Source: Methanoregula sp. (GTDB lineage: Archaea; Halobacteriota; Methanomicrobia; Methanomicrobiales; Methanospirillaceae). Taken from it: a stretch of 64,000 bases of DNA. Below the pieces are notes generated by a model. That model was not told the DNA's origin. It saw nothing but the letters and a program-made list of their open reading frames with translations, and made no database searches. A program made the translations under genes and the position numbers. Below, piece after piece: positions 1 to 64,000 of the stretch; the stretch's first letter is position 1; every line of letters starts with the position of its first letter. The DNA lies in contig NZ_JAJRCG010000002.1 in assembly GCF_028679125.1 (NCBI RefSeq), positions 186,001 to 250,000 of the forward strand, written 5' to 3'.

Positions 1-1
1 C

Positions 2-715
2 GTGCTGCTCAATGCAACCGAGGATTTCCTGTTCCTGATCGACACAACCGGCAGGTTTCTTGCGGCAAACACCTCGCTGGCAAAACAGGCCAATAAGAGC
101 GTCCACGATTTTATCGGGACGGATATCTCGGATCTGGTGGTGCACGGGGTTCTGTCGCCCCGCATGGCAGCGTGGAACCTGAACCGGACCCAGAGAAAAC
201 CGGTCCATTTCCAGGAAGAGTTCAGGAACAACTGGTTCGATACCTCCATCTACCCGGTCACCAATCCCGAGGGGGACGTAGTGCTCTTTGCCGTTTCGAT
301 CAGGAACGTGACGGCAAAGAAGAAAAATGAGGAACAGTCGCGGCAGAACGCGGAGTTCTTCCGGTCATTGATTGAGGATACGTCCGACATTATTGCCATC
401 CTGGACAAGGACGGGACGATCCGGCACGAGAGTCCGTCGATCACCAGAACCCTTGGCTTTGGCCCGGAGGCCCTTGCGGGAAAACCGTTCGCGAGCCTGG
501 TCATGGAGAGCGATGTACCGGCACTGGAGAGGATCATTGAAGAGATCCTCGAGAACCCCTGCATGGTAAAACCGATCCGGCTGCATATGAAGAAACCGGA
601 TGGAACCTCATCGTGCATGGAAGGGATCATCAGCAACCTGTACGGGAACCCGGTCATTGACGGGATCATCCTCAACGGCTGGATTACCGCAGAATCATCC
701 CCCGGCGTCCGGTGA
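2..715 (+). CDS. PAS-domain sensor protein, 3' part (cut by window start)
   Basis: The reading frame is open from the first bases, so the real start lies outside the window. Two PAS domains are visible: residues about 1-105, ending in the usual post-PAS motif IRNVTAKKK, and about 118-230, beginning SLIEDTSDIIAILDKDG. PAS domains bind small ligands or cofactors and pass signals to an attached output. No histidine-kinase or ATPase domain follows; the protein stops soon after the second PAS. Any output domain must lie upstream, or the protein works through a partner. It converges with the DUF475 gene. The PAS assignment is firm; the role is unknown. Confidence 0.8.
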   Translation: MLLNATEDFLFLIDTTGRFLAANTSLAKQANKSVHDFIGTDISDLVVHGVLSPRMAAWNLNRTQRKPVHFQEEFRNNWFDTSIYPVTNPEGDVVLFAVSIRNVTAKKKNEEQSRQNAEFFRSLIEDTSDIIAILDKDGTIRHESPSITRTLGFGPEALAGKPFASLVMESDVPALERIIEEILENPCMVKPIRLHMKKPDGTSSCMEGIISNLYGNPVIDGIILNGWITAESSPGVR

Positions 716-794
716 CCCGCTGCAGTGCGGGGAACGGGAATCCTCCTGGGTTCCCTTCTTAAATAAACCGTGCGACCCTTTTTTATGGTCCTTT

Positions 795-1712
795 TCAGGC
801 ACTCTTCGGGATTGCCCGTATGGACTTTGCGAAGAAAAATCCGACGATGCCAAAGGTGATGATCGGGGATACCCAGAACGGGATGGCAATGCCGAAACTG
901 TCCATGATCATGATGATCCCGAGGAAGAAGATGGAATACATGGCGCCGTTCTTGAGGTAGAGGTACTTCTTGATGTTCTCGACATTCCTGATGGTCAGTT
1001 CCCTGACTACGAACGCTCCCAGGCCGTTTCCGATCAGGATCAGGGGGACTGCCATCGTGAACGCAAATGCCCCGACAACCCCGTCGATGGAGAACGTTGC
1101 ATCGATCACTTCGAGGTAAAAGATCTTGCTCAAGTCCGTCATGTTGCCATGGAGCATCTTCTTCTCGGCCTGCTCGGCATTCTGCCGGAAGCCGTGGACA
1201 ATGAAGAAGGCAGTGGACCCGACCACCGCCCCGAATGCAACCATCGTGTTATAGTCAAGGGCAACCCAGACCAGAGCGGCAAGGATGATGGATACAACCG
1301 CAAAGAACCAGACACCCTTGGATGAAAAGAACCGCTCACCCTTGAGCCCGAAGTTTTTGTCCTCTAAAAAGAGCCAGTGGAAGAAGAGGAATATGAGGAA
1401 CGTGCCCCCGCCCATCAGCAGAATGGGTGCGGACTGCTCGATGGCTGCAATCACCAGCGGATCACTGGAGAACGTTGCCGTCAGTGCACCGATGGGGCCA
1501 AGGGAGGGAGCCGAGAGCCAGACGATCAGCCATGGGAGAAGACCGCGGACCGCAAAGACCGCAAAGACCAGGCCCCAGAGGAGAAACCAGCGTTTTGCAC
1601 GCTCGCTCATCGTGGAGAGCACCTCCGCGTTGATGATGGCATTGTCTATGCTGGTGATGGTCTCGAACAGGCACAGGCCGCCTATGATCAGCACGATGGA
1701 GAGGATGTCCAT
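795..1712 (-). CDS. DUF475/TerC-like integral membrane protein
   Basis: This 305-residue protein is mostly hydrophobic with about eight or nine membrane segments. Near the N-terminus it has SIDNAIINAEVL and in the middle EVIDATFSIDGVVGAFA, the paired acidic membrane motifs of the TerC/DUF475 family. TerC relatives are linked to tellurite resistance and to metal-ion export in bacteria; the substrate here is unknown. It is divergent from the DUF2115 gene and convergent with the PAS protein, so it is probably transcribed alone. Length and motifs fit a complete member. The family call is confident; a metal-efflux role is inferred. Confidence 0.85.
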   Translation of the reverse strand: MDILSIVLIIGGLCLFETITSIDNAIINAEVLSTMSERAKRWFLLWGLVFAVFAVRGLLPWLIVWLSAPSLGPIGALTATFSSDPLVIAAIEQSAPILLMGGGTFLIFLFFHWLFLEDKNFGLKGERFFSSKGVWFFAVVSIILAALVWVALDYNTMVAFGAVVGSTAFFIVHGFRQNAEQAEKKMLHGNMTDLSKIFYLEVIDATFSIDGVVGAFAFTMAVPLILIGNGLGAFVVRELTIRNVENIKKYLYLKNGAMYSIFFLGIIMIMDSFGIAIPFWVSPIITFGIVGFFFAKSIRAIPKSA

Positions 1713-1853
1713 GAATCAGGATCATATAGTATGTCCCCGGGCATTAACATTTTCAGTGCTCTTCCAGTCCCTTAAGGGGATACCAGGGCCGTCGTAAAAC
1801 CCTAAACCTATTTCTGGTGCCCGGGCAAGAGATATACAACGAGGCCGGACCGT

Positions 1854-2507
1854 ATGGGAGGCGAAGAAATAATTGCCGGATATGGAGATGCCGATCCTGC
1901 ACAGGTCGGCGGAGGGATTCGCCGGATCGCAGAGATGATCCAGTCCGCCCGGACCCGGGGCGAGCTGGGTATCATTCTCTCCCGCGAGGTGCAGGTCTAT
2001 TCCCTTTTTGATCTCCAGATCATCGGCGGAAGGCTCAATGCCGAGATCGAGAACCTGCCCTCCCCCTACCGGGAAGCCGTTGCCCCCCATTTCCGTAACC
2101 AGCTCTTCGGGCAGCATCACCGCCTGCTCTCCCTGTATCACAAAGGGGAATATGACCGTATGACAGATCCCATCCACGATCGGGAACGGTTCGATAAATT
2201 CTGCAGTATGCTGCCGGAGGGCAGCCTCGCGTGGGATGATACCAGCGAGCGCAATCCCTATTTCCGGAACCCGAAGAACCGGCTCTTCTATTACCTGATC
2301 GCCGCGTTCACCATGTTCGTCCTTGAGGAGCCGGGTCACCCGGTGGGCATGCCGTTCCCCGGCGGGTTCAGGGTGGAGCAGCGGGGCAGTGAGTACTATT
2401 GCCTGATCCGGGACAAGGAAAAAGAGATCTTCTATTCCATCTGCAACTTCTGCCCGGCCCGCCAGAGCGAGGAGCCGGGGCAGCCGGCATCGAAAAAACA
2501 GAAATGA
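1854..2507 (+). CDS. DUF2115 (UPF0305) family protein
   Basis: This 217-residue soluble protein matches the conserved methanogen family DUF2115/UPF0305. It has a helical N-terminal half and a conserved C-terminal half with PVGMPFPGGFRV and, near the end, SICNFCPA. The CNFCPA cysteines could bind a metal, but this is inference. The start ATG lies about 20 bases after an AT-rich GATATAC element and has no Shine-Dalgarno motif, so the transcript may be nearly leaderless. The tail (QPASKKQK) is low-complexity. Function of the family is unknown. Confidence 0.8.
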   Translation: MGGEEIIAGYGDADPAQVGGGIRRIAEMIQSARTRGELGIILSREVQVYSLFDLQIIGGRLNAEIENLPSPYREAVAPHFRNQLFGQHHRLLSLYHKGEYDRMTDPIHDRERFDKFCSMLPEGSLAWDDTSERNPYFRNPKNRLFYYLIAAFTMFVLEEPGHPVGMPFPGGFRVEQRGSEYYCLIRDKEKEIFYSICNFCPARQSEEPGQPASKKQK

Positions 2508-2619
2508 TCGTATATTGCTGCTGCTCTTCACCATCGCTGGAATCGTGGTCGAAAACATGCGAAGCCGAGCTGGTCAATAGCAGAGAAAGCATATCTTGCC
2601 CCATTCAAGAGATGTACCT

Positions 2620-2961
2620 ATGACTGAAAAACGCGGGCTCCTTTACACCCTCGCCCTCTTCAAACAGCGCTATGCCCGGGGATCTTCCTGGACCCAGATC
2701 GTGCTAAACTTCGGTATCATCACCGCGAACGCGAAACTCTTTGAGGACTTCTTCCTCATCCATTTCGGGTTGAACCTTCCCGAGGTTATCGTCCTCTCGG
2801 TGCCCTGCTACATCATCATCTGTTATATCATCGGGCACTTCGATGAGAAGAGCGGGTTCTGGCAGATCGAGAATAACCTGAACTACCGTGTCGCGCCCTA
2901 CTCCGAAGAGATGCTGACAACGATACGTGAGATCAAGGATACCCTGAAGAAGAACGATTGA
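2620..2961 (+). CDS. Small membrane protein, unknown function
   Basis: The ATG at 2620 (MTEKRGLLYTL) is preferred over the TTG at 2596 in the ORF track, giving 113 residues. A basic N-terminal part is followed by a hydrophobic stretch at about residues 22-42 and a clear membrane helix (VIVLSVPCYIIICYIIGHF). The C-terminus is charged, ends in KDTLKKND and could form a helix on the cytoplasmic face. It lies 112 bases after the DUF2115 gene on the same strand. I do not recognise the family. Confidence 0.6.
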   Translation: MTEKRGLLYTLALFKQRYARGSSWTQIVLNFGIITANAKLFEDFFLIHFGLNLPEVIVLSVPCYIIICYIIGHFDEKSGFWQIENNLNYRVAPYSEEMLTTIREIKDTLKKND

Positions 2962-3045
2962 GCGATCTCCCCGTACATGCACGCGTCCAGAATCCCCGAA
3001 CCGGTAATGGAGGAAGATATGCGAAAAAGAGGATACTATTCTTTT

Positions 3046-3309
3046 TTAGTCCAGCGGGATGGTCTCCAGCTGCGACACGAGCTCCCAGATCCGGGTCCGC
3101 GCATGGATGGGCATATTGGGATCATTGGAAATTTCATCGATTTTCGAGATGGCTTCTGCGGCGCGCAGCCCCATTGCCTTGGTGTTGTTTTGGAGCAGCA
3201 CCCTTGTCTCATCGGCGACCCGCCGGATATTTCTCGGTATTGAACTGTCCTCCTGAATGTGCTGCAGCATCAGGATACAGTTTTCCATTGTTTTTTCTGC
3301 ATTTGCCAT
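3046..3309 (-). CDS. UPF0147 family protein
   Basis: Starting at MANAEKTM gives 87 residues, the usual length of this archaeal family of small helical proteins; the longer ORF adds 21 unlikely residues. Visible family features are the central [13 protein letters not shown] segment and the end [16 protein letters not shown]. The function is unknown, although the family is widely conserved in archaea. It is transcribed away from the zinc-binding p27-like gene, with only 78 bases between the two start codons, so the pair probably shares a promoter region. Confidence 0.85.
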
Positions 3310-3351
3310 GGTAGTGCCTACCTTGTACCTGTAGTTAATATGCGGAACCGG

Positions 3352-3370
3352 CATATATAGTTTAAATAAC
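3352..3370 (+). promoter_or_regulatory. TATA-like promoter between UPF0147 and p27-like genes
   Basis: The block CATATATAGTTTAAATAAC is the only AT-rich stretch in the 78-base divergent gap and ends 18 bases before the p27-like start. A GGTGA ribosome-binding motif lies at 3379-3383, four bases before that ATG. This fits a short-leader archaeal promoter. Which of the two TATA-like words is used cannot be told from sequence. Confidence 0.5.
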
Positions 3371-3387
3371 AATCAGACGGTGACCTG

Positions 3388-3840
3388 ATGACTTCACGAA
3401 AAGAAGACGAAATTATGGCTGAATGCCTCCTCAAGGGAGGAAAAATGCTCGAAAAGAGCTGCAAGACCTGCGGGTGCCCGCTCTTTGAAGTCAAGGGCAA
3501 GACACTCTGTATCGTCTGTGCAGAGAATGAAAATGCAAAGAAAGCGGCGGCGCCCGTTGCGCATGCACATGCCGGCCATGAACACGGCTGCGGGTGCGGG
3601 GAAGAGCACGGGACGCATCACCACGAACACGACGATGAGTGTGGATGCGGCGTGGATCACGATGAGGATACCTGCACCTGCGGCGACGAAGAGGGCGGGC
3701 TCCTTGCAGAAGAGATCGCAATGACGATCCACGCGCTCTGCGAGCGGATCCACAATGAGAAGGATCCGGAGAATGTCCTTGCCCTTATGCAAGCCGTGAA
3801 GGCCGGGACCGAGTCGCTCGAGATTCTGTGCAGGTTATAG
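3388..3840 (+). CDS. Autoantigen-p27 family zinc protein with His/Cys-rich insert
   Basis: The N-terminal 50 residues match the archaeal/eukaryotic Sjogren autoantigen p27 zinc-ribbon family: AECLLKGGKML, then CKTCGCPLFEVKGKTLCIVC with two CxxC pairs (Cys25/28 and Cys41/44). Residues 59-98 form an unusual acidic insert with ten histidines and six cysteines, including three CxC pairs at 68/70, 85/87 and 96/98. The C-terminal helix (MTIHALCERIHNEKDPENV) resembles a dimerisation or binding segment. The insert looks like a metal-binding tail as found in nickel or zinc chaperones; which metal is unknown. It has a good ribosome-binding site and is probably monocistronic. Confidence 0.8.
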   Translation: MTSRKEDEIMAECLLKGGKMLEKSCKTCGCPLFEVKGKTLCIVCAENENAKKAAAPVAHAHAGHEHGCGCGEEHGTHHHEHDDECGCGVDHDEDTCTCGDEEGGLLAEEIAMTIHALCERIHNEKDPENVLALMQAVKAGTESLEILCRL

Positions 3841-3995
3841 GGATATTCCCTGTACCCTTTTGCTTTTTTCCCGTTTCTTTAAAGTTCCCCGTTGTCGGTG
3901 ATTTCACCCGCAGGATTCCCGGTCCGGGCTACCGCCAGAGCGGGGATGGTTGCGGCAGGGCCCGGATTGCATCCGGTATCGCTGGTTTTTAATCC

Positions 3996-5249
3996 ATGAC
4001 CCCCGGAACTGACTTGTACATGCCCCTGGATCAGAACGTGACGGATGTGCGATCAAGGCCTGATCGTATCCTGGTGTTCTATCTCTCCCTGATCGGGTTC
4101 TTTGCGATCTTCTCGACCACCCTCTCGAAAAATCCCGTGCTCCCCCTCTTTGTCCAGGCACTTGGCGGCGGGGATACGCTTCTTGGTCTCATCGCTGCTG
4201 TTTCCCCGCTCGCCGGCATCCTGTTCTCTTTTCCTGTAGGTGTAATATCGGATCGCCTCGGGAGACGGCGCCTGCTGGTCATTGCCGGCCTGGTCTTCCT
4301 GACAGCACCCTTGTTGTATCTCCTCATCACCGACCCGCTCTGGCTGATCCCGATCCGGTTTTTCCACGGCACGGCCACTGCAATTCTCGGACCCGTTGTC
4401 TCCGCCATCATTGCCGAACGGTTCCCGGCAACAAAGGGCGAGATGCTCGGCAGGTATTCTTCTGCAACTCTCATCGGCCGGACACTCGCCCCTCTTGCGG
4501 GAGGTATCATCCTCTCGGTTTTCATGTTCATGCCCGGCCTTTTCCCGTACCGGATGGTATACATTGTCGCGGCTCTTGCTGCGGTTCCCGTAATGTACCT
4601 GATCCTCCGGTACCGCGAGGAGAAGCCCGGCTTGCTGGATCTCCCGGGTTTTTCGGTGTTCAAAGAGAGCCTCGTCACATTCGTTGCCAACCGGAGCCTG
4701 AGGGCGACCGCGATGGCTGACATGGCGACCTACTTTGCCTTCGGTGCCTTTGAGACCTTCCTGCCGGTCTATCTCTTCTCCCTTCACTTCGAAGCCTGGC
4801 AGATCGGCGTCATCTTTGCAGTCCAGGTTTTGATCATCGCCGCAACAAAGCCATTCTTTGGCAGGATCGCGGACCGTGTCGACAAACGTTACCAGATTAT
4901 TGTCGGTCTCCTCGTTACGGGAGGTTCGGTTGCTGCGGTCCCCGTTGTTACGGGCTTTGTGATGATTCTTGCCGTGAGTGCCGCGTTCGGGCTCGGGATG
5001 TCGTTGTCCACCGTGGCGACCAGCGCCTACATTGCCGATGTTGCAAAAAAAGAGGAGATCGGCGCCTCGATGGGAGCCCTCTCGGCCATCATGGATATCG
5101 GGCATTCGGCCGGGCCGCTCGTCACCGGTATCATCATTTCGCTTGCCGGTTATTCCTCGGGTTTCTTTGCAGGATTTGTGCTTGCTCTGGCAGCAGCCGG
5201 GATCTTTTTGGTGTCAGTGAAGGACCGGAGCGGGAAAATTATCGGTTAA
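3996..5249 (+). CDS. Major facilitator superfamily transporter
   Basis: The 417-residue protein has about twelve membrane helices. The classic MFS loop motif GVISDRLGRRRLL follows helix 2, and a related GRIADRVDKRYQI marks the second half, showing the usual two-fold repeat. Such proteins export or import small molecules using the proton gradient; close similarity to multidrug or sugar exporters cannot be resolved here. An alternative ATG at 4020 (MPLDQNVTD) would remove eight residues; neither start has an obvious ribosome-binding site. It is followed at once by the G-rich hairpin at 5255. Confidence 0.85.
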   Translation: MTPGTDLYMPLDQNVTDVRSRPDRILVFYLSLIGFFAIFSTTLSKNPVLPLFVQALGGGDTLLGLIAAVSPLAGILFSFPVGVISDRLGRRRLLVIAGLVFLTAPLLYLLITDPLWLIPIRFFHGTATAILGPVVSAIIAERFPATKGEMLGRYSSATLIGRTLAPLAGGIILSVFMFMPGLFPYRMVYIVAALAAVPVMYLILRYREEKPGLLDLPGFSVFKESLVTFVANRSLRATAMADMATYFAFGAFETFLPVYLFSLHFEAWQIGVIFAVQVLIIAATKPFFGRIADRVDKRYQIIVGLLVTGGSVAAVPVVTGFVMILAVSAAFGLGMSLSTVATSAYIADVAKKEEIGASMGALSAIMDIGHSAGPLVTGIIISLAGYSSGFFAGFVLALAAAGIFLVSVKDRSGKIIG

Positions 5250-5254
5250 GGTGG

Positions 5255-5277
5255 GGGGGGTCTGCCGCAGACCCCCC
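5255..5277 (+). terminator. GC-rich hairpin just after the MFS gene
   Basis: GGGGGGTCT - GCCGC - AGACCCCCC forms a perfect nine-base-pair stem with a five-base loop, starting six bases after the MFS stop codon. No T-run follows, so it is not a standard archaeal terminator. It is the first of several similar G6/C6 hairpins in this window and may protect a 3' end or mark a repeat boundary. Confidence 0.45.
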
Positions 5278-5385
5278 TCTCCAAACGTGGGATGTACGCA
5301 GTATTGCACACCAAATTCTGCATCCATTTCAGTATGTTTCCGGTGTGAGTGGGTTGTGGAAGGACTACCCAGAAATGATCAGGGG
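5271..5385 (+). repeat. 115-base repeat core, copy 1
   Basis: Aligned by eye without gaps, this copy differs from the copy at 5494-5608 at eight positions, or about 93 percent identity. It contains TGGGATGTACGCAGTATTGC, whose 24-base extension occurs exactly at 32426-32449. Confidence 0.85.
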
Positions 5386-5493
5386 GATCTGATCCAGCCA
5401 AAGGGGGGAGGGGTCTCGCGGATACCCTCCCACCCCCATGCAGGTGGGGGTCTCTTGTGTTTTAAAAAAATATGGAGGGGGGGTATGGTGGAG

Positions 5494-5608
5494 ACCCCCC
5501 TCTCCAAAAGTGGGATGTACGCAATATTGCACACCAAATTCCACATCCATTTCAGTATGCTTCCGGTGCGAGAGGGTTGTGGAAGGGCTACCCAGAAATG
5601 ATCAGGGG
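5494..5608 (+). repeat. 115-base repeat core, copy 2
   Basis: Second copy of the repeat at 5271-5385, same length, eight substitutions and no gaps. Most substitutions are transitions, as expected for neutral drift of non-coding DNA. Confidence 0.85.
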
Positions 5609-5672
5609 AGGTCTCCTGTGTTTTGAAAAAAAGTGGAGGGGGGTATGGTGGAGACCCCCCCTCCATTTTTAT

Positions 5673-7910
5673 TCAGGTGTATTCCTTCCGGCAGATCTCG
5701 AATATCTTCTCCGCGGTCTTCTCCCCAATCCCCTTCACCGCAGCAAGTTCCCCCTGCGATGCGTTCACAATCGCCTGCACCGAACCGAAGTGCGAAAGCA
5801 GCAGCCGGGCATTCTTCATCCCGATCTCCGGGAAAGCGGAAATGATGTATTCCTGCTCCTCCTTCTGGGAGCGGTAGGACTTGTGCGGGTGGACCTTGCG
5901 CTCGCCCCGTTCGCTCTCCTCACGTTTTGCCAGGACGAAGAGCATCTGGGCGGTGTCCTGCTCGTCCTTTGTGTAGATCAGGGAGATTCCCATGTCAACC
6001 GTGATCGCGGCAAGCACGCCGCGGATTGCATTCGGGTGGATGTCCCGCTGGGTGAAGAGATCGCCACCTTCGATGATCAGGACCGGTCGCGGCACTGCCT
6101 CGGCCATCACCTTGAGCTGCCCGAGGAGGTCGCGTTCGATGAGCGTGTCCACAAAGTCCCGTGCGGTCTTACGCTCGATGAGGATCCGGTCGCCGATAGC
6201 ATAATCCCCATGGGGGAGGCGTTCGAGCCGGATCATCATGTCCATACCAGAGAGGACCTCGACCACTTTCGACGAGGTCTCGCGGTCGTCGATCACGATC
6301 TTCGGCCCCGGCACGGCGAACTCCCCGATACTGGCCTGTTCAGAAGGAAGCGGTTTTGGCACGGATGCAAGCGAATTGCCAATCGTCCGCATGCTCTTGT
6401 GCATCATCTTCTCCTTTGTCACGCTGACATGGCTGAAGACCTCATCGGAGGTTCCCCTGGTTACGAGTACGACAACTCTTCCCGCACCCGAGCGTCCCGT
6501 CCGGCCCTTGCGCTGGATGGAGCGGATCTCGGAGGGGACCGCTTCGTAAAAGATCACGAGATCGGTTGAGGGGACATCCAGTCCTTCTTCTCCGACAGAG
6601 GTTGCGACGAGCACTTTGAACTCCCCTTCGCGGAACCGGGTCAGGGCCGCGATCTGCTTCTTCTGGGAGAGCCCTTTCTCCGCATCCTTCGTCGCCTGCC
6701 CGACGAAACGCTCGCTCACGATCCCGTGTTTCGCAAGGAAATCCACGAGGAGCTGCACGGTGTCCCGGTACGTGGCGAAGAGGATGATCCGGCTGTCCGG
6801 TGATGCTTCGAGCTGTTCGCGAACAAGGCCGAGAACTACCCCGGGTTTCGGGTGGAGCTCGTGCGTCCACTCAACGGATCGGGCGAAGAGTTCGCGGAAC
6901 GATGCATCCTGTGCAAGGCGCTGGCTTGCCTTGCTGCCCCCCGGACCCGTGCCTTCGGCAACGAGCTTCGCAAGATATCCTTTGAGCACCTCGCTCCCCT
7001 GCGATTCGGCAAGGGTGACCGCGTGCTTCAGTTTCATGCACTCCGCGTATACGGATGCCGCGGAGTATCCCGCAGGATCGCGGTTTGCGATCCGCTGCTG
7101 GATCTGGGCATTGATCGCGTTGAGCTCCTTCATGCTGAGTTTCTCGCGTTTCGGCACGGTGAAGTGGAGCGAAGCGAGCAGGGCCAGGCGGTCCTCGATG
7201 AGGCTGTTGATGGTCTGGATCGCAGCCTTGAGATCCGGCGGGAGATCGATCGGGATGTAATCGAGATCGCGTTCGAAGACGTACGGCCTGACATCCGGGT
7301 CGTTCTCGGTGCGGGTCTCGACATGTTCTATCCCGAGGTTTGCGCAGACCTCCTGCACCTTCTCCTGCACTCCCCCGGGGGATGCGGTCATGGCGAGAAG
7401 GAGTGGTTTGTCGGCAGTTGCAAGGTAGCGCTGGGCGAGGAAGACATAGGCATAATTCCCCACGGCCCGGTGGCACTCGTCCACGATGAGCAGGGAGACA
7501 TCCGCGAGGGTGTAGCGCCCGGCAATGAGATCGTTCTTGATCACCTGGGGGGTGGCGAGGATAACGGAAGCCCGGTTCCAGTCGGCAGTCCGCTCATCCG
7601 GAGGGGCCTCGCCGGTGAACATGACAAACGGCGAGGCCTCTGAACCTTCGGGGCTCTTGGCAAGCAGGTAGCGCTCGAAATAGCGTAGGTGCTGCTCCAC
7701 GAGCGGTTTTGTCGGGGCGAGCATGAGCACCCGGCCTCCTTCGTTGTAGAGCCGGGACGCGGCTACAAGCAGGGCAACGGCGGTCTTGCCAAGCCCGGTC
7801 GGGAGAATAACCATCGTGTTCCCGTCGAGCGCCTTCATCGCGACCGAGAGCTGGTACTCCCGCTTCTCAATCGAGTCCGGTTTCACCATGGGGTGGCTGA
7901 TGAAGGTCAT
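5673..7910 (-). CDS. hef: Hef: ERCC4-type helicase-nuclease for stalled forks
   Basis: The 745-residue protein has the full archaeal Hef layout. The N-terminal SF2 helicase (about 1-490) carries Walker A PTGLGKTA, Walker B DECHRA and motif VI QRKGRTGRSG. The XPF/ERCC4 nuclease (about 530-670) has VIDDRE and ERKTARDF, the DxxE and ERKxxxD active site. A tandem helix-hairpin-helix ends the protein (GIGEKTAEKIFEICRKEY). Hef unwinds and cuts branched DNA at blocked replication forks and is the archaeal relative of FANCM. Length and all motifs indicate an active enzyme. Alternative starts exist at residue 8 (MVKPDSIEKREY), which fits the family better; a TATA-like CCTATATTACC lies about 36 bases upstream of the first ATG. 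Confidence 0.93.
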   Translation of the reverse strand: MTFISHPMVKPDSIEKREYQLSVAMKALDGNTMVILPTGLGKTAVALLVAASRLYNEGGRVLMLAPTKPLVEQHLRYFERYLLAKSPEGSEASPFVMFTGEAPPDERTADWNRASVILATPQVIKNDLIAGRYTLADVSLLIVDECHRAVGNYAYVFLAQRYLATADKPLLLAMTASPGGVQEKVQEVCANLGIEHVETRTENDPDVRPYVFERDLDYIPIDLPPDLKAAIQTINSLIEDRLALLASLHFTVPKREKLSMKELNAINAQIQQRIANRDPAGYSAASVYAECMKLKHAVTLAESQGSEVLKGYLAKLVAEGTGPGGSKASQRLAQDASFRELFARSVEWTHELHPKPGVVLGLVREQLEASPDSRIILFATYRDTVQLLVDFLAKHGIVSERFVGQATKDAEKGLSQKKQIAALTRFREGEFKVLVATSVGEEGLDVPSTDLVIFYEAVPSEIRSIQRKGRTGRSGAGRVVVLVTRGTSDEVFSHVSVTKEKMMHKSMRTIGNSLASVPKPLPSEQASIGEFAVPGPKIVIDDRETSSKVVEVLSGMDMMIRLERLPHGDYAIGDRILIERKTARDFVDTLIERDLLGQLKVMAEAVPRPVLIIEGGDLFTQRDIHPNAIRGVLAAITVDMGISLIYTKDEQDTAQMLFVLAKREESERGERKVHPHKSYRSQKEEQEYIISAFPEIGMKNARLLLSHFGSVQAIVNASQGELAAVKGIGEKTAEKIFEICRKEYT

Positions 7911-8139
7911 GTAACTGGTGAGAGATTTGGTGTGCTTGGGTAATATAGGAAATTGTGAGCGGGAAAAGAATTCAAGACTTTACGGTTGTCACACTCTGGA
8001 ATAATGAGGGCTCCCCGCCTCAGGGCCTCTCCGAGGCACAGCGGGGCAATTACCTCTTGGATTAAGGGATAGTTGATGGCGTCACTTTGTCAACGTCTAC
8101 CAAAGTCCGCGACAAAAAATATTTGAACCCCTTTTTTTG

Positions 8140-8637
8140 TTACAGAGATTTTGGAAGATGTGATGATAGAAACGCTACCCACTGCTCTATACATTCTTTT
8201 GCCAAATCGATCACTTTCATCTGATTTCCATTCTCTAAAGTTATTAATAGTCCCAGTCCGACTTTCTCTCCCGATACTGTCACATATTCACGCATTCTGA
8301 AATCTTCACCACTTCTCGGGTTTCGTTTATCATCGATTCCAAAATGCTTCGTACCGTTAGCGATATCGGCGCAAATTGAGAGTGAAGGTGTTTGATTAAT
8401 AAATGCCTCAATCTCCCGTCTGGGAATATCTGTTTCCTTAATGATGTAGTCCATTAGGTGATAACAGAAGATGAAAAAAACAAGAAATTCATCGACGCTC
8501 ATTTCAAGAGAAATTGGTCCTTTTTGTTCACCGGAATCCAATTCACATATTCGGTTATACCATCGTTCAACTCGTTCTGTATGAATGTGTAAACCTTCAT
8601 TCTTCGGAAGATGTCCCATTAACGGCATTTGAATCAC
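8140..8637 (-). CDS. Unknown protein with HEPN-like helical character
   Basis: I do not recognise this 165-residue protein firmly. It is mainly helical; the middle has FCYHLMDYIIKETDIP and SICADIANGTKHFGID, a pattern seen in small uncharacterised bacterial proteins with an ANGxKH motif that are sometimes compared with HEPN folds. Translation may start at GTG 8637 or ATG 8628 (MPLMGHLPK); neither has a good ribosome-binding site. It sits 17 bases after the upstream gene at 8655-8999 and both are visibly AT-richer than their neighbours, suggesting transfer as a pair. A toxin, defence or RNA-binding role is possible but unproven. Confidence 0.5.
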   Translation of the reverse strand: MIQMPLMGHLPKNEGLHIHTERVERWYNRICELDSGEQKGPISLEMSVDEFLVFFIFCYHLMDYIIKETDIPRREIEAFINQTPSLSICADIANGTKHFGIDDKRNPRSGEDFRMREYVTVSGEKVGLGLLITLENGNQMKVIDLAKECIEQWVAFLSSHLPKSL

Positions 8638-8654
8638 TTAGTTCGATTGATTTT

Positions 8655-8999
8655 TTACGGAATATCGCGGATATCTTCTCGTGCTATCTCTTTGCCATCG
8701 GTATTCCTCGTGAGAACGATCACTGCTCTAGAACCCCTCGTCAGAGATGTTGGTAGCGAGTCGAAGACAACCGGATGACCTTTTTTTAGCGTTAAAATTC
8801 CTTCTGGAAAAGGTAAAATGTAGTTATCCACTTGACCCGGAAACATTAGTGTCATTGTTACTTCTGAAGCACTAATCGTCTCTCCCTCGTTTGATATTGA
8901 AAGAATTAGTTGGCTGAAACCGTGACCGTTAGCTGTCATTGGGTGCCGTATTCTCTCTAATACCACATCGATCTTGAATTCATCTGAACATTGAGGCAT
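8655..8999 (-). CDS. Unknown small beta-rich protein in AT-rich island
   Basis: The 114-residue protein has alternating hydrophobic strands (SQLILSISNEGETI, SEVTMTLMFP, RAVIVLTRNTDG), as in an immunoglobulin-like beta sandwich. There is no signal peptide and there are no cysteine pairs that would point to a secreted protein. It is the first gene of a probable two-gene unit with the helical protein at 8140-8637. Base composition is lower in G+C than flanking hef and glyS, a sign of recent arrival. No family was recognised. Confidence 0.5.
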   Translation of the reverse strand: MPQCSDEFKIDVVLERIRHPMTANGHGFSQLILSISNEGETISASEVTMTLMFPGQVDNYILPFPEGILTLKKGHPVVFDSLPTSLTRGSRAVIVLTRNTDGKEIAREDIRDIP

Positions 9000-9101
9000 A
9001 TAAGTAGCGCATTTTCATTGTCGTATCATAGCCTTGTCGGATACGTGGTGTGAAAGTATTGTTGATCCGTGAATTGAATGGTGTTTGATCCGCCGCGGGG
9101 G

Positions 9102-9117
9102 CGCCCCTTCGGGGGCG
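9102..9117. other. CGCCCC-TTCG-GGGGCG tetraloop hairpin
   Basis: A six-base-pair GC stem closes a TTCG loop, a very stable RNA hairpin, within the GC-rich word CCGCCGCGGGGGCGCC. It lies between the AT-rich island and the 3' end of glyS. It could be a 3'-end element or a scar of the insertion; nothing else supports a gene here. Confidence 0.4.
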
Positions 9118-9141
9118 GCGGCGTCCATCGCTAATGGGGGT

Positions 9142-9161
9142 ATGGGGGCATCAGCCCCCAT
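9142..9161. terminator. Hairpin downstream of glyS
   Basis: ATGGGGGC-ATCA-GCCCCCAT is a perfect eight-base-pair stem with a four-base loop, 56 bases beyond the glyS stop on the minus strand. It resembles the G-run/C-run hairpins at 5255 and 32184, which also lie just behind genes. Confidence 0.4.
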
Positions 9162-9216
9162 TATCATTCAGAGCATTAGCCTCTGAAAAATCGTATGGGA
9201 AAAAAGTATTGAGATA

Positions 9217-10938
9217 TCACTCAAGCGATGCGAACGTAATGCTCCCTTCAACGAGAGCACCGAGCGTCTCCGGCAGCTTATCGATAGCAATCCGCACCTG
9301 CTTCATGCTGTCCCGGTCCCGGAGCGTGACGGTATTGTTCTCCTTCGTATCGTAATCCACGGTCACGGCAAAGGGAGTACCGATCTCGTCCTGCCTGCGG
9401 TAGCGCCGGCCTATCGCCCCGCTGTCATCGTACTCGGCGAGGATACCCCGCTTGTGGAGCGTGCGGGTGATGGTGTCAGCAATGGTGTCGAGCCCGTCGC
9501 GGGTCATCAGCGGAAAGACCGCAACCTGCACCGGTGCAACCTTCGGGGAGAACCGCATCACGGTACGGGCTTCGCCATCTGCGGTGTCCTCGTCATACGC
9601 CTGTTCGAGAACCGCGTAGCACATCCGGTCAATACCATACGAGGGTTCAATCACATGCGGGACAATATCCTCGCCCCGCACATCGATGACCTCGTCCCGG
9701 ACTTCGAACAGGTTTGCCGGAATGTGGATCTTCTCGCCATCGACCACGACATCGGCACCATCGGCGGTAGGTGTCGAGACTGCAAGGGCATCGAAGATCG
9801 CTTTTGCCTTGTTCCGGTACTGTTTCCCGAGCACCCCCATGTTGGGGATGATCCGCCGGCGCTGGACCTTCTTCGGCTCTGCGTACTGGATGAAGACCGT
9901 CATCGGGGTTCCGCTCGCTTTTGCATGGGCATTGAGATCGTAGTTCGTGCGGTCCGCAAGACCAACGGTTTCGACCCAGCCGAACCGCTCGGAGTGGATC
10001 TCGGCATCCCAGCAGTCCGTTGCGTAATGCGCACGCTCATCGGGGAGGTGCTGCCGGAACCGGAGCCGGTCGGGCTTGATCCCGATCGTGACGAGCATCT
10101 CGTGGGTCAGGGCCACGTAATACGCGAGGTATTCGTTTGCGATAACCCCCTTGTCAACGGCCTCCCGCATCGAGAGGGTGACCGCTTCTTCGCACTTCTG
10201 CTGCTGACCCCAGGTGAGGAGCGGCATCCGGTAATCGGCATACCGGTGGAACCGGGGGTGCTTGTTCTTCTCGTCCGGGTGGACGAAGATCTCTGCTTCC
10301 GCCTGCGTGAACTCGCGGAGCCGGATCATGCCCTGGCGGGGAGAGATCTCATTCCGGTAGGACTTGCCGATCTGGACGGCGCCGAACGGGAGCTTGTCGC
10401 GGTAGAACCGGAGGAGCCGGGTAAAGTCAACGAACATACCCTGTGCGGTCTCGGGGCGGAGGTAGCCGACCCGTTGCGAGTCCGGGCCAATCGAGGTCTT
10501 GAACATCAGGTTGAACCCGAAGACCTCGACATTCCCGAGCACTTCTTCGCAGGCAAGGCACTTGCAGGTAGCAAGGGCAGCTGCGAGTTCCTGGTTCTTC
10601 ATGGTTGAGGCGTTCTTGACCCCGCCGCCTTCGGCCACATGGTCTGCCCGCAGGAATTCCTTGCAATGCGGGCACTGGCACATCTTGTCAGCGAACCCGG
10701 CAACATGGCCGGATGCGATAAAGACGGCTTCCTGCGCGATCGTCGGGCACTCGATCTCATAGTATCCTTCGCGGATAACATAAAAATCCCGCCAGATATC
10801 CTCGATCCGCCGCTTCATCATCGCGCCGAGCGGCCCGTAGTCGATAAAACCCGCAACGGCACCGTAACATTCGGACGTTGGCCAGATGAAACCCCGGCGT
10901 TTGGCAAGTTCCATCACGTTTTCAAATACATCGCTCAT
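9217..10938 (-). CDS. glyS: Glycyl-tRNA synthetase (archaeal/eukaryotic type)
   Basis: This class II synthetase charges tRNA-Gly with glycine. The start MSDVFENVMELAKRRGF is chosen because the remaining 573 residues match the family length and a GTGAT ribosome-binding motif precedes it; the extra 74 residues in the track are unlike the family. Visible features are RRGFIWPTSECYG and GFIDYGPLGA near the N-terminus, a cysteine cluster (CPHCKEF and CKCLACEEV) typical of archaeal GlyRS, the motif YLRPETAQGMFVDF, and a C-terminal anticodon-binding domain beginning about VAPVQVAVFPL. The gene is single and probably essential. Confidence 0.95.
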   Translation of the reverse strand: MSDVFENVMELAKRRGFIWPTSECYGAVAGFIDYGPLGAMMKRRIEDIWRDFYVIREGYYEIECPTIAQEAVFIASGHVAGFADKMCQCPHCKEFLRADHVAEGGGVKNASTMKNQELAAALATCKCLACEEVLGNVEVFGFNLMFKTSIGPDSQRVGYLRPETAQGMFVDFTRLLRFYRDKLPFGAVQIGKSYRNEISPRQGMIRLREFTQAEAEIFVHPDEKNKHPRFHRYADYRMPLLTWGQQQKCEEAVTLSMREAVDKGVIANEYLAYYVALTHEMLVTIGIKPDRLRFRQHLPDERAHYATDCWDAEIHSERFGWVETVGLADRTNYDLNAHAKASGTPMTVFIQYAEPKKVQRRRIIPNMGVLGKQYRNKAKAIFDALAVSTPTADGADVVVDGEKIHIPANLFEVRDEVIDVRGEDIVPHVIEPSYGIDRMCYAVLEQAYDEDTADGEARTVMRFSPKVAPVQVAVFPLMTRDGLDTIADTITRTLHKRGILAEYDDSGAIGRRYRRQDEIGTPFAVTVDYDTKENNTVTLRDRDSMKQVRIAIDKLPETLGALVEGSITFASLE

Positions 10939-11159
10939 GGTGATCACGCATTCGTTCCCATACTGTTGCACTACTGGCGACAAAAAGACTCTGATGCGTG
11001 TGTGACAGGGAAGATGGAAAATATGCGCTCCCGGATCCATTTTCATCATGTTGTGCACGGGCAGCATTGATCGGAAGTGCACCCGTGTGTATACAAAGCG
11101 GCGTTTTTTCCGGTGAATGAGTACAAAAGATACTATCTGCCCGGAACAATTTAACACCA

Positions 11160-11166
11160 ATTTATA
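11160..11166 (-). promoter_or_regulatory. TATA box for glyS
   Basis: On the minus strand the sequence reads CGTATAAATTGG, an excellent archaeal TATA box. The implied transcript starts near 11135, giving glyS an unusually long leader of about 200 bases. That leader is open in the glyS frame, which is why the track shows a longer ORF. Confidence 0.5.
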
Positions 11167-11198
11167 CGTCTTTTGGTCAAACGACGTGTAAAGGAAGC

Positions 11199-11207
11199 AT
11201 TAAATAG
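11199..11207 (+). promoter_or_regulatory. TATA-like element for the HTH gene
   Basis: ATTAAATAG lies about 45 bases before the ATG at 11251, with a GGGGTAT ribosome-binding-like motif close to the start. The 312-base gap 10939-11250 holds this promoter, the oppositely oriented glyS promoter and no gene that I can support. Confidence 0.45.
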
Positions 11208-11250
11208 TTGGTGAAGTATTGTATATCCTAATCCCAATACGGGGTATGCA

Positions 11251-11859
11251 ATGACCGAAGACAAACGCAAGGCACACCTTCTGAAGCTCTTCAGTACCAT
11301 GTCGGGCAAGACCAAGATCGTCGAGCCCATGAAGAATATCCATGGCACGTTAAGAGACAGTGATGCAATAGAACGCGAGGTCGCTCTCGTCATGAGAGAG
11401 ATCACGGAACAGGGGATCTTCAAGACCTCTTTACGGCCCATCCAGCTTGCCAAGCTTGTCACGTCATTCTATATGAGCAAGAATGACACCGAGATTGCCC
11501 GCGAGCTCGGGGATGAGAAACTGAGTAAGACCGTTGCCCGCGCCCGGGTCCGGCTCAAGCTCTTCCGTGAACTGGACTTCAAGATGCCCTTTGACAAGGC
11601 ACAGATGGAAGCACTGGTCGAATCCGGCAAGACCATGAAAGAGGTATCCGAGGAACTTGGCGTAAGTCCCTCGACCCTCCGCGAATACCGGCACGTCATC
11701 GAGGAGCAGGAAGATCCTACCATCGATCCCTACATCGACCGGATCCGCGATGTTATGGAAGACCGTGACCTCACCGAGCAGATGACCCGCAGTGCCACTG
11801 CTGACAGCCTCGGGGACTCTATCGATATCACTGAAGCCGAACTGATCGATGTGACCTAA
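11251..11859 (+). CDS. Conserved HTH protein, probable regulator
   Basis: The 202-residue protein contains two helix-turn-helix-like segments: residues about 75-100 (SKNDTEIARELGDEKLSKTVARAR) and 128-152 (GKTMKEVSEELGVSPSTLREYR). The spacing resembles the paired DNA-binding helices of sigma-like or recombinase-type regulators, but no sigma region 2 is evident. The C-terminal 45 residues are acidic. It is preceded by its own promoter and stands alone. A DNA-binding role is likely; targets are unknown. No precise family name is given because I cannot confirm one. Confidence 0.6.
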   Translation: MTEDKRKAHLLKLFSTMSGKTKIVEPMKNIHGTLRDSDAIEREVALVMREITEQGIFKTSLRPIQLAKLVTSFYMSKNDTEIARELGDEKLSKTVARARVRLKLFRELDFKMPFDKAQMEALVESGKTMKEVSEELGVSPSTLREYRHVIEEQEDPTIDPYIDRIRDVMEDRDLTEQMTRSATADSLGDSIDITEAELIDVT

Positions 11860-11986
11860 AAGGGCTATTCCCCGGCAAGGCCAAATATTTTTTAGTGGTG
11901 GTGCTCTCGCGTTCCTGCCTCGTTTTTTGTAGTTTTTCATACGGGCAGAGGATAATATTCATTCGGGAGTAATCCGATCTGCATAT

Positions 11987-12649
11987 ATGCAACTCACCTG
12001 GCTCGGCCATTCCTGCGTACTTCTGTCAGGCTCGAAAAAAGTCCTGATCGATCCCTTCATCGAAGGAGGGAGTGTCGCTGCTACGAATCCCGATCTTGTT
12101 GCCATCACCCATGGGCACAGCGACCATATGGGAGAGGCCGTGGCACTGGGGAAGAAGACCATTGCCATCACCGAGATCGCACGGTATCTCAAGGCAAACG
12201 GTGTCCCGGCGGAGAGCATGAATATCGGCGGCACCCAGGTTGTCGACGGGGTCTCGTTCACCATGACACCGGCCATGCATTCCACGTCCATTGAAGAGGC
12301 GGGGATGGGTTTTTCGGGAGGTGCCCCGGCGGGTTTTGTTATTGGCCTTGACGGGATCAGGGTATACCATGCCGGCGATACCGGGCTCTTCTCCGACATG
12401 AAACTGATAGGCGATCTCTACCACCCGGATGTCGCGCTCCTCCCGATCGGGGGACGGTACACGATGGGTGTCACCGAGGCGATGATGGCGGCAAATTTCA
12501 TCGGGGCAAAGACGGTCATCCCGATCCATTACAATACGTGGGACCGGATCGCTGCCGATACGGATGCCCTGAAAAAAGGAATTGAACGGACAACGGATCT
12601 CCGTGTGAGGGTTCTTTTGCCCGGCAAGAGTCTGGACATTACCCCGTAA
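11987..12649 (+). CDS. UPF0173 metal-dependent hydrolase (MBL fold)
   Basis: The 220-residue protein is a compact metallo-beta-lactamase fold member. The metal-binding motif THGHSDHMG (HxHxDH) is at about residue 43, a further histidine lies in TPAMHST, the aspartate in YHAGDTGLFSD and the last histidine in PIHYNTWD. These match the UPF0173 family of presumed Zn-dependent hydrolases. The physiological substrate is unknown. It stands alone after the HTH gene. All metal ligands are present, so it is probably active. Confidence 0.9.
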   Translation: MQLTWLGHSCVLLSGSKKVLIDPFIEGGSVAATNPDLVAITHGHSDHMGEAVALGKKTIAITEIARYLKANGVPAESMNIGGTQVVDGVSFTMTPAMHSTSIEEAGMGFSGGAPAGFVIGLDGIRVYHAGDTGLFSDMKLIGDLYHPDVALLPIGGRYTMGVTEAMMAANFIGAKTVIPIHYNTWDRIAADTDALKKGIERTTDLRVRVLLPGKSLDITP

Positions 12650-12751
12650 CTGGTCTCCTTCCCGATCTATCCCAACGGGAGTCGGGGGCAGTCAGCAGAA
12701 TTATCATAATACCGGTGCCTGCATTGTGGCACTCACGGATTCGGAAAAGCC

Positions 12752-12877
12752 ATGTCAAACTGCCCGAAATGCGGATCAAAAAATACGGAATGGACTGACT
12801 GCAAGACCGTCAATAACAAGACGATTGTGGTCTGTGTCTGTTCTGACTGCGGTCACACGTGGGAACAGCCGCTCTGA
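12752..12877 (+). CDS. Tiny zinc-ribbon protein (41 residues)
   Basis: This ORF is too short for the track and lies in a different frame from the listed 12726-12944 shadow. It reads MSNCPKCGSKNTEWTDC and later CSDCGHTWEQPL, giving two CxxC pairs (Cys4/7 and Cys30/33) spaced as in a TFIIS- or RNA-polymerase-like zinc ribbon, with two extra cysteines (17 and 28). GGAAAAG precedes the ATG. Such small ribbons often bind nucleic acid or RNA polymerase. The coding call is supported by the cysteine pattern alone. Confidence 0.65.
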   Translation: MSNCPKCGSKNTEWTDCKTVNNKTIVVCVCSDCGHTWEQPL

Positions 12878-12950
12878 TTGTTACGTCATTCAACCGGCAT
12901 TTTTAGAAACCTTTTCATGTCCTGTATCCCCACCAGTATCGTGATAACGT

Positions 12951-13298
12951 ATGGCTATGATACTGGAATCGCTTTCAATCCCCCTGGTTAACCTGGTATT
13001 GTGCATAATAATTGTCATTTTAGGTATCCTCTGTTTCAGGAAGAGCGGCGAGATGCTGCCCGCTTTCATCGGGGCGGCATTCGGGCTGTTCGGGATCTCC
13101 CATGCGGCAACGCTTGCAGGGCTGGCTGCTTCCCTTGAACTCCCCCTGATCATTATCCGAACCCTCGCTTACGTCCTGGTGATTGTCGCACTCTGGCAGC
13201 ATCTGAAGAACAGCCTGATCCAGAAAGAGACCCGGCAGGGATGGGTGGATTACTTCAAGAGTGAGACCGGGCAGGCAGACGGGGAAAAGAGGACCTGA
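12951..13298 (+). CDS. Small integral membrane protein, unknown function
   Basis: The 115-residue protein has three predicted membrane helices: LVNLVLCIIIVILGIL, an alanine/glycine-rich helix around FIGAAFGLFGISHAATLAGL, and IIIRTLAYVLVIVALW. The C-terminal 25 residues are polar and end in GEKRT. The nearby ATG at 12957 (MILESLS) is a possible alternative start. It converges with the STAS gene with only five bases between the stop codons. The family was not recognised. Confidence 0.65.
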   Translation: MAMILESLSIPLVNLVLCIIIVILGILCFRKSGEMLPAFIGAAFGLFGISHAATLAGLAASLELPLIIIRTLAYVLVIVALWQHLKNSLIQKETRQGWVDYFKSETGQADGEKRT

Positions 13299-13303
13299 CC
13301 CGC

Positions 13304-13642
13304 TCACGTCATTTTCTGTAGTGCATCTTCCCGGGATTTACAAATGGTAAAGATACTCGTGAACCCGGCCATGTCGAAAACCTTGTAAACCGGTGGCCCG
13401 ACCTCCACAAGCACGACTCGGCCCCCGGATTTCATCATGTCCCGGGTAACCTGAAGCAGTACCTTTAAGCCTGCGCTGGCGATATACCCGGTCCGGGAGA
13501 AATCAAAGATAACCTTATTCTGTCCCGTGTTTTTGAGGATCTGTCGGAGTTCCGATTCCACGTCCGGTGCAGTGTTGGTATCAAAGCGTTCCGGAACCGT
13601 GACAACACAGGTGTCACTGATGGTTGTTGTTTCCAGGGTCAT
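13304..13642 (-). CDS. STAS-domain anti-anti-sigma-like protein
   Basis: Starting at MTLETTTISDTC (with AGGAATT upstream) gives 112 residues, the size of a stand-alone STAS protein such as SpoIIAA or RsbV. The order ERFDTNTAPDVESELRQIL, KVIFDFSRTGYIASAGLKVLLQ and VVLVEVGPPVYKVFDMAGF follows the family. The usual phospho-acceptor is a serine or threonine in a DLSxxxYxSSAG context; here it reads DFSRTGYIASAGLK, so Ser in ASAG fits. Such proteins switch kinases or sigma factors in bacteria; archaea lack those sigma factors. A SpoIIE-type phosphatase lies at 27603 and may be its partner. Confidence 0.85.
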   Translation of the reverse strand: MTLETTTISDTCVVTVPERFDTNTAPDVESELRQILKNTGQNKVIFDFSRTGYIASAGLKVLLQVTRDMMKSGGRVVLVEVGPPVYKVFDMAGFTSIFTICKSREDALQKMT

Positions 13643-13821
13643 GGAAATTCCTGTGAGAGAATTGGATCCTGGGATAATTAAAACACATAGGCCTGGTTCG
13701 CGAACACGGAAACCTGGAATGATTGAGGATTGCACGTGCTTTGGGGTATCTGCCGTGTGTTGATCGTGGCCGGTATTGTCAGGCACTGTCTTTCACCCCG
13801 GCTTGCCACATTACCGGTGCA

Positions 13822-15210
13822 TCACGCGCAGCGGTCTCCGGGGCCTTCGATGACAGTATACCGGACCAGGGAGAAGAAGATCCCCGCAATGCAGAGCACG
13901 GCAGAGATGCCAAAACAGATCCGCATGCTGTCCAGGAACTCCGGGTAGAGCAGGGGAGTGATCTGCGCATCTCCGATGAAGATCGCAAGGACCATCATGG
14001 CAATACCCATCGAGAGCATCTGGCCTACGATCCGCATGGTCCCCAGCGTTCCTGATGCAACCCCGTATCTTTTCTTATCAACCGATCCCATGATGGCATT
14101 GGTGTTTGGCGATGAGAAGAGGCCAAGACCTATGCCGAGGATGATGAGGATGAGGATGAGCTCGGGAATGGTTGTCGCGGTATCGACCAGCAGGAGACAG
14201 ACAAGCCCGAGGGCGGTCAGCCCCATCCCTGCCGAGGCGATCTTGCCCGGGTCTATCCGGTCGGAGAGCCGGCCTGCAACCGGGGAGAATAATGCCTGGG
14301 CAACGGGCTGGACCACGAGGAGCATCCCGGCCTGCTGCGGGGAAAAGTCCTTGATGTACTGGAGGTACAGGCTCAGAAAGAACGTAACCGCAAAGGTTGC
14401 GCAGTAATTGATCAGGGCAGCAAGGTTCGAGAAGGCGAAGACCCGGTTGGCGGTGAACAGGCTGACGTCCAGCAGCGGGTACCGGATACGGAGCTCGCGC
14501 AGGATGAACCATGCGAGGATCGCGCTGCCGGCGATAAGAAGTATGATCCCGGTGATATCGGGCAGCAGGGAAAAACCGTACATAACGCAGACCAGGGCAA
14601 GGCCATACTGGATGGCCCCCTGCGTATCGAACGGCTCTCCCCGGGAATCCGCCCATTCGTCCTTCAGGAAGAGCAGGATCAGTGCAACGGCAAACAGGCC
14701 TACCGGGATATTGACGAGAAAGATGCTCCTCCAGCCGAAATACTCCGTCAGGATCCCGCCAAAGAAGGGCCCCGTTGAGAGACCCAGGTACACGGCGGTG
14801 GTGTAAATCCCCAGGACCTTGCCCCGTTCGCATGGCGGCGTTACCGATGAAAGGATGGCGACTGCGGTCCCGAAGATCATCGCCCCCCCGAATCCCTGGA
14901 GTACCCGCACCAGGATGATCATCAGGGATGAAACCGAGAAGATCATCAGGATGGAGGCAAGCGAGAAGATGAAAAGGCCGGTGGTGAAGATTTTTTTTCT
15001 GCCGTAAATATCGGCGAGCCGTCCGAACGGGAGGAGAAACACTCCTGACGCGAGCAGGTACGCGGTGGCAATCCAGCTCATCTCGATGGCATCCATCGCA
15101 TATTCCCCGCCAATGCTCGGGAGGGCAATATTGACTGCTGAAAGGTCGAATGGTGTCAGGAATCCGGCAAGGAGTGCGATGAAGAGTGCGATATCCCGTG
15201 TCCTGATCAT
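13822..15210 (-). CDS. MFS drug exporter, 14-helix (EmrB/QacA) type
   Basis: The 462-residue protein has about fourteen membrane helices. Helix 1 contains FLTPFDLSAVNIALPSI, the D-x-x-x-VNIALP signature of DHA2 drug:proton antiporters. The loop motif GRLADIYGRKKIF follows helix 2, and a GRLSDRIDPGKI repeat lies in the second half. It probably exports toxic organic compounds. A GGAGA motif lies upstream of the ATG. It reads away from the PEGA surface protein across a 244-base gap. Confidence 0.88.
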   Translation of the reverse strand: MIRTRDIALFIALLAGFLTPFDLSAVNIALPSIGGEYAMDAIEMSWIATAYLLASGVFLLPFGRLADIYGRKKIFTTGLFIFSLASILMIFSVSSLMIILVRVLQGFGGAMIFGTAVAILSSVTPPCERGKVLGIYTTAVYLGLSTGPFFGGILTEYFGWRSIFLVNIPVGLFAVALILLFLKDEWADSRGEPFDTQGAIQYGLALVCVMYGFSLLPDITGIILLIAGSAILAWFILRELRIRYPLLDVSLFTANRVFAFSNLAALINYCATFAVTFFLSLYLQYIKDFSPQQAGMLLVVQPVAQALFSPVAGRLSDRIDPGKIASAGMGLTALGLVCLLLVDTATTIPELILILIILGIGLGLFSSPNTNAIMGSVDKKRYGVASGTLGTMRIVGQMLSMGIAMMVLAIFIGDAQITPLLYPEFLDSMRICFGISAVLCIAGIFFSLVRYTVIEGPGDRCA

Positions 15211-15454
15211 GGTTGTTATCTCTCCGTTGGTGCCAGAGGGTATTAAGAAATGCTGGACCCGTTCAGGCCCCCTCTACCGGAAAAAACCTGTATATCCTTT
15301 GGCCCTGCTGCGAGGGGGTGATTTTCCGATAACATCCCTGAATCCTTTCTGGAACTGATGAGTCTGATATTCCGGGGAAATGCCAGCCGTATTGGTTTTA
15401 TTGTACGGGTATTGTAAAGATTAATGCGACAGGAAGTAAAATACAAGTAATATT

Positions 15455-16435
15455 ATGGCTCACATCCGCAGATTTCCCGCAGGACTCCTGGTTCTGGCTG
15501 CCTGCCTGTTCCTTGCCGGAACTTCCGCAGCAGGAGTGGGTATCCAGGCATATTCCGGGGATACCGTCCCGCTCTCGGGATATTCCCCGACAAGCAATAC
15601 CGTGTATCTCTTCCTCACCGGCCCCAACCTCCCGGTGAACGGTGTTGCCCTCAACGACATCACCAAGCGTGCTGATCAGGGAGGTTTTACCACGGTCTCG
15701 GTGACTGGCGAGGATGACAGCTGGAGTTACAAATGGCACACGAACAGTCTCAACGGGCACCTCGATGACGGGACGTACACGATCTGGGTTGTGAACAGCC
15801 CGAGTGACCGGTCAAACCTGCAGAATGCCGAGTATGCCACCATCTCGGTCACGCTGGGATCGCCAACCATTTCCGTGAATTCCGGGGTTACCATAACCCC
15901 GGTAACGCCGGCTTCTTTTGCCATCAGTTCTGAGCCGAATGAGTCTTCTGTCTCCATCAACGGCCAGTACCGGGGGAAAACCCCGCTCGTTGTAGATAAC
16001 CTGAAACCGGGAACGTATGAGGTGGCGGTCTCGAAATTCGGATATACGCCCTATTCGGACTCGATCAATCTTGGATCCGGTGAACAAGGAGTGGTCCGTG
16101 CCACGCTCCCCGCAGAGCGCGGGACGATCATCGTCAACTCAACCCCGGCCGGCGCACGGGTATCGCTCGATGGTGCCGATGCCGGTATATCCCCGGTCAC
16201 CCTCCCGAACGTGCTGCCGGGCAACCATACGGTCGCCCTTGCTCTTGACGGGTATGTCCCCTTCGAGCAGCAGGTTGCGGTTACTGCCGGCACGACCAGC
16301 CCGCTGGAGATCCAATTCACCCCTGTCTCGATCATCCCCACCCTGCCGGTGAAGGCCCCGGGCCTTCTGGCAGGAACACTTGTCGGGCTTATGATGGCTG
16401 CAGTCCTGCTCTCTATCAGGCCCCGGTCCCGATAA
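15455..16435 (+). CDS. Exported DUF3821/PEGA surface protein
   Basis: The 326-residue protein begins with a signal peptide (FPAGLLVLAACLFLAGTSAAG). The next 120 residues (GIQAYSGDTVPLSG to SVTLGS) resemble DUF3821, a domain common in Methanomicrobiales surface proteins. Two PEGA repeats follow, at about 148-220 (SEPNESSVSINGQYRGKTPL) and 223-295 (STPAGARVSLDGADAGISPV). A C-terminal membrane helix (GLLAGTLVGLMMAAVLL) with a basic tail anchors it outside the cell. PEGA domains are thought to bind cell-surface carbohydrates. Likely role: envelope or S-layer-associated structure. Confidence 0.85.
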   Translation: MAHIRRFPAGLLVLAACLFLAGTSAAGVGIQAYSGDTVPLSGYSPTSNTVYLFLTGPNLPVNGVALNDITKRADQGGFTTVSVTGEDDSWSYKWHTNSLNGHLDDGTYTIWVVNSPSDRSNLQNAEYATISVTLGSPTISVNSGVTITPVTPASFAISSEPNESSVSINGQYRGKTPLVVDNLKPGTYEVAVSKFGYTPYSDSINLGSGEQGVVRATLPAERGTIIVNSTPAGARVSLDGADAGISPVTLPNVLPGNHTVALALDGYVPFEQQVAVTAGTTSPLEIQFTPVSIIPTLPVKAPGLLAGTLVGLMMAAVLLSIRPRSR

Positions 16436-16531
16436 CCCGGTCTCATCATCAGCACCCGGTTATACCCTCCTGCGTGGACCGGGTGCGACAGGGATTTATA
16501 TCCGAGAACAGGCAACCGGTTAGGAGAGAGT

Positions 16532-16759
16532 ATGAACACGTTCGATCTCCTTATGATCCTCGCGCTGGGTATCCTTGCCGGAACGATTGCCGGCCTCACC
16601 ATCGGATATGCAGCAAAACGCCAGAAGCCTCAATGGTCGCAGATGACCCCCAGGGAGAAGACAACCAATATCGCCCTTGTTCTCTTCTTTTCAGCGGTCT
16701 GTTGTGCAGCTCTTGCAGGGTACGAGCTTTTCTGGACTGCCGGCGTCATTACCCCATGA
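16532..16759 (+). CDS. Small two-helix membrane protein
   Basis: The 75-residue protein has an N-terminal helix (LLMILALGILAGTIAGLTIGYAA), a short charged loop (KRQKPQWSQMTPREK) and a second helix (IALVLFFSAVCCAALAGYEL). GGAGAGAGT precedes the ATG, a good ribosome-binding site. No family was recognised. It follows the PEGA protein by about 100 bases and could share its transcript. Confidence 0.65.
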   Translation: MNTFDLLMILALGILAGTIAGLTIGYAAKRQKPQWSQMTPREKTTNIALVLFFSAVCCAALAGYELFWTAGVITP

Positions 16760-16857
16760 ATAGCCCGAAGGACTGATGATCCTGTCCCCCGGGTAACGTC
16801 CTAATCCCGGGCCAGTGTTTTTTTTATAGGGTATCCTGCCGTATATTTCTCCGGACC

Positions 16858-17658
16858 ATGCGCCTCAAAGATCTTCTGAAAGGATCCGTTCCGGATGATG
16901 CCCTCAGCCGTTTCTCCGGCCACTTCGATGTGATCGGGGATATTGCCATCGTCACGATTCCTCCTGAACTTACGGCTTACAAGAAGATCATCGCCGAAAC
17001 GATCCTGGCCGGCAGGAAGAATATCTACACGGTGCTCAACAAGGTGCAGAAGGTCAGATCGGATGCCCGGACCGCCAGTTACGAGGTCCTGGTAGGCGAC
17101 ACCACGATCACCCGGTACCGGGAGTTCGGATTCCAGTACCGCTTTGACGTCACGAAGGTGTTCTTCAACAGCCATCTTGCCTACGAGCGGATGCGGGTGA
17201 CCGAACAGGTCGAGCCGGGCGAACGGGTCCTTGTCCCCTTCTGCGGGATCGGACCCTTTGCCATCCCGGCCGCCGCAAGGGGCGCCCGGGTTGTTGCGAT
17301 TGAACAGAACCCCGAGGCATATGCATGGTTAAGGGAGAACATCGCGCTGAACCATGTCCGGGATGCGATCACTCCCATCAACGGGGATGCACGCGATACA
17401 TCACACCTTGCGCAGCAGCGCTTTGACCGGATCATCATCCCCACTCCCTATGGCATGGACGGGATTCTCGATACCCTCGCACCCTATGCCGGCAGGGACG
17501 GGATGATCCATTTTTACACGTTCAGGGCAGCCAATGAGATCCCTGCGCTGGTGGATGAGTTCACAACGAGAGGATTTGAGATAACCTTCCAGAATACCTG
17601 CGGCAACGTGGCGCCGGGCATCAAACGCTGGGCATTCGATCTGGTCAAAAAAGGGTGA
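16858..17658 (+). CDS. Trm5/Met10-like tRNA methyltransferase
   Basis: The 266-residue protein matches the archaeal Met10+/Trm5 group, which methylates G37 next to the tRNA anticodon or performs a related wybutosine step. The N-terminal domain (RFDVIGDIAIVTIP, about 20-60) and YREFGFQYRFDVTKVFFNSHL are typical. The SAM site reads VLVPFCGIGPFAIPAAARGA then AIEQNP. Where the family usually has an NLP motif, this protein has IIPTPYGMD, so its exact reaction is less certain. The T-run and TATAGGG at about 16816-16829 may form its promoter. It converges with the next gene with 11 bases between. Confidence 0.8.
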   Translation: MRLKDLLKGSVPDDALSRFSGHFDVIGDIAIVTIPPELTAYKKIIAETILAGRKNIYTVLNKVQKVRSDARTASYEVLVGDTTITRYREFGFQYRFDVTKVFFNSHLAYERMRVTEQVEPGERVLVPFCGIGPFAIPAAARGARVVAIEQNPEAYAWLRENIALNHVRDAITPINGDARDTSHLAQQRFDRIIIPTPYGMDGILDTLAPYAGRDGMIHFYTFRAANEIPALVDEFTTRGFEITFQNTCGNVAPGIKRWAFDLVKKG

Positions 17659-17669
17659 TTATCGATCGC

Positions 17670-18737
17670 TCATTGGTTTCTTGCATAGTGCATGGTGAAG
17701 AGCGTCACGTATTCGTCGGCATAACAGGATGAATCCGAGCGGAGGGAGAACTCCGGTGCAAGACTGGACTCGAACAGATCGTGCCACTGGGTCCGGAGCA
17801 TGTGGTATTCCGTGCGTTCTCCTCTCGGCTGGGTCAGGAGCGAGGCAACTTCGGTCATGAGAAAGGAGTCGATGCAGTCCGTGACGATCTCGACCGGTGC
17901 ATCGTGGGCATAGACAAAGTCCATGATCCTGCCATAGGACTGGTATACGGAGAGCGCAAGTTCCGGTGAATGGATATCCGGCGTATCGTTGTTCGCATCC
18001 ATCTCGAAGAGGAGGAAGTGGTCGATCCACGGTTTGAGCCGTGCGAGGTGGACGCGTTTGTCCTCGACCGGCATGTGGTGGTAGGCCAGCGAACTCATCG
18101 CAATATCGTAATGGTGGCTGATGGATGCGGAGCAGTCCTGGATCCGTGCATTCTCCGCGGTTATGGTGATTCCCGGGTGGGCCCCGGAGATTGTCTTTTT
18201 CGCCAGTTCGATCATGGCCGGGGAGGAATCAACGAGAAGGACCTCGTCGATACTGTCTGCCTTGCCCGTTTCGATAACCTGGGAGAGGACTTTCGCGGTC
18301 AGGGATCCGTCGCCGCACCCGATGTCCATGAACCGGAGGGGGTGGTCGAACGATGGCAGGGAGTGGGCAAACTGGCGGACCAGGTGGCTGCGGGCCTCTT
18401 TCATTATCGGGACCCCGGCGAAGTGGATGTACGGGCGGGGGTCTTCGAACGCCACCGCCGGTTTTACCAGTGTCCCGTTGTGCCGCTGGAGGAAACTCAT
18501 GAGGAATGCCGCCGAGAAGAGCCCGTCTTCCTCGCACATTGTCGCGGCCTCCAGCCACTCTGTAGCACGCCGGTTCTGTCCCTCTGCCGCGAGCCGGACT
18601 CCGATGAAATACTCGAATGCCGGGATCAGGTTCGGGCGTATCCTGTCCTCGTACTGTGCCGGCGTGGCGTTACTATGAGTGATTTTGTGGGCATATTCTG
18701 CCCATGCAGTTTTTTCATCGTCTGACAGGAACAGCAT
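17670..18737 (-). CDS. Class I SAM-dependent methyltransferase, unknown substrate
   Basis: The 355-residue protein has a helical N-terminal third of about 125 residues (an all-alpha domain around WLEAATMCEEDGLFSAAF) and a Rossmann methyltransferase core with motif I FMDIGCGDGSLTAKVL, the acidic end of strand 2 in LLVDSSPAMIELA, and ENARIQDC. SAM binding is therefore well supported. The substrate is unknown. It is divergent from the acetyltransferase gene. Nothing in the context points to a pathway. Confidence 0.75.
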   Translation of the reverse strand: MLFLSDDEKTAWAEYAHKITHSNATPAQYEDRIRPNLIPAFEYFIGVRLAAEGQNRRATEWLEAATMCEEDGLFSAAFLMSFLQRHNGTLVKPAVAFEDPRPYIHFAGVPIMKEARSHLVRQFAHSLPSFDHPLRFMDIGCGDGSLTAKVLSQVIETGKADSIDEVLLVDSSPAMIELAKKTISGAHPGITITAENARIQDCSASISHHYDIAMSSLAYHHMPVEDKRVHLARLKPWIDHFLLFEMDANNDTPDIHSPELALSVYQSYGRIMDFVYAHDAPVEIVTDCIDSFLMTEVASLLTQPRGERTEYHMLRTQWHDLFESSLAPEFSLRSDSSCYADEYVTLFTMHYARNQ

Positions 18738-18915
18738 GGTTGCTCTCTTTTTGGTATCGTTTCTTTTTCATGATGTTTATGCGTGATGATTAAAAAAGGG
18801 GAATTACCTGAATTGACTCGGGGGTCTGCTGGTACCGCTGAGGAACGCGATTCCATCCGTCGCGAACATTAATCCTCCGGCGGGAGAGACATCTCTGTAC
18901 GAGTTGTTCAGGATT

Positions 18916-19428
18916 ATGCAGATCATCACCCCGACATCTGTTCTCCGCGACTGGACAGAACATGACGCCCCTGCGCTTGTACGTCATGCAGACAATCCCC
19001 GGATTGCGGCAACCATGCGGGATGGCTTCCCCTCCCCCTATACTATCAGCGATGCACACCGGTTCATCGCCATGGCAACAGCACCCGGCCGGCAGCTCTT
19101 CCTTGCCATTGAAGTGGATGGCGAGGCCTGCGGGGGTATCGGCATCAACCCGCTGGAGGATGTTCACCGGGGTTCTGCCGAGATCGGGTACTGGCTCTCT
19201 GGATCATTCTGGGGCCGGGGAATAATCACCGATGCGGTACGGGCGCTTGTGCCGGTTGCGTTCCGGCAGTATGATATTGTCCGGCTCCAGGCGTGTATCT
19301 TCTCAAACAATCCTGCATCCATACGGGTTCTTGAGAAATGCGGATTTGTCCGCGAAGCTGTCCACAGGAATGCCATCACGAAGAACGGCGTGATTATGGA
19401 CGAAATTGTGTATGCAGTATTGCGATAA
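18916..19428 (+). CDS. GNAT N-acetyltransferase (RimJ/L type)
   Basis: ATG 18916 (MQIITPTSVLRDWTEHD) is chosen over TTG 18904, giving 170 residues. The acetyl-CoA site is in EIGYWLSGSFWGRGIITDAV, a RimJ/RimL-type motif, and IFSNNPASIRVLEKCGF is the family's C-terminal signature. These enzymes acetylate the N-terminus of ribosomal proteins, amino sugars or antibiotics; the substrate cannot be told here. It converges with the ABC operon. Confidence 0.88.
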   Translation: MQIITPTSVLRDWTEHDAPALVRHADNPRIAATMRDGFPSPYTISDAHRFIAMATAPGRQLFLAIEVDGEACGGIGINPLEDVHRGSAEIGYWLSGSFWGRGIITDAVRALVPVAFRQYDIVRLQACIFSNNPASIRVLEKCGFVREAVHRNAITKNGVIMDEIVYAVLR

Positions 19429-19521
19429 AAAAGGGGGGTTATGCCGGATGGTTGTCATTCCGGCGATCCGGTTGATAACCGGCCCTGCCCCGGGAGAGTC
19501 GGGCCGAGGATATGTGTTCTT

Positions 19522-20733
19522 CTAATCACTCCGCAGTGCCTCGATGGGGTCGAGATTTGCTGCCCTCCATGCGGGGTAAACACCCGAGACAATGCAGATG
19601 ACAATCCCGATAGCCATCGATACCGGGACATAGATCAGGCTCGCGAAGGTAAAGAAATACTTCGTTGTCCCAACCATGGCAAGTACGACGAGCCAGCCTA
19701 AAATAACGCTCATGATCGCCCCGATGATGGCGCCGACCAGGCCGAGGATCACCGCTTCATAGATGAACATCCGGAGCACCTCGCTCTTCCGCGTACCGAT
19801 GCTGCGCAGGATGCCGATCTCACGGATCCGCTCGGTAACTGACATCATCATCACGTTGAAGATCGAAGTTGCAGCCACAAGCAGGGATATGCCGGCAATT
19901 GCCATGACAAACGTCGTAAGGGTGCTGACCGTTGACGTGATGCTCTCCATCATACGGCTGCTGTCCTGCACCTGGACCTCGTCCTCCTTGCGGTTCAGCT
20001 GGTCCTCAATGGCCTCGGTTGCCGTGTCTGCATCATCAATGTCGTAGAGGATAACGTTGACCTGATCGTACTCGCCTTCCCCGCCATAGAGGCCGGTATA
20101 TGCCTTCTCTGTCATGATGATCGCATTATCGCTGTTGAGATCCATGGACATACCCTTCTCCTCAAGGATGCCAACGACCCGGACCTTCTGGATGATTGCC
20201 TCTTCATCGTCCTCGTCACCGATGGTGATACGGCTCCCAATTGTGAGGTCATTGTTCTCGGCAAAGGTCGGGCCGACAACAACCGCATTTGATGTCTGGG
20301 GGAGTGTTCCGTTAGCAACAGTCAGGATAGTTGCCATGTCTTCATCCCGCATGCCGTAGATAGTTGCTCTGCGCTCCTCGTCCCCGATCTTGATGGTATC
20401 GGACTCCTGGTAGAGCGGGTAGACATTCCCATACTTCCCGGCAGCCCGTTCAATATCATCAAACTGATCCTTGTCGATATAATCGTCATCACTGGAGCTT
20501 CCGCCGCCCCCCATCATTCCCCCCCCGCCGCCCCCGCTGTCTGGTTTCACGACTAGTACGTTGGCCATTGCGGAGAGTTCCTCGGTAACCGACATGGTCA
20601 TGTTTGCCCCCATCATCCCCATGGACGAGATGGCGACAACACCAATGACGATGCCGATGGCTGCGAGCAGCGAACGGAGAAAATTAAGCCGGATACTCCT
20701 CACCGAGATCTGGAGGATGATATCTTTCTTCAT
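19522..20733 (-). CDS. ABC exporter permease (MacB/FtsX fold)
   Basis: The 403-residue protein has an N-terminal membrane helix (FLRSLLAAIGIVIGVVAISSM), a large extracytoplasmic MacB-PCD domain of about 220 residues, and three C-terminal helices in the FtsX domain, ending LRSD with the typical PAWRAANLDPIEALR motif. A very glycine-rich loop (GGGGGGMMGGGG) lies near residue 75. The start overlaps the ATPase stop by four bases (ATGA), so the two are co-translated. It works with the ATPase and the S-layer-like partner as a mechanotransmission-type export complex or a release machine for envelope components. Confidence 0.9.
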   Translation of the reverse strand: MKKDIILQISVRSIRLNFLRSLLAAIGIVIGVVAISSMGMMGANMTMSVTEELSAMANVLVVKPDSGGGGGGMMGGGGSSSDDDYIDKDQFDDIERAAGKYGNVYPLYQESDTIKIGDEERRATIYGMRDEDMATILTVANGTLPQTSNAVVVGPTFAENNDLTIGSRITIGDEDDEEAIIQKVRVVGILEEKGMSMDLNSDNAIIMTEKAYTGLYGGEGEYDQVNVILYDIDDADTATEAIEDQLNRKEDEVQVQDSSRMMESITSTVSTLTTFVMAIAGISLLVAATSIFNVMMMSVTERIREIGILRSIGTRKSEVLRMFIYEAVILGLVGAIIGAIMSVILGWLVVLAMVGTTKYFFTFASLIYVPVSMAIGIVICIVSGVYPAWRAANLDPIEALRSD

Positions 20734-21434
20734 GATTCCACCTTCCCGTCCTTGATCCGTATCGTCCGTTCCGCCTGTGCACCGATGGACGGGTCGTGGG
20801 TGACGATGATGACCGTCCTGCCCTGATCGTGAAGGGCAGTGAGCATCGCCATGATCTGTGCGCCGGTCTTCGTGTCCAGGTTGCCGGTAGGTTCGTCGCA
20901 GAGGAGAATATCGGGGTCGTTGATGAGGGCACGCGCTATGGCGACCCGCTGCTGCTGTCCCCCGGAGAGTTCGGCAGGCTTGTGTTTGGCCATGCGTTTA
21001 TTGATCCCCACATCGGCGAGCAGCTTGCTGACCCGGCCGGTGGTATCGTTGCACCGGTGCTTGAGGATATAGGGATACTCCACGTTTTCATACGCGGAGA
21101 GGAGCGGGATTAAATTGAACTTCTGGAAGATATAGCCGATGGTATTGAGCCGGAGGTCGGTGAGTGAATCATCAGACATCTTCCTGATGTTCCTGCCGGT
21201 AATGCGCAGGATCCCCGAAGTAGGGACATCCAGCCCCCCGATCTGGTTGAGGAGGGTAGACTTGCCGGAGCCTGAGGGCCCCATGATGGCGACAAACTCG
21301 CCTCGCTCGATCCTGATCGAGAGGTGGTCGAGCGCCAGCACATCCCCTGAAGGGAGCGGATAGATCTTGCTCACATCGGCCATTTCAATGACCGGTACTG
21401 TCGTCATGGTTCTGCCATCGGAAGACCGGTTCAT
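20730..21434 (-). CDS. ABC exporter ATPase (LolD/MacB type)
   Basis: The 234-residue ATPase has Walker [13 protein letters not shown]-loop FQKFNLIP, signature [15 protein letters not shown], Walker [13 protein letters not shown] and the switch histidine in VTHDP. This is the LolD/MacB class. The start at 21434 is favoured because AGGAGT precedes it and it overlaps the upstream stop as TAATG; ATG 21407 ([11 protein letters not shown]) has no such site. It energises the permease encoded just downstream. Confidence 0.93.
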
Positions 21435-22735
21435 TACTCCTGCTGTTCGCTGTCGTCATCCTCGTCAGGCAGGGGGTCCTTGCGGAACTTGTTTGTCAGG
21501 CGTCTGAAGAGGCCCTTTCTCCATGCATACAGGAGGATGATAATTACCACGAGAATGATAACGATCTCAGTCACCGGGATCTGGCTGAAGCCGGATCCGA
21601 ACGACCCGAACATTCCCCGTCGCTGGCTGCCGGCTGCACCCGCTGATGCACCGTTCCCCCCTGATGAGCCGGGTAAGGCCAGACTGTTATCCGCAGCGAT
21701 GCTGGTTGTTTCGGTGAACGTGTTTCCATTCTCATCCTTATACTCAACAATAAGGGGGACTGCGCCATTACCCGTTGTGGTGTAGGTCACTTCGAAACTG
21801 GAGAAATCGTCCGGTTCAAGGTTGCCAATTGCGTACACGGGGTTCGGATCGACAGGTGTTGCCGGGCTCCCCACCGTGACAAGGACCGACTTGGCATCGA
21901 CAAGCCCGTTATTGGTCACATCCCCTTTCAGGGTCCGTGTCATCCCGGAACTGGAACTCTCGATGTTGTTGACAACAATCTCTGCTTTGGTCTTATCTGT
22001 CCCGATATCCAGAGGAAGGACAAGGCTGGTACTGTGCTTGTTATCCCCGTTCTCGTACGTGATATTGAACACAGCATCGGTCTTTTGGTACGGAGTTATC
22101 TGGAATGGTACTTCGACAGAACCGCCGGCAGGAATGGTGCCGACATATTTTTCCTCCGGGGAGATGTCAATGTTGGATCCCGATGCCCTGACCCGTACCC
22201 TGGAGATCTCTCCATCTCGTGGATTGACAATACTTACATTGACGGTATCTTTTTTGGAGAGGGCGAAGGTATCCGGCTCCTTTGAGATGCTGGCCTGCAC
22301 GTCGTCGGAATCAACCTTCAGAGTCAGTGTCGAATGGATGCTGTTTCCATAAACCTGGGGGGAGATCGTGAACAAGGGGAAATAGGTGCCATCAGGAGGG
22401 TCGACGGTGACAACAAACGAAAAGTCCGTCGTTGCTCCGGGTCCGATTGTTGTCCGCGTATTGAATACATTCGTGTTAACAACATGGACATTGGGATCGA
22501 TCAGATCCGGTGTCGCGACAACCACGGACGCATTTGCCCCGTTGGTGACGTGAACCGTAATGGTTCCGGTCTCGTACGGATAGAACACTTCGGGAGTTAT
22601 TTCATACCCTGATACATAAACGAGGGCGGCGGCATCCTGTGCGTTTGTTGCAGTAACGGTATTTCCCGCTGCATATACAGAAGTAATTCCTATGAGCACC
22701 AGGAAGATGCCCAGCATGACTGATAATCGCTTCAT
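21434..22735 (-). CDS. S-layer-like exported partner of the ABC exporter
   Basis: The 433-residue protein has a signal peptide (LSVMLGIFLVLIGITSVYAAG), then about three immunoglobulin-like CARDB/NEW3-type domains (for example FYPYETGTITVHVTNGA and LKGDVTNNGLVDAKSVLV), a glycine/serine-rich linker, a membrane helix (IPVTEIVIILVVIIILLYAW) and an acidic cytoplasmic tail ending EDDDSEQQE. This is the COG1361 S-layer-like type often found next to MacB-like systems in archaea. It probably acts outside the membrane as an adaptor, taking the place of the MacA periplasmic protein. It is the first gene of the operon. Confidence 0.82.
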   Translation of the reverse strand: MKRLSVMLGIFLVLIGITSVYAAGNTVTATNAQDAAALVYVSGYEITPEVFYPYETGTITVHVTNGANASVVVATPDLIDPNVHVVNTNVFNTRTTIGPGATTDFSFVVTVDPPDGTYFPLFTISPQVYGNSIHSTLTLKVDSDDVQASISKEPDTFALSKKDTVNVSIVNPRDGEISRVRVRASGSNIDISPEEKYVGTIPAGGSVEVPFQITPYQKTDAVFNITYENGDNKHSTSLVLPLDIGTDKTKAEIVVNNIESSSSGMTRTLKGDVTNNGLVDAKSVLVTVGSPATPVDPNPVYAIGNLEPDDFSSFEVTYTTTGNGAVPLIVEYKDENGNTFTETTSIAADNSLALPGSSGGNGASAGAAGSQRRGMFGSFGSGFSQIPVTEIVIILVVIIILLYAWRKGLFRRLTNKFRKDPLPDEDDDSEQQE

Positions 22736-22885
22736 AAATACTCCATGAATGAGGTATAAGATTCCTGAATCCGTGGTATCGGATGACTGCGGTTCAGGAC
22801 TATCTTTTACGTGCTCACAAATTGTAAAATATGTTTAACATTTTGTTATATTATATCTTTGCCAGACCCGTTCCGAGGGGAAACC

Positions 22886-23005
22886 ATGGATAAGATGGAA
22901 TACAGAGCACCCTCGCATGTATGCATGAACGCGCAAACAGGTATGATAAAAGAGGTGAAGGGTATTATCTGTCGTCAACCGTTTTTGTCTCGCTGTCGTA
23001 GGTGA
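22886..23005 (+). CDS. Possible 39-residue peptide gene
   Basis: A short ORF (MDKMEYRAPSHVCMNAQTG) has a strong GAGGGG ribosome-binding motif five bases before its ATG and a TATA-like TTATATTATATC about 35 bases further upstream. It overlaps the 3' end of the XRE gene on the other strand by 41 bases. Signals favour expression but length and composition give no family. This is a candidate only. Confidence 0.3.
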   Translation: MDKMEYRAPSHVCMNAQTGMIKEVKGIICRQPFLSRCRR

Positions 23006-23183
23006 ACACCTCTTCGATATTCACCTTGAAGAACTGTGATATCCGGAAGGCAAGATCCAGGGACGGGACGTACTTGCCCTTCTCGATGGCAAGGATCGTC
23101 TGTCGCGTGACCCCGATGGCCTGCGCCAGATCCTCCTGTGTCATGTCGTACATTGCACGGAATACCTTGATCTTATTCTTCAT
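22965..23183 (-). CDS. XRE-family HTH transcription regulator
   Basis: Starting at MKNKIKVFRAMYDMTQ gives 72 residues, the size of the small Cro/CI-type regulators. The helix-turn-helix reads MTQEDLAQAIGVTRQTILAIEKG and is followed by YVPSLDLAFRISQFFKVNIEEVF. Small regulators of this type are usually encoded with a DUF2178/DUF3796-like membrane protein, as here: the start codon overlaps the DUF2178 stop by 11 bases. It may repress its own operon or the divergent polyamine fusion gene. Confidence 0.9.
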   Translation of the reverse strand: MKNKIKVFRAMYDMTQEDLAQAIGVTRQTILAIEKGKYVPSLDLAFRISQFFKVNIEEVFTYDSETKTVDDR

Positions 23184-23619
23184 CGGTCTCCCAATCCCCA
23201 TATTTTCGGGCATAGTATATCCTGAATCCAACGTACAGGAAGATCATAAGACAGAGGAGCCCGAGCTGGAAGTACCCCATCATCTTCGGGGTGAACCCTT
23301 CCGGGGCGTGCGAGAGATCCACATCCTTTGGGAATTGTGGCACATAGAGGATCTTCATGACTGCCCCGACTGAGAATGCACACACCACAACCAGGAAAAC
23401 CTGAAATGTCCGCAGGACTGCCTGCTCGGTGATCTTTGCGCTCCGTTCATCGTCAATGAGGTCGGTCACGCGTCTTCGGGCAAGATATGCAACCGCAATG
23501 CCAATGATAAAGGTGATCTCGACGAAAAAAGGCCGGTGGATCTCAACAGAATACCAGAAGATCGCCAGAAGGATAACGGCGATACAGCCGCACAAGAGAT
23601 AAAAGGTATTTTTTTTCAT
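23173..23619 (-). CDS. DUF2178-like membrane protein
   Basis: The start MKKNTFYLLCG, preceded by AGAGG, gives 148 residues; the track start adds 37 unlikely residues. There are four membrane helices: LCGCIAVILLAIFWYS, FVEITFIIGIAVAYLA, FQVFLVVVCAFSVGAV and LGLLCLMIFLYVGF. The cytoplasmic loop contains TDLIDDERSAKITEQA, the conserved DER-x-x-x-I-x-x-x-A motif of DUF2178. Proteins of this family commonly accompany a small XRE regulator and may sense membrane state; that role is inferred. Confidence 0.8.
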   Translation of the reverse strand: MKKNTFYLLCGCIAVILLAIFWYSVEIHRPFFVEITFIIGIAVAYLARRRVTDLIDDERSAKITEQAVLRTFQVFLVVVCAFSVGAVMKILYVPQFPKDVDLSHAPEGFTPKMMGYFQLGLLCLMIFLYVGFRIYYARKYGDWETDEE

Positions 23620-23747
23620 GCCGCCTCTTGTTATTGCAATTATCCATTGACGGTAATAAAGGTGACTGCACCTGCAATACAGGGATGTGTACCCGTTTTT
23701 CCCGCAATCGGACGCGACCGGTGGTTGCATCCCGACAGGATGGTGAA

Positions 23748-23771
23748 CAGATATCCTGATATCTGATCAGG
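23748..23771. promoter_or_regulatory. Palindromic operator-like site before the polyamine fusion gene
   Basis: CAGATATC-CT-GATATCTG is a perfect eight-base dyad, and CCTGAT-ATCTG-ATCAGG overlaps it as a second dyad. The site lies 25-48 bases before the ATG at 23796, where an archaeal core promoter would be, in the gap shared with the divergent XRE/DUF2178 operon. It is a good candidate for binding by a dimeric regulator, possibly that XRE protein. Confidence 0.5.
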
Positions 23772-23795
23772 AAAAATCCATACAGCACGAGGTGT

Positions 23796-25721
23796 ATGGA
23801 TCTGGGAGACGTAGCGGTAGGGCTTATCCAGATGGCGATGGGTCCCGATCCAGACGAGAATATCAAAAAGGCATGCCGTAATGCAGAGGCCGCTGCCCGC
23901 GATGGTGCGCAGATCATCTGCCTTCCTGAACTCTATTATACCCGGTATTTTCCGCAGCATCCGGGAACGGATGCATCGCCGCTTGCCGAGAGTATCCCGG
24001 GACGGTCGACCGGTATCTTCTCTGCCTTTGCCCGTGAACACCAGGTTGTCATCATCGTTCCGGTCTTTGAACGGGCAGCCGACGGGAAGTATTACAACGC
24101 GGCGGTGGTCATTGACGCGGATGGAAGCATATCAGAGCCGTACCGGAAAGTCCATATCCCGCAGGATCCGGGTTTCTTTGAGAAGGGCTATTTCTATCCG
24201 GGAAATGGTTACAGGGTCTTTTCCACACGCTACGGGCGCATCGCGGTCCTGATCTGCTTTGACCAGTGGTTCCCAGAGGCCGCACGGTGCGTAGCCCTTG
24301 ACGGCGCAGAGATCCTCTTCTACCCTACGGCCATCGGACACCCGGGACCAGTCGAACCGGAAGAAGGCAACTGGCAGGATGCATGGGAACTGATCCAGCG
24401 GAGCCATGCCATTGCAAACAGTGTCCATGTCGCAGCGGTGAACCGGGCGGGAACCGAGGGAACTACCCGTTTCTTCGGGGGATCGTTTGTTGCGGATGCG
24501 TTCGGCAAGGTGCTGGCACGGGCCGGTGATGGCGAGGAGACCCTGATTGTCAAGGTTGACCTGTCCATGAACGCTGACGTGCAGGACTTCTGGGGATTCT
24601 TCCGGAACCGTCGCCCGGAAACCTATTCCCGTATTGGCGTTCCGTTCCCGGGCAACAATGGGATCTTTCCGGATCTCCGCCAGGGTGACACCCCCCGCAA
24701 CCGGGGATTCCACATGCCGGCGGAATGGGAGCCGCACGAGGCCGTCTGGATCTCATGGCCCAATAATGCCCGGACCTTCCCGGATATTCCCGGGGTTGAG
24801 CAGGCATATTACGCGTTCATAGAGCACATTCACACCTCCGAACACGTGGAGGTCTTTGTCCCCAGTGCGGTCATCCACCGCAAGGTGCGATCAAAACTGC
24901 GGGAGATGGGCGTTGATCTCGAACGGGTGACGCTTCACACCAATGAGTATTCCGATGTCTGGATCAGGGACTATGGCCCGACGTTCGTAGTCAGTCGTGC
25001 CCTCAAGAAGATTGCCATGGTGCGCTGGAATTTCAATGCATGGGGCAACAAGTATGAAGACCAGCTCCGTGATGGGAAGATCCCCGCAATGATGAACCGC
25101 CGGCTCAATATGCCGATGTTCGAGCCGGGGATTGTCCTGGAAGGCGGATCGATCGATACCAATGGCAGGGGAACGGTGCTGACGACCCGGGCCTGCCTCC
25201 TCAATCCCAACCGCAACCCCGACCTGTCCGCTGACGAGATTGAGGAACGGCTTCGTGAATATCTCGGGATTGAAAAGGTCATATGGCTGAATGACGGGGT
25301 GGTAGGTGATGATACCGACGGGCATGTCGATGACATTGCCCGTTTTGTCGGCCCCTCGACGGTTGTATGTGGCTACGAGAGCGATATTACGGATGCCAAT
25401 TACTCCGCCCTTCATGACAATTACGAGATCCTCCGCCAGTCAGCCGATCAGGAGGGGAAGCCCCTTACGGTGGTGAAGCTGCCGATGCCCGGGAAAGTCG
25501 TGGATAATGACGGGGAACGCTACCCGGCCAGTTACACGAACTTCTATATCGGCAATACTATTGTCATCGTCCCGGTCTTTTCCGATCCCAACGATAGTGT
25601 TGCCCTGGAGATCCTGGAGGGGCTCTTCCCCGGTCGTACGGTTGTCGGCATCAATGCCCGGGCACTGGTCGAGGGATATGGCACCTTCCACTGCGCCACC
25701 CAGCAGCAGCCTCGCCTGTAA
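23796..25721 (+). CDS. Fused N-carbamoylputrescine amidase / agmatine deiminase
   Basis: The 641-residue protein joins two consecutive enzymes of putrescine synthesis. Residues about 5-285 are a nitrilase-fold amidase with the triad Glu45 (LPELYY), Lys118 (YRKVHIPQDPG) and Cys154 (ICFDQWFPEAAR), matching N-carbamoylputrescine amidase. From about 303 (GFHMPAEWEPHEAVWISWP) to the end is agmatine deiminase, with DVWIRDYGPTFV, GDDTDGHVDDIARF and the nucleophile Cys633 in GTFHCATQQQ. The C-terminal half converts agmatine to N-carbamoylputrescine and ammonia; the N-terminal half releases putrescine, carbon dioxide and ammonia. No stop or frameshift separates the halves. GAGGTG precedes the ATG. Usually these are two genes. 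Confidence 0.93.
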   Translation: MDLGDVAVGLIQMAMGPDPDENIKKACRNAEAAARDGAQIICLPELYYTRYFPQHPGTDASPLAESIPGRSTGIFSAFAREHQVVIIVPVFERAADGKYYNAAVVIDADGSISEPYRKVHIPQDPGFFEKGYFYPGNGYRVFSTRYGRIAVLICFDQWFPEAARCVALDGAEILFYPTAIGHPGPVEPEEGNWQDAWELIQRSHAIANSVHVAAVNRAGTEGTTRFFGGSFVADAFGKVLARAGDGEETLIVKVDLSMNADVQDFWGFFRNRRPETYSRIGVPFPGNNGIFPDLRQGDTPRNRGFHMPAEWEPHEAVWISWPNNARTFPDIPGVEQAYYAFIEHIHTSEHVEVFVPSAVIHRKVRSKLREMGVDLERVTLHTNEYSDVWIRDYGPTFVVSRALKKIAMVRWNFNAWGNKYEDQLRDGKIPAMMNRRLNMPMFEPGIVLEGGSIDTNGRGTVLTTRACLLNPNRNPDLSADEIEERLREYLGIEKVIWLNDGVVGDDTDGHVDDIARFVGPSTVVCGYESDITDANYSALHDNYEILRQSADQEGKPLTVVKLPMPGKVVDNDGERYPASYTNFYIGNTIVIVPVFSDPNDSVALEILEGLFPGRTVVGINARALVEGYGTFHCATQQQPRL

Positions 25722-25807
25722 TCTGTGTCGTGCCTGCCGAGAAAATTCTTGTTTTATTGAGATCACTGCTGTGCTGACATTGCGACACAGCCCCTGAAAA
25801 GAGGATC

Positions 25808-26773
25808 TCAATTCCCTTTTGCGGGTGATGCAGGGGTGTGGGGAGTTTCCCCCCTTACAGGATGATCTGTCGGGACAATACTGACAGAACTTTTGGGAAT
25901 TGTCTGCTCAAGGGATGCCTTGATCCGGTTGATGCTCTCCTGGACTTCAGACATCTTCCGGTTCCCCTCGAATTCGAGGAAGATCTCGATGTACACGTTG
26001 GCGCCGGACCTGCGTGAACGCACACCGTAGAGGGCAGTATAATCATCAAAGAACTCAGCAAGATGGCAGACGATCACCATCTGGAGTTCCTCGTCGAGTG
26101 TTTTATCGAGAAGATCCGGGAGGGATGTGGTGATGACCCGGTATCCCGACGTGAGCAGGAAACCGGCGATGACAAAGGATGCGAGCGGATCGATATACAG
26201 GGACCAGGCATAGTGGGAGAAGGCAAGCGTTGCTATCAGGGAAAGAAGGACCGAGAGATCGGAGAATGCCTTGGTCCGGAAGAGCCGCCACTGGGAGTCG
26301 ATGATCGGTGATGGCGATTTCTGGAACAACCGGTAATTCTTCCTCCACAGCCAGCTGTTCATGCAGACCCCGATCGTCATGAGCACGACACCGAGGTATG
26401 CCCCCTCCAGAACCAGTTCCTCCGGAGTGACGAGCTTGTTGATCGCAACAAAAAAGACCAGTGCCAGGGAGATGAACATCACGCCACCTGTGACGATGGA
26501 CGTGATGGTCTCGAATTTTCCCAGACCGTAATCATAGGCCCCGCACCCTCCTTTTGCCATTTTGCGCAGCGTGAGGTATGCAAAGAAGGTTGCCAGAATC
26601 TCGTTGGCACATTTCAGTGCATCTGCGAAAAGAACAATGGACCCTGAGAGCATTGCCGCAGCGATATCGGGAATCCAGAGAACAAAATCGACGATCAGGC
26701 TGGTGAGGACCGTCTGCTGCTTTGTGGCAATGGATACTCCGCAACTATCGTCTGCCGGACCTGCATGAGACAT
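25808..26773 (-). CDS. Cation diffusion facilitator-like transporter
   Basis: ATG 26773 (MSHAGPADDSCGVS) gives 321 residues; ATG 26794 is also possible. Six membrane helices and a C-terminal cytoplasmic domain (VYIEIFLEFEGNRKMSEVQ) follow the CDF layout. In the usual metal site, helices 2 and 5 carry DxxxD and HxxxD; here they read FADALKCANE and RTKAFSDLS, so only part of the canonical set is present. It may transport another ion or have altered specificity. It is divergent from the unknown gene at 26941. Confidence 0.75.
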   Translation of the reverse strand: MSHAGPADDSCGVSIATKQQTVLTSLIVDFVLWIPDIAAAMLSGSIVLFADALKCANEILATFFAYLTLRKMAKGGCGAYDYGLGKFETITSIVTGGVMFISLALVFFVAINKLVTPEELVLEGAYLGVVLMTIGVCMNSWLWRKNYRLFQKSPSPIIDSQWRLFRTKAFSDLSVLLSLIATLAFSHYAWSLYIDPLASFVIAGFLLTSGYRVITTSLPDLLDKTLDEELQMVIVCHLAEFFDDYTALYGVRSRRSGANVYIEIFLEFEGNRKMSEVQESINRIKASLEQTIPKSSVSIVPTDHPVRGETPHTPASPAKGN

Positions 26774-26940
26774 TGAGTGGTATATTCTCGGCATTTTCAG
26801 ATAAAAACCGCTGTTTTGTATCTGCCGTATCAGTCCTGCCAGGGTGCGGTGAAATGCATTTATGGAAAAACCACCAAAATGTATTACTTCAGCCGGTTTT
26901 CCCGTATCCGGCTACCCCGACGACACATAAGGGATCTATT

Positions 26941-27540
26941 ATGGATTGCTCATCTGCTGACAATTTACCGCACCTCCTTGAGGTGTTTGAACAGTCGATC
27001 GAGATTACTGCCCGGCATATGAACAATGCTGATACCTCCGGCACCTGGTGCGCCAGCGCTCCGTATTACGAGAAGTGTCGTGTCCAGAAATCCCTTGCCT
27101 CATCCCGCGGAACGGATTCCGATCAGGAATACTTCCTGCGGGAATATGACCGGATTGTCGGGAATCTCGGGTCATTTACCAGCCATGCCGGGAGGGAGTA
27201 CCGCGATCGCCTGTTCTCGGAGCTCAGGCAGTGTGTGCATGCATACCATGCATCAGTCTGTCTCGGGCACTTCGGCCACACCGGGCCGGGTTCCTCCGGA
27301 GATCCCCTGTGGCGCGATCTCATCGGGGAATTATGCGGGGTACTGCAGGATCAGTACGATCTCACCGACATCAATGCGCTTATCGCCCTGGTGGATGAGA
27401 ACAATCCCGACGTTCTCGTTTCCGCACCGGAAGATCTTCCGGAACCCACGCCGGAATGGAGAACCTGTCACTGCCACGCTCACCCTGGCGGGAACGGTCA
27501 CCCGACACGAAGAAAAAGCGGATCCATTGGTCCGGAATAG
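26941..27540 (+). CDS. Unknown soluble helical protein
   Basis: ATG 26941 (MDCSSADNLPHLLEVFE) with AAGGGAT upstream gives 199 residues; the track start lies inside the divergent gene's region. The protein is mostly helical with several histidines and cysteines, including WCASAPYYEKC, HAYHASVCLGHFGH and TCHCHAHPGGNGH near the end. The last motif could bind a metal. I do not recognise a family. The gene converges with the SpoIIE phosphatase. Confidence 0.55.
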   Translation: MDCSSADNLPHLLEVFEQSIEITARHMNNADTSGTWCASAPYYEKCRVQKSLASSRGTDSDQEYFLREYDRIVGNLGSFTSHAGREYRDRLFSELRQCVHAYHASVCLGHFGHTGPGSSGDPLWRDLIGELCGVLQDQYDLTDINALIALVDENNPDVLVSAPEDLPEPTPEWRTCHCHAHPGGNGHPTRRKSGSIGPE

Positions 27541-27602
27541 TCCCGTACCATGAACCAGGAATAACGAAATTTTTCAGCTACCTACACAACGATCCGTGTC
27601 GA

Positions 27603-29735
27603 TCAGCGAACCCTGATCACGATGAACGTGATGTCGTCGGACTGCGGTGCGGTGCCGCAGAACTGTCGTATATCCTCAAGGAGCAGGTCCCTGATCTCCT
27701 GTATGGGGCGGGACTGGTTCCTGTACATCGAGGCAATCAGCCGCTCTTCTCCGAAATATTCATCGTGCTCGTTGAACGCTTCGGTCACGCCGTCCGTATA
27801 CATAATGATGAGATCACCCTGTTCAACCGTGATGGTGGTGACAGGAATGTTGACATCCTCGACAACGCCAAGGGCAATACCCTTCTTCCCCTCAAGCAGA
27901 GTTGTTTCTGGCGGGTTGCCCCGGATCAGCAGGGGGGGATTGTGGCCGGCGTTCACGTACGTGAGCAGCATCTTTTCCGGGTCAAGGACTGCATAGAATG
28001 TCGTGATGAACATGCTTGACCTGCCATCCTCGTAGATCTGCCGGTTGGCCTGTCGGATGGCAGCCTGCGGACTCTCCTGCCCGCCGCCGCTCGCATGGAG
28101 CAGGGTCCGGCAGAGTGCCATGTACAGCGCAGCACTTACCCCTTTGCCGGACACGTCGGCGATAACAAAACCCCACTTCCCTCCGGTTACCGGTATGAAA
28201 TCATAGAGATCGCCTCCGATCTCCATGGCCGGGAGGGTGATGGCACTGATCTCGAACCCGGGGATGACCGGCATGGATTCCGGCAGGAATGTCACCTGGA
28301 TCTCCTTGGCGATCTCCATCTCCTTGGTATACCGCTCCTTCTCGGCCGTCGTGCGTTTGAGGTCATCGATATTCTTTTGCAGGTCTGCGGCCATATGGTT
28401 GAAGGAGTTTCCCAGATCCTCGAATTCATCGCCGGTATGGAGGGAAACCCGGTGCGAGAGATCCCCCTCGCCGAGTGCAAGGGTCGCGCTCTTGAGGGTG
28501 TCCACCGGACGGGTGATGATCCGTGACAGGTACGTGGCAAGGGCAATGACTGTCAGGATAAGGATGCAGAAGAGTGCCGAGAAGATGATAAGGATACGGT
28601 CAGTCCGCTGGTTGATGCTGGTCTCGGCATCCCTGGTTGATACCAGGATCTTTTTCTGGGTCTTTTCAACCGGTGCCGTGATCTCGTCCACGGGCATAGA
28701 TACGGCAAAACTCCAGTTCAGAGATTTGACCGGGGCATATGCGACAAACGATTCCCTGTTGCCAAACGTTATCCTCTCAACCCCGGTCTTGCCGGCGGTC
28801 ATGTTGTATCCCAGGGCCTGAAGGGCAGGATCCGTGCTTTCAAAGACATTTTCATTGGGGAATGGCTGATCCCATGAAATGTTCCCTGCTGATAATCCCG
28901 GGCGACTGATGATATTCCCTTTACTATCGAGAAGAACCGCATATCCTTTGCCGCTTAACGATCTGTTCAGGAACGCGGAATTGATCTCATCGACAGTCAC
29001 ATCGGTTGCGATAACCCATGTGCCCGAGGGAGTTGTCACGGCTTTCGATGAAGTCACGACAAGACCGTTGTCCGTGACATCCACATAGGGATCGGACCAG
29101 TACACCCCATCGGTTTTCTTGGCTCCGGTAAACCAGGCTCGTTCGCGAGGATCAAAACTGGTATTTGTCAGGGGTTGCCAGGGATAGGTGCGCAGAATAC
29201 CGGAGTCCGTGGCAATGTACAGGGAACTCAGGTTACCGTCAGCGTCAAAGGTACCTTTGAGGAGATCGTCCATGCCGGCAGGTCTCCTGAACTCTTCAGA
29301 ATCCGGGGAGATCGTGATCCCGGGAGCCAGGTAATACAGGGTAGCCGCAAACGGATCGCCAGGGGGATTGTTGCTGTCATAAGCATGTATGATCGGGCGG
29401 ACGGGTGGATTTGCCTGCAGGGTGGATGCCTGTACTGCAAGAATCTCAAGTTCAGTGTCCGTATCTTCGAACAGGACATTGGTGATCTCAGCCTGGTCCG
29501 ATGCAATCCGGAGGAGGTTATCCTGAGCGGATTCCACGAGAGCTGCCGTGGACTCATCAAGGGCTTCCGTCCCCAGAACAAGGCTGCTGGTCTCTGCTGA
29601 TCGCGAAATATCGCCAATCGTCCAGAATGCGACATACCCGGTGATAATCAGGGAGACAAGGGCAAGGGCAAGGAACAGGATGAGAATCTTAGCCCTGACA
29701 TTGAGATTGGGCAGCGGGGAAAACCGAAGGCTCAT
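27603..29735 (-). CDS. Membrane Cache-HAMP-SpoIIE serine phosphatase
   Basis: The 710-residue protein starts with a membrane helix (ILILFLALALVSLIITGYVAFW), then an extracellular double-Cache domain (about 40-350, with DPRERAWF), a second helix (IIFSALFCILILTVIALATYL), a HAMP linker (ITRPVDTLKSATLALGEGDL), a short coiled coil and a PP2C/SpoIIE phosphatase (about 475-710). Metal-binding motifs IGGDLYDF, ADVSGKGVSA, YTDGVTEA and QSDDITFIV are intact. Such enzymes dephosphorylate STAS proteins in partner-switching pathways; the STAS gene at 13304 is a candidate target. It senses an extracellular ligand and acts in the cytoplasm. Confidence 0.92.
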   Translation of the reverse strand: MSLRFSPLPNLNVRAKILILFLALALVSLIITGYVAFWTIGDISRSAETSSLVLGTEALDESTAALVESAQDNLLRIASDQAEITNVLFEDTDTELEILAVQASTLQANPPVRPIIHAYDSNNPPGDPFAATLYYLAPGITISPDSEEFRRPAGMDDLLKGTFDADGNLSSLYIATDSGILRTYPWQPLTNTSFDPRERAWFTGAKKTDGVYWSDPYVDVTDNGLVVTSSKAVTTPSGTWVIATDVTVDEINSAFLNRSLSGKGYAVLLDSKGNIISRPGLSAGNISWDQPFPNENVFESTDPALQALGYNMTAGKTGVERITFGNRESFVAYAPVKSLNWSFAVSMPVDEITAPVEKTQKKILVSTRDAETSINQRTDRILIIFSALFCILILTVIALATYLSRIITRPVDTLKSATLALGEGDLSHRVSLHTGDEFEDLGNSFNHMAADLQKNIDDLKRTTAEKERYTKEMEIAKEIQVTFLPESMPVIPGFEISAITLPAMEIGGDLYDFIPVTGGKWGFVIADVSGKGVSAALYMALCRTLLHASGGGQESPQAAIRQANRQIYEDGRSSMFITTFYAVLDPEKMLLTYVNAGHNPPLLIRGNPPETTLLEGKKGIALGVVEDVNIPVTTITVEQGDLIIMYTDGVTEAFNEHDEYFGEERLIASMYRNQSRPIQEIRDLLLEDIRQFCGTAPQSDDITFIVIRVR

Positions 29736-29909
29736 GGGAAATCACGGATGGGATAAGTACCTGCAACCGGGTGGGGTATCGACAGGTGTCGGACTGGAGC
29801 AGGGTCAGGTACCTTCCATTTCATCCCCGGACTTATTAAACCATCAGCAAGGGATTACCGTCTCCCCGGGATGGAATCCGGATCGTTACGTTTATTGGTT
29901 TCCTGATCG

Positions 29910-30641
29910 ATGAAACAGGTAATGACCGTTCCCCGGGCTTTTTCAAAACTATGTCTCCTCGTGCTGGCAGCAGTGATCATTATTCCGTGCGTATCGGCAT
30001 GGACGTTCGGAAGCTGGACGGATAGTACCCGCCAGTCTGCCCTTACGCCCGGGACGGCTGTTGATATCAATTACGTTCTCAGTTTCAGCTCGTATGATAC
30101 CGGCAAAACATTCGATTCGGACAACTCCCTGGTGATGTACACGGATCTATCAAATCCTCTCTGGACGGTGACCATGAGTGAGACGGCTGACGAGGACGCC
30201 CCGCGCACTTCAACGCTGGCATCAAAGAGCAGTGCACAGGTCCGGCTGGATGGCTGGGATCTCAGTTTCTCGCGTAAACAGTTCACCGTCAATGTCCGGT
30301 TGACCGGGGAAGCACCTGCCCTGAACCAGTCCCGTGAAATCACACTTCTCCGCTTGCAGGAGATGGATCCGAATGCCAAGACCGTATCCGGGACACTGAC
30401 CAAGAAAGTGGCACAGGTAACGGTCCCGACCCCCGAACCTACTGCCGCACCCGCTGTTGAGGAGACCGTAGAAACCATGGAAGAAGTTCCTGTTGAAATC
30501 ACCCTTGAGCCGCTGACAACGGTTACAACATCAGCCCCGATAAAAAAGCAGACCTATTCCCCGGGCCCCGACCCTGTGTTGATCTGCGGGCTCCTGGCAG
30601 GGCTTCTCCTGTTGTCGGGATGGATGCGGCGCAGGAATTAA
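29910..30641 (+). CDS. Exported membrane-anchored protein, unknown function
   Basis: The 243-residue protein has a signal peptide (LCLLVLAAVIIIPCVSAW), a beta-rich extracellular part (about 30-165), a threonine/proline/glutamate-rich linker (VPTPEPTAAPAVEETVETME) and a C-terminal helix (PVLICGLLAGLLLLSGW) before MRRRN. The layout resembles archaeal surface proteins. The AT-rich stretch before the ATG contains TTACGTTTATTGG as a possible promoter. No family was recognised. Confidence 0.65.
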   Translation: MKQVMTVPRAFSKLCLLVLAAVIIIPCVSAWTFGSWTDSTRQSALTPGTAVDINYVLSFSSYDTGKTFDSDNSLVMYTDLSNPLWTVTMSETADEDAPRTSTLASKSSAQVRLDGWDLSFSRKQFTVNVRLTGEAPALNQSREITLLRLQEMDPNAKTVSGTLTKKVAQVTVPTPEPTAAPAVEETVETMEEVPVEITLEPLTTVTTSAPIKKQTYSPGPDPVLICGLLAGLLLLSGWMRRRN

Positions 30642-31249
30642 CTTTTTTTGCCGGGTTCTGGCACGGGTATCAGGATCCTGCATCACCGGCGATCCCGATC
30701 GGATCCGGGCTGTTCGTTTGGCGAGCTGATGGGTTCCGTTATAATACAGGCCTGGTATCCGGGACCGGTCCGATAAATGCACTAGTGTCCGGACCTGCAG
30801 GAGATTCCGGCAGGATGATAAAAAAAGTGATACCGACGACAAGGGGCTCATAGACATTGCAGGAATTATTTTTGCCTGCATGACTACAGCCGGGATACCG
30901 GCAGCGGGATTTCTCTTCCGGTTTCTTTCACCTGCTTTTCCTTGTATGAGGGAGAATTAATAATTACTCTGGAAAAACAAGTTTGTAAAGTAATTCTCTC
31001 ACTATTTTAAATTAAACCTGTAAAAATCAGTCGAATAAGAAAAAGATATGTTTATATATTTGATTAGAGGAATAGAATATATCCAGAGAAAGGAGCGTGA
31101 GGTTGCATAATTGGAGGAGCAGGTTCGGTTGAATAATCTGTTGTGATGTCTGTCATCAGATGGCTGACAATCCCCCGGAGATTGATGTACTCCCCGTTAA
31201 TGGTTGCAGAGATTCAGTAAACGATCATCCGCATAACCACGAGAACACT
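30642..31249. other. Gene-poor 608-base stretch with AT-rich promoter block
   Basis: No convincing gene lies here; track ORFs such as 30620-30853 lack family features. From about 30955 the sequence becomes strongly AT-rich, with ATGTTTATATATTTG near 31048 as a TATA-like core. GGAGGAGCAGG follows near 31112, but no long frame starts after it. It probably carries the promoter of the small gene at 31250, or a small RNA. Confidence 0.4.
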
Positions 31250-31426
31250 ATGAAAAGAAATCCCTTCGTTACATTCGGACTCATCATTGCCTGTGTCATC
31301 AGCATGTCAATGCCGGCGGAATCGGCAGTGAAGTATGCAGAGATCCGGGAAAATACCCCCTCGGCAGCAGAGGGAGAGGCCCCATATTCCAGAGAACCAT
31401 CATCGTCAGGACCGGGCAACCACTAA
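31250..31426 (+). CDS. Small secreted peptide, unknown function
   Basis: The ATG at 31250 gives a 58-residue product (MKRNPFVTFGLIIACVIS) with a typical signal peptide ending near AESAVK, then a short polar mature region rich in Ser, Gly and Glu. The track start at 31160 would add 30 residues before the signal and is less likely. No clear ribosome-binding site was seen. Coding status is likely but not certain. Confidence 0.4.
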   Translation: MKRNPFVTFGLIIACVISMSMPAESAVKYAEIRENTPSAAEGEAPYSREPSSSGPGNH

Positions 31427-31582
31427 TCCTGTCACAGGTGACAGGATACGCCTGGTACTGTTCTTCTTTTACTCACGGCTCTGTATCCCTGGTAATATCG
31501 CCCATCTGACACCATCATCCATCTGACCCTCATTGTATCAGAATTCGCCGGGTTTATTATCGCCGGAAGCGATGGTTATGTT

Positions 31583-32161
31583 ATGACATTCAGATACGCC
31601 CTGATTGCGATCTGTATAGCGGCACTGGTCACGGCAGGGTGTACTGCCCCGGCCTCCGTTACTCCGGTATCCCGGACGATTCCGACAGAATCTGCTGTGG
31701 TTACCACCGTACCGGCGGCAGACGGAACCACCTCCGGATGTGCACCCGATGTCTGCACCTTTGTCCCGTCCCTGATTTCAAATGACCGTAACACGTCCCT
31801 GCGGCTCGAAGCATCGCCACAGCGCTACTCTCCGCTGATGTCCTCAACACCCGGAATCCTGCTCGTTCCTCATGCCACTGGCTTCAATGTATCATTGGCA
31901 GCGATTACGTGGAATACCAGTTACGGAAAGTTCCTGTCATGGAATCCTCCGGATTATACCGTGAACCAGCGTGAGTCTACGGTTACCGGATACAGTGGGA
32001 CGCTCTACTGGACCTTCATCGATAAACCCGCATCCCCTGTGGAACCGGTTGTCATTACTGCCAGGGCAGAAGATCCGGCAACGGGTGCCCTGCTGGGATC
32101 ATCAATAGTCACCCTCGCATGGGATGGCGATTATGCCGTGACCGTGCAGGATATCCGGTAA
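31583..32161 (+). CDS. Putative lipoprotein, unknown function
   Basis: The 192-residue protein has a signal peptide with a lipobox-like end (AALVTAGCTAP), so Cys20 may be lipid-modified. A serine/threonine-rich linker is followed by a beta-rich domain; two more cysteines (GCAPDVC) could form a disulphide. The domain resembles secreted proteinase-inhibitor-like folds of the type LLVPHATGFNVSL, but no family is certain. It is followed immediately by the G-rich hairpin at 32184. Confidence 0.65.
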   Translation: MTFRYALIAICIAALVTAGCTAPASVTPVSRTIPTESAVVTTVPAADGTTSGCAPDVCTFVPSLISNDRNTSLRLEASPQRYSPLMSSTPGILLVPHATGFNVSLAAITWNTSYGKFLSWNPPDYTVNQRESTVTGYSGTLYWTFIDKPASPVEPVVITARAEDPATGALLGSSIVTLAWDGDYAVTVQDIR

Positions 32162-32688
32162 CTCTTCTTTCAAATCAAAGCGATGGGGGGTATGCCGGAT
32201 ACCCCCCACCCCCCAATCAACAGGAAACACGGGTATTTACTACGGCACTCTCTCCTATCTCCGACCGCATATTCGCTCAATGGCCGGCCATTTTCAGCTT
32301 TTCGGCATCATCCGTCCCAGCATGATGGGGGTCTGATCTGACCAAAAACAAAATGGGAGGGGGGGTCATCCCCATCTAAAAAAAATCTGGTTGGGGGGGT
32401 TCCGGCATACCCCCCTCCTCAAAAATGGGATGTACGCAGTATTGCACACGTGATCCATCACGATTTTACCTGGACTCTCTGACGAGAGGTCCTGTATAGC
32501 AGCCCACTCAAATCTGATCGGGGGAGGTCTGATCCGGCCGGAGGGGGGGAGGGGTATGCCGGATACCTCCCCCCCATGGGGGTGGGGGGGTCTGATCGAT
32601 TTGAAAATAAAATGGAGGGGGGGTATGCGGGATACCCCCCTCGATCTGGCATAATAATCGTACCTGAAAAACCTGACCTGAAAAAAAA
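32162..32688. repeat. Second G-rich intergenic repeat region
   Basis: This 527-base gap has no gene. It shares an exact 24-base word (32426-32449, beginning TGGGATGTACGCAGTATTGC) with the repeat at 5288-5311, and a longer diverged part (about 32525-32640: CTGATCCGGCCGGAGGGGGG, then a poly-A patch and GGAGGGGGGGTATGCGGGATACCCCCC) with 5389-5500. The order of parts is the same as at 5250-5672, so the two loci are relatives. Confidence 0.8.
32184..32208 (+). terminator. G6/C6 hairpin behind the lipoprotein gene
   Basis: TGGGGGGTAT-GCCGG-ATACCCCCCA is a perfect ten-base-pair stem with a five-base loop, 22 bases after the lipoprotein stop. It parallels the hairpin at 5255-5277 behind the MFS gene. 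A 3'-end function is inferred from position. Confidence 0.45.
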
Positions 32689-33759
32689 TCAGGGGATGGG
32701 TTTAGTATCGCTTTTATGCTCTTTTCCTGTTTCGAACAGGTGACTGACCCCCATCATCGCATTGATCCAGCGGAGCTCTTCGCAGGATTCGAAGATGAGC
32801 AGGAGGAACAGTGTTAACGGGATCGCAAAGAACATACCCACAATGCCCAGCAGCCAGCCCCAGATAATCACCGAGAGGATCACGATGAGAGCCGGCATCT
32901 CGAATTTTTTTGCGGCAAGGAACGAGTACACCGGGTTTTCTACAATGATATTGAGTACACAGACCGCAGCAATGACCGCGAGAGCCCCGGGTATCCCGAA
33001 CTGGAGCCACGCAAAGAAGATCGCAGGTATTGCGGCGAGGATGAGCCCGAAGTACGGGATATACCCGAGAAGGAATGTCAGGACTCCCCACAGGATCGCC
33101 CCATGGACTCCCATGATCCCGAGAAAACCCCCAAACAGGAACCCGTGGATGGCGTTGGTCTCGGTTCTCACCACAATGAAATCAATGACATAGCCGGTCA
33201 TGCGGCCGAACTTCTCCACGGCATTTGTATCTTTACCATATGAGCGCTCAATCCGGCTGATAATCTTCGGAGTCTCCAGCAGCAGGAAGAACGTTGTAAC
33301 GGCCACGAAGAAGAGATACATGATCCCTTCGGCAAAACTCCGAACGCCGGAGACCGCGAAGTTCATGAGATCGCCGATATCGATCGAAGGGAAACTGGTT
33401 GCGCTGCTGGAAAGTCCCAGCGAGAAGAGGATTCCGGATATATCCGCCAGGCGGGTATTGAGCTCTTTCTGGTATAACGGGATGTCCATGGCAAGTGAGT
33501 GAAACGACATCACAGCCAGGAAAACGATTACCAGGATCACCAGACATGCCGTAATGGTAACAACGATCACTGCGAGAAAATCTGATAGCCCTTTGGACTT
33601 CAGCCAGTTTACCGCGGGAAGGGTGAGCATGGTGAGGATGATTGCCATCAGGATGAGACTGATGATATAGGTCGTTTCCTTCACCGCGAGGACGATGATA
33701 AAGACGAGCGCGATGATCAGCAGGGCGCGCTCGATCCGGTACGGTTCGGAGGTATTCAT
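32689..33759 (-). CDS. AI-2E family (UPF0118/PerM) membrane permease
   Basis: MNTSEPYRIERALL gives 356 residues; the track start adds 28. There are about eight membrane helices with the family layout: two N-terminal pairs, a polar central region (LYQKELNTRLADISGILFSL), then FGGFLGIMGVHGAILWGVL and LLGYIPYFGLILAAIPAIF, and IWGWLLGIVGMFFAIPLT near the end. Members export autoinducer-2 or act in Na+/H+ exchange; the substrate here is unknown. It stands alone. Confidence 0.88.
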   Translation of the reverse strand: MNTSEPYRIERALLIIALVFIIVLAVKETTYIISLILMAIILTMLTLPAVNWLKSKGLSDFLAVIVVTITACLVILVIVFLAVMSFHSLAMDIPLYQKELNTRLADISGILFSLGLSSSATSFPSIDIGDLMNFAVSGVRSFAEGIMYLFFVAVTTFFLLLETPKIISRIERSYGKDTNAVEKFGRMTGYVIDFIVVRTETNAIHGFLFGGFLGIMGVHGAILWGVLTFLLGYIPYFGLILAAIPAIFFAWLQFGIPGALAVIAAVCVLNIIVENPVYSFLAAKKFEMPALIVILSVIIWGWLLGIVGMFFAIPLTLFLLLIFESCEELRWINAMMGVSHLFETGKEHKSDTKPIP

Positions 33760-34172
33760 GGTTACTCTTCTATTAGCGGATAACCATACATACCTTATCA
33801 TAACTGAATTCTTAAGGATACCCGGCTCCGTGAGAACAATCACACCTTCGCGTATATCCGGACACTGGTCACCGGGGATATTCCGAATGAATCCACGAGG
33901 TTAAAAAAGAATATTGTGTCTCCTCCCATGGAGGGATCAGAGGCATGATGAGTGCGGGTGTGCATCCCGCAGTGGACATTTACAGGTGTTCTTGCTGATT
34001 GTGTTCCTGGTGTTCTCACATCGTTACTGCAATACCCGTGCGACTTCGCACTGGTATATGTTATCTAAGTTTAACATTTTGTTTTATATGCTTTCTGCTC
34101 GAAGCAGAACCTCACTTCACGGCCCTGTGGCCGGAGGAGAGGATTACCCCCGGTTACCGGCATATTGGGAAA
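33760..34172. other. Gene-free 413-base stretch with two sequence motifs
   Basis: No gene is supported. The word GTTTAACATTTTGTT at 34069-34083 is also present at 22833-22847, in both cases inside AT-rich promoter-like DNA. A few bases later TTCTGCT-CGA-AGCAGAA forms a seven-base-pair hairpin. The region may hold a small RNA or simply unused promoter DNA. Confidence 0.4.
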
Positions 34173-35105
34173 CTATCCGTATCCCAGGGCGGCACCAAGC
34201 AGGTTTGCCGTGATGCGCAGTGCTTCGATCTCGTCAGGAGATCGTGTCCGTTCTGTCAGATCAAAGAACCCGATGAAGCCAAAGAGGTTGTCATGGATAA
34301 AGATAGGAAGAATGACCCCGGACTTCACACCAAGCAGGTCCAGAAGGGGACGTTCCTCGTTGGGAATGGTTGACATGAGAGCCGAGATATCTTCTCCTTT
34401 TACCAGCAGGTTTTCCCACCGGGACAGTCCCATCGCAGCCCAGGTAAACCGGCTGAGTTCCGGTTTATAACGTGCGGTGTGGTATTCCGGACAGCCCCAT
34501 TCATAGACCATACTGACGGTATTCGATCCCGTGGTCCCCGGCTGGATCCGGAATATCCCGATGGCCCCGGCATCAAGCGCAAGCCCGACCGGCTCAAGGA
34601 TGTCCCGGATGTCATTGGCATTGAAATCCCGGATTTGTTCCGGGGACTCTTTCCGGGACACCCGGAGCAGCCATTCCACTGCGGAACTCACGGCAAAGAG
34701 GATTGCATCCCGTTTTTTGATCTCACGCTCGATATGGTGCTTATACAACGCCATCTCGATCACGGAATGGAGTTCACGCTCGTCGTAGGGCTTGACCACG
34801 TACCCGTATGGCTCGGTCACCTTGGCCCGTTCGAGGAGGGTCTTGTCGGCATAGGCCGTGAGATAAATGACCGGTATATCATAGAGGGCGTGGACCTTCC
34901 CCGCGACATCGACCCCGTCCATCTGCCCGGCAAGATGAATATCCATGAGCACGAGATCCGGTTGCGCAGTTTTGATTTTTTCGAGGGCAATTTCTCCGGA
35001 TTTTGCAGTGCCTGCAGCGGTATACCCCAGGCTGATCAGGGTCTCCCTGATATCGTTTGCAACGATTGCTTCATCTTCAACGATAAATATTGCAGGTCCG
35101 GTCAT
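34173..35105 (-). CDS. Response regulator with REC and GAF domains
   Basis: Residues 1-120 form a receiver domain (IFIVEDEAIVANDI, phospho-acceptor Asp in LVLMDIHLAG, conserved TAYAD and the switch lysine in VVKPYDE). Residues about 135-305 resemble a GAF sensor (IRPILEPVG-like start, LLGVKSGVILPIFIHDNLFGFIGF). No DNA-binding or enzymatic output is present, so it probably acts through protein contacts with the kinases around it. It is the last gene of the long minus-strand cluster, 104 bases after the 1548-residue kinase. Confidence 0.88.
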   Translation of the reverse strand: MTGPAIFIVEDEAIVANDIRETLISLGYTAAGTAKSGEIALEKIKTAQPDLVLMDIHLAGQMDGVDVAGKVHALYDIPVIYLTAYADKTLLERAKVTEPYGYVVKPYDERELHSVIEMALYKHHIEREIKKRDAILFAVSSAVEWLLRVSRKESPEQIRDFNANDIRDILEPVGLALDAGAIGIFRIQPGTTGSNTVSMVYEWGCPEYHTARYKPELSRFTWAAMGLSRWENLLVKGEDISALMSTIPNEERPLLDLLGVKSGVILPIFIHDNLFGFIGFFDLTERTRSPDEIEALRITANLLGAALGYG

Positions 35106-35209
35106 GGGGCATCCTCTCCAGTAGGTTTTCGGTGGAGTGGGATGATAAACATTGTTCCTGCCACGTCTTCGTGATTTTTCAAAAATTCCCCATTTGTCAT
35201 GTCCAGACC

Positions 35210-38200
35210 TTATTCCGCCTTCAACGGGATAGTAATCTGGAATTCAGTACCGGATCCCGTTTTACGTTCAATAGTCCCACCCAGTTGATCGACAAGGCTG
35301 GTGATAAGGCGCAGTCCGAGCGATTCCGTGTTCTTCCAGTCAAAATCCGGGGGCAGTCCTGTACCGTTATCCCTGACACTGAGGGTAAACGTGTCTCCGT
35401 CAGAACGACCTGTGATACGGAGGGTGCCGCTCATGTTGTCGGGGAAAGCATGTTTGAGCGAGTTGGAAATCAGCTCGTTCATGATGAGTCCCAGCGGGAT
35501 GGCGATATTGATGTCCAGCGGGATTTTCCCGATATCCGTCTCCAGCGATACTCTCCGGTGATCGATCCCGTAAAAGGAGAAGAGCTGGGTGGCGAGGAAT
35601 CGCGTATACTCGGCGAGATCGATTGAGGAGATATCCTCGGACTGGTAGAGTTTTTCGTGGACCAGCGACATTGCCCGGACCCGGTTCCTGGTCTCTGCCA
35701 TGGCCTGTTTCATCTTGGGATCGTCCATGGTGCGCATCTGGAGATTGGTCAGGCTGATGATGATCTGGAGATTGTTCTTCACCCGGTGGTGGATCTCCCG
35801 CAGGAGGAGCACTTTCTCATCCAGCGATGCCTGGATCGCAGCCTCATCCTGCTTCTGGCGGGTGATATCGTGAGCGGAGACGATGATCCGGTCCGGTGTC
35901 GTGCCGGTTCCCTTAATCATCGTGGCATGTACGGATAACGGCGTGGTGTGGCCGTCGGTTCTCCGGATCCGGATAACCTTCTCGGTCCATCCGGTCTCCA
36001 GATGTTGGGAGAACGCAGTATAGAGCGTACCGTCATCGACAAGATACCTGAAATACGGCGTCCCTATGAGCTGATCCTTTGGTATTCCGGTCAGCGTTTC
36101 ACCGGCAGTATTGATGTCAAGGATCTTCCCTTCAAAGTCAAGGATCACCATGAGGTCGGGATTTGCTTCTATTACGGATCGCGTGTAGTCGAGTGCTGCC
36201 TGCACGTCTTTCTCTGCCCGCTGGCGCTGGACAACCTCTTCCTGCAGGGCCCGGGTCCGTTCAAGGATGATACTCTCAAGGTTTTCATTGAGCCGGGCAA
36301 GTTCCGCTTCGGTCTCCTTAATCCGGGTGATGTCCCGCATGGATTCAATGGCACCGGTAATGGATCCTTTAGCGTCATAAAGTGGCGATGCTACCAGGGA
36401 CAGCACAGCACTTTTTCCTGACGGCAGGGTCACCTGCGTCTCGGCCATCACCGATGATCCCTCGTGGCGGATATTGCGATAATTCATCCGGGCTGCATCC
36501 TGATCCGGATCCTGGACGAGATTGATGAGCGTGGGGCGCCGATTCCCATATTGCCACAGACTGTACTCGAAATCACCCTTTCCCAGCATATCCTCTGCCG
36601 GAATCCCACTGATCTGTTCGAGCGCCCGGTTCCATGCCAATACGTTTCCCCGGTGATCGATGACCCACGTGGGGTCTGGCAGGAAACTGATGATATCCGA
36701 GAAGAGCTGCCGGGACTCCCGGAGAGATTCTTCCATCCGTTTGCGCTCAGTAATATCCCGGGCCACTCCGAGAACCGCGTAGATATGGCCTGCTGCATCC
36801 TTGAGCGGCACGAGGGTTGTATCAATCCACTCTTCCCGTTCGCCGAAATGGATTCTTGCTTCCTGGCGGAGAGAATCTCCCGTATCGAACACGTTTTCAA
36901 AGGCAGCATTCTGATCCCCGATTATTTCCGGCGGGAAGAATTCTCCTCTCTGCTTTCCGATAACCTGATCGTACGGAAGGCCCAGTAATTTCAGCGCCGT
37001 TGTATTGGCGTACAATATAGTTCCGTTCCTGTCGTTGATGAAGATCTGATCGGGTGATGCTTCGGCAAGCGTGCGATACCGCTCTTCGCTTTGGGTAAGT
37101 GCCTCCTTTGCCCGTTTCCGTTCCGTGATGTCCCTGGCGCTTGCCATGGCAACCCGTGTCCCTGCAAGGGAAAAAATGACCGTGCTGACCTCAACCGGAA
37201 TTATACTGCCATCTTTCCTGCGGTGCTCCGTTTCGAACGTGGCGTGTCCTTTTCCTGCCATCTCTTCTGCAATTGCCGGCATTTTTGCCCTGCCCGCATC
37301 CGAAACAATGTCCTGCGGGGCACGCTGGAGGAGTTCATCGCGGGTATACCCCAGCCGATTGCACATTACATCGTTGACCTCGATGAATTTCCCGGGCAAT
37401 CCCTGTTCTCCAAGGGCATGGAGGTACAGCGCATCGTTGATGTTGTTGAAGAACTGTCTGAACCGCTCCTCACTCTCCTGTAACGCTGCCTCCGCCTGCC
37501 TGCGGACCACAATCTGCCACCAGCCCTGCATCAGGAGCTGCAGCTGGCGGACATCCCCTTCGTTATAATCCGCTCCTTTGTTGCCCACGCCGGCAATGGC
37601 AACGATATGATCGCCTTCAAAGACCGGTATGTTCATATGCCGGACTAGGGAAACATGACCCTCCGGAGTGCCCCGCTTGAACGGGCTTTCAGCTGCATAA
37701 TCGTTGGTGACGATCGGTTTTCGCTGACGGACGGCTTCCCCCCACAGTCCGGTCTTTTCCAAGGGATACTCGATAGGTTGATTGATGATCCGGCAGGACT
37801 CGTAGGTAGTTTTTGACCAGTACTGCATGGTCATGACAGATTCATCATCATTCATGGTGGCTAAGTACCCGATGGTACTTCCGGTTAGTCGTATCGCATC
37901 CTCAACCACGGTGGATATTATCTCCTTTTCTGCCCGCTGGCCCCTCTGGGAGAGCGAGAGCAGGGACTCCATGCGTTGTTTCTCAAGAGTAAGGTCTTCC
38001 TCCGCCCGCTTACGCTCGGTGACGTCGGTGAGCAGGTTAAGGGTTGCCGGCCTCCCCTGCCAGAGGATCTGTGCAGCCGAAATGAATACCCATTTCATCC
38101 TGCCCCCGGCACCGATGACCCGGAAATCATAGGTCTCGGGGATATCCACACCTGCCATCCGCTTCCGGTAGCGGGTTGTCACAAGATCCCGGTCATCAGG

Positions 38201-39856
38201 CCAGATAAAATCAACAAACGGTTTTCCTGTCAGTTCATCAGCCGGCACTCCCAGCAGTCTGGACATACTCGGATTGGCAAAGGCAAAGTTCCCGTCCTGC
38301 GCAATGATAACCGCTTCATTTGCTTTTTCGATTAAGGTGCGGTACTTTTCCTCGCTCTCCCGCAGGGCAGCATCAGCCATTTTCCGATCATGGATATCGT
38401 AGCAGGAGCCGATATAGCCGGAAAATGTTCCATCCTTTGTAAAGAGAGGTTTCCCAAAGTCGAGCAGCCAGTGATAAGTGCCGTCATGGTACCGGAGGCG
38501 GTACTCCATCTCGAACGGGGTTCGTGCATTGAAATGATCGAGATAGATCTTCAGAGAACGATCGAGATCATCCGGGTGAACTCCCTCTGCCCACCCGTCC
38601 CCAAGCTCCTGGCCGATGGTGCGCCCGGTAAATGCGAGCCAGTTTTTATTGAAGTAATCGCATTTCCCGCTTACATCCGCCCGCCAGACCGGGTTCGGAA
38701 AATCATTGAGGATCAGGAGATAAAAATCCCGGGCGTCCCTTACTGTATCCTCAGTATGTTTGTGTTCGGTAATATCATCAAAGACCGCAACGAAATACCC
38801 CTTCTCCGGGGAGAATGCCGATATCTTCATCCATGTGTTGAGCGGCTTGAAGTATATCTCGAACGTCTCGGGAATTCCCGTTGCTGCTACCCGCCCGTAC
38901 GTATCAAAGAGTTCGGGATTCAGTGTACGGATGTCCGGTATCACTTCAAGAACGCGTTTCCCCTCGACATCGTTCAACCCGGTCAACCGTTCAAATGAGC
39001 GGTTCACGGTGAGATACATCCAGTCCACCGGCCTGCCATGGTCGTCATAGATCATACGGCAATAAGCCAGTCCCTCAAGCAGATTCTCAAAGAGCGTACG
39101 GTATTTTGCCTCACTCTCTTTTAACGCCGTTTCTGCATCCGTGCGTTCCGTGATATCGACACCGATTGCGATATACCGGGGCGACTCTCCAGGGTTCCCG
39201 GGCAGATCCCGGGTGTTCCACAGGATAGTCTTATGAGTTCCGTCGTTACGGGTAATGGTAGTCCTGAGGTTCACCAGGTAATTGCGCTGCGCAATGATCT
39301 CTGCAATCTTTCCGGTGATCTCTTTTCGGTATTTCTCCTCCGGGTAGAGGAGTTTCCAGATCGTGTTTTTCCCCATTACCGTATCAGCGGGATAACCGCT
39401 GATCGTTTCTGCCGCATGGTTCCATTCGCGGATCCTGCCATCCTTATCAAGCACCATCAGCCAGACATTGGCATTCTGGACAATGCCCTGCTGGATGTCT
39501 GCAACAGACTTCAGGTTGTCCCCTGTTGTAACAATGTTTTGTGCAAGATATGCGACAAGAACCGCGATGGCGATGAAGACGATAACCTGGATGAGCGCAC
39601 CTTCTCTGGTGACAGGATTGGCCGGATCATGCATAATGACAAGAGCAAGATACGCCAGGCCCAGCAGGATACAGGGAAGCATACCCTTTTTCCGGTAATG
39701 GTATGCGATGAGAACAATGGGGATATAATACAGGTACATGAAAACCGTTGTAATGCCCTGAGAAAGACACCCTGCGGTCAGGGCTATGACGATAACGGCA
39801 GATGAAACAATAGCAGCATTCCACCAGGCCTCGGTCACCGGTATCTTCATCGTCAT
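35210..39856 (-). CDS. Giant multi-PAS membrane histidine kinase (1548 residues)
   Basis: An N-terminal membrane module of about 105 residues (LTAGCLSQGITTVFMYLYYI, then YHYRKKG) is followed by four PAS domains (about 115-625), a GAF domain (640-790, EKEIISTVVEDAIRLTGSTIGYL), four more PAS domains (800-1345), a HisKA_2 dimerisation domain with the phospho-acceptor in [14 protein letters not shown], and a HATPase domain ending the protein. It has eight PAS copies by my reading. No receiver domain is present, so it must signal to separate regulators, perhaps the downstream REC-GAF protein. Ligands are unknown. Confidence 0.92.
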   Translation of the reverse strand: MTMKIPVTEAWWNAAIVSSAVIVIALTAGCLSQGITTVFMYLYYIPIVLIAYHYRKKGMLPCILLGLAYLALVIMHDPANPVTREGALIQVIVFIAIAVLVAYLAQNIVTTGDNLKSVADIQQGIVQNANVWLMVLDKDGRIREWNHAAETISGYPADTVMGKNTIWKLLYPEEKYRKEITGKIAEIIAQRNYLVNLRTTITRNDGTHKTILWNTRDLPGNPGESPRYIAIGVDITERTDAETALKESEAKYRTLFENLLEGLAYCRMIYDDHGRPVDWMYLTVNRSFERLTGLNDVEGKRVLEVIPDIRTLNPELFDTYGRVAATGIPETFEIYFKPLNTWMKISAFSPEKGYFVAVFDDITEHKHTEDTVRDARDFYLLILNDFPNPVWRADVSGKCDYFNKNWLAFTGRTIGQELGDGWAEGVHPDDLDRSLKIYLDHFNARTPFEMEYRLRYHDGTYHWLLDFGKPLFTKDGTFSGYIGSCYDIHDRKMADAALRESEEKYRTLIEKANEAVIIAQDGNFAFANPSMSRLLGVPADELTGKPFVDFIWPDDRDLVTTRYRKRMAGVDIPETYDFRVIGAGGRMKWVFISAAQILWQGRPATLNLLTDVTERKRAEEDLTLEKQRMESLLSLSQRGQRAEKEIISTVVEDAIRLTGSTIGYLATMNDDESVMTMQYWSKTTYESCRIINQPIEYPLEKTGLWGEAVRQRKPIVTNDYAAESPFKRGTPEGHVSLVRHMNIPVFEGDHIVAIAGVGNKGADYNEGDVRQLQLLMQGWWQIVVRRQAEAALQESEERFRQFFNNINDALYLHALGEQGLPGKFIEVNDVMCNRLGYTRDELLQRAPQDIVSDAGRAKMPAIAEEMAGKGHATFETEHRRKDGSIIPVEVSTVIFSLAGTRVAMASARDITERKRAKEALTQSEERYRTLAEASPDQIFINDRNGTILYANTTALKLLGLPYDQVIGKQRGEFFPPEIIGDQNAAFENVFDTGDSLRQEARIHFGEREEWIDTTLVPLKDAAGHIYAVLGVARDITERKRMEESLRESRQLFSDIISFLPDPTWVIDHRGNVLAWNRALEQISGIPAEDMLGKGDFEYSLWQYGNRRPTLINLVQDPDQDAARMNYRNIRHEGSSVMAETQVTLPSGKSAVLSLVASPLYDAKGSITGAIESMRDITRIKETEAELARLNENLESIILERTRALQEEVVQRQRAEKDVQAALDYTRSVIEANPDLMVILDFEGKILDINTAGETLTGIPKDQLIGTPYFRYLVDDGTLYTAFSQHLETGWTEKVIRIRRTDGHTTPLSVHATMIKGTGTTPDRIIVSAHDITRQKQDEAAIQASLDEKVLLLREIHHRVKNNLQIIISLTNLQMRTMDDPKMKQAMAETRNRVRAMSLVHEKLYQSEDISSIDLAEYTRFLATQLFSFYGIDHRRVSLETDIGKIPLDINIAIPLGLIMNELISNSLKHAFPDNMSGTLRITGRSDGDTFTLSVRDNGTGLPPDFDWKNTESLGLRLITSLVDQLGGTIERKTGSGTEFQITIPLKAE

Positions 39857-39903
39857 TCCCCTGTCACCGATCCATCGGGATCATCTCCGGGAGGGCCACC
39901 GGC

Positions 39904-42660
39904 TCATTGTTTCTCATGCAACACCAGGATAAACGTTGTCCCGGCCGTCCGGTCGAGTTCGATCGTCCCGTCCATCTGGTCGGTGAGGGTATTGACCAGC
40001 TGGAGCCCCAGTGAATGGGTGTTTTTCCAGTCCAGACTATCAGGAATCCCGATTCCATCGTCATGGAAATTGACGGTCAGGATGTGCTCCTCCTTTTTGA
40101 TGCTGATAGAGACTTCCCCTTCCCGCCCACCGGGGAATGCATACTTGAGTGAATTCGAGATCAGTTCGTTGATGATCAGGCCGAGCGGGATAGCGGTATT
40201 GATGTCCACATCCACATCGTGCATATCCAGCCTGAACCGGATGCCCCGGCCCTTTGCACCGTAAAACTGGAAGAGGCCGGTCCCGAGGAACGTGATATAT
40301 TCGTTGAGATCGATATGGGCGAGATCTTCTGACCGGTACAGTTTTTCGTGGACAAGGGCCATTGCCCTGACCCGGTTCTGGCTCTCCCGGAGCGCGGCGA
40401 GCGTGGGTTCATCCCTGATATACCGGGACTGGAGATTGAGGAGACTTGCAATGATCTGGAGGTTGTTTTTCACCCGGTGGTGGATCTCCTTGAGGAGCAG
40501 GGTCTTCTCATCAAGCGATGAACGGAGTTTGTCTTCAACCGTGAGCCTCTGGGCGTTCTCTTCCTCGAGCGCTTGGTTTGCCTTTGAAAGCGCTTCGGTC
40601 CGGTCAGCGATCCGTTGTTCGAGAACGGCGTTCAGCGATCGGATCTCCGATTCCATCAGACGGCGGTTGGTAATATCGAGGTTTACTCCCGTCAGCCGGA
40701 CGGGAACTCCCTGGCTATCGAACTCAACGATCTTTCCCCGGCCAAGTACCCACATCCAGCCCCCCTCTTTTGTCCTCATCCTGAACTCGATCTCGCAGAG
40801 TGGACGTTTTCTCTTGATCTGTTCATCAAGATCCGCAAGGATATGACTCCGTTCATCCGGGTGCATGAGCGCAGCCCACCTTTCAAAAGTGGCAGGAAAT
40901 TCACCGGGAGTGTACCCGAGCATGGTATAAAACCGGTCGCTGAACACCGCTTTTCCCGTAGGAAGATACCATTCCCAGAAGGCTGCACCGGCACCTTCAA
41001 GAGCCAGCCGGAGCCGTTCCTCGCTCTCCTGCAGGGCAGCCTCAGCCTCTTTCCTCTGCTGGATTGGGCGGGTTGTCACCACGATCCCGTTGATCCCGGG
41101 CTCATCGAGCAGGTTGGCCGCCAGGGCATCGACCCAGATGTAATCGCCATCAGCCTTCCGGATCCGGAATTCCGTTGGTATCCCTGGATTGGTCTTGTCA
41201 AAGACCTCCCTCAAATCATGGTTCACATGTTCGAGATCATCAGGATGGATATCATCCATGGGATTCCGGCCAATCAGATAGCCCGCCGGATAGCCGAGTA
41301 TCCTCTCTGCTGACGGGGACTCATAGACAATCCGGCCATCCTTATCGAGGATCCGTATGATATCCGATGAGTTCTGGATGAGGGCCCGGAACCGTATCTC
41401 GCTCTCGCGGAGTGCTTCATCAGCCCGTTTGCGGTCGGTAATATCAGTCAGCACATTCAGGGATGCAGGAGCACCATCAAATTCAATTCCGCACCCCCGG
41501 ATCATGACCGTAAGTCGCCCACCGGATTTTGTCAGGATCTCAATCTCGTACGGTGCGACCGGTTCGCCAAGCGAACGTTTCCTGATGGCAGATGATACCG
41601 GGTCCTGGTATTCCGTCGCAATGAACCTGCTTATAGGCTGGTTAAGAATCTCGTGCAGGGTATATCCGGTGATGTTCTGGGCAACCTGGTTCACGTAAAG
41701 GATAATGCCGCCACGATGAACGAGGATGAGATCGGGAACGCTCTCCAGCAGCGTACGGAATTTTATTTCATTCTCCTGAAGCGCCAACTCGGCATTTTTC
41801 CTGTCGGTGATATCCCGGATCACTTCGATGGCACCGGAAAGGTTCCCGGCAGCATCAACGAGGGGTGATGCCGTCCCCCAGAGGTGGGCACCCCGGCCCC
41901 CGTTCAGCATCGGACTGAATACCTCGGCTATAATTTTCTGGCCATCCCTGTTCACGTACACATAGTCTTCCCTGACATCCTGATCGTCTTTAAAGATGAG
42001 ATCGACAAGGATCGGCCTCTGTATCCCGTAAAACGGGAGGCTGTACTCATGATCACCTTTTCCCAGCATATCGGCAGCGGCGACACCGGTCAGCCCTTCC
42101 ATCGCGTTGTTCCACGCGATCACCGTCCCGTTCTTATCAATGGCAAGTACCGGGTCCGGCAGGAATGCAAGAATGTCGGCAAGACGTTTTTGGGAGTCCC
42201 GCACCGCTGTTTCAGCCCGCATCCTCTCCTGGAGATTCTCCCAGAAACGGAGTGCCTTGCGGGAGATATTCGGCAGATCCTCAAACACGGTCGCAGACTT
42301 GACAATGTAATCAACGGCCCCGGACTTCATGATCTCAACAGCGAGGCGTTCATCACCGTACCCGGTCATGACAATCAGGGGAATCGTCACTGCATCGTTC
42401 ACGCGGGAAAGGATGTCGATACCTTTGCCATCCGGAAGATTCCAGTCGGAGATGATAAGGTCCGGAGGATCGTGCCCGGTGATCTCCCGTGCCTGCGCTA
42501 TCGATCCCGCGATCGAGATCCGGAACTTTTCCCGATCGTCCCTGAATGCCCGGAGAATGAGATCCCGGTGATCCTGATCATCCTCAATGATCAGGATATG
42601 AATGGGTGTTGCCCGTGTTCCGGATGGTTCTGGAGATGCCGTACCCGCATGCCCCCAAAA
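39904..42660 (-). CDS. REC-PAS4 histidine kinase with no ordinary start codon
   Basis: The open frame runs 918 codons from just after the amber stop of the upstream regulator. Before the track start (GTG 42402) it encodes the front of a receiver domain ([15 protein letters not shown], phospho-acceptor Asp in [13 protein letters not shown]), so GTG 42402 would cut that domain in half. Four PAS domains follow, then HisKA_2 ([14 protein letters not shown]) and HATPase. No in-frame ATG, GTG or TTG exists between 42660 and 42403. Options are a rare ATT or CTG start, readthrough of the TAG, or an indel near 42600-42650, where an out-of-frame ATG (42650) occurs. The kinase half is intact. Confidence 0.8.
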
Positions 42661-43116
42661 CTAATCCTTTATCGGTTTTGCATTCCAGCCCAGCCAGTAG
42701 AACCCGAGATCCTTCATCAACCGGGTGAATGTCTTGAAATCCAGAGGTTTTACAACGTAACTGTTTGCATGATAATCATAAGACTGGGCAATGTCGCTTT
42801 CAGCATCGGAACTGGTGAGGATGACTACCGGGATCCGGAGGAGATCCGGGGCAGTCTTGATGGTTTTTAAGACTTCAAGCCCGTCAACACGGGGGAGCCG
42901 GAGATCCAGGAGCACGAGGTTCGGAGGGGGATTTTTCCCTGTATCCGCATATGCTCCCCGGTTGAAAAGATAGTCAAGGGCCTTCTCACCATCAGATACA
43001 TGGTGGATCGTGTTCGCCACCTGCTGGTCCCGCATACCACGGATGACCAGTTCGGCATGATCTTCATTGTCCTCAACGAGCAGGATATGGAGAGGCTCCC
43101 CGGTCAGTTCAGCCAT
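42661..43116 (-). CDS. Rcp1-like single-domain response regulator
   Basis: The 151-residue receiver protein (PLHILLVEDNEDHAELV, Asp in LVLLDLRLPRVDG, TSSDAE, KPLDFKTF) resembles cyanobacterial Rcp1 regulators, which serve PAS/GAF kinases. There is no output domain. It ends KPIKD-TAG, and the following kinase is in the same reading frame directly after this TAG. It lies 17 bases after the REC-kinase gene at 43134 and is probably on the same transcript. Confidence 0.9.
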   Translation of the reverse strand: MAELTGEPLHILLVEDNEDHAELVIRGMRDQQVANTIHHVSDGEKALDYLFNRGAYADTGKNPPPNLVLLDLRLPRVDGLEVLKTIKTAPDLLRIPVVILTSSDAESDIAQSYDYHANSYVVKPLDFKTFTRLMKDLGFYWLGWNAKPIKD

Positions 43117-43133
43117 AGAAGTCTCTCTTATAT

Positions 43134-44402
43134 TTAACGGGTATTATTGTTATCGGTTCCCGTGACCCCGACAACCGGCAGGGTGAACCGGAACGTGGTG
43201 CCGTTCCCGATCCCATCGGATTCCGCCCAGATCTTCCCGCCATGCACTTCAATGATACGCCGGACAATGGCCAGGCCGACCCCGGTGCCTGGCGTGCTGG
43301 CATCCAGTTTCTCAAAGAGGTTGAAGATCCGCTCGAGATACTGCGGTTCGATCCCCATGCCATTGTCCTGCACGAAGAAGACCGGGTCTCCCCCCTGCAT
43401 ATTCACCCCGATCCGGATGACCGGATCGGGCTGGTCGCCCCGGAACCTGATAGCATTCTCCATCAGGTTGAGGAGGACTTCCCTCATGCGGGTATGATCA
43501 ACGTTCACGACCGGAAGATCCGGTGCAATCTCCACACGAATGCTTTGATCGTCAAGAGGCCTGGCAAGATAATCCATTACCTCGTGAGCAATAATCCCAA
43601 ACCCGATGCGTTCCGGTTTGCCCACATTCTGTCCGGCACGGGAGAGTTTCAGCAGGTCGGACAGGAGTTCATCGAGTCTGTCCACTGCGGTGGATATGCG
43701 ATGCGCATGGTTAAGGAGTCCGGCAGTGTCACTGCTCCCTTGAGAGATCTCATCCTCGATCATACCGGAAAAACCCTGGATGGTAACAAGCGGGCTCCGG
43801 AGTTCATGGGACACCGTGTAGGTGAACCGGGCAAGTTCAGCGTTCTTCTGTTCAAGTTCCCGGATCACGGTCTCCCGCTGTTTCTCTGCGGTTTTCCGCT
43901 CGGCAATTTCCGCTTCGAGTTGCAGTACTTTTTTCTCGAGTTTGCGGAACAATACCTCGTTATACTGGCGCAGTACTTCCATCTCGTCCCCGAGCGGATG
44001 TATCGGGAAGATCGGTTTGTCACGTGCACGGGATGATGCCTCAAGAACGTTACGCACCTCTTTAATAAGGATCTCCGGCTTCTGCGGTTTGATGATGAAC
44101 CGCTCTGCCCCGAGACTGTAGGCAAACTGCTCATCTTTGACATCGATGTAGGTTGCGGTATAAAAGATGAACGGGATCTGTTTCAGATGCTCATCTGCTT
44201 TCCACTGACGGCAGAGTTCAAACCCGTCCATTACCGGCATCAAGATGTCGGTGATGAGAAGGTCCGGAGGTGTTTTTCCCGCAACTGCGAGGGCGTCAGC
44301 CCCGTTGACTGCAGATATCACGTCATACCCGTTTCCTTTCAGGATCGATTCCAGGAGGTAGAGGTTGGGCGGGTGATCATCCACGATGAGGATCCGGGTC
44401 AT
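43134..44402 (-). CDS. REC-domain histidine kinase (hybrid type)
   Basis: The 422-residue protein has an N-terminal receiver (ILIVDDHPPNLYLLE, Asp in LLITDILMPVMDG, lysine in IIKPQKP), a linker coiled coil (LEKKVLQLEAEIAERKT), a HisKA domain with TYTVSHELRSPLVTIQGF, and HATPase motifs MENAIRF, DNGMGIE and GVGLAIVR. It can both receive and donate phosphate. Its receiver is closely similar to that of the gene at 46787, showing duplication. It overlaps the small regulator at 44399 by four bases (ATGA). Confidence 0.92.
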   Translation of the reverse strand: MTRILIVDDHPPNLYLLESILKGNGYDVISAVNGADALAVAGKTPPDLLITDILMPVMDGFELCRQWKADEHLKQIPFIFYTATYIDVKDEQFAYSLGAERFIIKPQKPEILIKEVRNVLEASSRARDKPIFPIHPLGDEMEVLRQYNEVLFRKLEKKVLQLEAEIAERKTAEKQRETVIRELEQKNAELARFTYTVSHELRSPLVTIQGFSGMIEDEISQGSSDTAGLLNHAHRISTAVDRLDELLSDLLKLSRAGQNVGKPERIGFGIIAHEVMDYLARPLDDQSIRVEIAPDLPVVNVDHTRMREVLLNLMENAIRFRGDQPDPVIRIGVNMQGGDPVFFVQDNGMGIEPQYLERIFNLFEKLDASTPGTGVGLAIVRRIIEVHGGKIWAESDGIGNGTTFRFTLPVVGVTGTDNNNTR

Positions 44403-44791
44403 CCATCAGCACCCCGTGGACTATCCGCAGGAATGAACTGACTGATCTCTTCCGTAAACGTTTTAGGGTTGATGGGCTTCTCGATATACCCGTTGCACCC
44501 GGCGGCAAGTGCCTTCTCCCGGTCACCGGCCATCGCGTAGGAAGTGAGGGCGACAATGGGTATTGATCGCACCTTTGCGATCTTCCTCAACTCCTGTGCG
44601 GTCGTGTACCCGTCCATGACCGGGAGCTGGATATCGAGAAGGATAAGGTCGGGCATCTCCCGCGCTGCCAGATCAATTCCTTCCCTGCCGTCATGCGCCC
44701 GGACCGTTGAATATCCTTTTGCACTCATGATATAATTGACCAGGTAGAAGTTCTGGTCATTGTCCTCGATATAAAGCACTTTTATTGTCAT
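44399..44791 (-). CDS. Single-domain response regulator (CheY/DivK-like)
   Basis: The 130-residue protein is a receiver domain only: [17 protein letters not shown], phospho-acceptor in [21 protein letters not shown] and the lysine in [11 protein letters not shown]. It overlaps both neighbours by four bases, the kinase upstream (44788) and the hybrid kinase downstream (43134), so the three are co-translated and probably form one phosphorelay. Confidence 0.92.
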
Positions 44792-46704
44792 GATGTCTTC
44801 TTCTCCTCCGTTAAGGTGAACCAGAACGTGCTGCCCCGGCCCGGCTCGCTCTCCACGCCAACAGTCCCGCCCATAAGGGTGACGAGCTTCTTGGAGATGG
44901 AGAGACCAAGGCCGGTACCTTCATACTGCCGGGTCAAGCCGGACTGTATCTGCGTGAACGGCCGGAACAGGTTGTCCAGATCTTCCTTTCGCAACCCGAT
45001 ACCGGTGTCCGTGACGCTGATCCGGATTTCACCCCCGGAAACAACGCATGCGATCCTGATCTTCCCTTCATTGGTGAATTTGATGGCATTGCTCAGAAGA
45101 TTGAGGAGGACCTGCTCCACTCTGCGGCTGTCCGCCCGGACCGACCCGACATCCGGTGCGATCTCCAGTTCCAGCGCGAGATGTTTTGCCTCGGCCATCG
45201 GTCGGACTGATCGCGAAACCTTCTCGATCACCGGTCGGAGTTCAAACGTTTCGCTGGCGATCTTCAGTTGCCCGGCCTCGATCTTGGAGATGTCCAGGAC
45301 ATCGTTGATGAGGGCAAGAAGGTGTTCGGAACTGTCGGATACCATGCCCAGCTGCTTCTTCTGTTCCTCGTTTAATGGCCCGGCCATCTCCTGAAGCAGG
45401 ATGCCCGAGAACCCGATGATCGAGTTGAGTGGCGTGCGAAGCTCATGCGACATGGTAGCAAGGAATGCGGATTTGAGCCGGTCTGCCGATTCGGCAGCTT
45501 CTTTTGCCTGGGCGAGTTCACGGGTGCGCTCGGCGACGATCTCCTCCAGGTGGTCCCGGTAGGCTTCCAGTTCGACCATGGCCTGTTTCCGGCCCTGCTC
45601 TTCCGTGTGGATCTTTTCAACCATCGCCTTGAACGAACAGGCAAGGCTCCCGATCTCCCCGGCGCCCCGGGTCTCTATCGCCTGGTCCAGATCGCCGGTC
45701 TCGGCAATCTTCCGGCTCACGTCCGTCAGGTTTGAGAGCGGGCGGATGACGGTGTAGTTGAGGGCGATCAGGGTAATTATGCTGAGCAGTACGAGGGCCA
45801 GGATGACGAAGAGAAGGATCCGCAGGATAGAGTTGTTGATCTCCTTTTCGATGGTACTGAACGGGACAAAGGTTCCGATCTTCCACCCCAGCTCAGGCGA
45901 GGTATAATACATCAGGTAGGTCCCGTTGAGGACCAGTACACCCTCTTTCGTGGTGAGAAACGCAGGCGCCTGGTCCCCGAGGATAATGCTGATATCTTTG
46001 AAGTGAAGGGAAGAATTACGGCATGCAAGAATCGTGCCCTTCTGGTCGACAAGGATCATCTCCCCGCCATCCACGCTGCCAACCGAGGTGATATAACCGG
46101 TCAGATTGACAAGGGTAATATCCGCACCAACTACCCCGATCATGGTGCCGTTCCGGTCAAGGACTGGGGTTACAATCCCGATGTTCACATCGTCTGTAGT
46201 GACTGCCTGGTAGGGATCGGTAACGGAGACCTGTCCGGGGTGTTCCTTTGCCAGGATATACCAGGGGCGGTCGCGGGGGTCATACTGCGTTGGGCGAGCC
46301 CGGGGATATGACCTGACAGATGCCCCGTTCTCCCGGCCCATATAGACCGAGCTGACATAGGGATGCGTGGTCTGATAATCCCGGAAGGTATCGATGATCT
46401 CCTGTTCCTGGGGCGTGTAAGCATACCGGAAAGTCTCCTGGGATGCGTTCAGGAAACTGGTAAACCGGGAATCGTCCCGTGTCTGGACATTATCGTTCAG
46501 TGACAGGGCAAGGACATCGTATTTTGCTTCCCCGATAAAATTGGAGAGGGCAAAATCAATATGTCTGAGCTGGGTGATGGAATCTCCGGAAATGGATTCA
46601 AGGTTCTGTTTCTGGAGGGTTGAAGGGAGAACTCCGCCAATCAGCACCAGTACCAGTACCGCAATGCACGAGTACAGGATCATGACCCGGGACTGGAGTT
46701 TCAT
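44788..46704 (-). CDS. Membrane Cache-HAMP histidine kinase
   Basis: The 638-residue protein has a membrane helix ([18 protein letters not shown]), an extracellular double-Cache domain (about 35-280, with [17 protein letters not shown]), a second helix ([21 protein letters not shown]), a HAMP domain, a coiled coil, HisKA with [21 protein letters not shown] and HATPase motifs [16 protein letters not shown] and GTGLGLSIS. It is a standard transmembrane sensor kinase for an extracellular small molecule such as an amino or organic acid. It overlaps the next regulator gene by four bases. Confidence 0.93.
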
Positions 46705-46786
46705 AAGTATTGCTGAATTCTTTTAAACCGATATAAGTGTATCTGCCCTCTGGCCGCGGGAATTATCCGGAAGGATCGCTCTTCTT

Positions 46787-48331
46787 TTAAAAACGGTATG
46801 TCCCTGACGGTATCGTAATCTCAAACCGTGCACCGTTGCCAGGAGTACCCGTCTCTTGAATGGTCATGCCGGATAAGGTGAGAAATTCCCGGACAAAGAA
46901 CAATCCGAATTTACCCTCACCCGCTACGTACCGGTCAAAAATACGGGATTTCTGGTCGAAGGGAATGCCGATACCATCATCCTCACAGAATACTACGATT
47001 CCATCCGGTGTTTCCCGGCAGCCAAAGAAAATGCGGGTGATCTTCCCGCCATGGTTTATGGCATTGTGAATGAGATTGTAAAAAACCCGTTCAATAAGGG
47101 GATCGGTATAGATCTCCAGTCCGTTTAAATCACTTACCAGGGATACATCATGCTTCTGGCTTATGCGGGACAACTGCATCCGGATTACCGGTTCCAGGGG
47201 GATCCAGCAGGACTGATCCACTCCCATCTGCTGGTATTCCTTCGTGTTTTTAATCAGGTCATGGATCGACTTCAGAAGCAAGCGTTCTTTTTCAATAACC
47301 TGCAGCTGGTCTGGTTCATGTACATAGTTTTTAGTCAGTTCGACATATCCCCGGAGTCCGGTCACTTTATTCTGGATATCCTGGTAGGTCACATCATTCA
47401 TAAGGGTGAGTTTGCGGTTCGTGAGCTGGATCTTCTCTTCAGCCCGTTTACGTTCCGTAATGTCCCGTACGATTGCCCACATTCCTGATGGCTGTCCGGT
47501 CTCATCCCGGATCAGGGATACCCGTAACTCTATGGGGAAGACCGTTCCGTCTTTTTTCCGGTGCTCTTTCTCGTACACGGAAGAATAGCCCTGTGGCAGG
47601 ATTTGCGTTTCAATGATGGACTGGTCAGATGCATGCCATTTTTCCGGGGTCAGATCCCTGTAGGTCAACCGGGCCAGTTCCTCATCGGAATATCCGAGCA
47701 TCTCCCTGAATGAATGATTATATTCCTGGATCTGCCCGGCCATATTGACCCGTATGAACGCATCCATCATGCTCTCGTACAGTTTCCGGTACCGGGTCTC
47801 GGACCGGAGCAGATCCTCTTCGGTCTGACGGTGCCCGGTAATTTCAGCCTCCAGCTGCAATACTTTCTTTTCCAGCTTCCGGAACAATACTTCGTTATAT
47901 TCCTGCAGGATCTCACGGTCATTTCCGAAAGGCCGGGCCGGATGTGTTACAGCCCTTTGGCTCACTTCCTCAAGCACCTCGCTAATCTCGTTGATAAAAA
48001 CATCGGGTTTCTGGGGTTTGACCATGAACCGGTCTGCCCCGAGGCTCATGGCGAACCGCTCGTCTTTCGGATCGGTGTAGGTTGCGGTATAAAAGATAAA
48101 GGGGATCTGCTTCAGCTGCTTATCCGCTTTCCACTGCCGGCAGAGTGCAAAACCGTCCATGACCGGCATCAGGATGTCGGTTATGATCAGGTCCGGCGGA
48201 TTTTTTCGTGCCGCATCCAGTGCTTCAACACCATTATGAGCGGAGACCACTTCGAAATGGCGGCCCTTGAGGATCGATTCCAGCAGGTACAGGTTCTGCG
48301 GGTTGTCATCGGCAATGAGGATGCGGGTCAT
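46787..48331 (-). CDS. REC-PAS kinase-like protein lacking the phospho-histidine
   Basis: The start MTRILIADDNPQNLYLLE is chosen because the receiver domain begins there and AGGGA precedes it; the track's earlier residues are decayed kinase sequence. Domains are REC (Asp in LIITDILMPVMDG), coiled coil, one PAS (about 165-290), a dimerisation helix pair and HATPase. In sister proteins the helix reads SITRHDILNQ; here it is DVTYQDIQNK, so histidine is replaced by glutamine. ATPase boxes (NLIHNAINHG, DDGIGIP, GKFGLFFVREFL) remain. It cannot autophosphorylate in the usual way and may act as a regulator or phosphate acceptor through REC. Confidence 0.85.
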   Translation of the reverse strand: MTRILIADDNPQNLYLLESILKGRHFEVVSAHNGVEALDAARKNPPDLIITDILMPVMDGFALCRQWKADKQLKQIPFIFYTATYTDPKDERFAMSLGADRFMVKPQKPDVFINEISEVLEEVSQRAVTHPARPFGNDREILQEYNEVLFRKLEKKVLQLEAEITGHRQTEEDLLRSETRYRKLYESMMDAFIRVNMAGQIQEYNHSFREMLGYSDEELARLTYRDLTPEKWHASDQSIIETQILPQGYSSVYEKEHRKKDGTVFPIELRVSLIRDETGQPSGMWAIVRDITERKRAEEKIQLTNRKLTLMNDVTYQDIQNKVTGLRGYVELTKNYVHEPDQLQVIEKERLLLKSIHDLIKNTKEYQQMGVDQSCWIPLEPVIRMQLSRISQKHDVSLVSDLNGLEIYTDPLIERVFYNLIHNAINHGGKITRIFFGCRETPDGIVVFCEDDGIGIPFDQKSRIFDRYVAGEGKFGLFFVREFLTLSGMTIQETGTPGNGARFEITIPSGTYRF

Positions 48332-48469
48332 GTATAGCCGGTCCCTGAGATCAATCGGTGATCCGTACTTATTCCATGAACATGTTAACGTTTCTGATAG
48401 TATGGCGATCTCACCAGCGATGTTCGATTCACATACCCGGGTCCAGAGTCCGGCACGTCCAAAGGATCG

Positions 48470-48735
48470 ATCGTTATCAGCATCGCCATGAGCGGCCGGC
48501 AGCGTGAACCGTATGGGGGTTTCCTTCCCCGCCCCTCCGATACCGGTCCCGGACCGAGACGATAGGCATCTACCCGCAGGTTTCCGCGTTGCTGCGGATA
48601 CTTGGATGGGGCTCGTCACTGATGAACTTGACTGCGGTCTCGATCAGGTTGATCATGACCTCGCGGATCCGGACACGGTCAACGTTTACTACCGGAAGAT
48701 CCGGTATTTCTCCCGATGGCGGTACTGTCTTCCCT
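48470..48735 (-). pseudogene. Decayed histidine-kinase remnant
   Basis: Two pieces of a HATPase domain lie in different frames. The first (about 48735-48573) reads IPDLPVVNVDRVRIREVMINL and ends at a TAG; it matches APDLPVVNVDHTRMREVLLNL of the intact kinase at 43134. The second (about 48515-48470) reads IRFTLPAAHGDADND and matches the extreme C-terminus FRFTLPVVGVTGTDNNN. The ATP-binding G boxes between them are missing. This is a broken copy of the 43134-type kinase directly upstream of the duplicated receiver at 46787. The rest of 48332-48897 holds no gene. Confidence 0.75.
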
Positions 48736-48897
48736 TATCACGGACGGGGTATATACATTGCCGAAAATAAACAGGAGTTTTTTAAAAAGAATACAACAAA
48801 GTGGTGAAGATCGTTGGCTCATTGCTATAATCTGCATTCCGTACAGAAAATACGGATCGATTGTAACTGACCGGGCTGTATCCGGCACCGTCACAGC

Positions 48898-49449
48898 CTA
48901 CCCGGTATCGATCACCGTATCCACGAACGTGGTCAGCTGGTTCATCAGCATCGGGTCGAGCCCCTTCTCCGTGGCAAGAAATATGCCGGAGATATCCATG
49001 AGCCGGAGCTTGTTCGTCACAAAGTGGATGAACTTTGAGATGTTCGGAGACGAGAGGTAGATGAGCAGGGTACTGATGGAATCAAAGAGGATACAGACCT
49101 TCTCTTCGGACCGCTCCTTTAAGATTTCCGTCACCGCAATGCCCAGGTCCGTAAGATTGGCAGGATTATTGATGAACCTGACAATCCCGGGAATCTCCTT
49201 CGCGGAACCGATCGAATTGCGTGTCACGGCATCGATGAACGAGACTTTTGACAGGTTGACACCCTGCTCGCCGTACAACTTCGTGAGGATACTGTAGGGG
49301 AAGTTGGTGGTGATGACGACCGTATGATACCCGAGATCAGATACCTCCTTGATCAGGTCGATGTTGCGCTGCCGGATATTCCCCGGGGTTGCAAGGATGA
49401 GGAAGATCCGTTTCCGGGCAAGCTCATCAGGGTTGACGATCAATGGCAC
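48898..49449 (-). CDS. KaiC/RAD55-like protein without Walker A
   Basis: GTG 49449 is the start because a near-perfect GGGGTGATC ribosome-binding site lies just before it and spans the stop codon of the PAS-PAS gene; the product has 183 residues. The fold pattern resembles RecA/KaiC-type ATPases used in archaeal signalling (RIFLILATPGNIRQRNIDLI, then VCILFDSISTLLIYLSS as a Walker B-like strand), but the P-loop GxxGxGKT is absent. It is tightly coupled to the PAS-PAS gene and probably functions with it. Similar unnamed proteins occur beside archaeal kinases. ATP hydrolysis is unlikely. Confidence 0.6.
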   Translation of the reverse strand: MPLIVNPDELARKRIFLILATPGNIRQRNIDLIKEVSDLGYHTVVITTNFPYSILTKLYGEQGVNLSKVSFIDAVTRNSIGSAKEIPGIVRFINNPANLTDLGIAVTEILKERSEEKVCILFDSISTLLIYLSSPNISKFIHFVTNKLRLMDISGIFLATEKGLDPMLMNQLTTFVDTVIDTG

Positions 49450-49453
49450 CTGA

Positions 49454-50464
49454 TCACCCCTCGAGGAATTTCCGGTACGCCTCGGGAATCTCACTATTCT
49501 TTTCGAGAATTGCTTTCTGGAACTCCTGGACATTGGTTGCGATCTGTGCGGCATTGCGAACCTGGGCATCGAGAAGCATGGCGATCTCATCCAGGGATAA
49601 CTTCCGGTCGTGGATCAGATGGGTAATATCCAGGAGGTTGTCCCGGATGATCCCCACCGGTTGCTTGATCCGCATCGCCATCTCCGTCATGTAGGCGAGC
49701 AGTGCCTCCTCGGCCTTCTTCTGTTCCGTGATGTCGCGGCCGATGGCGATCGCGAACTGCTGACTGTCCTCCCCGATCTGCCGGGTGTTCCACGATATGA
49801 CGCGGGATTCCCCGGTTTTTGTCCGGATCCGTGTCTCAAAGTTCGCGAAATAACTCTTTGTCGAGATGATCCCGGTAATCTGGCGAGTCAGGGTTCTGCG
49901 GTATTCAGGGTCGGGATACAGATTTTTCCAGATATCGCGGCTGCCGATAACCTCAGCACGGGAATAACCGGTAATCTCCTCTGCGGCTTTGTTCCACACG
50001 GCAATCGTTCCTCCGGATTCCATCACCGTGATCAGGACATTGGCATTCTCAATGACACTGTCGCGGAATGCATCGAGTTCCCGGAGTCTTGTGATGTCCT
50101 GCCCTGCTGTAACGATTATGGGTCCGGACTTATGGGTCGACTCCTTGGTGTTCCAGAGGATGATACGGGAAGCTCCCGAACGGGTCGTGATGATCGTCTC
50201 AAAATTCTCGAAATATTTTTTTCCGGTAAGGATGGTGGCAATCTGCTGCGTCACCGTGTCACGGTACTCTTTTTTGGGATAGAGTTTCTTCCAGATCGTT
50301 GTCTTCCCGATCACCTCTTCTTTGGAATACCCGGTGATATTCTCTGCTGCCTGGTTCCAGACAAGGATCTTCCCGGACTTTTCCATCACCGTGATCATCA
50401 CCAGCGCATTCTCTAGGATGCCTGCCTCGATGCATCCCGGTTCCTCCCTGTTCGTCGTGGTCAT
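49454..50464 (-). CDS. PAS-PAS protein with degenerate kinase dimerisation helix
   Basis: The 336-residue protein has two similar PAS domains (about 15-130 and 135-255; both carry the NANVLITVME-type start and a GKTTIWKKLYP or GSRDIWKNLYP segment). The C-terminal 80 residues are helical. AMRIKQPVGIIRDNLLDI looks like a HisKA helix (SHEIRxPLxxI) whose phospho-acceptor histidine has become methionine; no ATPase domain follows. It ends where the KaiC-like gene's ribosome-binding site begins. It is probably a sensor that signals by binding, not phosphorylation. Confidence 0.75.
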   Translation of the reverse strand: MTTTNREEPGCIEAGILENALVMITVMEKSGKILVWNQAAENITGYSKEEVIGKTTIWKKLYPKKEYRDTVTQQIATILTGKKYFENFETIITTRSGASRIILWNTKESTHKSGPIIVTAGQDITRLRELDAFRDSVIENANVLITVMESGGTIAVWNKAAEEITGYSRAEVIGSRDIWKNLYPDPEYRRTLTRQITGIISTKSYFANFETRIRTKTGESRVISWNTRQIGEDSQQFAIAIGRDITEQKKAEEALLAYMTEMAMRIKQPVGIIRDNLLDITHLIHDRKLSLDEIAMLLDAQVRNAAQIATNVQEFQKAILEKNSEIPEAYRKFLEG

Positions 50465-50520
50465 CGTCTTCCCCTGTCATCCATGGTGGCATCACCGGAT
50501 AGTGGGGATATATCCCGGGA

Positions 50521-50532
50521 GATTATATAATC
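50521..50532 (-). promoter_or_regulatory. Palindromic TATA element before the PAS-PAS/KaiC-like pair
   Basis: GATTATATAATC is a perfect twelve-base palindrome 57-68 bases upstream of the ATG at 50464, suitable as the core promoter of the two-gene unit. Because it is symmetrical, it could also serve the other strand. Confidence 0.4.
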
Positions 50533-50561
50533 ATGTGAGCGGGGGAAACGCGGACTCCTGC

Positions 50562-50591
50562 CGGGAGAGCCGGATCACTCTCCCGTTTTTT
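50562..50591 (+). terminator. Stem-loop followed by T6
   Basis: CGGGAGAG-CCGGATCA-CTCTCCCG is an eight-base-pair stem followed at once by TTTTTT, like a factor-independent terminator on the plus strand. No plus-strand gene ends here; the nearest upstream signal is the TATA palindrome about 30 bases away. It may end a very short transcript or insulate the 327-base gap 50465-50791, which otherwise shows only another TATA-like ATATTATAAAAC near 50658. Confidence 0.45.
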
Positions 50592-50791
50592 ATCGTTCAG
50601 GGATCCTATGCGCATAACCTGAAGGTTACAGGATTGATCTGCCGGTATCAACAGAATATATTATAAAACACGATCGATTTTTATTCACACATGATTCCCG
50701 ATTGTTGTCTGCACATGACCTTTCCGTTCCCTGGCCCGTTTCCTGCTTTGGATAAGTCCGGGCCGGTATCCGATCCGTGGAGGTTTGCAAC

Positions 50792-51166
50792 GTGAGCCAT
50801 GGACCCCTTCCCTACCAGGCAATCGATGAAGCGATAGCCATCGGCCAGTTCCGCGGCAGGGTCCAGGTGAATGGGACATTACACGAACGTTTGTTTGATA
50901 TCACCATTGCCACATCAGTCCCGGTTGCATTAGTAAGCGTAAAGACGGCCCCGCGGATCCTTGCCCCGGTCCGGGAGATTGCCGCGGATTTCCATGAAGA
51001 TATTCTCCGGTTCCGGACCATGATCCGGGACACCGCAGTCTCGTGCGAGCTCTGGCTCCGCTCCCGGCACGGGACATGGCGGTTCTTCCGCATTGTATCT
51101 GACCAGCTCATCGAGCTGGACCGGAACGGAACTCCGCTTGCCGGGAAGAGCGCGTCGGGCTGCTGA
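50792..51166 (+). CDS. Small unknown protein, only plus-strand gene in the kinase cluster
   Basis: GTG 50792 is chosen because GGAGGT lies seven bases upstream; the track GTG at 50777 overlaps that site. The 124-residue product (VSHGPLPYQAIDEAIAIG) is soluble, with strands around GRVQVNGTLHERLFDITIAT and VPVALVSVKTAPRI and a helix HEDILRFRTMIRD. It ends in a strand-rich WRFFRIVSDQLIEL. I do not recognise the family; a small binding or RNase-like fold is possible. Being opposite to all neighbours, it is transcribed independently. Confidence 0.6.
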   Translation: MSHGPLPYQAIDEAIAIGQFRGRVQVNGTLHERLFDITIATSVPVALVSVKTAPRILAPVREIAADFHEDILRFRTMIRDTAVSCELWLRSRHGTWRFFRIVSDQLIELDRNGTPLAGKSASGC

Positions 51167-51674
51167 AGATTGAAGGAAGAGAATATTTTTTTATTTTTCC
51201 GGAGATTTTTTGCCGAATGTTTTCTCCGGGAATTGAAGTATGATCTCCGGAAAAATACCGGATTGATCCGGTCAGCAGTAGTGTGCAGGGAAATTATCAG
51301 TTCTCGGGTCCGGCACGATCCGTATCTCCCGCGGATTCCATGAGTTCATCCCGATCCCACTTCCCCGTCGGAGACTCCCTTTGTTTTGGGGATAAGGAAA
51401 TCCGGGCCCTTTACGGGCTCCGATTGGCATCATTTCCCGTACCAGAGACAGGGTTCCTTAAAAAAGAGGTAGGGTTATGAGCGGATCTGCCCTTTTTTAC
51501 TCCTGAAGAGAGAGACATAGTATGGCAGAGATACAGCGGCCGATCGGCTCTGAAAACGAGGTACAGACCGGACCGGCAGGGTCCGGATCGGGGATTTTTG
51601 AGGAATAGTGGTGGGTAGCAGGGAGATCCTTTGGATCTCATCAGAAGGATCCCCGGTACCGGTGGTTTTACTGT
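51167..51674. other. Gene-free 508-base stretch
   Basis: Track ORFs here overlap one another in several frames and show no family features. The only structure I see is the inverted repeat at 51193-51256 and a short GAGGTAGGGTT-ATG start leading to just nine codons at 51473. Base composition is mixed and no promoter stands out. Confidence 0.5.
51193..51256. repeat. 14-base perfect inverted repeat
   Basis: ATTTTTCCGGAGAT (51193-51206) is the exact reverse complement of ATCTCCGGAAAAAT (51243-51256), with 36 bases between them that include a third partial copy (TTCTCCGGGAA). It begins 27 bases after the gene ending at 51166 and may form a 3'-end stem-loop or a protein-binding site. Confidence 0.55.
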
Positions 51675-53555
51675 TCAGGTCTGTCCTGCATGACGCCACG
51701 CACCAATCGGCACGGTAATTTCGAACCGTGCACCTCTCCCCGGCTCACCGTTCTCGGTGATCGTGATTTCGGTGATCGCAAGGATCTCCCGCGAGAGGAA
51801 GAGACCGAGACCGGTGTGCTTGCCGAAACCTTTCTGGAAGAGTCTCGTCTTGTCCGCGTCAGAGATCCCCACACCATTGTCGCAGAAGGTAAGGACAAGT
51901 CCGTTCTCTGACTCCCGGGAAGAAAAATCCATCCTCGTCACCCGTTCACCATGACGCAGGGAATTTTCCATGAGATTGTAGAAGACTTTCTCGATGAGGG
52001 GATCGGCAAAGAGTTCGACATCAGAAACATTGACGTTGATATCTGTCCCCGGGGGATTCAGCTGCCGGATCGCGGAACTGATTATACCGGATACGATCTG
52101 CCATTTCGGTGCCTGTGCCCCGATATCCTGGTAGTTCCGGGCAAACTCGATCTGCCATTGGATCGCTTTGGCAGCTTGTTCTTCCTTCTCGATGTAGGTC
52201 AGGATTACCGGATCTGTCACACCTTCTTTTGAGAGTTCAAGGTAGGTCTGTAATCCCATGAGCTGGTTGAGGATATCGTGGCGGGTAATACTGTTGAGCA
52301 TGGTGAGTTTCCTGTTCACCTGGAGCAGCGCTTCTTCGGCCGATTTTCGTGCGGTGATATCCCGGATATTGCACTGGATGATCTTCTTATTCTCCACCGT
52401 GTAGATGTTACTGACGAACTCAACGGCAATATTCCGTCCATCAGAGGTTTCGAGCGGCAGATTTTCGTACCGTATATGTTCCTGCCGTTGTAGTTCTTTG
52501 AAGTTGTCCTTGTTGGCAACAATGTCCCTGAAAACACCGATTTCCCATATTTTCTTTCCCAAAAACTGTTCGTGCGAGAACCCGAGCATATCGATTAAAA
52601 ATGGATTTACCTCGACAATCTGCCCGGTGTCGGCATCAAGGATGAGAATTCCATCATGCGTCGTCTCAAAAAGCCGCCGGTACCGGGTTTCGGAGGCTTC
52701 CAATGCATCCCGGATCCGCCTGCGTTCGCTGATGTCCCGCATGACATAAAAGACATAGTTGTGGCCGTCGAGTTCGAGAAGGCCGGCCTGGAAATCCAGA
52801 GGAAACTCTGACCCGTCTTTTCTCATGTGGTTGATCTCACCACCAATCCATTTGCCGCGAAGAATATCCTCAAAGCGGGCTGGTGTGACAGGGAGATCTT
52901 CTGCAACATCAAGATCCGTGATCTTCAGATTCAGCAGTTCTTCCGGAAGATAGCCATGCATTGCAGCGCCGGTATTGTTCACCTCGATAATTCTCCCCCG
53001 GTCCTCCCCTTCGGCTTCAAAGATAAAAATTCCTTCTCCGGATCGTTCGAAGAGAAGACGGTAGCGTGTTTCACTTTTTTGTAAGGCCGCATTCATCTGT
53101 GTGAGATCTTCTGTCCGCTCTATCACCCGCTGCTCAAGGTTCTCGTACTCCCGCAGGAGGTTCCTGTCCCACTCGGATTTATAGAGCGCAATCTCGATCC
53201 TGGTCCGGATCTCCCGCTCATCATAGGGCTTGATGATGTAACCATATGGTTTTGTCAGTTTAGCCCGGTTTACCAGTCCGGGATCTGCATACGCAGTAAC
53301 ATAAATGACCGGAACAGAATGGCGGACGAGGATCTGCTCTGCAGCTTCGATCCCGGAAAGCCTGCCGGCCAGATGGATATCCATCAGGATCAGGTCGGGG
53401 GTCTCCTCATCCGCCATCTCAATTGCCCGTTCACCGGATGATGCAATTCCGGTGACCCGGTACCCGAGCGAGATGAGGGTGGTTTTCAGATTCATTGCTG
53501 AGATTGCCTCATCTTCAACAATCAGGATTGACTTCCTTTTCTGCACACTCATCAT
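51675..53555 (-). CDS. REC-PAS-PAS histidine kinase
   Basis: The 626-residue protein has a receiver (ILIVEDEAISAMNL, Asp in LILMDIHLAG, KPYDE), a coiled coil, PAS (about 160-285), PAS (285-410), a dimerisation helix with intact histidine in SITRHDILNQLMGLQ and HATPase motifs NLMENSLRHG, DNGVGIS and GLGLFLSREIL. The receiver resembles that of the REC-GAF protein at 34173. The second PAS is nearly identical to the PAS of the kinase at 57518. It is a self-contained hybrid kinase; the signal is unknown. Confidence 0.92.
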   Translation of the reverse strand: MMSVQKRKSILIVEDEAISAMNLKTTLISLGYRVTGIASSGERAIEMADEETPDLILMDIHLAGRLSGIEAAEQILVRHSVPVIYVTAYADPGLVNRAKLTKPYGYIIKPYDEREIRTRIEIALYKSEWDRNLLREYENLEQRVIERTEDLTQMNAALQKSETRYRLLFERSGEGIFIFEAEGEDRGRIIEVNNTGAAMHGYLPEELLNLKITDLDVAEDLPVTPARFEDILRGKWIGGEINHMRKDGSEFPLDFQAGLLELDGHNYVFYVMRDISERRRIRDALEASETRYRRLFETTHDGILILDADTGQIVEVNPFLIDMLGFSHEQFLGKKIWEIGVFRDIVANKDNFKELQRQEHIRYENLPLETSDGRNIAVEFVSNIYTVENKKIIQCNIRDITARKSAEEALLQVNRKLTMLNSITRHDILNQLMGLQTYLELSKEGVTDPVILTYIEKEEQAAKAIQWQIEFARNYQDIGAQAPKWQIVSGIISSAIRQLNPPGTDINVNVSDVELFADPLIEKVFYNLMENSLRHGERVTRMDFSSRESENGLVLTFCDNGVGISDADKTRLFQKGFGKHTGLGLFLSREILAITEITITENGEPGRGARFEITVPIGAWRHAGQT

Positions 53556-53610
53556 ACCATTTTCCCCTTTTTTTAATTGAGAAACCGGGTGAGGATCCTG
53601 ATCGTTCCGG

Positions 53611-56600
53611 TCATCTTTCGTTCACTCCGGATTTATCCCGCTCTGCATCCCGCGGAACCCTGATCGTAAATGTCGTCCCGTTTCTGCTGCTCGTATAGTC
53701 CGCTGTACCGCCGACCTGCCCTAAAAGGAGGTTGACGAGAGTGAACCCGATTGTGTCGGATTCAGCCGGTTTGATCCCTTCGTCAAGCCCCTGACCGTTA
53801 TCGCTTACCGTCAGGATAATCCATCCGTTTCCGTCTTCTGTACCCGTGATGGTCACCGTCCCGTCCCGTCTTTCCGGGAACGCATGCCGTAATGCGTTAT
53901 TCACCAGTTCGTTGGTGATGAGGGCAAGTGGTAGGGCAAGGTCGACACCCAGTTCCGGGAGATCCATGTGAATGTCGATCTGGAGGGGGTGTTCCCCCGA
54001 TTCATAGGCAGATTGAAGTGAACTGACAATGGATCTGATCACATTCTGGAAGTTCACCAGGCTCATGTTATCTGAAAGGTAGAGCGTGCCGAACGTGGAT
54101 GCAATTGCATCAAGCCGGGACCGGATAACAAGGATCAGGTCCCTGACCCGTTTGTCGTTTTCACGCCGGGCTTCCATCTTCATCATGCTTACTGCCATCT
54201 GCATGATGTTTCCCACCCGGTGATGGATTTCGCGCAGGAGGATCTCTTTCTCCCGAAGCAGGAGGTGGAGCTGTTCATCAGCCTGTTTTAATGCGGTGAT
54301 GTCGCGGATGGATTCAATTGCGCCTGTAAGATTCCTGTCTGCATCATAGAGCGGGGTGGCCGCAAACCAGAGGTGTGCTCCCCTGCCCTTATTGAGGTGC
54401 GGGATAAAGATCTCGGAGAACCGGGTGTTGCCATCCTTTTTCATGACCGGGTATTTCGCAGCAACTGCCGGGTCATCGTGAAGGACGAGATCAATGGTGA
54501 TCGGACGTCGTTCGTGGTATAACGGGAGAGCATATTCATAATTCCCTTTGCCGATCATCTGTTCTGCAGGAACCCCCGTCATCTCCTCCATTGCGTGGTT
54601 CCATGCAAGGACCACCCCGGTTTTGTCAATGACGAGGGTTGCATCCGGCAGGAAACTGATGATGTCCTTCATTGTGCGCTCGGATACCTTCAGTGCATCC
54701 TCCGCCCGTTTGCGTTCAGAGATGTCGCGGAAAATTCCTTCAACTCCCAGGGGGTTACCCGATGCATCAAAATAATAATGACTGTCTGTGGATACGGATA
54801 CTACAGAGCCATCTTTACGTTTGAGACCTACCTCATAATCTTCCACAAACCCGTTTTTTTCCATCATGTCGAGCAATTGTGTCCGTTCACCGGGGTTTGC
54901 GTAGATTTGTTCCGCAATGTTCAATCCCAGCAATTCATCAGCAGAGATAACACCCAGCAACTTTGCTCCGGAGGGGCTCATCATGATGAGGTTCCCGTCC
55001 CGGTCCGAACGATAGAAGACATCCTGGATATTATCCAGGATGGTGCGGTATTTCACCTCGCTTTCACGAAGATCTTTCTCTGCCTGCTTGCGTTCGGTGA
55101 TATCCATTAAAGAGGCAACCACCTGTTTCGTGCCCGGAATTTTTTCAACGGTCAGGAATATAGTGCGGATCTCTCCGGTTTTTGTAATGAACCCGAACTC
55201 GTAATGCTTCAGAGCGGCGTCCTTATTCATCTGCATCAGGAGATCCTGGGCAAGCATCCGCTCCAGATCCTCCTTGACAATAAATTCCGTCCAGTTCTTT
55301 TTTCCCTCGATCTCCTCTTTTGAATATCCTGACAGTCGCGTAAATTCGGCATTGGCAACGGATATTCTGGTATCTTCCTCGATGAGGTTGATCGCGGTCC
55401 CGGTGTTTTCCAGTATGGTCCGGTACCTGTTCTCCGATGCCCTGACAGCCTCCTCCACCCGTTTACGCTCGGTGATGTCCCGGACATGGGCAAGTACCAG
55501 ACCCTGACCATGGAGGTTGAAGGTGTGTGCACTGATCTCGACATGGATCCTTTCACCATCTTTGGTAACATGAACCCCTTCAAATGTCGCATGCCCTTTT
55601 TCCATCAGGTTCTTCATATTGATGTGTATTTTCTCCCAGGTCTCCGGGGCATCAATTTCCCTTAACAACAACCGGAGGAATTCCTCACGGGTATACTTCA
55701 TCCTGCGGCATGCCGTTTCGTTCACTTCGACAATTTTTTCTGGTAGTCCGTTGGGGGATATTGCTATGAGGAGGATTGAATCATTTGCGTTCTCAAACAC
55801 AACCCGGAATTTCTCTTCGCTCTCTTTGAGTGCCTCCTCTGCCTGCCTTCGTTCGGTGATGTCGGTGTGCAGGCCAACGAGTCCGATGACACGGCCGTCC
55901 TGGTTCCTGATGGTGTAGGCTCTCAGGAAGATGTCCAGGATTGTCTGGTCTTTCCCAAACATCTTCACTTCGCCCTGCCAGATCCCTCCGCCTATGATCG
56001 TGTCGAACACTTCTTTTCCGATCGCTTTGTCTGCGTACACACTATCAGGCGGATTATCCCCTATATCGCCAAACAGGCGATTGAAAGATTCATTCTGATA
56101 ATAATGTCTCCCTTCGGGGGTTGACATGCCGATAGCGTCAGAGGAATGCTCAACCAGGTCCTTGAATAAATGCAGTGATTCCTCCGCCATCTTGCGTCCG
56201 GTGATGTCCTGGATAGCACCGACCAAAAACCGCTGACCGGATGCATCCGTATACAAGGTAGAAGTGGAGATGATGGTGCATTTCTGCCCGTCAGGTTTGG
56301 TAATCGTTACTTCGTCTTCCCGGGTTGTCTGATTTCGGAAGACCCTTCCGGTCATATTCCCGTGGAACGCCGAATCGTCATCAGGGAAAAAATCGCGGGG
56401 GGTCCTTTCCAGAATCTCTTCCCGCGAACGTCCGATAAAAGAGCACATGCTGTCGTTCACAATGTTGAAACGGTTGTCGCGGTCAAGGACATAGACCGGG
56501 TAGGAGAGGGTATTGATGATGGCAAAAAGGTTCCTTTTGGATTCAACTTCGCGTTCGAGTACCTGTATCTTCTTTATGGCCTTCCTTTCGTCAAGGGTAT

Positions 56601-57177
56601 GGTGGATAACGGTAGCAAAAATGAACATACCGATGACGTTAAAGACCACCATGGGGATCGCAACCGTTGTGACGACCGTGAAAAACTCTGACGGTTTTGT
56701 TACGAGAATGAGGGTGTAACAGGAGATAAGCGTCTCAGAAAGACCGATCAGGAGCACCGCAACCCACGTAGGGACGAACTGCCTTTTGTTGGCAAGATAT
56801 ATAATGCCGCCAAGAACGCCCGATAGGAGGGGGGCGGATAACCCGGTCCACATATAAGGTCCCCCCTGAAAAAACCTGAACAATCCCCCGATGATCCCGG
56901 CGCCAATCCCGATGTACGGTCCACAAACCATGCCCGCGGCCATGGGGCCGAGATCCCGGACATTCACGACAGCGCCATATATCGAGAGCCCGCTGATTGT
57001 CCCGAAGATCGACAATATGCCGAAAAAAACCACAAGGAGTATCTGTGTGGTCCATGCCGGGTGGTGTTCGATAACCTCATTGAAAAAACGGCTTCTCATG
57101 AAGATGGATGCAAAGACGATGATCACGCAGATGATCTCAAAGAGTGTGACCGAATACTGGATGATCGTCAGTTCCAT
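53611..57177 (-). CDS. LytS-type membrane histidine kinase with six PAS domains
   Basis: The 1188-residue protein begins with a 5TM-LYT membrane sensor (about 1-195): FGTISGLSIYGAVVNVRDLG, then MVCGPYIGIGAGIIGGLFRF and YLANKRQF. Six PAS domains follow (about 205-930), then HisKA_2 with LLREIHHRVGNIMQMAVSMM (the usual KNNLQ is GNIMQ) and HATPase (ITNELVNNALRHAF, DNGQGLD). LytS relatives in bacteria sense membrane state or pyruvate. GAGGGG precedes the ATG, which overlaps the end of the small PAS-like gene by ten bases. Confidence 0.92.
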   Translation of the reverse strand: MELTIIQYSVTLFEIICVIIVFASIFMRSRFFNEVIEHHPAWTTQILLVVFFGILSIFGTISGLSIYGAVVNVRDLGPMAAGMVCGPYIGIGAGIIGGLFRFFQGGPYMWTGLSAPLLSGVLGGIIYLANKRQFVPTWVAVLLIGLSETLISCYTLILVTKPSEFFTVVTTVAIPMVVFNVIGMFIFATVIHHTLDERKAIKKIQVLEREVESKRNLFAIINTLSYPVYVLDRDNRFNIVNDSMCSFIGRSREEILERTPRDFFPDDDSAFHGNMTGRVFRNQTTREDEVTITKPDGQKCTIISTSTLYTDASGQRFLVGAIQDITGRKMAEESLHLFKDLVEHSSDAIGMSTPEGRHYYQNESFNRLFGDIGDNPPDSVYADKAIGKEVFDTIIGGGIWQGEVKMFGKDQTILDIFLRAYTIRNQDGRVIGLVGLHTDITERRQAEEALKESEEKFRVVFENANDSILLIAISPNGLPEKIVEVNETACRRMKYTREEFLRLLLREIDAPETWEKIHINMKNLMEKGHATFEGVHVTKDGERIHVEISAHTFNLHGQGLVLAHVRDITERKRVEEAVRASENRYRTILENTGTAINLIEEDTRISVANAEFTRLSGYSKEEIEGKKNWTEFIVKEDLERMLAQDLLMQMNKDAALKHYEFGFITKTGEIRTIFLTVEKIPGTKQVVASLMDITERKQAEKDLRESEVKYRTILDNIQDVFYRSDRDGNLIMMSPSGAKLLGVISADELLGLNIAEQIYANPGERTQLLDMMEKNGFVEDYEVGLKRKDGSVVSVSTDSHYYFDASGNPLGVEGIFRDISERKRAEDALKVSERTMKDIISFLPDATLVIDKTGVVLAWNHAMEEMTGVPAEQMIGKGNYEYALPLYHERRPITIDLVLHDDPAVAAKYPVMKKDGNTRFSEIFIPHLNKGRGAHLWFAATPLYDADRNLTGAIESIRDITALKQADEQLHLLLREKEILLREIHHRVGNIMQMAVSMMKMEARRENDKRVRDLILVIRSRLDAIASTFGTLYLSDNMSLVNFQNVIRSIVSSLQSAYESGEHPLQIDIHMDLPELGVDLALPLALITNELVNNALRHAFPERRDGTVTITGTEDGNGWIILTVSDNGQGLDEGIKPAESDTIGFTLVNLLLGQVGGTADYTSSRNGTTFTIRVPRDAERDKSGVNER

Positions 57178-57521
57178 GTCCCCTCTGGCTTCCGGATTAT
57201 TATTCCGGCATGGGGAAAGACAGCCCCGGCATTCTTCTCATCCCAGTAACCGACGGTCCCCTCAACCATGCTCTCTCTAAATGTTTTCTCTATTGTATGA
57301 TGTCCGGTCAGGCAATGATATTCCCGGTTGGTATAGGGCACTCTGCCATCCGTATCGATACTATTATCGCCGGTCCCGGTTGTCCCGGCCAGCATCCTGC
57401 CCGGCCCCCACTCCCCGGAACCCCGTGCATAGAACTGGAAGAGAACACCGGGAATCGTATCCGCTATCGTTCTCAGCTGCTGTCCGTTCATTGGTACATC
57501 ATCTAGGGGTTTTACGGTCAT
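57168..57521 (-). CDS. Small PAS-like fragment protein
   Basis: The 117-residue ORF overlaps the upstream kinase stop by four bases (ATGA) and the downstream kinase start by ten, so it is translated within the operon or is its relic. Residues about 14-40 (LRTIADTIPGVLFQFYARGSGEWG) resemble the start of a PAS domain as found in multi-PAS kinases. The remainder (HCLTGHHTIEKTFRESMVEG, then GIIIRKPEGTWN) does not complete a clear PAS fold. It may be a shortened PAS protein with a real function, or what is left of a larger gene. Confidence 0.5.
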   Translation of the reverse strand: MTVKPLDDVPMNGQQLRTIADTIPGVLFQFYARGSGEWGPGRMLAGTTGTGDNSIDTDGRVPYTNREYHCLTGHHTIEKTFRESMVEGTVGYWDEKNAGAVFPHAGIIIRKPEGTWN

Positions 57522-58618
57522 GGATCTGCCTTCTCCGTTGGCTTCTGTTCCACCGGTTTGGGGAACCTGAACGTGAACTTCGTGCCTCCCGTCCTGTCGA
57601 TCGCCACCGTGCCATTGAGCTGATTGGTCAGTGTGCTTACCAGCTGGAGCCCGAGCGTTGTCTGGTTCTCAAGCGTGATTTCTGGCGCCATTCCTATACC
57701 ATTGTCTGCCACTACAAATGTCAGGGCAGCGGGATCTTCGGCAGCAGTGATGGAAAGTTTCCCGTCTTTCTTCTCCCCGAATGCATATTTTAAACTGTTC
57801 GTGATCAGTTCATTGCTGATGAGCCCGAGGGGAATGGCGGTGTTGGTGTCCACATAAATATCATGGATGTCGAGATCGAACCGGACACCCCGGTTTCCCT
57901 CTTCATACGAACTGAAAATCACTGTTCCCAGAGAATGGATATAATTTCCCAGGTCGATATGGGCCGAATCTTTGCCCTTATAGAGGTGTTCATGGACGAG
58001 CGCCATGGATCGCACCCGGTTCTGACTGTCTTTTAAGGCTTCAATCGTTTTGGTATCAGTTGTCTTCCGGATCTGCATGTTGAGGAGGCTTGTGATGATC
58101 TGGAGGTTGTTCTTGACCCGGTGATGGACTTCCTTGAGCAGGGTCTCTTTTTCTGCAAGAGTGGCTTTGATCTGCTCGGCCATCTTCTTACGCTCGGTGA
58201 TGTCCCGGATATTGCACTGGATGACCTTCTTGTTGTCCACCAGATAGACATTACTCACGAACTCAACGGCGATGTTCCGTCTATCGGCGGTTTCAAGCGG
58301 CAGATCTTCGTACCGGATATATTCTTTCCGTTGCAGTTCTCCGAAGTTGTCTTTGTTGGCAACGATATCCTTGAAAATCCCGATCTCCCATATTTTCTTT
58401 CCCAGGAACTGTTCGTGCGAGAACCCGAGCAGGTCGATTAAAAAGGGATTTGCATCGACGATCTGCCCGGTCCCGGCATCAAGGATGAGAATGCCGTCCT
58501 GTGCCGTCTCGAAGAGCCGGCGGTACCGGGTCTCAGATGCCAGTAATAAATCCTGGGCTTTTTTCCAGTTTTTAAAGTCCCGGTCAAGAGTATCCGGTGA
58601 CGTGGTTGTTGTGTCCAT
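57518..58618 (-). CDS. PAS histidine kinase (HisKA_2 type)
   Basis: The 366-residue soluble kinase has a single PAS domain (about 25-150, WEIGIFKDIVANKDNFGELQ), HisKA_2 with [21 protein letters not shown] and HATPase motifs ISNELITNSLKYAF and DNGIGMAPE. The PAS is nearly the same as the second PAS of the kinase at 51675, over about 125 residues. There is no receiver. The stop overlaps the next small gene as ATGA. It is probably the first gene of a three-gene unit with the PAS fragment and the LytS-type kinase. Confidence 0.92.
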   Translation of the reverse strand: MDTTTTSPDTLDRDFKNWKKAQDLLLASETRYRRLFETAQDGILILDAGTGQIVDANPFLIDLLGFSHEQFLGKKIWEIGIFKDIVANKDNFGELQRKEYIRYEDLPLETADRRNIAVEFVSNVYLVDNKKVIQCNIRDITERKKMAEQIKATLAEKETLLKEVHHRVKNNLQIITSLLNMQIRKTTDTKTIEALKDSQNRVRSMALVHEHLYKGKDSAHIDLGNYIHSLGTVIFSSYEEGNRGVRFDLDIHDIYVDTNTAIPLGLISNELITNSLKYAFGEKKDGKLSITAAEDPAALTFVVADNGIGMAPEITLENQTTLGLQLVSTLTNQLNGTVAIDRTGGTKFTFRFPKPVEQKPTEKADP

Positions 58619-58820
58619 ACTTCATCCTTCTGGCAATCTCCCGGTACCGTTTGCAGAGTTCAAGCGAGGCTGATTCATCATCAACACAAAGAACTGAGAT
58701 CCAACGAACCAACTTCAGGGAATCTTGGTTTTATGATGAGTGTATGTTGCTGGCAATAAATATGTCGCCTATAATAAAAATGTGCAGAGAACCGGGATGT
58801 GCGATATACTCTCTGTTTTT

Positions 58821-60986
58821 TTAGGAAGAGGTATCGGTGAAGCGGTACATCCCATTCGGTACCACGATCTCGAACCGTGCCCCTTTCCCCGGTTCACCGT
58901 TCTCGGCGATGGTGATCCCGGTGATCGCGAGGATCTCGCGGGACAGGAAGAGTCCGAGGCCGGTGTGATGACCAAAACCTTTCGAGAAGAGGCGTCCCTT
59001 ATCGTCTGTGGCAATGCCGGCCCCGTCATCCTCGACGACAATCAGCAATCCCTTCCCGGAATCCTGCGAGAAGATCCGGATCATGGTCATACTCTCCCCG
59101 CCATACCGGAGGGCATTATCGATCAGGTTGTAGAACACCTTCTCAAAGAGGGGGTCGGCATACACCTCGAGATCCGGTAAATGGATCCCGGTTTGCACAT
59201 CCCGCATGGGCAGGGAGGCAGTTGCCCGGGTCACACAGGCCGCAACCGGCTGCCAGACCGGCGCCGTGACGCCAAGATCCTGGTACTCCTTGGTGAAGGC
59301 AATCTGGTGTTCGATCGCGTTTGCAGCCCGCTCGATCTTGAGGAGATACCCGGAGGTCTGTTCGGCATCTCCCGGGGACTCTTTTAAGAGTTCAAGGAAT
59401 GCCTGTATGGAGAAGAGCTGGTTGTTGATGTCATGGCGGGTGATACTTGAGAGCAGGTTCAGCTTCTTGTTGACCTGTTTCAGTGCCTCTTCCGACCGCC
59501 GGCGTTCGGTTACGTCCTGGACGATCGAGTGAAGAAGTTTCTGTCCCCCTGACGTTATCGGCGCACTGAATACCTCGACATCCCGGACCTCCCCGCTCTT
59601 TTTCCGGTGCCGGAAGTTAAATACCAGCCCCTGGTCTTCTGCAGCCCGGGACATATTCTGCCTGATGGTGACCGGATCCGCGGTATTGATCTCCGAGATC
59701 AGCAGCCGGGAGAATTCCTCATGCGAATATCCATAGTAGCGGCTGGCTGCGGAGTTTGCATCCACGATCCTGCCGGTTGCCGGATTGACAATGAGCATGA
59801 CCGCATTGTTGAGTTCGAACATGTCACGGTACCGCTTCTCGCTCTCAAAAAGCGCCACCTCTCCCCGTTTGCGATGGGTGATGTCATGGGTGATGGTCGA
59901 TGCCCCGGTGATCTGGCCCTCTTCATTCTTTATCGGGGAGATTGTCAGGGATACATCAATAATCCGGCCATCTTTTGCCCTCCGTTTCGTCTCCAGGTAG
60001 TTGATGTGATCCCCGGCCCGGATCTTCTCCAGTACCCCGGGGGTTTCGTCACGTTCTCCCTCGGGAATAAGGAGGGAGATCGGTTTACCGATCATTTCTC
60101 CGGCAGTGTACCCGTAGAGTTTCTCCGCACCGGAATTCCATGAGGTGATGATCCCGTCAAGGGTCTTTCCGATGATCGCATCATTGGAGAACTCCACGAT
60201 GGCTGCAAGCCGGAGGTGTTCTTCGGCCGCCCGTTTTTGCCCGGTGATATCCTCAAAGACCGCAACGAAATAATCTTTCTCCGGGGAAAAGACCGAGACC
60301 TTCAGCAACATCTTCAGCGGTAAAAAATCGATCTCGAAGGTTTCCGGCCTGCCGGTCGTTGCCACATGCCCGTACGTGTCAAAGAGGTTTGGTGTGAGTG
60401 TGCCGATATCGGGGATGACCTCCAGCACCCGCTTCCCCTTGATCCCGGAGAGGCCGGTGAGCCGTTCGAACGCGGCATTCACATCCAGGTACACCCAGTC
60501 CGCGGGCCTGCCATCCTTATCGTAGATCATCCGGCAGTAGGCAAACCCCTCCAGCATATTCTCAAAGAGCGTGCGGTATTTCCTCTCGCTCTCCTGAAGG
60601 GCAACTTTGTCTGCCGACAGGTGCTCTGAAAGGTATGCGACCACGGCTGCGACCCCGGCAAAGACAAAGAACCTGAGCCATGCCCCGATGACGACATCCG
60701 CCTCGCCACCTGAAAAAAGGTACACCAGCCAGACATAGGCAAGGGAAAGGAGCATTGCGAAAAGGAACCCGTTGTAGCGGTAGTGGTACGCGATGAGGAC
60801 GATCGGGAAGTAAAACAGGTGCATGAAGATGATCGTGATGCCGTGTGACAGGCAGTAGACCGAACATATGAGAACTGCTGCAGTACTGGCGATAATGAGT
60901 GTCATCCACATGCGTTCAGAGAACGTCACGTGAGACAGGCTGCCGTATCTGTCCGGACCGGAACGGTTGTCATACATGCGGGTCAT
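58821..60986 (-). CDS. Membrane PAS histidine kinase with shared N-terminal sensor
   Basis: The 721-residue protein begins with a membrane module (IIASTAAVLICSVYCLSHGI, FMHLFYFPIVLIAYHYRYNG) closely similar to that of the 1548-residue kinase at 35210. Three PAS domains follow (about 135-500), then the dimerisation helix with intact histidine SITRHDINNQLFSIQ and HATPase motifs NLIDNALRYGG, DDGAGIA and GLGLFLSREIL. The first PAS is also close to the second PAS of the 35210 kinase. It has no receiver domain and opens the minus-strand cluster. Confidence 0.92.
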   Translation of the reverse strand: MTRMYDNRSGPDRYGSLSHVTFSERMWMTLIIASTAAVLICSVYCLSHGITIIFMHLFYFPIVLIAYHYRYNGFLFAMLLSLAYVWLVYLFSGGEADVVIGAWLRFFVFAGVAAVVAYLSEHLSADKVALQESERKYRTLFENMLEGFAYCRMIYDKDGRPADWVYLDVNAAFERLTGLSGIKGKRVLEVIPDIGTLTPNLFDTYGHVATTGRPETFEIDFLPLKMLLKVSVFSPEKDYFVAVFEDITGQKRAAEEHLRLAAIVEFSNDAIIGKTLDGIITSWNSGAEKLYGYTAGEMIGKPISLLIPEGERDETPGVLEKIRAGDHINYLETKRRAKDGRIIDVSLTISPIKNEEGQITGASTITHDITHRKRGEVALFESEKRYRDMFELNNAVMLIVNPATGRIVDANSAASRYYGYSHEEFSRLLISEINTADPVTIRQNMSRAAEDQGLVFNFRHRKKSGEVRDVEVFSAPITSGGQKLLHSIVQDVTERRRSEEALKQVNKKLNLLSSITRHDINNQLFSIQAFLELLKESPGDAEQTSGYLLKIERAANAIEHQIAFTKEYQDLGVTAPVWQPVAACVTRATASLPMRDVQTGIHLPDLEVYADPLFEKVFYNLIDNALRYGGESMTMIRIFSQDSGKGLLIVVEDDGAGIATDDKGRLFSKGFGHHTGLGLFLSREILAITGITIAENGEPGKGARFEIVVPNGMYRFTDTSS

Positions 60987-61395
60987 TCTCCCTCATATGA
61001 TCAGATTCAGCCATGTCACTCCTTGATTTGTGTGAATCCCTCATGTGGGTTCCCGTTACGGGGACGAATCACTCAGGTTCCTTTCCAGGAGTATGTGGAT
61101 ACTGACATACAACACACGATCGTTTCCCGGCATCTTTTTGTTGGGTTTCAAGGGTATAATATTATTTTGCGATAGGGAAAAACCGGAACCGGGTTATGAC
61201 GTACGGCCGGAATTTTCTGCGGATACCAGCGAGCCCTGCGGAATTTTTCAGGTCACGGGTGACGGGCAGATCCCGGTTTCTCCGGTATCCCGGTTATGAG
61301 CCCCCTCGCTGTTCTATACTCCAGGTTCCCGGTTCCATTCTTCCAAAACCCAATACCTAAAAATATCCGCAGTCGTATACGTATCCGGATTGTCA
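60987..61395. other. Gene-free 409-base stretch
   Basis: This is the divergent gap between the kinase at 58821-60986 and the YkgJ-type gene. I see AT-rich patches (for example GGGTATAATATTATTTTGCG near 61150) that could be promoters on either strand, but no gene, repeat or strong hairpin. Confidence 0.5.
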
Positions 61396-61791
61396 ATGCC
61401 GGAAGAACAGGACTGTTTGCAGTGCGGGAAGTGCTGCGAGAAATGGGGGTGGGACCAGAAAGGGATACCGGAGGATCTCGTCCCATGGATCAACGGTCAT
61501 CGTACGGATATCCTTCAGCACGTTTCGATAACCTTCCGGGATGGCCGACGCACGACCGGCAAAAACCTCGCTGCTGCCGATCTCCCCCGGGTCACCCGAA
61601 TATATTACTGGGTCGATCCGCGAGGGAAAAAACTCACGTACTGCCCGTTCTTCTTCCGGGCAGATGACGGCAAGGTATACTGCCGGATCCACCGGGTCAA
61701 GCCGGCCGTCTGCATCGGGTTTACCCCGTGGAACGAGGGGATCCGCGACTATGCCCTGGATTGCCCGGCGTGCCGGAACAGTATGCCCTGA
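61396..61791 (+). CDS. YkgJ-family cysteine-cluster protein
   Basis: The ATG at 61396 gives 131 residues. The cysteine pattern is that of the YkgJ family: CLQCGKCCEKWGW near the N-terminus, YCPFFFRADDGKVYCRIHRVKPAVC in the centre and DCPACRNSMP at the end, together probably binding zinc or an iron-sulphur cluster. Archaeal members are common but unassigned; the function is unknown. It is followed by the PPK2 gene on the same strand after 88 bases. Confidence 0.9.
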   Translation: MPEEQDCLQCGKCCEKWGWDQKGIPEDLVPWINGHRTDILQHVSITFRDGRRTTGKNLAAADLPRVTRIYYWVDPRGKKLTYCPFFFRADDGKVYCRIHRVKPAVCIGFTPWNEGIRDYALDCPACRNSMP

Positions 61792-61879
61792 TCCAGGACC
61801 GATCTCCGCATCATGTCTTCAGGACGGGAAAGCAAAGGTTTGATTCCGTTCAGCGTACAACACACTCCCTGAGCAGTGC

Positions 61880-62821
61880 ATGACAACCACAATGAACCAG
61901 CTTCTGGATTCTGTCAGGGTCCCCCCGGGAAAGAAGATCGATCTCCGGAACGATTACGATCCCGGCTCGGTCGGCCAGTTCATGTCAAAGCAGGATGCCC
62001 AGGACGCCCTGTCAGCCGGCATCCAGCTCCTCGCACAGCAGCAGGACAAACTCTACGCCCAGAACACGTATGCTTTGCTCGTGATCCTGCAGGCCATGGA
62101 TGCCGCTGGCAAGGACAGCACCATCAAGCACGTCATGTCGGGGGTGAACCCGCAGGGCGTACAGGTGACCAGTTTCAAGGTGCCGAGCATCGAGGAACTC
62201 GATCACGACTATCTCTGGCGGTGCAGCGCTGTCCTTCCCAAGCGCGGCAATATCGGGATCTTCAACCGCTCCTATTACGAGGAAGTCCTCGTACCCCGCG
62301 TGCACCCGGAATACCTGGAGCGCCAGCAGCTGCCCCCTGTCCTGAATGACCGGGACATCTGGGACCGGCGGTTCCGGGAGATCAACAACTTCGAGCGCTA
62401 CCTTTTTGACAATGGCATCGTTGTCCTGAAATTGTTCCTGAACATCTCAAAAGAGGAACAGAAGCGCCGGTTCATCGGCCGGGTGGACGAGCCGGACAAG
62501 AACTGGAAGTTCTCGGCAGCCGACATCCGCGAGCGGGCCTGCTGGGACCAGTACATGGATGCATACGAGGAGATGTTCAACCATACCAGCACCCCGTATG
62601 CCCCGTGGTATATCATCCCTGCTGATCACAAGTGGTTCACCCGGCTGGCAGTCATCTCCGCCATCTACGAAACCCTCGACCGTCTCCATCTTGCGTACCC
62701 GAAGGTCACAAAAGAGCAGAAAGAGGCATTGCTCGTGGCAAAAGCTGAGATGGAGAAGGAGAACGGGGATGCGGCAGGCGAAAAAAAGAAAGCCGGAAAG
62801 AGACGCGGGAAAAATACCTGA
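61880..62821 (+). CDS. ppk2: Polyphosphate kinase 2 family protein
   Basis: The 313-residue single-domain enzyme has Walker A-like QAMDAAGKDSTIKHVMSGV, the region GIFNRSYYEEVLVPRVHPE (Walker B area) and YAPWYIIPADHKWF, all hallmarks of PPK2. PPK2 enzymes transfer phosphate between polyphosphate and nucleotides, using polyphosphate as a store for ATP or GTP. The C-terminal tail (EKKKAGKRRGKNT) is very basic and may bind polyphosphate. Which nucleotide is used cannot be told from sequence. Confidence 0.92.
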   Translation: MTTTMNQLLDSVRVPPGKKIDLRNDYDPGSVGQFMSKQDAQDALSAGIQLLAQQQDKLYAQNTYALLVILQAMDAAGKDSTIKHVMSGVNPQGVQVTSFKVPSIEELDHDYLWRCSAVLPKRGNIGIFNRSYYEEVLVPRVHPEYLERQQLPPVLNDRDIWDRRFREINNFERYLFDNGIVVLKLFLNISKEEQKRRFIGRVDEPDKNWKFSAADIRERACWDQYMDAYEEMFNHTSTPYAPWYIIPADHKWFTRLAVISAIYETLDRLHLAYPKVTKEQKEALLVAKAEMEKENGDAAGEKKKAGKRRGKNT

Positions 62822-62860
62822 TTTTTTCCCCGTGTCCGGCAGTGCCGGTATCAAGCCCGA

Positions 62861-64000
62861 CTATTTCTCTTCGACAAACCGGTAAGCGCCTTTTGGCACA
62901 ACCATCTCGAACCGGGCACCTTTCCCGGGTTCGCCGGTCTCGCGTATCGTAATATCGGTAATGGACAGGATCTCCCGTGCCAGGAAGAGGCCAAGGCCGG
63001 TATTCTTCCCGTACCCCCGTTCGAAGATCTTCAGTTTCTCATCAGACGGGATGCCGATCCCGTTATCCTCCAGGGAAAGGATGAGTCCTTCGCCGGTTAC
63101 TTCATACTCCATCGCGATTGCCGATACATGCTGGCCGTGGAGGAAGACATTCTCGACCATGTTGAAGAAAACTTTTTCCAGGAGCGGGTCGGCATAGATC
63201 TCCAGGCCGCCGACCTGAATGTTCCGCGCTACTTTCAGCGAGTCCAGGTGAGAGATGGCATAGAGGAACACCTGGTTGACTCCCTGCCAGCGTGAGGGGT
63301 TGATCCCCATGTCCTGGTAGTTCCTGGCAAAGTTCAGCGAACTGACGATCTTATGGATGAGGAATGCCTCTTTCTCGGCGTACGTACGGGATTTTTCATC
63401 CATAATCGTGTTGTTTGCCAGCTGCAGGTATGCAGAGAGGGCAAAGATGGTGCTCTGGATATCCTGGAATATTACCGTGTTCAGGAGCCCCAGTTTTTTC
63501 CGGGCCTGCTCCAGTGCCTTCTCTGCCATCCTGCGTTCGGTGATATCACGGGCAATGGCAAGGATGCGGGGTTCCATCTCCCCGCGTTCATTGACCGCTT
63601 CAATCCTGCGGAGCCGGATATTAACCGGGAACTCCCCGCCATTCTTCCTCCGGCACTCCCAGTCGAATTCAGCCTGTCCCGTCTCCAGTGCAGATTTCAG
63701 GTAAGCGCTCGCCATCTCAAGCGTATATCCCGTGCCACTCGTGACCGTGGGGTTCACGACAATCGCCTCTTCCCGGGTCAGGCCAAACGCGGTGAGGACA
63801 TTCTCGTTCACATCGATGATGTGACCATCCGCCGCGTGGACAAAGATGAGATCCGGCGATCCCCTGTATACCGCTTCAAGGTGGTTTTTGGCGCTCCGGA
63901 GTTCTTCATCGGCCCGTTTCCGTTCGGTAATGTCCTCAAAGATAACACAGATCCGATCCGGTGTCTCCTGCGGGCGGTACGCGTTGCAGTGGTAGAATCC
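62861..64000 (-). CDS. PAS kinase-like protein lacking the phospho-histidine (cut by window end)
   Basis: The frame stays open to the right edge; track GTG 63811 is internal. Visible domains are the end of one PAS (FEDITERKRADEELRSAKN), a second PAS (about 120 residues) ending ILAIARDITERRMAEKALE, a dimerisation helix and HATPase. The helix reads TVIFQDIQSTIFALSAYLQL where relatives have SITRHDI, so histidine is replaced by glutamine, as in the 46787 protein. ATPase boxes NMVENVFLHG, DNGIGIP and GLGLFLAREIL are intact. It may bind ATP without autophosphorylation. Confidence 0.85.
   Translation of the reverse strand, partial: GFYHCNAYRPQETPDRICVIFEDITERKRADEELRSAKNHLEAVYRGSPDLIFVHAADGHIIDVNENVLTAFGLTREEAIVVNPTVTSGTGYTLEMASAYLKSALETGQAEFDWECRRKNGGEFPVNIRLRRIEAVNERGEMEPRILAIARDITERRMAEKALEQARKKLGLLNTVIFQDIQSTIFALSAYLQLANNTIMDEKSRTYAEKEAFLIHKIVSSLNFARNYQDMGINPSRWQGVNQVFLYAISHLDSLKVARNIQVGGLEIYADPLLEKVFFNMVENVFLHGQHVSAIAMEYEVTGEGLILSLEDNGIGIPSDEKLKIFERGYGKNTGLGLFLAREILSITDITIRETGEPGKGARFEMVVPKGAYRFVEEK

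Follow-up and report, generated by a model that had tools for sequence, protein, structure and literature searches.

Does a single archaeal reading frame encode both enzymes that lead from agmatine to putrescine, and, if so, what has been gained by joining them? This question is raised by a gene in the 64,000-nucleotide stretch of Methanoregula DNA analysed here (the window). The fusion is real, and its building blocks and the pathway are already known. We consider it very probable that the product is a bifunctional agmatine-to-putrescine enzyme, which arose by the fusion of tandem genes and has its two halves flexibly tethered, with no sealed channel between them.

The fused gene and its distribution

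The fused aguB-aguA gene (23796-25721, plus strand) starts with ATG and runs through 641 amino acids with no internal stop, an N-carbamoylputrescine amidase-like (AguB-like) domain being followed by an agmatine deiminase-like (AguA-like) domain. Both Pfam domains were matched, which confirmed the sequence-only reading that two enzymes share one frame. The upstream neighbour, a DUF2178 membrane protein outside the present finding, is divergent (23173-23616, minus strand) and the downstream one, a cation efflux (PF01545) protein, is convergent (25808-26794, minus strand), thus the fused gene stands alone here, and no polyamine operon context was found around it within the window. The flanks of three other fused loci carry radical SAM, NRDD, hydantoinase-like and methyltransferase genes.

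Nearly all sampled Methanoregula genomes have the fusion. The full-length frame is intact in at least 25 other genomes of the genus, at 64-76% identity, and also in four more Methanomicrobiales families (53-59% identity), single-contig genomes included, therefore a frameshift or missed stop between the halves in this assembly, the outcome that had been named as fatal to the original reading, is excluded. The proposed database search for the same two-domain order mapped the fusion across Methanomicrobiales and Methanotrichaceae: in a sample of 394 genomes of the phylum the fusion was restricted to Methanomicrobiales and one further, Methanotrichaceae-like family (f22), and in named records it was seen in Methanoregula, Methanolinea, Methanoculleus, Methanothrix and Bathycorpusculum. 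Fused proteins of such a kind must surely show up in domain databases. Strong purifying selection acts on both halves, with a dN/dS of about 0.12 in each when the window gene is compared with its sister in the tree (G033). The statement that the two enzymes are normally encoded by separate genes is correct for bacteria but not for this archaeal lineage, in which fusion is the rule.

The two active sites

The N-terminal half matches Pfam CN_hydrolase over residues 8-258 (E 1.6e-60; nitrilase core at 23817-24569, plus strand), and in sequence comparison with solved structures it is related to the Medicago N-carbamoylputrescine amidohydrolase (MtCPA or NCPAH; 5h8i, E 1e-56) and also to a Helicobacter nitrilase. 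Residue assignments for both active sites were taken from PMC4812014 and PMC6447857. According to the alignment, E48, K121 and C158 of MtCPA, together with E132, correspond to E45, K118 and C154 with E129 in the fused protein, so the Glu-Lys-Cys triad and the second Glu expected of AguB are all there. E45 and K118 are invariant in 43 archaeal homologues, E129 is replaced by Asp once and C154 is lost once. Q157 and W158 are likewise retained, as is W266 of the segment equivalent to the swapped C-terminal tail of NCPAH (residues 266-277, WGFFRNRRPETY; 24591-24626, plus strand). W266 is aligned with W277 of MtCPA and is present in 43/43 archaeal homologues; in MtCPA this tail is swapped between subunits and lines the pocket of the partner, W277 reaching into the active site of the partner subunit (PMC4812014). 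For Glu187, with which MtCPA binds the amine, the alignment shows no strict counterpart: the loop is longer in the fused protein and a proline stands at the aligned position. The acidic E190, kept in 42 of the 43 archaeal sequences and absent from the one without C154, is only a candidate for this role.

The C-terminal half matches Pfam PAD_porph (PF04371, a pentein family) over residues 306-639 (E 5e-120; 24711-25712, plus strand), and the solved agmatine deiminases 6nib, 2jer and 3h7c were found by sequence comparison at E values of about 1e-64 to 1e-67. In the alignment with the Medicago deiminase (MtAIH), C366, H224, D226, D94, D220, D89 and W91 correspond to C633, H510, D512, D392, D506, D387 and W389, in other words the catalytic Cys, His and Asp and the guanidine- and amine-binding acids expected of an agmatine deiminase are all there. 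D387, W389, D392, H510, D512 and C633 are invariant in the 43 archaeal homologues and D506 is changed to Glu once. The proposal that both active sites are intact (Glu45/Lys118/Cys154 and Cys633) is thus upheld in the sense that these residues are present and aligned with Medicago NCPAH and AIH.

We infer both activities, as well as their direction. The protein would be a cytoplasmic bifunctional enzyme converting agmatine to putrescine: in the C-terminal pentein domain agmatine would form a covalent adduct with Cys633 and lose its imino group as ammonia, yielding N-carbamoylputrescine. The N-terminal nitrilase domain would hydrolyse this product at Cys154, aided by Glu45, Lys118 and Glu129, and so release putrescine together with CO2 and ammonia.

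Exchange with agmatinase

Agmatinase (SpeB, PF00491) performs the same net conversion with an unrelated fold, in one step and with the release of urea, and it is present in the sampled Methanomicrobiales without the fused enzyme. In a comparison of 52 Methanomicrobiales genomes, where the gene was counted whether fused or tandem, PF00491 was found in 20/20 genomes lacking the gene versus 11/32 having it (Fisher p = 8.9e-7, a test which ignores relatedness). For the PF00491 type scoring 221-250 bits the difference was sharper, 20/20 versus 5/32, all five in the Methanoculleus-type family f5 (p = 4e-10, relatedness again ignored). A second PF00491 type, scoring about 300 bits, passes NCBI's agmatinase model and for this reason is not to be dismissed. 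The exchange between the gene and agmatinase recurs within the window's own family (f1), within f2 and within genus g4, so it does not go back to one old event.

The pyruvoyl arginine decarboxylase PdaD (PF01862) was detected in 49/56 genomes of relatives, and the fused gene is the sole PAD_porph gene found in its own genome. On the basis of the distribution against agmatinase, the arginine decarboxylases of the relatives and this sole PAD_porph gene, the fused protein can be read as the agmatine-to-putrescine enzyme of the organism, and in most Methanomicrobiales carriers it would do the job of agmatinase. The assignment given in the sequence-only reading is hence backed by the conserved substrate-binding residues and by the complementary distribution.

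Some observations on the neighbouring steps should be added. The genome to which the window belongs (G000, 94% complete) yielded no arginine decarboxylase; PF01862 occurs in all seven other tested Methanoregula members and is missing in G000, which could be an assembly gap. In an f22 genome without PdaD (G315) a speA-type arginine decarboxylase gene stands divergently beside a deoxyhypusine synthase-family gene (locus L143, 1233-2276 on the minus and 2529-4469 on the plus strand). Separate PAD_porph frames occur in some relatives which have agmatinase and lack the fused gene; in G036, G041 and G058 a separate, diverged PAD_porph protein is encoded by frames of 452-465 amino acids with extra internal sequence.

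It is unlikely that the substrates are a guanidino compound other than agmatine, such as a longer aminoalkyl guanidine, and the carbamoyl product derived from it. Neither half reaches its NCBIfam equivalog cut-off, with 294.2 bits for AguA (TIGR03380, cut-off 381.8) and 268 bits for AguB (TIGR03381, cut-off 410.25), where an equivalog cut-off is the naming threshold of a curator and not a functional test; the tandem relatives of Opitutia fail too, and the Azotobacter AguA and AguB pass. In addition, the amine-side loop of the amidase is remodelled, and Tyr628 stands in the place of Gly361 of the plant AIH, a glycine which is said to leave space for ammonia and water (PMC6447857). Against another substrate, all agmatine-binding residues of the plant AIH (D89, W91, D94, D220, H224, D226) are conserved, and the gene and the agmatinase-type proteins are distributed nearly exclusively of each other over most of the order. 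Agmatine remains the substrate that we favour.

Origin of the fusion and the order of the domains

Separate AguA and AguB, as known from plants, Pseudomonas and many bacteria, belong to the same families, have the same catalytic residues and inferred reactions, and share the tandem order of the operon; they are two proteins, whereas the window gene encodes one polypeptide, and its sequence belongs to a distinct clade with scores below the NCBIfam equivalog cut-offs. Outside these archaea aguB and aguA are separate neighbours, and aguB comes first in nearly all sampled loci; the opposite order, with aguA first, was met in Paenibacillus and Prevotella. In bacteria and other archaea the neighbours often lie in the same frame, parted by one stop codon. 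The open reading frames were checked at 80 named genome loci, the scan was confined to loci showing either of two peptide patterns, and its ranking favours same-frame genes, hence the arrangement of one frame with one stop is over-represented. All ORF-checked bacterial, DPANN and Thermoplasmata loci had separate genes and no fusion. Plasmid records of Vibrio, Photobacterium and Ensifer, which appeared full length in one tblastn piece and were considered as bacterial fusions, also proved to hold separate genes.

The fusion very probably originated when tandem aguB and aguA lost the stop codon and the short spacer that parted them, an event that would have fixed the order of the domains. The N-terminal position of the amidase, which acts second, had been regarded as an oddity; this was not upheld, since the order copies that of the aguB-aguA operon, from which it was inherited.

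In the tree of the joined halves three state changes are required. Genus g16 of family f1 is nested among the fused genera of that family. The simplest reading of the tree is two fusions, one in the methanogens and one in Bathycorpusculum, and one re-splitting in g16. A single origin of all fusions was weakly rejected (AU p = 0.034) and a tree without the g16 fission was not rejected (AU p = 0.066). At the g16 loci (L030-L033) the two genes are separate and meet at a stop-start junction, for example GGGAGGGAGTGATTCATG.

Two sister genomes of f5 deserve separate mention: in G039 (L022) and G044 (L059) Cys154 is changed to Ser and the acidic residue 190 is lost, and G039 has an agmatinase-type gene as well. 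For this pair dN/dS is 0.18 in the N-terminal half versus 0.11 in the C-terminal half, the former being still constrained. Judged from these substitutions, the pair suggests that the amidase activity may be dispensable while the fusion persists.

The linker and a possible hand-over of the intermediate

Between the tail segment and the deiminase stands an inter-domain linker (residues 278-306; 24627-24713, plus strand), which varies among the homologues both in sequence and in length (19-43 amino acids). In a predicted model of the 641-residue monomer both domains have high confidence (mean pLDDT 83.7). The C-terminal half superimposes on the agmatine deiminases 2jer and 6nic with a TM score of 0.83-0.87 by target, the N-terminal half on MtCPA with about 0.82. 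The pLDDT is below 50 over residues 269-294, and with the pTM of 0.58 this means that no fixed domain arrangement is predicted, the model being that of the monomer only.

It had been suggested that the fusion could channel N-carbamoylputrescine. A true channel might be formed if the tail-swapped nitrilase dimer set the deiminase over the amidase pocket of the partner, where the intermediate would be handed over. The one structural argument for such an arrangement is the tail swap of MtCPA, W266 in the equivalent of the swapped tail being invariant and about 40 residues ahead of the deiminase; the evolution of the fusion at least twice in the simplest reading of the tree also speaks for it. The linker, however, is unconserved and of low confidence in the monomer model, g16 keeps the genes separate in spite of its nesting among fused forms, two Methanoculleus-type genomes have a dead-looking amidase, and in bacteria the intermediate moves between separate enzymes (PMC12283126). 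Taken together, channelling is unsupported and we give it a small chance. Our partial literature search found no paper on N-carbamoylputrescine channelling beyond a plant review. A broader picture, in which a recurrent fused enzyme, exchanged with agmatinase several times in either direction within one order, keeps each deiminase beside the amidase pocket of the partner subunit by means of the swapped tail, so that N-carbamoylputrescine would be handed over efficiently in the oligomer, is comparably doubtful as a whole. For the flexibly tethered enzyme that we prefer, the likely gain would be 1:1 expression and co-localisation rather than a sealed channel.

A peptidyl-arginine deiminase joined to an unrelated amidase is very improbable. 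The C-terminal half does match Pfam PAD_porph, and its closest solved relative and top PDB match, the Chlorobium tepidum protein 1xkn (E 5e-101; 46% identity when the folds were compared), bears the title putative peptidyl-arginine deiminase; 1xkn has the G-x-G-x-x-H-C motif in common with it and is a stand-alone protein, whereas the window protein is fused. The P. gingivalis PPAD structures, however, matched only at E 2.7e-7, in contrast with 1e-49 to 1e-67 for agmatine deiminases, which makes the Pfam name misleading here, and the deiminase sits after an intracellular-type nitrilase domain with no space ahead for a secretion signal.

An artefact of assembly or sequencing joining two tandem genes, which a single error could produce since one stop codon alone parts the frames in many relatives, has a negligible probability in view of the clade-specific linker and of the full-length fusion in so many other genomes.

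Relation to known systems and significance

Our literature search, which was partial, found no description of the wide presence of this fusion in Methanomicrobiales or of its exchange with agmatinase, and no paper linking agmatine deiminase with Methanoregula. A fused aguA-aguB gene is mentioned for a Ca. Diapherotrites archaeon in a single clause of a 2023 JBC article (PMC10407285); the same two genes are joined there, also in an archaeon, and the gene is clustered with speDA and speY, whereas the window gene stands alone.

For annotation, the result means that the NCBIfam equivalog cut-offs exclude this archaeal clade. The tandem genes, the two fusions, the one re-splitting and the two decayed amidase halves offer a natural series in which the effects of fusion on a two-step pathway can be tested. 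For many Methanomicrobiales and Methanothrix, a probable route to putrescine without agmatinase has been filled in.
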